Below, one piece after another: positions 1 through 55,124 of a DNA stretch of 55,124 nt. The notes under the pieces were generated by a model, which searched no databases, was not told the DNA's origin, and saw only the letters and a program-made list of their open reading frames with translations. The stretch is taken from contig AZLU01000095.1 in the NCBI GenBank assembly GCA_002224055.1, positions 1 to 55,124 of the forward strand. The letters run 5' to 3'. The position numbers and the translations under genes were made by a program. How positions within the stretch are numbered: position 1 is the first letter of the stretch; every line of letters begins with the position of its first letter. This DNA comes from Pezizomycotina sp. ARF18. Taxonomy: Eukaryota; Ascomycota.

Positions 1-1067
1 ACGTCTGGAGATCGTGACAGGATATTTTATACTTTTTTTTTTTTTTTTTTTTCATTTTTCATTTTTTGTTTTGTTTAGGAAATACAAGGACCATTTGTCA
101 TACATAAACCGTACCTAAAAGTATACTGTTATGTTTTTTATATATATCAAATGCAAAGTAAAAAGGAAATCGAGAATATATATATATTATGAAGATTTAC
201 GATTGATTTGCTTTCAATTTAGAATATTTGAAGAGATTTGTTTTCTTGTATTCGACAAAGGAAATAAAAAAAATGAGAAAGGACCCTTCCTTACCATGTT
301 CATGAATTCAGCTGTAGACTCTGCTTGCACTCATGGACCAGAGAAAGGGAGTTTTTTTTTTTTTCATCTTTGTTCAATTCTGATGGACGAAAAAGAAATG
401 AAGATAGATCACTTTTGCAAGGGGAAAAAAAAAATTCCGAAAGACTACTGAAACGAGCAAAGCAGAAGAGAAGAAAATGGACGACGACAAAAAATCCCCA
501 TGGAAATGCACAGAATGGTAGGAAAAGAAAAAAAACGGAAACAGTAGTAGTACACAAAAAACCTTGCAACATACACTCCATTTAAAGAAAACGAGAAAAA
601 AAAGAAAGGAAAAGAGGCCTATCTCTCCGGCGTCTTCCCAAACCCTTCTGAAGGCTTGGAAAGGCGTTAGCGTCTACTGTTCGCGTGGCGGATGGTTAGT
701 AGATGCGAAGAGATGTCAAGAAGAGAAAAGTAGAAAAGACAAGAAAAAGAAAAAAAACCACTCTTCCAAAGAAACACCGGATACACAATGATGAAAAAAA
801 AGGTCTCAAGACCTTGAAAAAATCCAGACGATAGGACTAAAGAGACAGCAAAGAGAAAAGAAAAATGTTTAAAAATAAACAGTTAACCACACCAATGCAG
901 TGTAACGGCCGTCAGATTCAAAGGAAGACGGAATGGAGGGAAGGGGCATCGGCCGTTAAAGGGGAGAAAAATAGAACCGCAAAAGGGGGGGGGGGGAATT
1001 GAAATGAAAATAGATTAATAACAAAGGAAATGGAAATAACCGGATAGGCAGTCTGGTCGTGTTTTAT
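1..1067. other. Gene-free, purine-rich stretch
   Basis: This stretch is A/G-rich with a 20-nt poly(T) near its left end and a run of 12 G at 985-996. The short open frames here encode Lys/Arg/Glu- or Phe-rich strings explained by base composition. I see no conserved protein segment, RNA gene or repeat family. Confidence 0.6.
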
Positions 1068-1421
1068 TTATCGCCGACGACTTCGGCGTAATTGTTTCGT
1101 TCTCCTCTGCGTGTGGGTTCCAGTCGGCCCCTGCCGCTTCCCGTAAGTCCCTCGCGCTTCTGCCTCTCCGGACTCCGGATGAGGCCTACTTCGCCGCTCG
1201 CTACCAATAACCTCCACCGGTCGCCGACGCTTAAAACCGTCCCTTCCGAAGCGTTTCGCGATTTCCGCCTTGTCTTGATCTGTCAGCTTAAGCTTCGCAA
1301 ACACCATGTCTACGAGCTGCTTGTCCTCCTCTACTGTCAGTCGGCCCCAGGCTCCTGGGCGTCGATGATATGCGCCGCGATTTCGGCCCGCGGATCGCGA
1401 CCGCTTCGGCGACAGAACCCG
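1068..1421 (-). CDS. Possible Myb/helix-turn-helix-like protein, C-terminal fragment
   Basis: An open frame without a clear start runs from a stop near 1422 to a stop at 1068. Its centre reads like a Myb/SANT-type DNA-binding segment: a Gly-Ala-Trp, then LTVEEDKQLVDMVFAKLKLT, then EIAKRFGRDGFKRR. Just after KRR another frame continues plausibly with RWRLLVASGEVGL, which is what a third Myb-like helix followed by a loop would look like, so a frame break near 1215-1225 is likely. The upstream GC-rich block to about 1985 is probably the rest of the gene on the same strand, but its frames are broken and I could not assemble it. The GC content of 1.05-1.98 kb stands out from the AT-rich flanks, which supports coding. 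The family is an inference from one motif; a non-coding GC-rich patch remains possible. Confidence 0.35.
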   Translation of the reverse strand, partial: RVLSPKRSRSAGRNRGAYHRRPGAWGRLTVEEDKQLVDMVFAKLKLTDQDKAEIAKRFGRDGFKRRRPVEVIGSERRSRPHPESGEAEARGTYGKRQGPTGTHTQRRTKQLRRSRRR

Positions 1422-4007
1422 TCACCAAATTCGTCATCCTCCTCCGCTCGGTCTGTTGCGGCCTGTCATAACAGAATCCATTCCTAAGGGAAGCGGCGGA
1501 GCTCGCTGGCGTCTGAATCGCCCGCGTTACGAACGGGTCGTCCGCGAGGACGGATTCCCCGTTTCGTCTCCGCTTGTTATTTCTCGTTACTACTGTGCAT
1601 GTGTACCTGCTCGCGGCGTCGGCGTTATCTGTCGGCACCGCCGCAGCACCGGGTAGCCAAGGCGTGCAAGGGGTGGCGCCTTGTCGGTTTGAACGGGGTT
1701 TTTGGCGTTGGAATGCTGGATGATCCGGATGGCGACGGAGTCGCCGGGGAAATGCTATGGGAGGGCATTTTGTAACGGATTTCGGTGTCTTTTCGAGGGA
1801 GATGATCTGATGGAGGGCCTTACACGACGACCGACGGCGTCGCCGGGGCAAAGCCAGGCCCAGCCCAACGAAGTTCCCGATATCCTTCCCGTGTCTTTGC
1901 GATGCCTGAGACTGTAATCTCGAGGAGCGCGCACCCTACTAACCCTGAAGGCGTTCTCGCATGGGAGAACGGAGGGAAGCAACATTGTAAAAGTTTTCGC
2001 GCGATAATTCCCGGATAACGATCGATGATGTTTATTTTTTTTTTAAACCCTTTGAATCCTTCTCTTTTCTAATATTTTATATGCCGTTGAATTCTTCCTC
2101 CCGCGATCAACCAAAGCCTCCAAATCGAATCACTTTCTCTTCCTATATATATCTCCTGAACCCTTATCGTTTATTTACTTAGCTTTTTTGTGTTTTGTTT
2201 TGATTGTTGAGAATTTTTGTGATGAGGGGGTTTTTGGAACGATGGTGCGAAATGAGTCGATTTTGTTTTTTTCCACCTTCGCTCGGTTGTTCTTTGACGC
2301 CTCGTCCCCTCAAATGTTCGCCGAAAAGGATCGCTCAACCAGATGTATTCGAATCCTCGTATGTCCTTTTAATGAGTTTGCGATGCGAATGTACCTGTCG
2401 GACCTGAAGGGATGGATGATGTGGACGAAGGAAGTTTTGATCAAGTAACGATGGGGAATGAAACGGTCGAAATTATTTGGGGATGATAAAAGAGTAATAA
2501 AAAATATATATTAAAAGTGGAAAGGAAATTGAAAATGAGGGGGGGAGGGAAAGGAGGGAGAAAAGATAGAGGGAAAGAGTGATTGATTATTTCGGGGCGA
2601 GAGGAATTGTTAAGGGGGAAAGTGGGCGAGCGTATTCCCCCTCGGGAGCAAGGAGGGAAATAATTATTATTATTTAGTAGCCAAAAACTATTTAAATATT
2701 CAAATAAGAAATTTATAAATTATAACACACACACACACTCAAATCCTAAGGAAAAGCAAAGGAATTTGCCCCACTTTACTTAGCCCACCGCCCACTTCCT
2801 ATCAACCTAACCCGAATCCAGAAAACACCACTCTGCCTTCTTTGGGACTCTTCGAAAAGGGAATACGCGTGTGAATTTTGGCCTAAGTGTTTACCGCCCA
2901 AGAAAGGGTCTCCACCGCTCTTGAGAGTTCCTCAATTTCATTCTGTTTTTTTGCTCAAGAGCTCAACATCATTAGAGGTCAGAACCAACACGAAGGAAGG
3001 AGAAACGATTTCATGTCTTTGTTTTTGAAGCCAGTAGCCATCGTGAGACGCGTCAGTTACGTGCTAAAAATGGGAATTGCGAAGGAAAAGGAACATTGAT
3101 ATGGCAATCATAGGTTCGTTTGGTACCATTTCCGCGCCCAGACCCTGAATCCTAGAGAATAAACAAGGTACCAACAAAATCCTCAAGAAGGAAAGAGGGG
3201 CCAGAGATGGATAACAACGGAAAGAATATCGTCAAAGCGAGAAGAGAAAGGGGAGGGTAAAAAAAGTGCAACTTCGACCACGACCACCATCATTGAAGCG
3301 AATCATACGTTTATGTCATGTCTCTCACTGCGAAAAGCTACGAGGATCCCTAGCTAATGATTTGCGATCTATTTGCTAAGATCATTCGTAGGTACGGCGC
3401 TGTACATACATCGCGAGCCTCATAGGGTTCTCGTGTGTGTATGTACTTTCCATTGCACATTCGTCTCTCCTACGAACCAGAAGAGAGAAAGAAAAACTTT
3501 GAGGATCATCCACCACTTCTCCGATTGCTCAAGGCAGCCAGGAACAGGTTCGTTTGACGAGCGCATGTAGATTCCGTAGGCAAAAAGTCCGATTCCCAGC
3601 TTCCTATTTCTGACGTCAAAAATTGGGGGGGACAACAAAACGGGCTGCTGACCCTTCCTTATTCGCGAAGGAGGATTTTCATCCCATCTTTTTTTTTTGT
3701 GTTCGGAATTTGAGATTCCGTAAATAGCAACCAATTCCTTTTATTATTTTCCGTTTTTTTTGGTTGTTTTGATTTCGCTTAGGAAAAACGACGCGTTTTA
3801 TTTTTCACAATTGCAGAATCGGGCAATATTCGATTCTCTACGCGTTGTAACACGTTTTTTTTCTGTCTTTTGCTCTGCCCTCCCTCTCAGCCGTACAGGC
3901 AATCAGATTCGTTATTATCCTTCGTCGTGTGACCTGTCAAAGCCACAGGCGGTTTCAAATTAAACAACTCCTCAACGGCGAGATATCGATAAAGGTTACG
4001 TCTCCCT

Positions 4008-4043
<36 letters not shown>

Positions 4044-5249
4044 GATTCATTCGAGTTCATAAAAATACACAGGGTTCCTTGATTGTAGGAGTTGATGAGG
4101 AATAAAGAAAGAAAGGGGAAAGTTTTTGTGGAAAGGTTGCGCCGTTGGTGGTTCGCGTGAGAGAGGCGAAGAAACCACTGTCGCGCAAGTACACGAAGAT
4201 ACTGGTGGGCTCAGGGAATATTTTTGTACCATTGCCTCCTACGGCGATTTCTACACGAGGCTAATGAATAAACTTTCTTTTTTTTTTTTTTTTTTTTTTC
4301 GTACGATACAACCGTGGACGACCGGATTTGTATGCTTACTCGATGTGGGTGATTTGGTGGATTTGCTTATTGACTACGCGAGCTTGCTGTTTCTTACTAT
4401 ACTGGCTGTAAGTCTTGAGGGAGTATAATATCACTACCGCTGTTTCTGTTTGGTAATTATAAAACGGAAAAAAAAAGAAAGAAACTTGGAAGAATAAAAT
4501 TGCGAGGGAAAATATAGATATATTAGTAAATTATGACGTCGAAGGAAAAGAAGTTTTCGTCAGTAGCAATATATATTGCCCGAGTAAATCAGTGACGCCA
4601 CGTTTTTTGTTATCTTTAGAGATAGACGGGGCGCGCATCTCATCTCCTGCAGGAACAGTACGATTACGGCTGGCCAATCTGACGCGCCCGATAAAGAAAT
4701 GACGAAATTTTTTTTTTTCGCGTATCAAGCAAAGAAGAGGACGCTAGAATCTCAAATATTTTATACAGCTATTGCTTTATAATATTTAAAATGAAACACC
4801 GTAGAGAAAGAATACATTTCCATTTTATCTGCCGCACCCAAAAAAAAGAAAAAAAAAAAAGAAACAAACAAATATGCTCAATAATATATATGAAGGAAAA
4901 GCCGTGGAACCTAGTAGAGTAGAGTGGATAATATACAGGTAGATTAACAAGAAGAGAAAAGGAAGGAGGAAGTCGAAATGGCAACGCACTATCGATAAAT
5001 ACCGATCACGTGCAGAGGTGAAGAAGGGAAGTATAGCTGGAATAGAAAAAGGCGCCTAGGTATTAAGTATATACGAATAAGAGATGTAGGGAAGTTTCAT
5101 ATATAATCTTAATGATAAAAGTGTAGGAGATGTGAAGCAAGGAGAGAGGGAGAAGGGGGCCTGGCCGGTAAAAGATGATCGTCCTTCACCGACTTAGTGA
5201 TAATATACAGCAGGGAGTATATTCGAAATATGATATTGGTTCCTTTTCT
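1422..5249. other. Mostly intergenic; 1.4-2.0 kb may be the 5' part of the minus-strand gene
   Basis: The part from 1422 to about 1985 is GC-rich and probably belongs to the preceding minus-strand gene. From 2.0 kb to the end of RIM1 I see only AT-rich sequence with poly(T) and poly(A) runs, a short CA repeat near 2725-2740, and short frames without conserved segments. No RNA gene was recognised. Confidence 0.5.
4011..4042. repeat. Poly(T) run, 32 nt
   Basis: An uninterrupted run of 32 T in intergenic DNA. It is one of six runs of 29-33 nt in this window. Confidence 0.95.
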
Positions 5250-6012
5250 TTACTCCGAGCCGTCGCCGGGCATCTCTTCTGCTTCTCTAGGCGGCAACTT
5301 CAGAAGCCTCATAGTGTCTGAGAAAGAGAAGTTAAAAGTTAACAGGGGTGTATTTATCAGAAAAGATCGGACGAAAAAAAATTTTGTGTTCACAAAACTG
5401 TCATAACAAAATTCCGGGAAGTATATACCTTGAATGATGTTCACACTCTTGGTTGGGGCTCCGGATTTGTCAGTATATGACTCCATTCGTAGCTCGCCGT
5501 CGACGTAGACCAGATTCCTGTTGATCGTTGAAGATGGGTGTTAGCAGGCGTTGTTCAGGACACGGAGGCACTGTTTAAAGAGAGTTTTATTCTCTTTTTT
5601 GCAAAGAAAAACAAAAAAAATTATTTTTTTTTCCTTCGACAAAACAACGGGTGTCAAATGAAGCAACTCCAGTCTCCTAGCCAGGCCTTTATTTACCAAC
5701 CGAAAACCAGCAAAAGACCCAAAGCTTGCTCCGACGAAAAATATTCTCTTACCCTTTGCGCAGTAATTCGGACGCAACCCTGACTTGATTCTCGCCGAAA
5801 ACCGTAACACGGTACCAGCTCGTGGTTTCCTCGCCCTTGATCTTCTGGTTTACGGCAACAGAGTAGGACATAACGCCCGGATTAACTATATCCTCTTGGA
5901 TCCATCCGATCCTTCCAATGATCGAAGCTTTAGCTAGCGAGTTGATGCTTCGCTGTTGAAAGGCAGGAGCGGCCGCGCGGGCAATAGGTTTGAAGAGACG
6001 AGCGGACAACAT
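5250..6012 (-). CDS. RIM1: Mitochondrial single-stranded DNA-binding protein Rim1
   Basis: This is the mitochondrial OB-fold SSB that coats single-stranded mtDNA during replication. Three exons join cleanly: 6012-5753, 5517-5429 and 5317-5250, giving 138 residues, the usual length for fungal Rim1. The N-terminus (MLSARLFKPIARAAAPAFQQ) is a basic, Ser/Ala-rich mitochondrial leader. The SSB fold follows: ASIIGRIGWIQED, then NPGVMSYSVAVNQK, then TSWYRVTVFGENQ, then, across intron 1, LLRKGNLVYVDGELRMESY. The C-terminus MRLLKLPPREAEEMPGDGSE is short and acidic. Splice sites are canonical (GTAAGA donor; CAG and TCAG acceptors). No frame break is needed, which is unusual in this window. RIM1 stands alone, about 3 kb from its upstream neighbour. 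Confidence 0.9.
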
Positions 6013-7989
6013 TGTTTATCCTTTTAGATTTGTATGTGTGTATGGCTTCGTTGTCTTCTGTTTAATTGGTCGTCGACTGAGCTTGAAATGTTGGTTGTGA
6101 ACGGATTTAGTTGATGTCCAATTAGATATTTAAAAAAAAAAAAAAAAACTTAAGATTTTTCTGCCGCAATTTTCCAGCTTGAGCCTTGAGAGATGACTAA
6201 GCCATACGCCAAGACACGTCCCCAGAAATATCACGTTCCACAAGAAAAAAAGAAAGAAAAAACTTTTTTTTTTTTCCTGGTTTTCTGTTTTTAAAAAAGA
6301 AAAGAAATAAAAACAAACGGAGCTATTAAAAAGAAAGAAACAAAATCCCTCAGATGATCAAGAAACGCCTTCCTTCGAATCTCAAACATTCACACTGTGC
6401 CTCTTTTTGTATTCCACCTATTCGAAGATGCATCTTTCCAAAGTATCACAAAAAAAAAAATAAGACGCACTAATTTTAGTATTACGACACTCAATATATA
6501 AATCTCTGGTATTTACAAACGTCATAGCGTTGGCTGTGGGCGTTTCTTGTTAATTTTAAAATGAAAAGTTTGCACCAACTACCTAGTATACGAGGCAGAA
6601 ATACTTGTCGCTTACCACCACACACAAAACATGCTCCTTGAACTATTGGAAGAGATTTCAGTTCCCGACGCGAGGAGAAACAAATTATTCATTTGCCTTA
6701 CAAGTTACATCTTCCTCAGCTTCTATTAATCGAAGTTCTCACCCGATCAAGTATTGTTGCCCACCGTTTACAAGCCGACATGATACTTATTCTTCCATTA
6801 TTTATTTATTTCTTTATTTTTAAATTAAATTCGGACTAATACGTTAGATCATGTTGTTCGCAGAATTTATTCTGCTCTTCTGGGTTGCTTGAAAGGTAAA
6901 CCGTTAAAACTGGACGACTCGAGAACGGCTGGCTCCCGTCTAGTTAACTTGGAATCTCTCTCATGAATTTAAGCTATTGGGAAGATGTAGCCGACTTACT
7001 GTCGTTGAGCGGTGAGGACAGCCATGAATATTGGCAGTAATCGTTCCTTATCAAAGTTTCCATACACAGAGCTTTCGTGAGTTCGAGAATTCTTCGCTGT
7101 GGGTCTCCTCGTATCGGCTCTCCCCGTACAATACCGGTATACGCGCATAGATCTATCTCTCCTAATAAGCGATAGTGAACAGGGACTATTGCTTGAGTGC
7201 GAGTTTATGCGCTGCGCTGGCGGCGACGGAATAGCATAATAACGATAAAAATATCCCCGTACTCCGTACTATACTCCGGACATGTGTCGGTTTTTATTCT
7301 GTGTTAGAATTGAATCGGATTGAGACATCTCTTGATTACAGGCGTGCGCTGCAGCAGGCTGAAAGAAGAGCGACAGGAAACTCAAATAACATGTACCTTA
7401 TCACGCCTATTTCGGTTACAACGACCGTTACTGGAAGGATACCATCCCAGGGCGGGGCCCGGAGGAATAATAAGAGCTATTCGTTTTTACCCTCGCAAGT
7501 GCGCACAAAAAATCCATTCGGTTTTCCATAGAATAACCCACCCGGAGGGATGCAATGTGTTGAGTGTGCAGATCCACCCCGCAGGGGCCCAGAGCTAGAG
7601 GCGAAAGTTCTAAAAAAAAAAAAAAAAAAAGGGCAAAAAAGGAAAGAAATTGAAAAGCAATAAGCAATAAGCAGCCGAAATGCCCCTTATCCGACCACTC
7701 TTGCTATCTCAAACCGAAGAAGAAATAAAATAAAAACCCATTTTTTAAAATTAACACACCAAAAAATAGGAACCTTTTTCGTCCTCTCGCCTCCAAATTA
7801 CTCCATCGCAATTTACTCGATCGCGCAGCTCCTCCTGCCATTGGATACCTCGCTCCTTATTGCTTTTTGATTAAATCTGTTTTGAGGACGGTTTACTCCC
7901 CGATGTTCCGCTACCCTGTATTTCGTGGAGCACGTACCCATTTTTTCCAGTCCAATCTTCCTCCTCGAACTATCGCAGGAATTACTTAT

Positions 7990-8082
7990 CGCCAATTATA
8001 CTGAGATATAGGCTGTAGCTGTATACATCTATCACGCTTAATCACACTTCTTGCCCAATAATTTACAAAATATATACTCGAT
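7990..8082 (+). repeat. Direct repeat, copy 1 (about 93 bp)
   Basis: This segment is repeated in the same orientation at 8227-8315. The shared core, from GGCTGTAGCTGTATACATCT onward, runs through ATCACGCTTAATCACACTTCTTG with no mismatch. The ends differ by small gaps (for example GCCCAATAATTTACAAAATATATACTCGAT against GCC-AATAATTTAACAAATAATACTCGAT). Confidence 0.9.
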
Positions 8083-8226
8083 ATTGCAATAATGATACAA
8101 CCGTTTTATTAAAATTAAACCACTGCTGTGTACCCTCACAATCTATATAATGCTATTGATTAGTTTGAAGTAGCGCGCCATCAGCTGCCGGTGATAGTGC
8201 TTGCGAAATCTGACTCCCGGACTATC

Positions 8227-8315
8227 CGCCAATTATACTGGATTAGGCTGTAGCTGTATACATCTATCACGCTTAATCACACTTCTTGCCAATAATTTAA
8301 CAAATAATACTCGAT
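8227..8315 (+). repeat. Direct repeat, copy 2 (about 89 bp)
   Basis: Second copy of the repeat at 7990-8082; the copy starts are 237 bp apart. The two copies are nearly identical in the middle and differ mainly by single-base gaps. The DNA between and outside the copies is not similar. Confidence 0.9.
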
Positions 8316-9071
8316 TTGGCTCTTCCACTCCTTCAATTTTACCGTTTCTTGCTATTCCTGTCGCCTGGGCTTTTGATTTGACTTCGCAACTTTGATTTAT
8401 TCATTGTGACGACCCCGACTTCGCATCTTCGACACAATCAATGGAAATTAGCTTACGAGAGTGAATTCCTGCAAGCCTCTCGTTGAGCGCCAACTAAAAT
8501 CGGTCCTGCTGAATTGACTGAAAAAGCGCACCGGTTCGGTCGAGTCGCCTTTTTGGAACGGGGAAGAGATTCCCCTTCCTCCCCGTGTCACCACGTGGAG
8601 TGGTCTGCAAACGTCTTCTCATTTTCCTTTGTGACCCTGTTTCTTGAAGCAGTTCTATTTTCCTCCCCTTGACCCAGATGTGTAACCATTTGTAGGAATA
8701 CTCTTTTTCTTTTATACAGTCTGTCGTTACGTATACTTATTCCTAATAGTCGCTCGTTAAACCACGCTCGTCTTCCTCCCCGTTATTCGTCTTCGCTTTC
8801 TTTATTTTTATTTATTCTTTTTTTGTTCCTCGGCTTCCTTTCCGTTCCTTTTTGCATTCTTTTCCTCCTGTTTCTTTTTTGCAGCACTCAGTAAACACTT
8901 TTAACTAGATCAGTGGTGGCCTATATATCAAGGCCTTGGGTATTCTTACACCGGTTGGATCTATTTTCCCTACAGTCGACAAGTTGTTACTTTTTTCAAA
9001 AAAAATAAAATTCAAAGGGAAAAAAAAAAAAAAAAAAAAAAAAGAACGACGAAAATTCCGAATATACGACA

Positions 9072-12000
9072 ATGAGGGTGACGGAAATTTTAAAGGCTTT
9101 GGTTGTCGTCGGGCTTGGATTAAATTCCGTGTCGGGGTCTGTATTGCTTGTGCGGCAGGAGAAGCAAAGTTCTAGTCGGCCTGCGTTGGCTTCAACATCG
9201 CAAGTCTCCCAAGTTAGTCTAGCTGCTAATACAGTCAAGGCTCCGGCACCTACGTCGCCACCATCACCGATTCCTTCAGCATCTTCCAAGCAGAACTTGC
9301 CTGCTACAACGAATGATACGCCTGCAGAATCATTACACCTCTAACGACAAGTCTGCCGTCTCCTACGCAAAGCAGTGTCGGACGCACGAGCCGAAGGTCT
9401 CGGGAAATGCAACGTTGGATGACCTACCGCTAGTGTAACAGGTCCTCTAGATACCTCAGTTCCAGTTCCATCCGGATTCAACACTGGGAATAGTATGTTG
9501 TGTTTCTTCCCTGATTTTATTATACAAATACCGCCTCATTCCAGTGTTTGAGACAGCCCGTAAGACATGCTGACGGTTAATTTCCCAGCGACCGTTCCAC
9601 TGGATCCTAATGGTTTACCATTCACGCCCGCAATCACCCTGGAATGGCTGTTGCAGGAGTTCTTCTCCTCATAACGGGAATACCATATACTCTCGTGGGA
9701 GTCCGATATCGAATGTACGAACGATTCAATAGAAAAAAAAAAACTCTTACCTGATTTATCTGGAATTTGTTCTAGAAGTGACTGACAAAATCCCAGGGTC
9801 CATATTTTCCTGTCAACATGTTATTTGACATCTCTAAGCGTTGCGGTTCTCATTATATACGTGATGAACCCTCCAGTGTCGAACGCTCTGCAGGGAGGTT
9901 ATTTGGTGGCATGTGTATTTACTGGTCTTCTCCTTGGAGGTTTAGCAACGGTCTTCCCGGAGATTTTGGAATCTATGGGCGCGCTGCTTGTGGTTTCTGT
10001 CTATCAATGTGGCGTAAGTTTTTAACTCGTTTCGGTACTTCTAGATTCTCGTGTTATAATTTGCTAATCTTTTTTTTCTGGATTCAGTTCTTACCCTAAA
10101 GCCCGATGGGCTCATTAGTACCGTCATAGGGAAAGTTGTGTTTATATTATGCCTGAGCCTCCTGCATGGTCTCCGGCCTTTCTTAGTATTTGAAACGCGG
10201 AGGTTTAATATTCGGTATCTCTTTTGGCGGAGCAACGGTATTATTCTGGGAATGACTGTTTCTCGAGAGCCGGAATGAAGGAGTTTTGGTTATATATATG
10301 GGGTAAGTTTCTTATTTTATTTTATTCTATTTTTTCGGTGCAATGGATTTGCTCACAAATTGGCTTCTACTCTTTGTTTCTAGCTCTGAACGATAATATC
10401 TTCCCATTGGGCAGGGATCATTTCCCTCATACACGTGGAATTCGTGTAGAAATCGCGGCGATAATCATTATCACCCTTATCGGTATCGTGTCTCAGTCCA
10501 AGTTATGGCGTCTTATCCAAGAGCGCGGTGAAGATTGGCGTGAGGAATGGCGCAACGGCTTTAGGAGCAAGCGACGACCTGTATCTTCAAGAGAGGCGAG
10601 GAACGAGCGAAGCGTAGAACCGAAAGAAGAAACGTCTCAACGCGACACAGTTCGGTGGGAGGATGCCCGTTACAGTAGGATGCCGTCCACGACAGAAATC
10701 GATCAACTGAACTCAGAGCTCCCTAGTCGGAGGAACAGCAAGAGACCACTATCCGATATGGTACGTAGCCGGGATTCCGGACTTGGCTCAGACGATGCCC
10801 GAAAGAGTAGCGTGGGGGACCTGAATACGCCAAACCGTTCTTCTAGAAACGTCAATATCCCATGCTAGAATTGGACTTCAGCGGTTCTAGATCAAGGCAA
10901 CCATCACCGGCTCCATCGTCGCGGAGAAAGCGCAACTCTAACGTGAAGGTGAAGATGAAATTGAGGAGGTTGCTGAATTCGAGTCTTTCGCTTGCCCTGG
11001 CTCAACTGTTATCACTTTGGACAACCATACTCAACGCTCTTCACATCAAAGCGGGACACACACGATTGTTATTCCAAAGGAGGAGGACGAAGATGACCGA
11101 TCCTCTGTTGCAACAGGCGCTGCATCCGTAACTCCCGTTTCAGCACGCAATTCGAAACATTTTTCAATCCAATCTTTAGGCGATATTATGAAGAATAACA
11201 GGACCATGCGGATGACAATTCCTCGCTTGCAGCAACACTTGACCGGGATGAAAGCTCCGAGGACCATCTCCCGCTAGTCGGGAGTGAGCCTGATCCCAAG
11301 GCCAGACGGACTTCGATGCTTTCCATAGGACATAATAAGCGGTCTTCAATTGCCGAATCTCTGAAGCGCACTCTCTCTGGCAGACGCAATTCAGCGAACA
11401 AGGAATCGCTTTCTACGTCGAATTCTACTAGGCAGGGTTCCAAAGATGAAAAATCGGATTTCTTGAAACCTTTCGATATTGCCTTGCCGTCTTCTCCGTC
11501 TCTCAGTAGTCCGGCATCTCCAACGTTAGATTTGGACGACGAGTTTGCGACTGACATACCGACCATACAGAAACGTCCGGAAAGCCGAGGCTTGAACCGT
11601 CCCGCCGCGCCTTTACGGCAGGAGAGCCTGAAGGACATGAGGCCGCCATCGAGACTTGTCAAGACATTTAGAACATCTGAGTGGGCTAAGCATTTAGAGG
11701 ATGCGGAAGCTCCGGCCGTTGATAATATGGATTACCTTGAATCAAATACTTCAGCAGCAATCGCAGATAACGAAGTCGCAGCTCCAGTCAACTTCGCAGG
11801 GCTCCAGGAGGGTATATCGGCTCCTCACATCCGACCACCCGCCCTATAGTATCCAGAAGCCCTTCAAGGGCCACTATCGTAATTCCTCGCGAACAATCCT
11901 CCACCCACTTCCCAGATCACCAGCAATGCCCAGGTCACCGACTTCACCAACATCACCAACGTCTCCTTCGGTTCCCACTTTGCAAGTGCCCGCAGATTCC

Positions 12001-12717
12001 CTCTCGCCAAGCTTGCGTCAGGCAGCATGTCGCCGCTACCTTCCGCACCACAAGCAGCCGCAATTCGTACGAGCTCAAGTCGTCGTCGACGCCGATTATA
12101 AACGAAGCGATACTCGAATCGCCAGTGAACGAAATGCGCTCATACCGAGACATGGCGCCGACTCCGGTGCCTATGTATGCTGGCGAAATGAGATCAACCC
12201 CGAACCTCCTCGCCTCGCCGCCAGCGATACCAACCTATGCTATGAACTCCAGAAGCACCACACCTTTGCCTCAGCGGGCCCCGTCGGGAGCGAGGCTTCT
12301 CTTGCGGATGACGAAATGTCTAGGAAGAATATGCCAATACAACACAGCGCTATGCGGCGATGACGGCTCAGGAGAATTCCCGAGGCTATCGGGTTCTGGA
12401 TTCCCGAGCCGTCCGAGTACCCGCCAAAGCGCGGCTGAGCAGCAGCGCCAGAAGGCAATGCTACAACAGTGGCGCGATTCGATGCGCCATGACAATATGC
12501 TTGGGCAGTATAGCGTAATGCCATCGAGGACCGCAGGACCGAAATGATTAATGAGCGACAGTTGGCCGCGCAAAACGAGAGGCAGCGTGAGATTGCGGCC
12601 ATTTACAGAGACTCTTATCGCGAAGACCAGATGAAGCAACGCGACATGCAAGAGCTTCACCGTCAAGCTCTACGGAAAATGCAATCCCAAGTTGGAGCAA
12701 AGGCCTCCAAGAAATGA
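9072..12717 (+). CDS. DUF4203 (TM7S3/TM198-like) membrane protein with long cytosolic tail
   Basis: The start gives a clear signal peptide (MRVTEILKALVVVGLGLNSV). A Ser/Thr/Pro-rich, probably glycosylated stalk of about 130 residues follows. Then comes a multi-pass membrane domain of the fungal DUF4203 type: GMAVAGVLLLITGIPYTLVG, VAVLIIYVMNPPVSNALQGG, YLVACVFTGLLLGGLATVFP, GKVVFILCLSLLHGLRPFLV, SRAGMKEFWLYIWALNDNIF, and a last helix GIRVEIAAIIIITLIGIVSQ ending in SKLWRLIQERGED. The tail of about 700 residues is Ser/Pro/Arg-rich and apparently disordered, with an SPT repeat near 11940; its C-terminus is helical and charged (RQREIAAIYRDSYREDQMKQ). Introns are visible at 9493-9588, 10014-10087 and 10303-10383. 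Several one-base frame breaks occur, for example at the CCC of 9637-9639 just before the first membrane helix. The function is unknown in fungi; it probably sits in the plasma membrane or another secretory-pathway membrane. Confidence 0.8.
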
Positions 12718-12777
12718 ACTATTTCCTTTTCCTCTCTAGAGCATAAAGAAACCCTAACTAGAAAAAAGTAGTCTTAT

Positions 12778-12811
<34 letters not shown>

Positions 12812-14128
12812 CCAAGCACAGGTACTTTACCTTGATAAACATTTAGAATTATTGAATCAAATGCGGATATTTCATTAGTCCGCTTCCTCTGTCAATTGTG
12901 AACGTATTATTCATGTTTATCTTCAATCTATGTTTATATACATTTTCAATGTCGCCGGCGTTATTTATAAGTTTTCTTTTTTCTTCTTTTTTTTTAACTC
13001 TTTGTCGCTCTCTTTCTCCCTTTTCTTTCTTCCAGATACGAATCTGGTTTCTTTATAATTATAGTGGTTTTATTTACTGGGAGGTGGAATGTTTACTTGG
13101 TTTTTTTTAAGGATATTACTACCATATAAGCAAAATAATCTAATGGTTCAACATTTATTTTGTTGGAGTTCCTACCACGCATAGTACTGTACGATTCTCA
13201 AAATCGAGATGTACTTTAATATAGATTGTTTGTATGACGTCTCACATCTATATCATATTTATTATGTAGTAGCACTTCGATTCATGTTAGCGCCAACATC
13301 TTCGTTGACTTCGCTTTCGAGGGCGCCCTTTCTATTATAATCTCTCTATGTTTTTTCTCGCTTTGTTCTTTACTTATTTTATTAATCAGGATAAACGACG
13401 TTTGTCCTTGGGAAAAGCTTCAAAAGAAGATATGTCATCAATAGTCTCTTTTAAGTCGCATCGTCTTTAAAAGTACTTTACTACGCATTCTTGTTTTTTT
13501 TTTTTTTTTTTTTTTAAGTTCGTGATTAGACGCATGTCTTAAGCTCCATTACTTCCCTAGCAGGATCAAATATCAGTAGTTCGTTTCATGTATATATACT
13601 TGCATACAAGCACACAATTCTCAAAGTACACATGGTGATCAAATGAAATTAATCAAGGTGGTTCCTAAGGCCGTATTCACTACTAAATCTTTCATACTTC
13701 CACTCTTCCTTTAATCCAAGTGATATCATGATCGAATATATGGCGTCGTATTTCGAGAAGCGTGGTGTTGAACCTTTTCTTTGCGTCCGCGGTTTACTAC
13801 CAATTTCAGGTTTTTCGTTACCGAGATTTTAGTAAAAGGAGGGGGGAAATTGAAATCATTAAAAATTGCCTTTCTGGGTCGCGTAGAATGAAGCCGCGCG
13901 CTGTCGGCTAAAAGAAAAAAGTGTCGTCAACTGCTTGCACAGTTTATATAAGATCAGAGTGTACACCTTTTTTGCGGTTTAAACAGAACGGAAGGAACCT
14001 CCTACGACCCAGTAACATATCCCTCCCCCTTCTCCTGGTCTCTCTCGTTCCTCAGTATACCGCGTATACGCCATCACTTCAAAGCGACGAAGTCCCACCC
14101 GCTCTCCCTTCCATAGTCCTCCGATGCA
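12718..14128. other. Intergenic, T-rich
   Basis: This stretch lies between two genes on the same strand. It has a 33-nt and an 18-nt poly(T) and AT-rich sequence after the DUF4203 stop, and a GC-richer zone from about 13870 that leads into VPS18. No conserved ORF was seen. Confidence 0.6.
12779..12811. repeat. Poly(T) run, 33 nt
   Basis: An uninterrupted run of 33 T, 60 bases after the stop of the DUF4203 gene. This is the longest homopolymer in the window. Confidence 0.95.
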
Positions 14129-17100
14129 ATGTCCTTAAGCCCTTCCGATTTCAACAGCGCGAGCAGGAGCAATGTTGGCGCGGATTCGTGGCGACGACCT
14201 CCATAGACGAACTCACTTCGGAGAATTTGCCGATATTCCAGATCACCCACGTTCGCCTTCAGTTCCAGATCGCGTCGGATTTCGTCGCCGTACAGGTCGC
14301 GAATAATGTCATCGTCCTGGCCCTTGCTTCCGGGAGGCTGCTGCGAATAGATCTATACAACCCACAAGACGTGGACGGTGAGGATACCGTTCTCCTAGCA
14401 TTTGCGTCCTGCAACCAATTGGATGGCGGTTTATATTTTAAATACTAACCTAGGGAGGGAGCCTTGCTGATTGGTAACGGAATCTAGACCTCGATCTACC
14501 AAAAAGACGAGCGAAATAGGGATGATCCGGAGAATGTTCATGGACCCGACCGCGAGCCACCTCCTCATAAGCACGACCCAGGGCGAAAACTTCTACCTCC
14601 ACCAGCGGTCGAGCAAGGTCAAGCACCTCTCCAAGCTGAAGGGTTTACATCGAATCGTGGCCTGGAGCCCGTGCTACCCACGGCTTCCACGCGGGAGATA
14701 CTGATCGGGTCGCAGAACGGGTACGTCTACGAAGTCTATATCGAACCGACGGACGAGACGTTCAGGAAGGACGAGCGGTACATGAAGCAGGTGTACAGGA
14801 TGGCGGATTCCCAAGCTATTACCGGCCTATACGTGGACCTGATACCCGGCTACTCGGACATGAGACGGGTGATCCTCACAACGGCGACGACGATGTTACA
14901 TTTCGTGGGTCGCGTTCCTAGACATGGTCACAATGAGGCTAGCTCGATTTTTCAAGGTTCTTCGAAGCGGAAACTCCGGGTGAGTGAAGGTCTTATCTCT
15001 ACCCCCTCAAAACTTTGCCAAGGCCAAACATTTGAGGATATGATTGTTCGTCGCTGGTACCGATCTGACAGTTATCCATACCAAAGCTCATCAGGAATTT
15101 TCGCCTGCTGCGCAAAGCAATTTGTCTATATCCCCAGAATCTGCCGATGATAACGACCCGAAAGGATATACGCCTGGATTAACGGCGACGGAGTATCGCA
15201 CGGACGCCTTTTCTCCGCGCCAGTAAATTCCGAGCTCGGCAACCTCGTACTGAAGGAGTCGAGACTTCTGCCGCGGTCCGCAATCCCTGGTGTGCCGAAA
15301 TCTCTGTCGTCGGTGGCTCTTACTCATTACCATATCTTGGTACTCGCGGGCAATAAGATATTTGCAGTCAATCGCCTCGACGATAATGTCGTCTTTGAGG
15401 ACGTTGTGGTGAGTATCTATTTGAGGTAGCCTTTCACCCCGGAATGGTAAAAAGCTAAATCTGCGTCCTAAATTTAGACAGCCGATGGATCTAAATACTT
15501 GGGCTCTGCGCGGATCCGAAAGCAGCACGTATTGGATTTTCACAAACGACAGTATCTTCGAGATTATCGTCAAGGACGAAGCGAGAGATGTTTGGAAGAT
15601 AATGCTAGAGCAGGGGTCCTTCGATGCTGCGATGAGGTTTGCGAATACCCGGAACAGAAAGACATTGTTGCTATCGCCTCAGGAGATCATTTAGCTTCGG
15701 CGGGCAGATTTGTGGAAGCAGCCAGCATTTGGGGCAAGAGTACCAAGAATTTCGAAGAGGTTTGCCTGATGTTCATGGAAAAGGGGGAACACGACGGCCT
15801 CCGCAAGTACCTCTTGACCAAGCTCGCTTCGCTTCCGAAGACATCGATCATGCAACGCGTCATGGTTTCTAGCTGGTTGGTGGAAGTTTTCATGCGAAGT
15901 TGAACTCGCTCGATGACACGCTTTCTACTAATCCGAGGGTGCATCTGGAAATACCGCGAACGCTTCTGATCTCCTAGAGTCAGCTCGTGAGGAGTATCAG
16001 GAGTTCGTAAATAAATACAAAATTGACTTGGACCGGAAGACAACGTACGATACAATAAGCAGCCATGGGAGAGAGGAAGAGCTTTTGTACTATGCGTCCA
16101 GCGTTAACGACTACAATTACGTGCTCAATTACTGGATACAGCGGGAAAAATGGGAGGAAGCGTTAAAGGTCTTGAAGAAGCAGATGGATCCAGAGATTTT
16201 CTACAAGTACGCATCTGTGCTTATATCCAACTCGGCAGCTAAAACAGTGGATATCTTGACGAGGCAAACGAACCTCAACCCGAAGAACCTAATTCCAGCA
16301 CTGCTAACCTACGACAAGCTAGCTCGTGTTTCTATCTCGGAGGTAGGTACTGCACTATGTAGTGTGAAACAAGTACTTGATAGTTGTCTGATGCTAATGC
16401 TGCTGATATCCTGTAGAACCAAGCAATCAGGTATTTGCTGTTTGTAATTGATCGGCAAGGAAACATCGACCCAGCAGTCCATAATGCACTCCTGAGCATA
16501 TATGCCGGATCCAGGTGGAGAGATGAGACTGATCTGCTGTTCTTCTTGCGGAAACATGAGAACGATCACATTACGACCAAGACTTTGCGCTGAGGGTGTG
16601 CATAAAGCACGAAAGAGTGCAGAGTTGCGTGCACATATACTCCTCCATGGGCCAATACCTGCAAGCGGTCGAGCTTGCTCTGAAACATAACGACATTGAG
16701 CTCGCAAGTGTTATTGCAAATCGCCCGAGGATGATCCTGCATTAAGGAAGAAGCTCTGGCTCGAGGTTGCTAAGAAAGTGATCACAAAGTCGGAAGGAAT
16801 CAAGTCTGCGCTAGAGGTTCTAAAACAGTGTGAACTGCTCAAAGTAGAAGACTTGATACCGTTCTTCCCAGACTTTGTTGTCATAGATGACTTCAAGGAA
16901 GAGATTTGTTCCGCTTTGGAGGAGTACAGCTACCACATCGACCAGCTGCGGAATGAGATGGACGATTCGGCTAGGACGGCAGAGAATATTCGGAAGGACG
17001 TTTCGCTACTGGATAGACGGTACGCAATCGTCGAGCCGGGCGAACGCTGCCACGTCTGCCGCTACCCTTTGCTTTCCCGCCAATTCTTCGTGTTTCCTTG

Positions 17101-17468
17101 TCAGCACGCCTTCCATACGGATTGCCTCACCAATGAGATAGTGAAGCAATCTGGGCCGTCTATAGGCAAGAGAATAAAGAACCTACAGCTTGAATCCAGC
17201 ACGGTGATGACATCATGGCAGGTGTTGCGGCGGGAGAGGCCCAGTTGTCGAGGAGAGAGAAGGCTGCTGATGAGCTTGATTCGTTGATTGCATCGTCTTG
17301 GTAAGTTAGAAATTGGCGTCTCTTGGGGTATCTAAGCTGTTTAAAATCCTTGCGGAAAGGCTAATGTTTTCACTTATTTGTAGTATCCTGTGCAGCGAAC
17401 TAGCCGTCAAGCAGATCGATCAACCATTTATCACGGACGCAGACGATCGCAATGAATGGGCTGTTTAA
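14129..17468 (+). CDS. VPS18: Vps18/Pep3, core subunit of HOPS and CORVET tethering complexes
   Basis: Vps18 is a shared core subunit of the HOPS and CORVET complexes that tether membranes before fusion at endosomes and the vacuole. The chosen ATG gives MSLSPSDFNSASRSN, matching fungal Pep3 starts. The beta-propeller follows: IASDFVAVQVANNVIVLALA, then DLPKKTSEIGMIRRMFMDPT, then TREILIGSQNGYVYEVYIEP. Next is the alpha-solenoid/CHCR region (VNDYNYVLNYWIQREKWEEA; DPEIFYKYASVLISNSA; PFFPDFVVIDDFKEEICSAL), then a C-terminal RING: CHVCRYPLLSRQFFVFPCQH, AFHTDC, and a final CILC. Introns: 14378-14487 (branch TACTAAC at 14443), 14980-15071, 15409-15477, 16343-16416 and 17301-17383; the last splits the final RING CxxC. 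At least six one-base frame breaks are visible (for example 14668-14670, 14948-14952, 15157-15159 and 15648-15650), each one base short in a run. Confidence 0.93.
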
Positions 17469-17866
17469 ATAATCCTCTTTTAGCCTTGCCTCATCTTTTT
17501 GAATTTTCTTCCTATATGTGTATAAATATACTTGTTATTTATCCTCGTGAAATTAGCGAGTTCTTCATTTTCGTTTACTAGATATCCTCATAACTCTTCA
17601 AAGAAGTTTGCTTGGTCTGCAAAGACCCAATCCCGCGAAACTCCGGTGTGGACTTGGGTGAAATTCATTGTCGCAAACACTTGCAAGCTTTGTATTAAGA
17701 ATGCATGCATGCATGCCCACTATCCTGATTCTTTGCCCCAAACTTAGATAACCTCTAACCGAACTCCTGTTGAATACCTAAAATCTAAAGACCTTCAACA
17801 AAGAAAAACGATATCGTGACAAAAGTGACCATGCTTGCAATATATTATACAATGTGTTTTCTATCG
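17469..17866. other. Short convergent intergenic region
   Basis: About 400 bases between the convergent VPS18 and POP8-like genes. It contains a perfect (ATGC)4 at 17701-17716, which is self-complementary. Nothing else was recognised; it presumably holds both 3' ends. Confidence 0.6.
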
Positions 17867-18663
17867 TTAATCGAAAATATCTCTCCCGCCATTTCCACCA
17901 CACACGCCCATCGCAAATTCAGAGCTCCGCTTCACCATCACCTTAACGACCCTCCCGTCCTTTCCGCCGCCCACCCCGCTACCGCAGCTGAGAACCTGAC
18001 CATATCCATCTTAGGAATCCTAACGAGAGCGGTAGCCTCCTCTCGAAGCCAGTTTCTCTTATTTCGTTTTCACTGGCTCTAACGTTGGAAATTTTCAGAT
18101 CGTGATCCGTAGAAACGGAGTTCCTGTCGCTGCTACCGCCTAACGAGAGTATATCGACGGCGATCGCCATGCCCGTAACGCCGAGAAACTGCGAGAGGGA
18201 AGCGGATATGTTGGAGCGCCAGGTGAGCGCGTCGGGAGGGTACTCTGCGCTGCTGGCTGGTTCTTCGGGTACGGCGGTTGAAAGACCCTATACACAAAGA
18301 AAAGGAAGGGTAGGTCAGTGTACTTTCGTAGAAAAGGCTTTGTTTAGTTAGGACGACAGAGGGTTTACGTACATCTGCAGCGTAAAGTAACCCCAATCCG
18401 GCCTCCGAATCGTATACCGCTGCTCGAGGTCGTCCTCCGTGCGGTTCCTCCGGAGTTGCATTTTCTTCTTCTTCCGCTTGAGTTTCTTCTTCTTTGCTTC
18501 TCACCTTCTGCGCCTTTTGCTTATCGTCGACGTTCTCCTTCTTCTTCTTCTCGGTGGTGGCCTCGCGAGGGGGTTCGTTTTTACTGGCGGTTTCTTTTTT
18601 ATCTTAGTTGTAGCGGGAGGAGGGTGCTTTGTCGGCGGCTCCTGCCCATTGTTGCTGTCGGCC
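17867..18663 (-). CDS. POP8: RNase P/MRP subunit POP8-like protein
   Basis: Pop8 is a small protein subunit of RNase P and RNase MRP, which process tRNA 5' ends and pre-rRNA in the nucleus. The gene has a Lys/Glu-rich N-terminal part (start MADSNNGQEPPTKHPPPAT). The Pop8 pattern follows: RYTIRRPDWGYFTLQMY, an intron at 18288-18368, then GLSTAVPEEPAS and LTWRSNISASLSQFLGVTGM with AIAVDIL. The C-terminal half contains TALVRIPKMDMVRFSAAVAG and ends in GGRDIFD at 17867. This order of a strand with Tyr, a gap, SLSQFLGxTG, an AIxxDIL strand and a late 'xxRIPxxD' strand is what I recall for fungal Pop8. Frame breaks occur in the Lys-rich part and near 18040 and 17960. The start is divergent from ORC2, 818 bases away. 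Pop8 evolves fast, so the family call is moderate. Confidence 0.55.
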
Positions 18664-18844
18664 ATGAGCGAGCGGGTTTGGGGAATATTGTATGTTATTG
18701 AAGCATTAGATGGATGAAGCTTGGGGGAAGTTTTTCAACCGCGTCTGAGATAATAAAAGAAAGAAAAATTCTACCGTTCCGAACTACGTAGCCACTCTCA
18801 CGGCCTTTGACTGATACTCACCATTATCTCTATACTCTACGCTT

Positions 18845-18846
<2 letters not shown>

Positions 18847-18875
<29 letters not shown>
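18847..18875. repeat. Poly(T) run, 29 nt
   Basis: An uninterrupted run of 29 T in the POP8-ORC2 divergent intergenic region. Nucleosome-disfavouring poly(dA:dT) is common in fungal promoters, but 29 nt is long. Confidence 0.95.
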
Positions 18876-18900
18876 CATAATCTTGTTAAAGAAAAAAAAA

Positions 18901-18944
18901 AATAAAATAAATAAATAAATAAATTAAATAAATAAATAAAAAAT
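18901..18944. repeat. (AAAT)n microsatellite
   Basis: A tetranucleotide repeat of the AATA/AAAT type with two imperfect units, just after the poly(T) run and a short A-rich segment. Confidence 0.9.
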
Positions 18945-19481
18945 TAGTAATAAGTGAACAAAAGGGAGGAGGAAGACAGCTAGTCTGCCGCCGTTAGCTT
19001 GCGGCGGACAAGAGAGTAGTCTCTATGGTGACGAGACTAGACAACGAGGATTTAGATAAAATCTAATTTACTCCTTTGGGGGGGGGGGGGGGAGGGTTGC
19101 CGTTAATATTATTTTATTAATATGTATAATAAAAAAGACCCGTCGAAGTGTCAAAGAATTCGGCAGCTGCAACCAGAAACCTCCCTCTATACCAAAGTAC
19201 TAGGTAGCTTAAATTCCAATAGCTTAGCTTTGTGTGTATCGCCTAGCAACCCGCGTTCCTTCCATCTATAGCTCCCGGATATCTTATTCTAAATCATGCA
19301 CCGGCTGCACTGCATTCTCCGGTAGCGATACGTTCTTCATTAGAAGCTCCCCTTGGGAGCAAAAATTACCGTTTAATTTCCTTTCAGTTGATAAGAATTG
19401 CAAACGGGTGTCACAATAGGTAGAAAGGACCTGGATATAGCAACGTGGAGAGCATTCTCCCTTCCTTTCCTCTTCTTAAGA

Positions 19482-21413
19482 ATGGTGAAAAGAAAGAGAG
19501 CCGTGACACCGGATCTTCCGAAACCGGACGAGACGCCGAGCCGCAAGAGCTCAATCCGCAAGGCCCCCGCTTCCGCGCTCGCGACCCCAGCGCCCCCTTC
19601 GAGATCTGCTGCTCGGCGGGTCGCCTTCCATGACGATAACGATGACGAAGATAACATGGAGACGCCGAAGCGGAGGTACAATGCTGCTGATGCGGTCACA
19701 CTTACAGGCACACCTAGCCGTCGCGGTCGTGGTGGTGGCGACCTGGAAGATGGCTACGAAGCTGATCCCCCTATCGTGACAAGCGCTAACCGCTCTGCGA
19801 GGCGGAAAAGCGTGAAGGCCTTGATAACCAGGACCATACTCGCGACGACAGCGGCGGAGAGGACGAGGAGGACGAGGAGGAATTGGAGCGGATGATATAC
19901 GACGACGACGACGACGACGACGATATGGACGAGGACGAGGACGACGCGGAGGAAGGGTCCGAGCGAGACGAGCTTACTGCTGACAACGCCGATATGGATG
20001 TAAAGGAAAGGAAGGTCGAGGGGGCAGCAAAAGGGAAGAAGAAAACGGGTGCTGGCGCTGCTACCCGCCGGAGGAAGAAGGAGTCTTCACCTCCGCCCGT
20101 GCCCCTCACGAAGGGTTCGAAGCTTTCTTTCAGCAGAGCCGGGTGAGGACGAAAGCTTCCGCGTCTACGGTGTCGTCGCTGCCTACCATGACGCCGGAGT
20201 CCTACTTTGCGCAGCTGAAGCAGCTCGTGGACCACCACGCCGACGACGTGGAGAACCTCAAGGCGCTACACGAGCGTAACTTCCAGCAGTGGTCCTTTGA
20301 GCTCTCGCGTGGGTTCAACGTGCTGCTGTACGGCTATGGGTCGAAGAGGCTCTCCTGACCGAGTTCATAAAGTGCGAAGCAGTTGGGGGCAACCCGGTCG
20401 TCGTTGTAAATGGTACCAATCGTCATTAACTTTGAAGGATATTTTCAAACGGTAGCTACGGCGGCAGCAGGGCAGGATCACGGTAGAAATTTGGGCTCAA
20501 ACCCGAATGACATGTTGCAGAGCGTCCTAGTATATTGGACGACATGGTGACAGCACCAACAGCTCATAGTCATACCGATATTTCGTCACCACAGCAGACG
20601 AGAAGGAAGGGCGCACCGAAAGGGAAACAAGCATCGTCCAAGAAAGGAAACGCAAACAGCTCGCGATGACAGTGCTTCTCATATTACGATCCTCATTCAT
20701 TCCTTAGATTCTGCCCCGTTGAGAATTTCCAAGCCCAAGCATACTATCACGGTTGGCCTCGCATAAGCGGATAAGAATTATAGCATCAATTGACCATATC
20801 ATGGCCCCTTACTATGGGATTCTTCTACCTTGTCACTCTACAACTTCCTGTTTCACGATGCGACTACCTTTGCGGCATACACCTTGGAGACGTCGACGGC
20901 GGACGAGTCTGAATCGATCCTGGATGTTCTAAGCGGCGGTGGCTTCGGACGAGGTGGTAAAGGCGGCGCGCGTGGTGTCAAGTTGTACTTGCCAGCTTAC
21001 CGGGTAACGCGAAGGGTCTCTACAGGGTTCTCGTGGCGAACCAGCTGCAAGCAATGGAAGAAGACATGCGGGCAAAGAAAGATGGGTAGTGATCGTACGG
21101 CATCGAGTTCAAGACGCTGTACCAGAAGGCAATGGAAGAGTTCCTATGCAGTAGCGATATGGCGTTCAGGACGCTACTGAAAGAGTTGGTCAATCCCTCG
21201 AGACTTATCTTATATTTTTCTTTGTCATAATTAAAGTTGCGAATTTGCCGTCCATGAGCAATTGACTAACATTAATCCCGTCCCTAGGTTCCACGACCAC
21301 AACATCGATAACTTCCAGAAGGATCTGCAAGGGACGGAAGTTCTCTGGGCACCATTTCGAAAGGATAGCTCGATAGTATACTAGAAGAGATCCTTCTACA
21401 GGCAGATATGTGA
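19482..21413 (+). CDS. ORC2: Origin recognition complex subunit 2
   Basis: Orc2 is a subunit of the six-protein complex that marks replication origins and loads MCM helicase. The protein starts MVKRKRAVTPDLPKPDETPS and has a disordered N-terminal region of about 200 residues. This region contains Thr/Ser-Pro sites and a strongly acidic block (EEDEEDEEELERMIYDDDDD and DMDEDEDDAEEGSERDE). The conserved domain follows: SYFAQLKQLVDHHADDVENL, RNFQQWSFELSRGFNVLLYG with YGSKR, LTEFIKCEAVGGNPVVVVNG, SIDHIMAPLLWD, LYNFLFHDATTFAAYTLET, then YRVLVANQLQAMEEDMRAKK. The last exon, after an intron at about 21190-21289, gives FHDHNIDNFQKDLQ and ILEEILLQADM. About 600 residues fits the family. Several frame breaks are visible, for example after GSKRL at about 20350. 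Its promoter is shared divergently with the POP8-like gene. Confidence 0.9.
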
Positions 21414-23413
21414 AAAACGCAAATTCGAACATTTGATTCTGCATCCGTTTGTCGAATGATCATGACCCGCCGATATATTGTGAGTCAACGCTACTGCTCC
21501 TTTGGAGAAATATCTACAAGTCCAGACGAATGCTTTATTTTTTTCCGCGGGGCCAAATAAAATATTAGAGTTAGATACGAGACAAGACAGTGGTATGTGA
21601 GTCCAACCGGCAATTGTAGATAAAACAAGCGAAAAACAAAACCAAACAAGTTATTTCAAAAAGGCAGGTATGAATTCAAAAGATCCTTGAGTAATCAATA
21701 CCAGGACCAGATATAAGGAAATATTTCCAGGGCCCCGTTTTTTTCACGCCATTAACAATACATCCTTGTAGTTGTTTTCGCAATGGCGAGAAGAAACAGA
21801 AGGCCCAAAAAATTAAAAAATATAAAAAAAAAAAGGCGAAAAAATGACAAGCATGGCAAATCGGCTTTTTCTGCATTATTAGGTTCGCGGACTTATCTGG
21901 ATACTCTTTTTCCTCGTCCTTTCTTCTCTTAAAATGTCTTTTTTCTTGCAACCACAATATCAATGTCTAACATATCTACAGAGTCGATAGGCAATCTCCG
22001 TTCATGTGCCCCAAAAGCCCCCCAAACCGTTTTGATCTGTTTCGTTTCGATCATCCAATTAACGTGAGTTATGGAGACCTGCAGCAATTGCTACAATTTT
22101 CAATTCAATTTATTGAAAAAAAATTTTTTTTTTGGCATTGCCACCCCCGCTTCTCCCCGCAGAGACTAAGGCTAAATGGCGGGAAACGATTGTCCCGTGC
22201 ATTTGAAAGGGAGCTCGCCTCATAATGCCCGCCAGTGAGCCAGCTAGATTCGCTCCTCGCAAGCTCTGGCCTGTTCGGACCATTTACTCTTTTTGAAGGA
22301 TTTAGAGAGAAATATGTAGGGCGAAGGAGCAAAATTAGAGAGCCACTACAACTCGATTGTACCGGTGAACTTCAACGTGAGCCTCAAAAGAAAGGTATCA
22401 CAGTCGCAATCATCGGGTGTATCTCGAACCGTTAGACGGGACTTTCGGGAGAGATGAAAAAATATGAGTCTGAAATTACCTAATAGCTAAACGCCATGCG
22501 GTTCCTTTAAACTCCACATACGGGCCAGCAACGCCGCCAACATGCGTTGGAGAAAGCTTCGTTACGAGCTAGCTTGCTGAAAGGTCGCCCTTCTTTTCTT
22601 TTGCCTTGAACAAAAATCGGCGTGCTGCCAACCCCCAAAATGTCGTTAACAGAGTCAACTAACGACCACATGCATGCCGCCGAATATTTTCGTCCAATTA
22701 GCCATGGATTAGGCCATGATAGGGTTTGATGGAGAGAAGAAAAAAAAGCAACTCACTCTTTTTTTTAACACAAAACGTGCGTCACGTATCCTAACTAGGA
22801 AAGAAAAAAAAAAAAAAAACTTCACAAAAAGGATTTTGTTAAGGGATCAGTCAGCCCATCCTTACTTACTTCTTTAACATCTTCTATCCTTATTATATTG
22901 TTTTTTCATTACAGTAGTAAATGAAAGTATAGTTGTTTCGTTTTCCATTTCTCTCTAATCTTTAAACATATTCATTTTATTTATATTGTTTATTCTTTTA
23001 TTCCTGCATTCTTTTCATTCCGTCGTTTTTAGCTGTTGTTATTCTGTTTTGTTTTTTGGATCTTTGAAGGGGAAAAAGGTTCTTAATGGCCGATTTATCT
23101 TTTTTCTGATCGATCCCCGAACAAACTCACGGGGAATTGGGGAATACGAAAAATAAATAGAGAATCTGCAAAGACATCTACTCTCTTTCCTTTCCCTCTC
23201 TTTCCACTCCCCAACTACCTCTCGTTTTTCAAAGACGAGGAAAGAGAAGGCGAGTGAAGGTGGAGATTCTCATAGGTCCTCAAAAAATCAAAAAAAAGAA
23301 GGAAAATTACTAGTCATATTGTCAGATTATCTTCTTTTGCTCTCTCTCGAGGGAGGGCGTTTACTAATTTCTTAGGTCGTTCTACCTCTGTCCGCTTTCC
23401 TTTCGGTTGAATA
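21414..23413. other. Gene-free stretch between ORC2 and the ABC transporter
   Basis: About 2 kb, AT-rich, with several A/T runs of 9-19 nt. Pyrimidine-rich tracts at about 22860-23060 and 23180-23230 probably lie in the promoter of the ABC transporter. The largest open frames are below 100 codons and show no conserved segment. Confidence 0.6.
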
Positions 23414-29042
<5,629 letters not shown>

Positions 29043-29676
29043 TAGACGTTAAGGATAGTGAACAACAGCAGGGTTCGAGTTCTTAACAAAAAAGAAATTT
29101 TTGGAAAACAGAATGTGTTTTGAAAAAAGGGTTATAATATAGTTTTTTTTCTGCCATTTTTTGGGAGATTTTCCCTCCTATACTAGTAGAATGTGGGGAC
29201 GAATAAAAATACAATTGTTTTTTCGTTTACGTCGTTTTATATGTTGTTACTATTACATGATATTTATTGACCAACCTTGTGCATTTATATTACGCATTGT
29301 CATTTACTGTAAAAACTCGATCATCGTACGATAATTACTTTTGTATAAGTAGCATGTCTTTCTATTAAGAATTAAAGTATATTTCTGAAAAGCTGGCCAT
29401 ATTTTGTCTAATATTCCTAAAACTACGCAGTTCTGGGTTATCGATTAGAGGCTTTAATGTGATGCTACGTGATTAACATCCCAGCACTGGATTAAAGATG
29501 ATCATAAGTCTGTAATTTGACCTATTATGCCGTAACCTTTTCTACACATCTAACTGCTATCACAATTCACTTACGCTCATCAATAAGTTTATATGCACAT
29601 CTTCACGCGCCAATACCGAGAATCTTGCTGGAGAAACAGATAAATTAAGAAAAGATAGAATATGCTGAATATCATC
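29043..29676. other. Convergent 3' region between ABC transporter and ArgJ
   Basis: An AT-rich region of 634 bases between two convergent stops. It should contain both polyadenylation regions. No other feature was recognised. Confidence 0.6.
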
Positions 29677-31522
29677 CTATGTTCTGTAGTCTCCGTTCTA
29701 TGGTAAAAAAAGAAAAAGTTAGCCTGGATTCTCGACTGCTATTCTATACCAGATTTGGAGACATTTCAAGGGAACTTTTTTCCAGATTAACTTACAATCG
29801 TAACGTATCTAAAGAAGAATCAACAATTATATTAGCAAAATGATCTAACTTGTCTCAAGAATAATGATATTGATATACGTAACGGGAAACATACTCGTGT
29901 GAGAATCACAGGTGTAGTAAACGGCTTCTACCCGGCGCCGGTTCCCATGTTTACTTTAATCTCGAGGTCTTCGTCCGCGAGTATCTCGCTCTACAACATT
30001 GAAGTTCAGATCAGTTATCTTAGTTTTCTTATACATTCTTTGAAGCGTGATTGTGATATAGGAAAGACACTTACAGCTCTGCTCTCGTCGATGTTTTCTG
30101 GCTCGCCGTTGACGAGCAGTTTGAGCTCCTTGCTGCCGTCCTTCGGCACGAACGAGACGCTGGTCTTTGTCGGTTCGACTGATACGCCAGAGTAGCCGGT
30201 AGCGCAGAGAATACGTCCCCAGTTTGCGTCACCTGGAGACGAAAATTGTATGGAAAACCCCCAGTGTTATTGAAGACATATTGGCTTTTCCCTCGAGATT
30301 ACAGAAAAAATGGGGGGGGGGGGGGGTTACTTACGACCGTAGAGGGCCGTTTTAACGAGAGGTGAACGAGCTATTGTAGAAGCGATTTGTTTCTGAAAGA
30401 GGAGGCGATTTGTTTAGTTTTAATACATGTCAAAAAAAAACAATATCAGGTGAGTGTACGAACCGCATCTTCATAGTTCTGCGCATCCGTAACCCGAACC
30501 GTGACGAACTTCGTAGCGCCTTCACCGTCACGAACCACCAGCTTAGCCAGCTCCGTCGCAAACTCCGTGACGACTTCCTTGAGCTCCTCGAAGCCGGTAG
30601 CGCCGACGTCCACGGGCTTCGTCGACTGATCCGCCGCGGCGCCGTTGGCGAGCAGCGCCACGGTGTCGTTGGTGCTCATGTCCCCGTCGACGCTGATAGA
30701 ATTGAAACTCCTATCCGCCGCGTACGTGAGTATCTCCTGGATCGCCCTGGGAGTCGCGGGCGCATCCGTCGCCATGAAGCCCAGCAGTGTGGCCATGTTC
30801 GGGTTATCATCCCCGCCCCCTTCGCCATACCCGCTATGCTGTAAGTTTCCCAGGGCAGCACGGCAAGCTGAAAGTTTTCGAGCGGAGTTTTGGAAACGTA
30901 TCCGTCGTGCATATCGCCTTCGCTGCGTCTAGCCAGGCTTCGTGCGACTGCCCCAGGGACGAGTGCAGCTTCGGTATCCCGTCGAGGATTTTCTTGATGG
31001 GCAGCGCTGCCCGATTACGCCCGTCGACATGACGATCGTGCTGCTCTCGCTTTCGCCTAGGAGCTCGTCAATGGTCTTGCCCATCGCCGCTGCGTCATCT
31101 AATCCTCCTTTACCCGTGACGGCGTTCGCGCAGCCGCTGTTCACGACGATGGCTCTGATACCCGCGCCTCCGCGCTCGTCTAGGGTGCTCCTGGACTGCA
31201 TCACCGGAGCGGCTTTAAAGGTGTTCTTTGTGAATACCGCGGCGGCGGAGCACGGCGCCGATGAAGCGACGAGGGACAGGTCGAGCGACTTCCCATCTTT
31301 TTTTACGCCGCAGTGGATGCCGCCGACGCTGAAGCCCTTCGGGTAGGTGCCCGAGGCGGGCACGTACTTTTGCTTCTTGGAAGCTGAAGTAGCGTCGGAC
31401 ATCCATCTTTTCCCGACGGCGGCAGCGGTTCGGTTCCGCGACGTCAGAAAATTGAGCCTAACGGGGATGGTGAATGCAGTAGCGAGCAATTTGCAACTGC
31501 GGGAGCAAGCCGAAGCAAGCAT
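29677..31522 (-). CDS. ARG7: Arginine biosynthesis bifunctional protein ArgJ (ornithine acetyltransferase/N-acetylglutamate synthase), mitochondrial
   Basis: ArgJ recycles acetyl groups in the mitochondrial arginine pathway, moving acetyl from N-acetylornithine to glutamate. Residues 1-41 form a basic leader ending near AVGKRWMS. The N-terminal part is intact: [72 protein letters not shown]. The autoproteolysis site [17 protein letters not shown] is present; by family knowledge, cleavage falls between Ala and Thr (codons at 30788-30793) and frees the Thr nucleophile. The beta chain continues with [40 protein letters not shown] and CDFSHEYVTINGDYRT. The last exons are tiny: a TACGTTACGATT exon (EYVTI) and a final NGDYRT-stop exon, separated by introns with canonical ends. 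A run of 15 G (30312-30326) lies inside an intron. Frame breaks occur near 31010, 30860, 30805 and 29930. Confidence 0.93.
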
Positions 31523-32172
31523 GGTTTTTGTTCAATTAAGCTGGTGAAGGCAATTGCCTTTCCCGCTTTCAATTAAGGATAGTAGGATGATTCAATGCCC
31601 CAAAATGTTCAAGAAAAATTGGGTTGTGCCGCCGCTTCTCGCTATTCTCGATATTTGGATGGTCGCTTGATGATGTTGGCGGAGGACAATTTATTTTTAC
31701 CTTAGAACGTGGGAGTTGAAAGAAATCTCGAGTATGGAATTCTGCATATTAATTAATGGGAGATCACAAATACCTCACAACCATCTCTATCTCAAGCAGA
31801 AGTTATATAATGCAATAATTTCAATTCCATCTGCTAACAAGGAATATGAGAACATCGGTTGTATAAAACTAGCAAGAGGTTTAAGCACTATTATTTATAT
31901 CCTTTTTCTTTACTTTTGCATTTTCAGGTGATTTTCGCCCATGTTTTCACGAAATCCAGTAAAATGGCTCACAAAACAAGTAACGGTCACTCTAGTACCC
32001 TTACGTCGTCGAAGCAACACTTCCGTCGAAATGTATCTATATTGATGATTTTCGTTCGTAGTACATAGAAATTGTAATAGTGAGAAGGGACGCATCTAGA
32101 AACGCCGTACAGAAAAAGTTGCAATGTAAAGCACAACCGCCCAAATACTTTGCTTCGCTGTAATCACGGTAC

Positions 32173-32205
<33 letters not shown>

Positions 32206-32303
32206 ATGAATACATAGATAATAAGAGAAGGAAGGACTGTGTGAAAGGAACTATGAAGGCTTCGCTTTAACTCCTGTCCCTCAAGGTTTCGTAAAATGCG
32301 CGC
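31523..32303. other. Intergenic region between ArgJ and SAC3
   Basis: An AT-rich region of 781 bases upstream of the minus-strand ArgJ gene and downstream of SAC3. It contains a 30-nt poly(A). No ORF with conserved content was found. Confidence 0.6.
32174..32203. repeat. Poly(A) run, 30 nt
   Basis: An uninterrupted run of 30 A about 100 bases downstream of the SAC3 stop (that is, poly(T) in the SAC3 sense). Confidence 0.95.
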
Positions 32304-35300
32304 TCAGCTAGCGGCGTCGAACGTTGCCTTCATCTGGCTGATCAGGTCGTCTAACGCTGAAGCTCTGACCTTGAAACCCTTAGTAGAAGTCACGATGTTA
32401 TCCGCTGGAGCAACCTTTTTAACTGGAAGCTTTCGCACGCCGGTATCAGCAGGCCTGCCCCAGTCGTAGATAAGGTCGGAGCGGTCGACATTGCGTTTCT
32501 TGCTATGAAGAGTACTATTGCTCTCCTCCCGCTGCCGCTTAGTGTGGTTCGTGATGGATTCATTTTTCGTCGAAATGTGTTTGTTAGGTGAGGCGTGTAC
32601 TACCAGCGGCTTGCGGATGGGTGGGAAGACAGCGGCTGCGGAACATTCTATCAAGTCTAAGACGGCGTCGGCGAGTGACCTCAGGCTTTGAAAGTTGCTG
32701 AGCAGGATCACTCGCCGATCGATGATAGAGGCGGGCAGGTCAAGGGAGTTCACGGCTTCCTCGAGGCGCTGCCGCTGTGTTATCTCGCCTATTCCTGGGA
32801 TGCGGTATGCTACCACGAGCAAAGACGTAGACTTTTTCGGTAAGCTCCTTCTGATTTCGCGAACCTGCCTCCTTAGATTGTGCATGTCCAACCACAGCCT
32901 CGTCTCGAATGAACTGGTGCCTACGGTCATCACTGAGCAACCAAATATGAGACCGGAAATATCACGCTTGCCAACATTAGAGTCCCTACTCTTGATCGCG
33001 CTAGCAATCGGCTCGGGTCCGACGCGGTACTGGTGCACGGTTCCGAAAGTTTGACGATACCACCGCTCAGAGGGATCGACAGGATCGGATGATAATGCTA
33101 ACAATCTCACGGAGCCATTCCGGACTTGACCCCAGATTGCGACTTTCTCAGAGCCTGCCGCTCCAATAGTTGATCTATCCGTAGCTTCACCATGTTGGAC
33201 TTCAGGTTGTCTTCCAGGTCCGTGGCGGACGCGCCGGCCACTCCCTCGGGGCGGAATGGGCACCCATGGTATTATCCGGCGCTTAAAGCCGCCATTAACA
33301 GATCCCTTTGCCTCTCTTCTCTGTCTTGCTTCGTTAAGAATAGAGGCGCCGAAAGCCAGTGATCCTCTAGGTAAACCTCTTCTCTTCTCATCGTCATCCG
33401 AACTTTCTTGCTCTGTTGAATAATTTTCTTTCTTTAGTCGCCGCTCGAAAAAAGGGAGACAAAGTACCTATCAGACTTACCCGAACTACCGCTATCGCTC
33501 TCTTCATCCTCTACTACCTCTTCGCTATTAGTAGGAACTGTCGCCGGCTCCTCAGCACCCTTTGGTTGAGCAGGGCTCTCAGGCGGAGATGTTGCTTGAG
33601 TTGGTGTTTCTATTACAATAAGCAGTTAGTATCTCATAATCCGTCGAGGGATGTAAAGAAGTCGCTTTACTCACCATTGGTCTGCACAGGTGACTGCTCA
33701 GGAGCCCTGGCAGTAGGTTGCTCGGCATTTGGCGCCTTGAATGTATCGAAAATTGAGGTAGAAGGCGGCTTGGATGTTGGAGCTTTGAAGGCCTGTTCAA
33801 ATATCGAAGGCGCTGCCGGCTTATCAAACACAGAGCTGGCCGGTTTGTCGAAAATTGACGCGGCTGGCTGCTGGAAAAAGCTGGTCTTGGGCACTTCAGG
33901 AACGGCCGTTGGTGGCTTCTCGGCAGGAGCAATGGCTTCCTTGATCGGCTGGAATACTGATGATACAGGTTGTGTAAAAGCCGACTCTACATTGGGGCTT
34001 TCATGTGTCGGCTTAAATATGACTCCGTCGGGCTACATGGCAAGAAACGATGTGATTAGCGGTTCATTATTCTTAAATAAGAAGCGACAAATATAATACG
34101 GAAGGTCGGTTCTATTCTTACCACTGTCATTCAAAGCTGTTATGCTATCGTTATGCGAGCTTTTAGATGCCTGGTTTGAATCGGAGAACGACTGGAAGGG
34201 AGCAGATGAAGATTGGAATTGGCTAGAGGGTGGGAACCCCCAAGTATTTGTTCGAGTATGTGCAGCGGCAGAACTTTGAAATGAGTTCGCAAAGCTAGTT
34301 TGAGGCGGAGCAGGAGCTTGGGTCGGTTTCCAGAAACCGGAGTCGGCTTGGGCTGGAATTGCAGGTTGCTGAAAGCCCGAAAATCCAAGATTGCTAGGTG
34401 CTAGTGCGACGGGTTTGTGAGAATTCGCGAACCCGAACGGCGTCTGAGGTGGAGCGAGGGTTGCTGTGGGCTGATATTTGAAAATACTGAAGCCGTAGGC
34501 TGCTGGTAACTTTGTTGTCCGAACGGTGCGGAGGTAGACGATGTATCCTGCACGAAAATGGCTGGAGTCTGCGAAATAACCTGTTGCACTTGAGGAACTA
34601 AATGTAAATTGTTAGCAAGACTTGTATTCGAACACATAGGTATTTAATGAAATATAAAGCCGTATCGGTCTCTATTTGTTATTAGAGACCAAGTACAGTA
34701 TGTTTAAACTGCTGGCGAGTCTTCGTGCAAGATTGGCAATTTTATCGCCATTGATACTGTTGTTACTGTGCTTACCATTGAGGTGGAACTTGGGCAGATC
34801 CTCAGCTGAGGGCCGGCCGTTTAATTCGTCAAGACCCTGTTCTCTCTTTGCTCTCTCGAGTTCCTTCTGCCGCGCAAAGAAACTAGCATCGAACTTTGAA
34901 CCGAATCTGGAAGACGGTCCTGCGGGACCTATAACTGTCAAGAATGGTTGAATACTCCTATAGCGATTGCGACGCGCGCTGTGATCGAAGGAAGCTCCAA
35001 GTCCTTGAGGCTTCTCACTTCCGTTTGAGGAGCTTGTTCCAGTATTTGTTCCTCTTCCGTCATGGAAAATAACCGCAAATTCGTCTATTTCGTATGTATA
35101 TTTCGCGCTAGCATTGACGATGTCCTCTAGAGGGATTATTTGGTGCGAAGACGTCATCAAGTCAATGGGGCGCATTTTCGCAAGATGCTGAACCACATCC
35201 AAGGCTGAGGCGGCGTCGCATCATCTGTAAAAAAACGATGTTAATCATAAACTCGTCCAAGGTAACGATGACAGCATCCAAACCAGTTTCCATTCTGAAG

Positions 35301-36542
35301 CAAATGTTACGCTCACCATTAAAATCTCTTGCATCGCCACTTTTGAGAGTAGTGTAAACGTACGCCTCTTGGTCTTGCCCGCGGATCTCGATATGATACG
35401 TATTCGCAAGAAACAGAAATTCTTCGATGCTGACAGCTAACATGTTGGCAAAGTGAGCGACAGTGTTGGCAGTGTGTTGAGGTCGTGTATGATATCTGAT
35501 AGCCTTGAGAGCATTCTTCCGAATTTGACCAGTTTGACGTAAGCTAAACAGCAGAGGAGAAAAGGAGCCCTCTTCCCAGGCCGATCGTCTGTAATCGCCT
35601 GGATATACTGGTGAAACATGTTGGGGCCCATCGGTCCGTAACCGCGAAACTGAGCATATCCATGTAACCGGAGCGCGAATTGGACGTTGTAGGAGTCGCG
35701 GACGTGCTGAGGAGCTTTCTCACGCGGTTGTTCTGCAGGCTGTCGAACATCTGCGAGATGACAATGTACGATTGAAACTCCGCCTCCGAACGGATATTGT
35801 CCACGCCGTCCTTGTTGTGAATATCCTGATAAAGGTCCTCGAGGGACTTGAGAGTATTGCTCAACTGCTCAAGTTCGCCATGCATATCGAAGTCTTTTGT
35901 ACCCGCCATGCAGTAGAGAACGAGAATGTGCAGGCGCGCAATGCGCTCGTAGCATTCGATAGTGGTGGCGCAGCGTGTTTGCTGTACGGCAAGATCTTGG
36001 CGGACAGAGCGGGTACGGTCACGAAGGAATGAAGATGCCTTCCTGAGTATATCTTCGCTATGGGCAAAATTACTGACGAGGTATTCGAGGGTAGCGAGGA
36101 GAACATGGGGAGGCGGACGGTCGATGGTATATCCTCATCTGCTCCGGCGGCGGGACGTCGAATTTTTTCACGGCGGAACCTGGACCGAACCTGCCCTGAT
36201 CGTCGATTTCGAAGGGGTCGACATCTTTCGTATATACTCGTTTAAGCCGCTGATACCTCGGACACATATCCTGGCACACCCAACGAGCGCTACCGCATTC
36301 GCCGTATCGGCCCTTGTGCATGTCCGCTCTTCTGGAAAGAGAGCCTCCTCCTTCTTAAACTGCGCCGTCGCCTTTTCGTACTGGGAAGGATCATTTTGGT
36401 CGAGTTCCGTCGCGAGGAGGCGGGATAGCGAAACGGCGTTGGCTTCTCGTTGGTAAGGGTAATAGGTGACATTGTCGTTCATCGTGATTGGGACTGATAT
36501 GCGTCGATAATCCCCATCGCCGAGTTGTGTGAATTGAGCCAC
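32304..36542 (-). CDS. SAC3: Sac3/GANP-family mRNA export protein (TREX-2 scaffold)
   Basis: Sac3 is the scaffold of TREX-2, which links transcription to mRNA export at nuclear pores. The N-terminal half carries the SAC3/GANP domain: ECGSARWVCQDMCPRYQRLK, RVYTKDVDPFEID, GRFGPGSAVKKFDVPPPEQM, ATTIECYERIARLHILV, DFDMHGELEQLSNTLKSLED, EAEFQSYIVISQM, then RAPFLLCCLAYVKLVK and MLAVSIEEFLFLANTYHIEI. The middle is disordered and nucleoporin-like, rich in PFG/GF dipeptides (34.15-34.64 kb), with a SIFDKPASSVFDKPAAPSIF repeat near 33.8 kb and an acidic stretch EEVVEDEESDSGSSG. The C-terminal part (RLWLDMHNLRRQVREIRRSL with PKKSTSLLVVAYRIP) resembles the C-terminal domain of filamentous-fungal Sac3, ending MKATFDAAS at 32304. 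There are at least five introns and many frame breaks. The start at 36542 is provisional, since an upstream in-frame start cannot be excluded. That the 3' third belongs to the same gene is an inference from continuous exons and domain order. Confidence 0.82.
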
Positions 36543-38084
36543 TCAATGTACCGCTCCATTCCCCCGTGAGCAGTAGTGGCTCTGGAACGACGATGGGTTC
36601 AAGGGGCGGGAACTGGCTGAATCGTGATGAAGCAGCGGTAGATGATACTTGTTGATGCGGTGGAGTCCTTGGTTAGTCGAATGGAGAAAGGGATATATTG
36701 TGTTACGAGAAGAGAGTGAATGGCACAAAGGGACGAGAGAATGAGTTGAAGTTTGGTATGAGTATCGATGCGATGCTTTGTTACGAATGTCCGGTCGGTG
36801 AAGCTCGTGGGAGGAATAAGCAAAGACGAACAGAGAGGCCTTTGGAAGAAAGTCGCAAAAAAATGGAAAATACAGTATCAAGTAATAACAAAATTAAGCA
36901 CGACGACCAAAACACAGGTAAACAAACGCCACCACCCAAAATTGCTAAAAATGGGCTCCAAATCGCGTGCAGTGTTTAAGGACAATAAAAGTGGGCAAAG
37001 AAAAAAGCAAAGAACGAAATGTATAAAAAAGAAAAAAAGAAATTATTACAAAGAGCGGGTAATTGTACCACTCCAATAATTAGAAACGACGGACATACCT
37101 GATAATCTCTTCTTTCTGACGGCCATGATGAATATAAGAAGACGACGTAAGACTTGCGTGTAATTGAAGTAGTTGATAGAAGTCGTGATAATGCCGGCGT
37201 GGTTGTAGAAATTCCGACTAGCAGAGGTTGTTGTTTGTTGGAGTTTTAGTTTTATTTGAGATATAAGTAGATACATACTTCAATATATTTATTAGTTAGT
37301 GGTGTTTTTTTTTTTTTTTGAGTTGGATTTTATTTTAGCTATTATTATTATTATTTACAGCTAAGTAGCTTGAAAATATAGACTTAATATATTTATTTAT
37401 TATTTATATACACCTAGGTAGCAAGAGGAGAGGAAAAATGCTAAATAATAACAACAAGAACTATACAATCATCTTGAAACTCTCCCCTATGTTTGTGAAC
37501 TCCAGGGAAGACTCCTACTGCCTGGACACACTAACACCCGATAATATCGACTCAGCAGGCGTAGTAGCGTTTGCGAGACGGCGAATAATCATCTCACTGC
37601 CAAAAAAAAAAAAAAAAAAAAAAAAAAGAAACAATATATATTGTATGCAAGCTGTAACTTTTCATTCGAGCAAATACGAGACACGTGATCGTGAAAAGGT
37701 AACAAGGAGAGGAAACACAGTTTTTGTCTAGGAGAACGACTGACACCGATAGATTATAAAGGAAATAGAGAAAGAGACCCCACTCTGATAATTCAAAAAA
37801 AGAGCTATACACATGATAATTTTTCTTTCCTTTAGGCAAAAATGATATGGCAGCCACGGTAACCGAGACCGGAATAAATATATATAACTAGAACCTCCTC
37901 AGCTTGAAAAAATGGTATGCGAGGCAGGCAGGTACAAGAAGATTCTAGAATGAGAATGGATAAATAAAATATGTCTGGAACCGTATACGGTGGGTCCATA
38001 ACTAGCTCTCTCCACACCACACCAGCTCGATGCTAACAAAGGAGAAACAATGCAAGAGGGGTGGGATGAAATCAAGAGTCAAGC
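36543..38084. other. Intergenic region between SAC3 and SEC61
   Basis: About 1.5 kb, AT-rich, with a 26-nt poly(A) at 37602-37627. It should contain the SAC3 promoter at its left and the SEC61 3' end at its right. A short minus-strand frame (37046-37276) has no conserved segment. Confidence 0.55.
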
Positions 38085-40286
38085 TCATGACACCAGCATC
38101 TGTCCAACGCCTCCCATATCACCCTCCTTGGCCGCGATCTCAAAGTAGCTGTAGATGATACTGGAGAGTAGGAAAACATGTTAGTGTTTATATTCAACAG
38201 TAATGATGACGTATACAGTCTCATATATATCTGTGTGTGTGCATGCTTTAGTGTAAAAAAAAAAAAAAAAGACTAGGAGACTTACGTGACGGCAAGAAGA
38301 ATACCGTACCGGAACCAAGAGCACCCAAGAGATCGGAAGCGACAGAGAGCGCACCAATGCAGGCACCACCAAAAGCAGCAGCAGTCGGGATGACACGCTT
38401 GAGTTCCTTGTACATGCTTTGCTCACGGTGGCCGGCCATGACGAGTCCTTGCTCCTTGAGCTGCTTGGCGACATCCCTGGGGCTGGAGCCGGATACCTCA
38501 ATCCAGGTCTTGGAGAAGACAGCACAAGCAGTCAACATGAACGCGACGTATGCTATTGTGTGGAACGGGTCCTTGAGCGCATCGGTGAAATTCAAAGGCG
38601 GCGACATGTAGTAAGCAATCCAGAGATGGCATACAGCTGAGCAGAGCCCTCGCGCGGCTCCCAGACACCGAGCAGCCTAACAAGGAGATTATCGGAAAAG
38701 CGGGAGTAGAGCATTTGAGAAACGAGGAAGACATTCGACGACAGAGCGGACTGCAGCATGATCGGCATGTTGCTCGTATAGAAGAGTCTGACCGGATAAG
38801 TTCCCCGAGCACCGCGGTTCCTGGAGGACTTGACGGGGATTTCAACGCGGAAACCTTGCAGGTAGATAACGGAAGCGAAGACAACCAAAGTGGCCAAAAG
38901 GTTCATGATGTTGGGAGATTCTGGCGATAGAAAGCCTCACGCAGAGCGCGCTGCTTGTCCTTCCAGGTAAGGAGGAGGTGGAATAGGGCGATAACAGCTC
39001 CTTCAAACTCCGGGCCTCTTCCGGTGTTGATGGTCGTTGGGCTGAATGCCTTCCATACGATGCTCTCGCAAATATTGGTGGCAATGAAGAGCGAGATGCC
39101 GGATCCGAGACCGTAACCCTTCTGCAGGAGCTCGTCCAAGAGGATAACGACGAGACCGGCAATAACGAGCTGAAGAATCAAGAGCAAGCAAACACCAGCT
39201 CCGAGATCGCTGGGGGTTCCGTAAAGGCCAGTGAGGACATACACCGTTGCTTGACCGAGAGAAAGAATGATAGCGAAGACTATGTCCATAAAAAGAGTTA
39301 GTGCCAGAACACAGCTCGTTATCAGGGAATGATTATTTCCTGCACGTACGCTTTTGAGCGGTTTGGTAAAGTTCGCGGTCTGATTTGAGATCCAAGTTGA
39401 CGTCGATGAGATGTGTTCCCGCGAGTAGCTAAAGTACGATTTTGTTAGTAACCACGACCATTTAATGCAAGAGCTAAAAAAAAAAAAAGACAGAAAAAAT
39501 CCGCCGGACGAGCGACATACCTGGAAGACCATTCCGGAAGAGATAATTGGAGAAATACCCAGCTCCATCAGCGTACCACGATTACTGGCCAACATCATTC
39601 TCAGCCAGTACAGGGATCGGACGTCTAATCAGAATTGGTGGAGCAATGTCAATAGGTGATGCTAAAAGGATGGAACGTGCAGTTTTCTTGTTTATATATC
39701 CTTTTTCTAAAATATTGGTTCAATTGCATCACGTACGTCTGAGGACACAATTCCATAAAGCCTATCGAAGTGATTGTTAGCACGCGCCTGAATTCTCGGT
39801 TTGGAAGACGAGCCATATATGCGCTCCAAGGGAATGTCAACTTACGGCATCTGGCTCATGACTAAGAAAATAAGCAAGGTCAACTATTTGGGAATAGCAG
39901 ACAAGTTAGCACTCGAAATTTGCGACGTAGATCCCAGATACGGGATAGGACTGAAAAGACACGGTCTTGCTTACGCCAGTCCACATCAAGCGCTGCTCAA
40001 ACTTGACTTTCCGCTCCGGAGCGCCACTCCGGAAGGAGGGCATAAATGGCTTGATGAGATCGAGAAATCGTACTACACAAATTGTTTACTATTAGCCTCT
40101 ACCAATCGCACTCTAATCGTAACTATCTTCGATTCCATGCGAAGCGAAAGGTTGAACAATCGGCGACAATCACAAAGAAGATGCGATACACATTGGATGG
40201 CGAGAAAGTAGAAAGCCATAGCAAGATGGCAAAGCGTCAACCATTGTAGGCGAAGGAGAAAAGGCAGGTTACTGACAACTACTCAT
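38085..40286 (-). CDS. SEC61: Sec61 alpha subunit of the ER protein translocon
   Basis: Sec61 alpha forms the conducting channel for protein entry into the ER. The sequence matches the family almost residue by residue: [43 protein letters not shown] (D), [140 protein letters not shown], and a C-terminus [18 protein letters not shown]. The gene is intron-rich: exons include 40072-39975, 39883-39846 (38 nt), 39761-39737 (25 nt) and 39624-39521. The first exon at 40286 would carry only a few codons and is provisional. Frame breaks sit at 39613-39615, 38913-38915, about 38620 and about 38305, each consistent with one base missing from a run. A second, degenerate copy cannot be formally excluded, but the protein is otherwise perfectly conserved. 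Confidence 0.95.
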
Positions 40287-40494
40287 GTTTGCGAGAAGAA
40301 AAAGAGTCCCAAACGGACCCTCCGTAAACTTAAAGAAGTCGAATCGAGGTTCAGTCGATGAACACTGGTGGGAGATGAGATGAATCCAATAGGATGGTCT
40401 AGGATGCAATTGAGGGAAGATTGAACAGCTTTTCTTTCTGCAGAAATGGTGTTGAGGAATCTGGAGAGAATAAATAAACAATAAAAAAAGGTTA

Positions 40495-40560
40495 GAAAGA
40501 AAGAGAGAATGTGAAGAAAGAAAAAGAAAGAAGAAGAGAGAAGATGGAAGAAGAAAGAAC
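40495..40560 (-). promoter_or_regulatory. SEC61: CT-rich tract upstream of SEC61
   Basis: On the SEC61 strand this is an almost pure pyrimidine (T/C) tract of about 65 bases, some 210-275 bases upstream of the provisional ATG. CT-rich blocks just upstream of transcription starts are a known feature of highly expressed fungal genes. The role here is inferred from position and composition. Confidence 0.45.
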
Positions 40561-41820
40561 CTAACAAGTGGTAACTAGTAAGTAATATTGGGCAACGAAC
40601 ACAGTATGTATTAAGGAAGAAAGAGGCAGGCAGGCAAGGCAAAGTGGTTTCTTTTAATTTTGCTTTTTAATTTATTTTATTTTTTGGGGCTTTAAAGGGA
40701 TAGTTCTGGGTTGTCGCTTCGGTGTCCTTTACTGCTTTTCTTTCCCCTTCGGCACAAAAAAAAAAAAAAACATAATTGGTGGGTTTGCGCAACTGATTAG
40801 GTAATACAGTTATCCAGAACAGCACGTGACCTTTCTTGATTAGATCTTCATGTAGCTTGTTCATGGTGTGATAAAAGTAAATAATAGTTAGTAGATAATA
40901 AACGGTTCGTCCAATGTAACCAACCATATATCACATTGCAACACGAATGAGTAGATTCTCGATTCTGATCGAGTGTACTACTATTATAGGGTTCGTGCCT
41001 GAACTGTGTGGCTAAGCCCGATGGCTAGAGAGTTAAGGATACAATGATTATATAATATGCACGCTCTACTGCACATCTTGCATAACGACTGCAAAATCGA
41101 GGACTTCTAGTATATACAAAATATAAAAGGCTATTAACATACCATCAGGAATGAATATGAATATCTAGTGACTGTAGGTATAGTTTCAAATATCCTCCTA
41201 TTCTAACAAGCTATTCTCCAGAATATCAGTATAAATAAGTTTGGAGTGTCTCCAAGTTGATACTGATTGAAATGTGCATGTAAGATTAACCAGAGCCGCC
41301 TATTTAAAGTACTCCAATTGAAGTACATACATGTCTTCCTATCGTTCAGTTTGTCAATAACCTTTACTATATTATCTAAGCATTATATACTACGGATATT
41401 CAATATTATTGGGAAAAATTATACGAATCAGGTCTTGCACTATTACTTTTAAGGCCAAATAAATTCTCAGGAAGAACTTATAATTATTACATGAAGACTA
41501 TCAATGGTGTATTCGACCAGGTGAGGATAAAGAGGACCAATCTTCCTTTTAACTTAGCTAAAACCAGCCCAATTTCTAGTCATTCTCACTCTGGTCATCT
41601 ATTTCCACGATGGTTTATATACCTTTGCATACATATATACTACTTAGATCCACCTCTTATAGTTTAAAGGCTATAATATTGCCGGAACGGCTTAAGACGA
41701 AATATATATTTAATTATTATATATGTAGCAAAGAGAATGAACAAAGTTCTTTTATATTGATAAACAGAAAGGTCTGCCATTTACCCTCACCTCGTTTCCA
41801 CTCTTCTCTCTTCCTTCCTT

Positions 41821-41822
<2 letters not shown>

Positions 41823-41852
<30 letters not shown>
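41823..41852. repeat. Poly(T) run, 30 nt
   Basis: An uninterrupted run of 30 T preceded by a (CCTT)n-like stretch in gene-free DNA. Confidence 0.95.
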
Positions 41853-41853
<1 letters not shown>

Positions 41854-42825
41854 GACGAAATTAAAAAGTTCTCCTGTTTCAATTTTCCCTTCTACCACTT
41901 GTTCATTACTCTTATTAATTCATTTACGTAATTTACTCCTTCCGCGCGTTCTCAAGGATGATACTGATGTCCTTTACAATCTCACTTCATATCAGCACTC
42001 CATAATCTATTGATCCTTACATCCTGCCCTACCCAAGCTACTTAGTAGTAGTTTGCCATGTAATTCGCACTAAAAGTTCGGCACATCGGTCTTTCTTTGT
42101 TCCGTGATTTTAAGCTATATGAGATCATTTCTTAGTCGCGCCTAAGTCCAGACTTGTCAATCACCAGGGGTATATCTAAAAGCCTCCTTGCAAAGATCTG
42201 ATTCTGCAACTCATACAAACATTATAATTTTGTGTTAAAAAAACAAAAAAAAAAAAAAGGGAACAAAGAAGGAAAGAAGGAACAGTTGACTGGGCCACTA
42301 ATCTTTACTCGGAGGGCTACCGAAATCTGACGGTGCTGCTATCGTTGGGTTAACACCCCCAGGAGGCGTTACTTACCGTTATTGGATGAAACTTTTAACA
42401 TCGCGCGTCCAAAAAAAATTCCTTTATTCGGCAGCCAACTCTCTCTAAAGTTAGCTTCTGGAGGCTGCTGCACGAAATCCTAGACCTTCCCCACCATCTC
42501 TTGCAAAAAATTGGATGGGACCGTTGACGGTTTTTTTTTTTTTTTTTTTTTTTTTTCTACTGTCGTGCTACAGGCACTAGGATGCCTCTTAACCAGCAGA
42601 GGCATGCAAGCTTTTGTTTCTCGGACGGCGGTGGCACAACGCACGGATATATGCAGACTTTAAAATATGCGTTGGTCATTTTCTCTGGCGGACCCACGAG
42701 ATAAGGGAACGGTGTTTGAATGGCTGAGACGCTCAAAGTCCATGACATCGAATCAATCTGCAAAGTTATCAAGGTTTTTCGTCCGTTTATTTCCTTCCTT
42801 AAAGAAATATAGAGAATTTAATTAG

Positions 42826-42857
<32 letters not shown>

Positions 42858-43609
42858 GAGTCTTTCGTCGTTATCACAATAATCCGGCCGACACGCTCAC
42901 GAGACCCAAAAGAGGCATTGTCAAGTTTGCAAGCCTTAAAAGGATCTTAGTGATTTTTTCCGGAACGGCTAACTATCGCCAATAACTACCTTCACAAAAT
43001 AAAATCTGCTTTTAGCTCTTTTGGCGAACATCGGAGAATCAACTCTGTTACAAATAAATCCTCGATCTCATATTTCGGCACTAGGACAAAACTATTTTCT
43101 ACACCGCTACTAGTGCGACTTTTTTTTTATATACCTTAGCTGTCTGTGACTAGTACGAGATAAAACAGTTATCCGAGATTTCTTCCCTTTGTTCGGCAAG
43201 ACGATTGGCAATTGTGAACTTTGCTGCCAGTTTCTTCCTTTTCTCTAGTGAAGTAGCTCCGTCTTGTCCTTTTTTCTTCTAAATTCAAGAGGTCAAATAT
43301 CCGTGGCTCTCACATGCATCTCTCAACCAAGGTTTGAAAGAGGTTCATTTTGTTGCTCTCCTTATCACCAACCAGCGGGCAGCCTTTAGGATTACTATTA
43401 CTTGATATTTATTGAATAATGGAATTTAGGTCGCTTGAGTTAAAGGAGACGATCGAGCAAAACATTGGATAACTCGGAAGGCTATTGGAGGGTTAGTCTT
43501 TCGTTTAGAAAACTGCAGCTCAAAATGGGTATCCACGCACTGCAAAGGTTAGTACGTAACATAACTACGTTATTATTCTTTACTTTTGAAATTTTCCAAA
43601 TCTAGATTT

Positions 43610-44045
43610 AAAAAATAGGAAGAAAATACGAAAGAAAAACGGAGAATTGGAAGGGGAATTCGAATGAACCAAAAAAAAAAAAAAAAAAAAAAGCAATGCT
43701 AACTCCGCTAAACCGCACCCAGGATGGAGAAGGGAAGATAGAAGGAAAAGGAAAAGGAAAAAAAGGGAAAAAAAGGAAAAAAAGAGGAAGAGGAGAAGGA
43801 AAAAGCAACCAGGCGAAAATGATAAGCCGGAAAGCATGCACGCTTAAAGATAAGGAAGAAAGGAAAAAAGAAAAAGGTAGGAAGAGGAAAAAAAAGGTCA
43901 TAAAATAGAAATAAAAAATAATAATAATGAAAAAACGCCTGAGCGAGATAAGAGAAAAAAAGAGAGCGGAAAAATACAAAGAAAAACATAAGGGGAAAAA
44001 AAGGGAAGAGAAGGAAGAAGAAAAAAAAAGAAAAGAAGGGAAGAA
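43610..44045 (+). repeat. Long polypurine (G/A-rich) tract
   Basis: About 435 bases are dominated by A and G on the plus strand, broken by pyrimidine-containing islands at about 43694-43722, 43806-43850 and 43900-43960. It includes a 22-nt poly(A) and GGAAAA/GGAAAAA-type units. Open frames across it encode Lys/Arg/Glu or Phe/Leu/Ser strings and are not credible genes. Confidence 0.85.
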
Positions 44046-45560
44046 CCAAGCTTAAGGGGGTTCCGAAAAGCTAAAAAAGCTGTTTAGTCAAGGAGCAGAA
44101 TAAGGACATGCGACAGGTACTGGTAGCAATTGGTAATCGAATAAATACCATGACATGCAGCCCAGCGTCGAGGTATACCTATCATCCATCCATCGATTGG
44201 GCGATTCTCAGATTTCTATCTACACATTCCCTTCACCGGCACAGAAGCAACGTGCTTCCGGTTCGCTTGGAAAGACCTTCTATATAATCTTAATTTAAGT
44301 AGCAAGGAAAGAGATAGAAAAGAAAAAGAAAAATCATTCAACAATAAGATAGAAAACTAGGAACAGCTATTGTAGTCGTCGCCGTGTCGAAGTATATCCA
44401 CTCTCCACCCGATCGCCGCCAATTTTTTTTTTTTTTCTGTAGTAGAAAAAATTGGTGATATTGATTGACGCCCTCCATTACCTTGTCCGTGTCCTATGCC
44501 TTGGGAGTCCATCTTATATATATGATCGATATAAGAAGTCCCCAGAAGTAACTTATTTCAACTCGATTCCGTTGCTAATATTACCGTTTTCCTAAACTTT
44601 CAGGTACTTCTTTTTGTACCCCACATATCCGTTCGCCCTGCTGTGCTAGCTCCTGGCCGTAGCTAGAATCGACCAAAGGAATTGAGTCCAAATACGAACC
44701 CTGGCACGATTTACAAAAGATTACAATTTATCGCGCAGAGACAAAACCATCTGCAGACTATTCAATTGCTTTATCTGCACCTCGATTTTCTTCTTGAACA
44801 GTTTACATTCCCTATCTTTCAAATCAATCAGGAGGACGGACAGCAAAGAGGAAGACTATCGCATATACCTTCTAGAGCGTTGGCATTGCTTCACTGGCTC
44901 GAGATAACTCTTTTCATTTTCTTCTTTATCCCTCTTTTTTCTTTCTTCTTATTTCTCTCTTTTTCTTACCCATCTTCATAATATTATTCTTCTAGATTGG
45001 CTGTAATTGGTCTTCAGCGCAGGATAACTCGGCTTTTTCTCTTTCTTAGTCCTATAATTTTGTTACATTCAATCTCTTTAAGGAAAATACAGGACTGGAA
45101 AGATAAGAGTATATATACGAGCCCAGTTATCCTTGTATCCTCATCAGTACTATATCAAAGATCACACAAAGCTAAGAAAGCTTTTTCCTAAGGTGATTAA
45201 ACACCCCCTTAATACCTTTATTCATTTAATTCTTTATATTATTCGGTCTATATAGTTACTTTACGTTTATTTATTTATGATTATTTTGTTAAACTGATTT
45301 AAGAGGCATGTGTATAGCGTGAGCACTGTATAATCGTCAATCAGAATCCTCTATTGAACGTACGTACATTGTATATCCTCTTTGGATCTTACTTATCCAG
45401 GCTTTTTCTATTCATGCCCTCTATTTTCTTTGTAATTCCAGTTAACGTTAAGGTGTGTGTAATTAGATCGCCATAATGCGATGCAATAGCATTATCAGAC
45501 TAAAAACATTCGAAGACAACGGAAACTGAAAGGTATAAAGACTCTCTCGATAAGGAGCCC

Positions 45561-47840
45561 ATGTCGGACTCGAGGCTGTCCGATGTCTCTCCACCGCCGC
45601 CTCCTCCTCGAGCGTAGGCGCAACCACGGATGGAGTAGCACGGGGACCTCGACGCCGAGCAGGGGCAGGAGAGAGCGACCTTGCGATGTTTGCCGGAGGA
45701 GAAAGTCTCGTTGCGTGATGCTTGAGGGTAACGATACCTGCGAATTTTGTCGGTTTCACAACCAAGACTGTACGTTCTTGCAAAGCCCTCAACCTCGCAA
45801 GAAGAGAACCCCGGCCCGACTGTAACAACTGAAGGAGGAGCGCCTTCCACGAGTGGTAAAAAAAGGTTCATATTTCTTAACCATGCTTTATGAAAAAGAA
45901 AAAAAAATTTTTTTTTTTTTTCGTAGGTGATATTCTGACTATTTTCATAGAGCACGACCTAGCGCCGACCCACCTTCTCCACCTTCGACGGTCTCAAATC
46001 GCAAGGATTCTATGAGCGGAGCGACCGAGCAAACCGAAAGCGAAGAGGAGGATGAAGAGGAGGACGACCTGACACCCGACGGTGTTCGTCGCAGGCCTCT
46101 CGCTTCAGCGTCATATTCCCACGGGATATGTCTAGGCTTAACGTCAGAGTATGAGTCTGCTCTCATAGGGCTGTGTCCTTTCAACGATGACGACGAATAC
46201 AAGCTGCCATACAACTCCGACGATGCAATATTTAGGCAAGCGTCCGACGCGGCCACATTTCTAATGTTCCAAGCAAAAGTAGAGAGCACATAGAGGAGGA
46301 GGCTTCTGACCACGAGGCCGTCGAAATGCTCGTCAACCGTACGGTCCCACTCTTGTAGACCTCTATTTCCGGGTCGTTCACCCATCCTTTCCGATCCTGC
46401 TGAAGTCGCAATTCAGCGACCGCAACCGCCCGTCCCCGCTCCTTTTGGCGGCTGTTTTCCTCTTCTCGTGAAGTGGTGGGAGCACGACCAGGAGCTCGCC
46501 GGGAAAACAAAACCGGACGCGCTCGCGCTGGAAAATCTAGCGACAAAATTATTTATAAGCGCCTTGCAGTTCCCGCAGCTCCACACCGTACAGGCGGGCT
46601 TGCTACTACTACAACGAACTAATCCTAAATCGTGGCTTCTGACGAGCCAAGTCGTAGCGCTAGCCAGGAACTGGCCTCCACCTCGACTGCTCGCGGTGGA
46701 GGATACCAAGGTGGAGAAAGGCTTGCGCAAGAGATTGGCGTGGGGAATCTACATGCAGGACAAATGGACGGCGCTGACCCAAGGCCGACCATCGCATATA
46801 TCGCTATCTAATTGGGGCGTCAAGCACATTGTGCCGAGAGACTTTGCCGAAGAGGATGGTAGTGGCGTTGGTGTTGGCGATGGGGAGGGTGGCGGCGATG
46901 AGGATTACCGCGGCCGGATGCTCTTTACGCAGATGATCGAACTCAGTCAAATTACGGCCGAGGTGCTGGACGGATTTTCACCGTCGAGAGGATAAACAGG
47001 TTCGGCCAGGTTGAGGACATCGAGCATGTTCTGGAAAGGGCCAAACCTGTCCAGATTAAGCTGAAGGAGTGGTTTGCCAGTTACCCGAGTGTTTGAAAAT
47101 GGACTCGACGCAGACGTCGTCCTTCAACTCGAACGGTACGATCATCCAAATAACTTTCTTTGAGCTGCTCTGACGCTTTTCTAGGTTATCTGCACGTCGG
47201 ATACTTTGCCACCGAAATAACACTCCACCGAGCTATAATCAGGTCCCTCGACACCTCCAAGAGCCGTACCTAGTCCACATTTGCCGTACGCGGCAAACGC
47301 GGCTAATTTCCGCCATGGACTTTGTCAACAGGCTAAAACCCGAACACCTACGCGCCTTCTGGTACGCAGCCTCTACCGTTAGCTTCGCTCTCATCGGCAC
47401 CTTCGAACTCCTCTGGGCCACCTCCCAAGCCGCCCTCGAAAGCGAATTCTACAAGCGCGCCTGGACGAGTACCGTTGGACCTCTTGGTCAGCAGCAAAGG
47501 CGCCGATTCATGCGCTTCGCCGTCAGGGCGATGGATTCGAGCGCTGCATACTGCATGGAAAGCGTTGCTTCCGCCAATAATATTACCGGAAGCAGCAGCA
47601 ACGACGCGATCCTCCCCGCCTTCAAAGATATGGCGTTCAAGTCGCCGCTGAAAAGGAAGGAGCCGAAGCGGCGATGGATCGGCAGTACCGCGACGACTAT
47701 GGCGTCTTCGAAGACGACGACGGCGCCGCCAGGGAAGCCTCCGTGCTCTCGTTGCCTATCCACTGAAGGGAAAGGTGTTGGTTCATCGTCCAGAGGCAAA
47801 GGCTCTGCTAGACGCCGGAATGAGGATGAGATGCACCTAG
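45561..47840 (+). CDS. tamA: Zn(II)2Cys6 transcription factor, TamA/DAL81-like
   Basis: TamA/Dal81 proteins are co-regulators of nitrogen-catabolism genes. The start at 45561 gives MSDSRLSDVSPPPPPP, then the zinc cluster CDVCRRRKSRC with CEFCRFHNQDC and the hallmark TFLQSPQPRKKR. An intron at about 45857-45949 contains an A9T14 run. After it comes an acidic segment (ESEEEDEEEDDLTPDGVRRR), then SHGICLGLTSEYESALIGLC and PFNDDDEYKLPYNSDDAIFR. The fungal transcription-factor middle domain follows: LVDLYFRVVHPSFPILLKSQ, SPLLLAAVFLF, GLRKRLAWGIYMQDKWTALT with QGRPSHISLSNWGVKHIVPRD, then RLKPEHLRAFWYAASTVSFA and LIGTFELLWATSQ. Frame breaks near 45615, 46285, 46350 and 47000 are evident, and the 3' end (47840) depends on which frame is followed. 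The assignment to TamA/Dal81 rests on the SPQPRK motif after the zinc cluster and the block order. Confidence 0.75.
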
Positions 47841-48751
47841 ACCTGAGCCTAGCAAGGGTCCTTAACATTATTATTATCTCATTTTTAGCGCTTTCCTTTT
47901 ATAATACATATTTACCATATTCTTTCTCGCAACTGCTTTTGAAACTTAGCGCGTGTTTACCGTTGGCAATAAAATAATAACAATACCCATGTCCTCTATG
48001 AGCATTCTACGCTAGTATACTACTATATATTCTTCCTATATATTCACTATTCTTCCAAGATATTCTATTTAGATAGACAGATATATTACTCAACAAGGAT
48101 TATTCTAATCAAAGCGGTGTCAGATCTGTTACTTAGAAGGAGCCACGAGAAGACTTACTATAGCTATACAGTAGTATATGGTGACTTCTTATAACATGAC
48201 CAAAGAAATGATCAATATATTACGATGATCTTCTGAGGCTTCAAAATGAAATAAAATAGAGGGGGAAATGAGTGAAAGGTCACGAATTCAGGATACGACC
48301 TCGTTCACTGTTCGGTAATAATAGATTGAAAACTTATCGAACATTTTAAAAAATTTTTTATCGGATTATCTCTATTCTTTCTTTACAGTTATGCTATTAA
48401 TCCGTACTTCCTCTGCATTCTCCCGGGCAAAAGAATCACCTCCACATACGATTGCATCTGGGATTCGAAGATTTACTTGCATGTTTCATAGGAAGTTTGA
48501 ACCAGTGTAATGTATTTACGTGCACATGTCAGATAAATACCTGGCCCGGGACGGTCTGGATTGCAATGAAACTCCAAGGAAATATCCCTTTCCTTTCCCA
48601 CCTTCTACATTTCCTATAAATAGATCTTTAGGTCCATTGCAAGGGAATGCTGGGTTCGATTTTATACTATGCTTTCATATAAACTGTGACGTATAAAATA
48701 CTAAGGATGACATGTCAATACCTAACCGAGTACGTACATTAGGCTTTAGAG

Positions 48752-48860
48752 GTTCTGGAAGGGGATGGTGGGGCTCCAAAAATTAAGCTTCTTGTTTCAA
48801 GCTTTTTGCGGGGGCGAACCGAACCGAAACCCCCCGCAGTGGTGCGGAGAAAGTTCTCCA
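48752..48860. repeat. GC-rich stem-loop element, copy A
   Basis: The core is GCGGGGG, a loop with CGAACCGAACCGAAA, then CCCCCCGC (48808-48837), able to form a strong hairpin. It is preceded by GGGGCTCCAAAAATTAAGC. A related element lies at 49590-49690, sharing the exact 15-mer CGAACCGAAACCCCC and the upstream GGCTCxAAAAATxAAGC block. Confidence 0.6.
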
Positions 48861-49589
48861 AGTCTTCTGTTCAAAATCTCACGAAAATAGAAGCTTTGGT
48901 AGTTTCGTAGGTTCATTTGTGAGTTTTGATCGCTTTAAACTACTGTAATTTTAATAATGTATATTATACATCTGAAATCCTAGGAATGTTTGTTGATTAT
49001 GTTTTCGACTTCTACCGTTGAAACCTATACATGTTAATTTATCGAGAGAAACCCTTTCTTTTGTACTGCTAATGGAAAAAGGGTTGATACCGGTAGCTTT
49101 GAAACCGCTATTAGTCGTGCACGATTCCCTATAATGGATAACGCACGAGGTAGGGACAACGAGAGGATAGATGGTAATGGACTGCTTGGTTTTAATTTCG
49201 CAGATAAATTAGTGATTCTATAAACGAAAAATAATAACTCCCAGGTATAAAGCATGTATCATGAATGTAGTGAAAGGACAGACGGAACCATTGAACAACT
49301 GGGGAAGCGGCTTCGAAATGTCGGACGGTGTCGGCTCCCTTAGAAGGGGCAACTTTCCTGGTGTCCGTTGGAGCGCAAACCCTCCTCCTTTTCTTTTTTC
49401 CTTTCTACTTTATAGTATTATTATTATTTACGTGAAAAGAGATGTGTATCTCGTCCAAGTCAAAATTAATACAACTCTTGCTACCAGTTAGTTCTCCAAT
49501 CAAGTCGCAGATGATCATGATCTAAAATGCTAGCGACAAATCGTTCGTCATTTGTCGAACAAGGTTACACTTACAGTTTCGGCGCCTCG

Positions 49590-49690
49590 GCGCCGAGAAT
49601 GCGTGGGCGGGAGGCTCAAAAATAAGCACTGTGTTAGCGTTTGTGGAGCGGAACGAACCGAAACCCCCACGCGGACCACTAACGTTTAGG
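49590..49690. repeat. GC-rich stem-loop element, copy B
   Basis: Related to copy A at 48752-48860: GAGGCTCAAAAATAAGC, then CGGAACGAACCGAAACCCCC (49649-49668). The core is flanked by GTTAGCGTTTGTGG on the left and CCACTAACG on the right, an imperfect inverted repeat. A GGCGCCTCGGCGCC palindrome lies just upstream at 49580-49593. Confidence 0.55.
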
Positions 49691-49938
49691 ATATTTTCAA
49701 CGTCTTTCTCGATCTCGAGATTAGCTGCGTGACGAAAATATGAAGAACGCAATTGTCTGATATTTGTTAGATTTCTGTAGAGGCGTCTCGAGATTATCCT
49801 CCGAGATTCTAGTATTAATTAGTACTTCAATTATGTAGCGAAAGTATTATTAATATTACACTATTATTCCAAAAATATCCGCTAATTTGACTCTCAGCGT
49901 ATTTTGATATCGTGAATGTGTAATAAACTATTTGAAAA

Positions 49939-49942
<4 letters not shown>

Positions 49943-49971
<29 letters not shown>
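49943..49971. repeat. Poly(T) run, 29 nt, preceded by A8
   Basis: Eight A followed directly by 29 T, so the left part can fold as an A/T hairpin. Confidence 0.95.
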
Positions 49972-49974
<3 letters not shown>

Positions 49975-50364
49975 CGTAGACATCCCGTACGTTTCAGAGA
50001 GCTTTTTTTTTTTTTTAAACCCGTACGTAGGCTAAGAATTACTGTGTGCTATACAAGCGGTGACGAGCAAGTGTGTTCTTACACGTAGTTGGAAATGGAA
50101 AGAAGGGCTTACCTAAATACCTAGGTATTTGGTGAGGAGGGTCACCCAAAGGAGAGCTTTACGCCCACTCTGCGGTCTCATAGCTGAGAACCGAAAGAAG
50201 AAAAAAAAAAAAAAAAAAAAAAAAGGTATTTTCTTTTTTCAAATGCCCACTGAATTGATTCGGCCCACACAAATGGGAGGGAGAAAAACAAAATGACAAA
50301 CGAACCACGTTTTTGAAGTTGTCCTTTTCTTTCTCTCTTCTCTCTTCCTCACCGCCCCACCTTC

Positions 50365-51260
50365 TTTCGTTTTTGTGGGACCGAATTCAACTCACCAATT
50401 CGCTCCCTCGTCTGTCCTTTCTACTAGTTCCTTCGTTCTTGTTAGTTGTCGTTCGTTTTTACATACAGCTTCTCAGGCTTTCCTTTTTGTGGGACGGAAT
50501 TCAAAACACCATCGATTCCCCCCTCTCTCATCCCTCCTTTCTGCTAGTTCACTCTTTACAGCTTTTCATGTAAGCCATCTCCACCCCCCGTGGTTATCAT
50601 TTCCGTAGAGCAAGTAAACCAATGCAATAGCTTTCACAATCTCTCTGATCGTCTTCGTGTTCGTGCTGCAAACCTGTAATCCAATGCTTTGCTTTCTTCC
50701 TTCGCTTTTGTATAAGCAATGACCGTGCTTTACCTTCCTGTACAAACCGCTTGTCCACTTCCTCCACTCTTCGTCTGCGCGCCATTGCTTCTCCGCCGCC
50801 CCTTTCTTCCTCTCTTCCTCTTATCTTCACTCTTTCCTTCATCTTCACTCTTCCTCCATCTTCCACCCTTTCCGGACATCGAAGCCCACCCACTGGAGTC
50901 ATTTGGCTACGTTCTAGTACTTTTGACTCCCTTTGCCTTCAATCAAACTGGGCCCTTCTTCCTCTTCCCCCTCTTCACAACCAAACCCCCCTTCATCCCT
51001 CATAACTATCCTTTCAAATCTCTTTCGTGTTTGTGCCGCAAATCTTCTACAGCTACAGTGCTTTTGCTTTCCTTCTTACATTGAAGCGATGGCCCCTTCA
51101 CACTCCCTTGTACATCATCCCTCCTTTACCTCCATTATCATCAGCACTTTCATGTTCGCTTTGCAAATATTCTATACTCCCCCTCCCCCTTGTGCCCTGT
51201 TGCTTTGTTTAAAACAATTCCCCCTTTTTGCTCTTCACCTTCCCTGCACCTCAAAAAAAA
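50365..51260 (+). repeat. Diverged pyrimidine-rich tandem repeat array
   Basis: At least two repeat families are visible. One unit begins TTTTTGTGGGACxGAATTCAA near 50370 and again near 50487, followed in both by a T/C-rich stretch with CTAGTTC. A second unit begins TCGTGTTxGTGCxGCAAA near 50656 and 51025, and a weaker TCATGTTCGCTTTGCAAAT copy sits near 51150. Each is followed by GCTTTGCTTTC-like and CTTGTACA/CTGTACA blocks. Copies differ by substitutions and gaps, so the array is old. Confidence 0.65.
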
Positions 51261-52310
51261 CTGTAGATCATGTCCCGGAGTACTCTGGGCCTGCGTGCGA
51301 AAGTCACTCTTCGAGCTCTTCGTTGTTGCTCAAAGGGTGACAAGCAATTGTACACATTTGCTACGCTTTACTATCCATCAATTCTTACCTCCTCTATCTC
51401 TTTACTTGTGTTCCAGAGTTGCTGAAATGTCGTGGATAGTGTGGCATAAAGTGTTTTACGCAGCAGAAGGGGGCTGCAGACAAGAGAAGTTATATATATT
51501 TGTATATAGGTTTGTTCGGTTCTTTTTTACCCTAAGAATTGCCTAGAAAAGGCGAACTCCAAAATTTCTTCAATCACATTCTGTTTCTGTTATAATCTTG
51601 CTCGTGTCCTGTACATCTTCTCTCTTTATTCTTCACTTTCACTTCCCGCTTCTAAAACTTCACCGTGTCTGTTTTGCATACGTGTGATTAGTCGGAGCTG
51701 CTCGTGCTTAAAGCATCGTGCCTCAGACTTGTCATCCATCGTGTTGTAGAGAGGCGGACATCTCTGAACTTTCTACTCTCATCTCCTCACAAGTTCGGAT
51801 GTTTCTACTTGACACTTTTCACTTTCTATCCGCGATAACCGCTTAGGCCCGTAGTGCGTATATGTTACGCCTTGCCTCCTTCTCCTTTCTCTTTTTGATA
51901 ACGATCTGAAAGGCTAAATGTCTTTCCAGACAACTTACATATATGGCTAACGAGGAACATTGATTGGCTATTTGGAATTATTTCTAAAGGTAAACCAACA
52001 TTCCCCCTCTTATCACCGTGCAATGCTTTTCATCTTGATGAGAGAACAAATAAGGATGGATTTTGAATTATCCCTTCACTTTCTGACGACACATGTGAGT
52101 ACATATAGGAAAACGAAGATGAACAGTAGTTCCTTTGAAGGTGCCATGTTACAAGGATAAGTCTCGGTCACATTCCCTCCCTCTAGGACGAACACAGGTA
52201 GGGGGATCAGAGACAGCAGGGTTTTTTTTTTTTTAGTCTCCTACCTCCTCCTTTTCTTCCCAGAAGTTCTCGACTCCAATAGCAATTGCCTTCGCGAGTC
52301 TTTCTCTCAA

Positions 52311-53830
52311 TGGCTGATCATTATTTCGCCGCGCAGGTCAAGGAGGAAGTGGGGGCCAATTTCTTCTACTGAAAGACCCTCCGAGCAGGTAAAAGGTAAA
52401 AGCATACTCTACAGTGTTTGTTTGCTCCAATTCCAAGGGACATCAATCGTTGAAAACTTTCTTCTTGCAGATGGAAGAGGTAAGCGCCAGGAAGTCATAG
52501 TCATATCCGACGACGACAACGAACAGAGCGCTCCCACCGTCAATGGTAAGAGACCTATTTTTATGCAATGTACACAAAACACAACAGTTTTGCTGATGAA
52601 AAGTCGTGATTAAATATAGAACGCAACGAGAGCAAAATTTCCGAGCGCGGACTTGCTCAAACTCATCCTCCAAAGCAACAGATGTCATCTCTGTTGGACT
52701 TCTTTAAAAATAAGTCTGGACTACTCTCTGCATCCAGCACCAATAGGGCCGTTAGCAAGTAGTCCTTTTGTTTGTAAAAGAAAATGATAGTTGAAGGCGA
52801 ACGTTCACGGTCCCAGAAGTAGCTCATAAGTATAAGTACTCCCATCCATTATTTAGAAACCAGTTCTAGAACTCACCCGGCACGCAGCCTGGCTAGGACC
52901 TCCACGAGTACGACTTCTGCAGCGACTCCCAAGCTGTCCGTGGACTCACCTTCAAAAAGATGCGGTCAAGCTTCATAGACATTTCTTGAATTGTTATTCC
53001 TTTTTTTCAAGTGGGCTTCACAAGTCAAAGGTCGTTACGATGATATCAAGGCTACATTGACGATAAGATGCCTGATATGGTTGTACGAGATCTTGTGTCG
53101 ATGTTAAATAGAGCGGTGACTCCATCCCTACTTAGGATATTCGAGAGTGGATGTAACGCTGTCCATGAGCCCTTCCATTGGGAGTTCCCGCGGATCTTGT
53201 TACCCAAGGATCAAGGAGTCTATATCGCGGTCGCAGAGAGAGGACGGAGGGATGTTGTATGCAGGTAATAACCCGATCTATTTCCTTACGAGTTTAGCGC
53301 AAACTGACATCCTTTCTAGGCGGCGCGACCGCGGGAGGTAAGAGGAGTACGCGAGATTCCCGTCCGGGTTGTACGGTCGGCTCCGACAGCATATGAATCC
53401 CACCCATCGAAAAGAGCAATCCGGAAAGCGATTCTATACTTAGGTATGGAAAGCAGGTTCGGACCGACTCGAAGCTAACATCAAGTCGCTGAAATGGATC
53501 GTCGTCGCCGAAAATACAAGCAACCAAGATAAGGGGATTGATTATTCTATACTTGAACATATTTTGATCGTAGGATTACATCTCTATCAGTCTAAGGAGA
53601 CGGATAAGATCCGGCAAGACTGCAATCTGCCAAAGTATCCAGTATATATAGGCCTAAACGATAATCTGGGTTTGGAAATGAAAATCGCAATCCCGCGATC
53701 TAAGGAGGACTCCATTAGAATTGGCAAAGATAATTACATTAAGGACAAGCCAGCTCTAGAAGCGCTGGGGTATAAGTCCAGATTCGACGACTGGGCTGCT
53801 AAGAACCCGGAATGCGAAGAAGGCAGCTGA
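52311..53830 (+). CDS. Putative GIY-YIG-fold nuclease with SUMO-interaction-like and PCNA-binding-like motifs
   Basis: I do not recognise a named orthologue. Exons read in order: an N-terminal segment with QEVIVISDDDNE (like a SUMO-interacting motif), an intron at about 52545-52619, then PPKQQMSSLLDFFKNKSG (SSLLDFF resembles a PCNA-interacting box, with Met or Gln at the first position). A conserved-looking domain follows: WASQVKGRYDDIKATL, MVVRDLVSMLNRAVTPSLLR, then PRILLPKDQGVYIAVAERED with GGMLYAG, an intron, GGATAGG, then GLYGRLRQHMNPTHRKEQSG. GVY followed by YAG, an Arg in 'YGRLRQH', and a later Glu in YSILEHILIVGLHLYQ (codon near 53555) are the catalytic layout of the GIY-YIG fold. Frame breaks near 53240 and 53360 were needed. 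The 5' start and the C-terminus (possibly continuing past 53830 into exons near 53970-54420) are unresolved. The nuclease reading is an inference from motif spacing. Confidence 0.5.
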
Positions 53831-55124
53831 CTAGAAGTCGAAGGTATGTTCAAGCCTAATTGTTTCTCCCGTTTATATTGAGACGCCAGTTGGCGACCAG
53901 TCTTTTTTTGGGGAAATTTTCGCTCTTTGAAGTGATCAATCATTCCTCTGACGAATGCTATGTTCCACAGGCCACTTCAAAGCGTCTTATGGGCGAAAAA
54001 TCCTAAGCAATGTTTACCGACGAAGGCCACCCATGAGCTCAAGCGTTTCCAAAGAAGCAATAATATTCAGTCGACCGGCGTTTAATTACCGTTCAAGATT
54101 GGTACCACGACCTCACGTGAGTGCGGACTACGGCGGACGCCGTATGATGCTTGTCGGATAGAAGGTCTAGGGGTGAGAAGGTGAACTTAGGTTGCGGTAT
54201 GTCGATAAAGAGACCAGGAAACGAAATGGATACTATCGCCGCAAGCAGATCCAGGTGTTCCCGCTGAAGTCAGGAGACTAGTTGTATAATTCCAAGCCGG
54301 GGACACGTGGGTTACGATGAAGGCGACGAGGCAGGGAACTTCGAGAAAACGCAGTCCAAAACTTCCCGCGTCTCCTACAACTAAGAAGAGAGCATCAGCT
54401 CATCTAGAGGTCAGTGTCATCTGTTCCTAATGTCTTTCGTTCTTGTATAAGATTGAACTCAAACCTCCTTAGCTTGTTGTTTGCACTGAATTTCTTGCAT
54501 TCGTAAGCAGTTCTAAAAATCGGCGCTAATCGATTTGACCATCACATTGATCAGATGAAATATTTGTTACTGCGGCCCCTTCGCCGAAGTATACACCACG
54601 GAGAAGGCTATACGACAGATTCGTCTTTTTCTTTCGATCTCTTTCGGCTGAGATGTGCTTACTTGTAAAACGGAGCTTAAAGAAATATTTTTTTTTTTTA
54701 AAAAAAAAAGAAAATAAATAAAATAAAATAATAATATATAAAAAAAAAATAGAAAGAAAGAAAGAGAGAGAAAGAAAAGAAAATAATAGAGAGAGAAGGA
54801 GAAAGGGGTTTCCCTGCTGCTTGTAGCGATCACTCCTGACAAGCTGATACCAAATTTGGTATTCGTCTAAGAGACAGTAAATCTTGCCTTTCAATCATGA
54901 TGTCACCGAGAGAGGAATGGCTATATTAAATAGTAAACAAATTAGTAATTGGCGTCGCAATAAATTTCGTGGAAAATATATAATATACATATATATGCAA
55001 GTTCGTAGTGACAGCTAGTCACGAGTGGAATTGATAGGCTTCCTCAGCCAAACGGTGAGTTAATATATTAAGACGCGTTACATGACTTAAGTTTCACCTT
55101 GATAGTGGTGGGGCGAGAGCAATT
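53831..55124. other. 3' part of the last gene or intergenic
   Basis: A possible donor (AAG|GTATGT near 53850) and acceptor (CCACAG near 53970) suggest that the preceding gene may continue, but the frames from 53970 to 54420 are broken and show no recognisable domain. From about 54680 the sequence is a T-run/A-run and a GA-rich low-complexity tract (to 54800). I see no further gene. Confidence 0.4.

What the first reader, a model, noticed from the sequence alone, without database searches (positions are those of the whole stretch)
52311..53830. Unfamiliar GIY-YIG-like protein with SUMO- and PCNA-binding-like motifs
The gene joins a VIVISDDD acidic-flanked motif, a SSLLDFF box and a domain with GVY, YAG, YGRLRQH and a spaced catalytic-type Glu. 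A GIY-YIG nuclease recruited by PCNA and SUMO would be a DNA-repair or replication-fork enzyme. Known eukaryotic GIY-YIG proteins such as Slx1 have a RING/PHD-type zinc finger, which I do not see here, so this would be a different architecture.
Basis: partly seen in the sequence, partly recalled or inferred. Interest (0 to 1): 0.75.

Follow-up and report, generated by a model that had tools for sequence, protein, structure and literature searches.

The report
Broken-frame fungal GIY-YIG-like gene pair
A fungal gene that matches no family searched here, cut into several reading frames in this assembly and present in two diverged inverted copies, probably encodes a distant GIY-YIG-type DNA-cutting domain, but its proposed SUMO- and PCNA-binding arms are not shown to belong to it.

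Summary
The named motifs are in the DNA, but scattered over three frames with an in-frame stop. A diverged second copy lies inverted about 5 kb downstream, outside the window (C95:58719-59293, minus). Between copies, mismatches by codon position are 20/17/43 in 84 codons chosen by protein similarity and 6/9/25 in the 3' stretch, so at least the C-terminal part evolved as coding sequence. Chaperonin genes of the same assembly are frame-broken too (13 frame changes in 8716 nt): many breaks are probably sequence errors; decay is not excluded. No library gives an accepted hit. Ordered GIY-YIG blocks beat shuffles in the joined reads (2 and 0 of 2000 shuffles as good), but a frame-free scan ranks the locus only 6th in 162 kb, and hhalign is weak. 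In my read the second copy lacks two of four catalytic letters. The SIM-like string is rare; the PIP-like box lacks its Gln; neither has a counterpart upstream of the second copy. Verdict: probably a real GIY-YIG-like gene; the SIM-PIP-nuclease architecture is unproven.

The parts
52470..52545 (+). putative exon with the SIM-like VIVISDDDNE
   Evidence: frame 52470 open; strict SIM pattern once in 70,401 aa of window ORFs; donor-like GTAAGA follows at 52546
52546..52619 (+). putative intron (GTAAGA...TATAG, 74 nt) joining the SIM-like and PIP-like pieces in frame
   Evidence: read from the sequence; inference, no transcript
52620..52759 (+). putative exon with the PIP-like MSSLLDFF (M instead of Gln); TAG follows at 52760-52762
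52956..53051 (+). conserved segment KDAVKLHRHFLNCYSFFSSGLHKSKV, N-terminal to the GIY-like core
   Evidence: matches the second copy; codon-position counts over 52900-53030 show no third-position excess
53044..53264 (+). piece GYIDDKMPDMVVRDL...LPKDQGVY (GVY Tyr codon 53221-53223); the YAG Tyr codon 53258-53260 lies in the next frame
53265..53319 (+). putative 55-nt intron GTAATA...CTAG, not present at this position in the second copy by my reading
53320..53443 (+). piece with GATAGGKRSTRDSR and, in another frame, GLYGRLRQH (Arg codon 53378-53380), ending in an in-frame TAG at 53441-53443
53444..53830 (+). C-terminal piece, 128 aa: LKWIVVAEN strand, ILEHI helix (Glu codon 53555-53557), DKIRQDCNLP
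   Evidence: open frame; mismatches against the second copy 6/9/25 by codon position over 53470-53620

Best explanation
This is a fungal gene of a family that none of the libraries searched here knows, present as two old inverted copies on contig C95. It encodes a GIY-YIG-like nuclease core with an enlarged loop between YAG and the Arg helix and a C-terminal extension. Shown: two copies, codon-position constraint in the C-terminal part, motif order above shuffles in the joined reads. Inferred: the window copy cleaves DNA by the GIY-YIG mechanism (two Tyr, Arg and metal-binding Glu), probably in nuclear DNA repair or recombination, and the second copy is altered or inactive as a nuclease. Many of the frame breaks are probably sequence errors, because chaperonin genes show them as well; recent decay may add some. 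The SIM-like exon may belong to the same gene; the PIP-like box is doubtful.
For: Second copy by blastn, E=1e-12 and 2e-9, 72% identity. Mismatches 20/17/43 in 84 codons chosen by protein similarity, aa identity 55/84, NG86 dN 0.25, dS 2.28; 6/9/25 over 53470-53620, which overlaps those blocks; binomial p 1.4e-4 and 1.5e-4. Shared by both reads: G[VI][YF], YAG, LRQH, LKWIV.AEN, ILEHI, HLYQS.E, DKI.QDC.LP. Ordered GIY-YIG blocks: 2 of 2000 shuffles reach the window read and 0 of 2000 the second copy; UvrC-only blocks 0 of 2000 and 4 of 2000. hhalign places GVY, YAG and RLRQH on the matching profile columns. Chaperonin (TCP-1/Cpn60) matches carry 13 frame changes in 8716 nt.
Against: No accepted hit in Pfam, PHROGs, NCBIfam or PDB. 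hhalign probability is only 4.6%, 1 of 200 shuffles scores higher, and it does not place LKWIV on the third strand. The frame-free scan ranks the locus 6th in 162 kb, while a UvrC locus outside the profile scores 98 against 31.6 here. The Glu block of the window read adds only 0.9 bits; in the second copy the last two blocks fall off LKWIV and ILEHI with the mixed profile, and with UvrC only its Glu block scores -6.2. In my read the second copy has F for Tyr and K for Arg. The 162-aa fold is useless, pLDDT 37.7. The frames of the YAG and R pieces were chosen with the motifs in view. Over 52900-53030 only 11 of 31 mismatches are at third positions, p 0.47.
Confidence: 0.55

Rival explanations
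1. A fungal gene of unrelated fold; the GIY-YIG look is a chance order of short motifs.
For: No accepted family hit; frame-free scan not an outlier; two catalytic letters not kept in the second copy; weak hhalign score.
Against: Both joined reads beat nearly all shuffles with blocks in order, and G[VI][YF], YAG, LRQH, LKWIV and ILEHI are shared by copies at dS about 2.
Confidence: 0.3
2. Two decaying pseudogene copies of a once functional GIY-YIG-like gene (compatible with the best explanation for its past).
For: Breaks look denser than in chaperonin genes: 4 by my count in about 815 nt against 1.2 expected, Poisson p 0.035; the second copy has several stops.
Against: Chaperonin genes are frame-broken in the same assembly; third-position bias between the copies.
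Confidence: 0.35
3. Part of a Penelope-like retroelement, or a nuclear insertion of a mitochondrial GIY-YIG homing gene.
For: GIY-YIG occurs in Penelope elements (PMC1564403, passages seen), and contigs C50 and C257 hold 29 of the genome's 30 GIY-YIG matches.
Against: None of 5 RVT_1 matches lies on C95; only two copies at the sensitivity used; no Pfam GIY-YIG hit, although the C50/C257 ones score 25-51 bits.
Confidence: 0.05

Closest known systems
UvrC/Cho-type GIY-YIG domain
   Same: Order GVY, Y.G, R-helix, L.WIV strand and a helix with LE..LI
   Different: About 12 extra residues between YAG and the Arg helix and a longer stretch before the third strand; no profile hit and no UvrC partner domain found
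Slx1
   Same: Eukaryotic GIY-YIG protein outside the homing genes
   Different: No RING finger found; the genome has a separate Slx1-like sequence at C181:23113
Mitochondrial GIY-YIG homing endonucleases
   Same: Same motifs
   Different: Lies among nuclear genes with intron-like interruptions; no Pfam GIY-YIG or other accepted hit
COG3680 (ANKLE1) and Penelope GIY-YIG groups
   Same: Other eukaryotic GIY-YIG groups listed in PMC1564403 (passages seen)
   Different: No ankyrin or LEM domain in the pieces; no reverse transcriptase match on C95

Membership tests
GIY-YIG superfamily | Recognised by the Pfam GIY-YIG profile | tested here: not met
   No hit for pieces or joined read at E up to 10
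GIY-YIG superfamily | GIY...YIG motifs, central Arg and C-terminal Glu in order | tested here: inconclusive
   Window read has all four in order, 2 of 2000 shuffles as good; second copy has F and K at two positions; frame-free scan not an outlier
GIY-YIG superfamily | Alpha/beta GIY-YIG fold | tested here: inconclusive
   162-aa partial piece folded without homologues, pLDDT 37.7
Slx1 | C-terminal RING/PHD-type zinc finger | tested here: not met
   No zinc-finger Pfam hit; the C-terminal piece has only two Cys
Penelope-like element | Reverse transcriptase upstream | tested here: not met
   RVT_1 found at 5 places at E up to 0.001, none on C95
PCNA-binding protein | Canonical PIP box Q..[ILM]..[FYW][FYW] | tested here: not met
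   M in place of Q; relaxed form occurs 55 times in window ORFs
SUMO-binding protein | Hydrophobic core followed by an acidic run (SIM) | tested here: met
   VIVISDDD, only strict match in 70,401 aa of window ORFs; pattern written after the motif was seen. Linkage to the nuclease piece not shown; binding not testable here

The most novel reading that the evidence does not exclude
A fungal nuclear GIY-YIG nuclease family separate from Slx1, recruited by SUMO (and perhaps by PCNA through a Gln-less PIP box), with a partner copy that has lost its catalytic residues.
Probability: 0.12. Interest if true: 0.65.

Novelty: new variant of a known kind. Interest (0 to 1): 0.35.

Why it matters
If it is a GIY-YIG nuclease, it adds a fungal nuclear branch outside Slx1, Penelope and COG3680 that the family libraries searched here miss, and raises the question of which DNA structures it cuts.

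Tried and rejected
Relatives elsewhere: one genome-contig scan gave only a 14-residue match in a bacterium, taken as chance; two viral-contig scans and the phage collection gave none. Plasmids and metagenomes were not searched; no fungal protein collection is on hand. PHROGs, NCBIfam and PDB gave nothing for the joined read or its alignment. The fold of the 162-aa partial piece had pLDDT 37.7 and was not taken further. A helix-hairpin-helix idea for the second copy's IPGLGSGDVVKIHEHL was dropped for want of a Pfam HhH hit. Retroelement idea: no RVT_1 match on C95. Weak hits taken as chance: Phage_fiber_2 0.028, SigK chain in PDB 1.7, ESPR 0.11 and 0.15, DUF6513 0.28; those in Pfam are below its cut-offs. 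The frame-free scan also failed to bring up the genome's own Slx1-like exon (L013) among its 15 best, so it is insensitive to intron-split genes. Papers: GIY-YIG with PIP box and SUMO-interacting, and GIY-YIG with PCNA-interacting and fungal, found 0 papers; of the other searches I saw listings only, and in three papers the single GIY-YIG passage, each on mitochondrial homing genes. These searches do not show that the family is unpublished.

Full report
Setting. The window is the first 55,124 bases of contig C95 (150,533 bases) of a 46.4-Mb genome in 408 contigs, fungal by its Fungal_trans factor and other genes. Neighbours with Pfam hits are ordinary: Vps18, ArgJ, SecY/Sec61, ABC transporter, Fungal_trans. 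C95:55125-57240 reads N, 2116 bases, a gap or withheld. The species was not determined.

Observation. The motifs are present but scattered over frames. The C-terminal piece 53444-53830 is open for 128 aa and the GVY piece 53044-53268 for 74 aa. YAG lies in the frame next to GVY; a 55-nt intron-like stretch follows (53265-53319); GLYGRLRQH lies in another frame than the spliced sequence just after it; a TAG at 53441-53443 interrupts the last frame. The SIM-like and PIP-like pieces can be joined in frame by an intron-like stretch, 52546-52619, but TAG follows the PIP-like piece at 52760-52762, so a link to the nuclease piece needs a further intron and frame change.

Second copy. Reading the downstream sequence I saw a minus-strand relative, matched over C95:58719-59293. 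blastn gives two matches of 72% identity (E=1e-12, 2e-9). A degenerate pattern made from both copies finds these two places and no other in the genome at up to 3 mismatches. Protein searches with either joined read find only these two places at E up to 10; earlier searches with single pieces or DNA found only the window copy, so more diverged copies may be missed. By my reading the second copy has no intron at the place of 53265-53319.

Coding evidence. In 84 codons in six blocks chosen by protein similarity, mismatches are 20, 17 and 43 at codon positions 1, 2 and 3, identity 55 of 84, NG86 dN 0.25 and dS 2.28 (YN00 0.25 and 1.83). The block choice favours this result. The stretch 53470-53620 of a pairwise alignment, taken whole, gives 6, 9 and 25 mismatches of 49, 48 and 50 sites; the stretches 52900-53030 (12, 8, 11) and 53044-53110 (4, 3, 5) show no clear excess (p values). 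So the C-terminal frame is well supported as coding, the N-terminal ones less so.

Frame breaks. TCP-1/Cpn60 matches in the same genome show 13 neighbouring pairs in changed frame over 8716 nt; two have gaps of 28-29 nt and two overlap by more than 100 nt, so 13 is approximate. ArgJ in the window is also interrupted between profile positions 118 and 141. Sequence error thus seems common here. The gene in question has 4 breaks by my count in about 815 nt against 1.2 expected (Poisson p 0.035), so decay is possible too.

Is it GIY-YIG? Against a 36-sequence profile (8 domains from C50/C257 of this genome, 28 bacterial; 2 of 38 fetched domains were dropped for stops), hhalign aligns GVY, YAG and RLRQH to the matching columns but puts LKWI on a later helix; probability 4.6%, score 18.98, and 1 of 200 shuffles scores higher. 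On the joined reads, with the mixed profile, 2 of 2000 shuffles reach the window read and 0 of 2000 the second copy; with UvrC only, 0 and 4 of 2000. In that test the second copy's last two blocks miss LKWIV and ILEHI with the mixed profile, and the window's R block slides to LRQHMNPTH with UvrC only. In my read the second copy has GIF for GVY and K for the Arg. No library gives an accepted hit and the single-sequence fold is uninformative. I hold GIY-YIG-like as somewhat more likely than not. The catalytic roles of Tyr, Tyr, Arg and Glu are established knowledge of the superfamily, not tested here.

SIM and PIP. A strict SIM pattern occurs once in 70,401 aa of window ORFs and not in 24,032 aa of L017 and L018. 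The strict PIP pattern does not match the piece; the relaxed one occurs 55 times in the window. Nothing convincingly similar to 52160-52960 lies in L017, which covers the second copy and about 7.8 kb upstream of it: best tblastx E 0.89; the best blastn match, E 0.023, is a poly-T run.

Known families. PMC1564403 (passages seen by term search) lists the eukaryotic groups Slx1, COG3680 and Penelope besides homing enzymes. The genome has an Slx1-like stretch at C181:23113, [26 protein letters not shown] (the name is from recall). None of 5 RVT_1 matches lies on C95.

Noticed in passing
window 30446-31531 (-): ArgJ is interrupted: profile 2-118 and 141-271 match in two adjoining open frames with a stop and an unmatched stretch between, a likely sign of sequence errors in a housekeeping gene.
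   Followed up: partly
window 50500-51250: Strongly pyrimidine-rich stretch, GC skew down to -0.585, perhaps a fungal core promoter.
   Followed up: no
L013 3114-3233 (C181:23113-23232): Slx1-like GIY-YIG exon of the same genome.
   Followed up: partly
contigs C50 and C257: 29 of the genome's 30 GIY-YIG matches lie on C50 (231 kb) and C257, probably a very large mitochondrial genome rich in homing genes.
   Followed up: no
L017 about 2065-2112 (-): The second copy carries IPGLGSGDVVKIHEHL, which looks like a helix-hairpin-helix motif, without a Pfam hit.
   Followed up: partly
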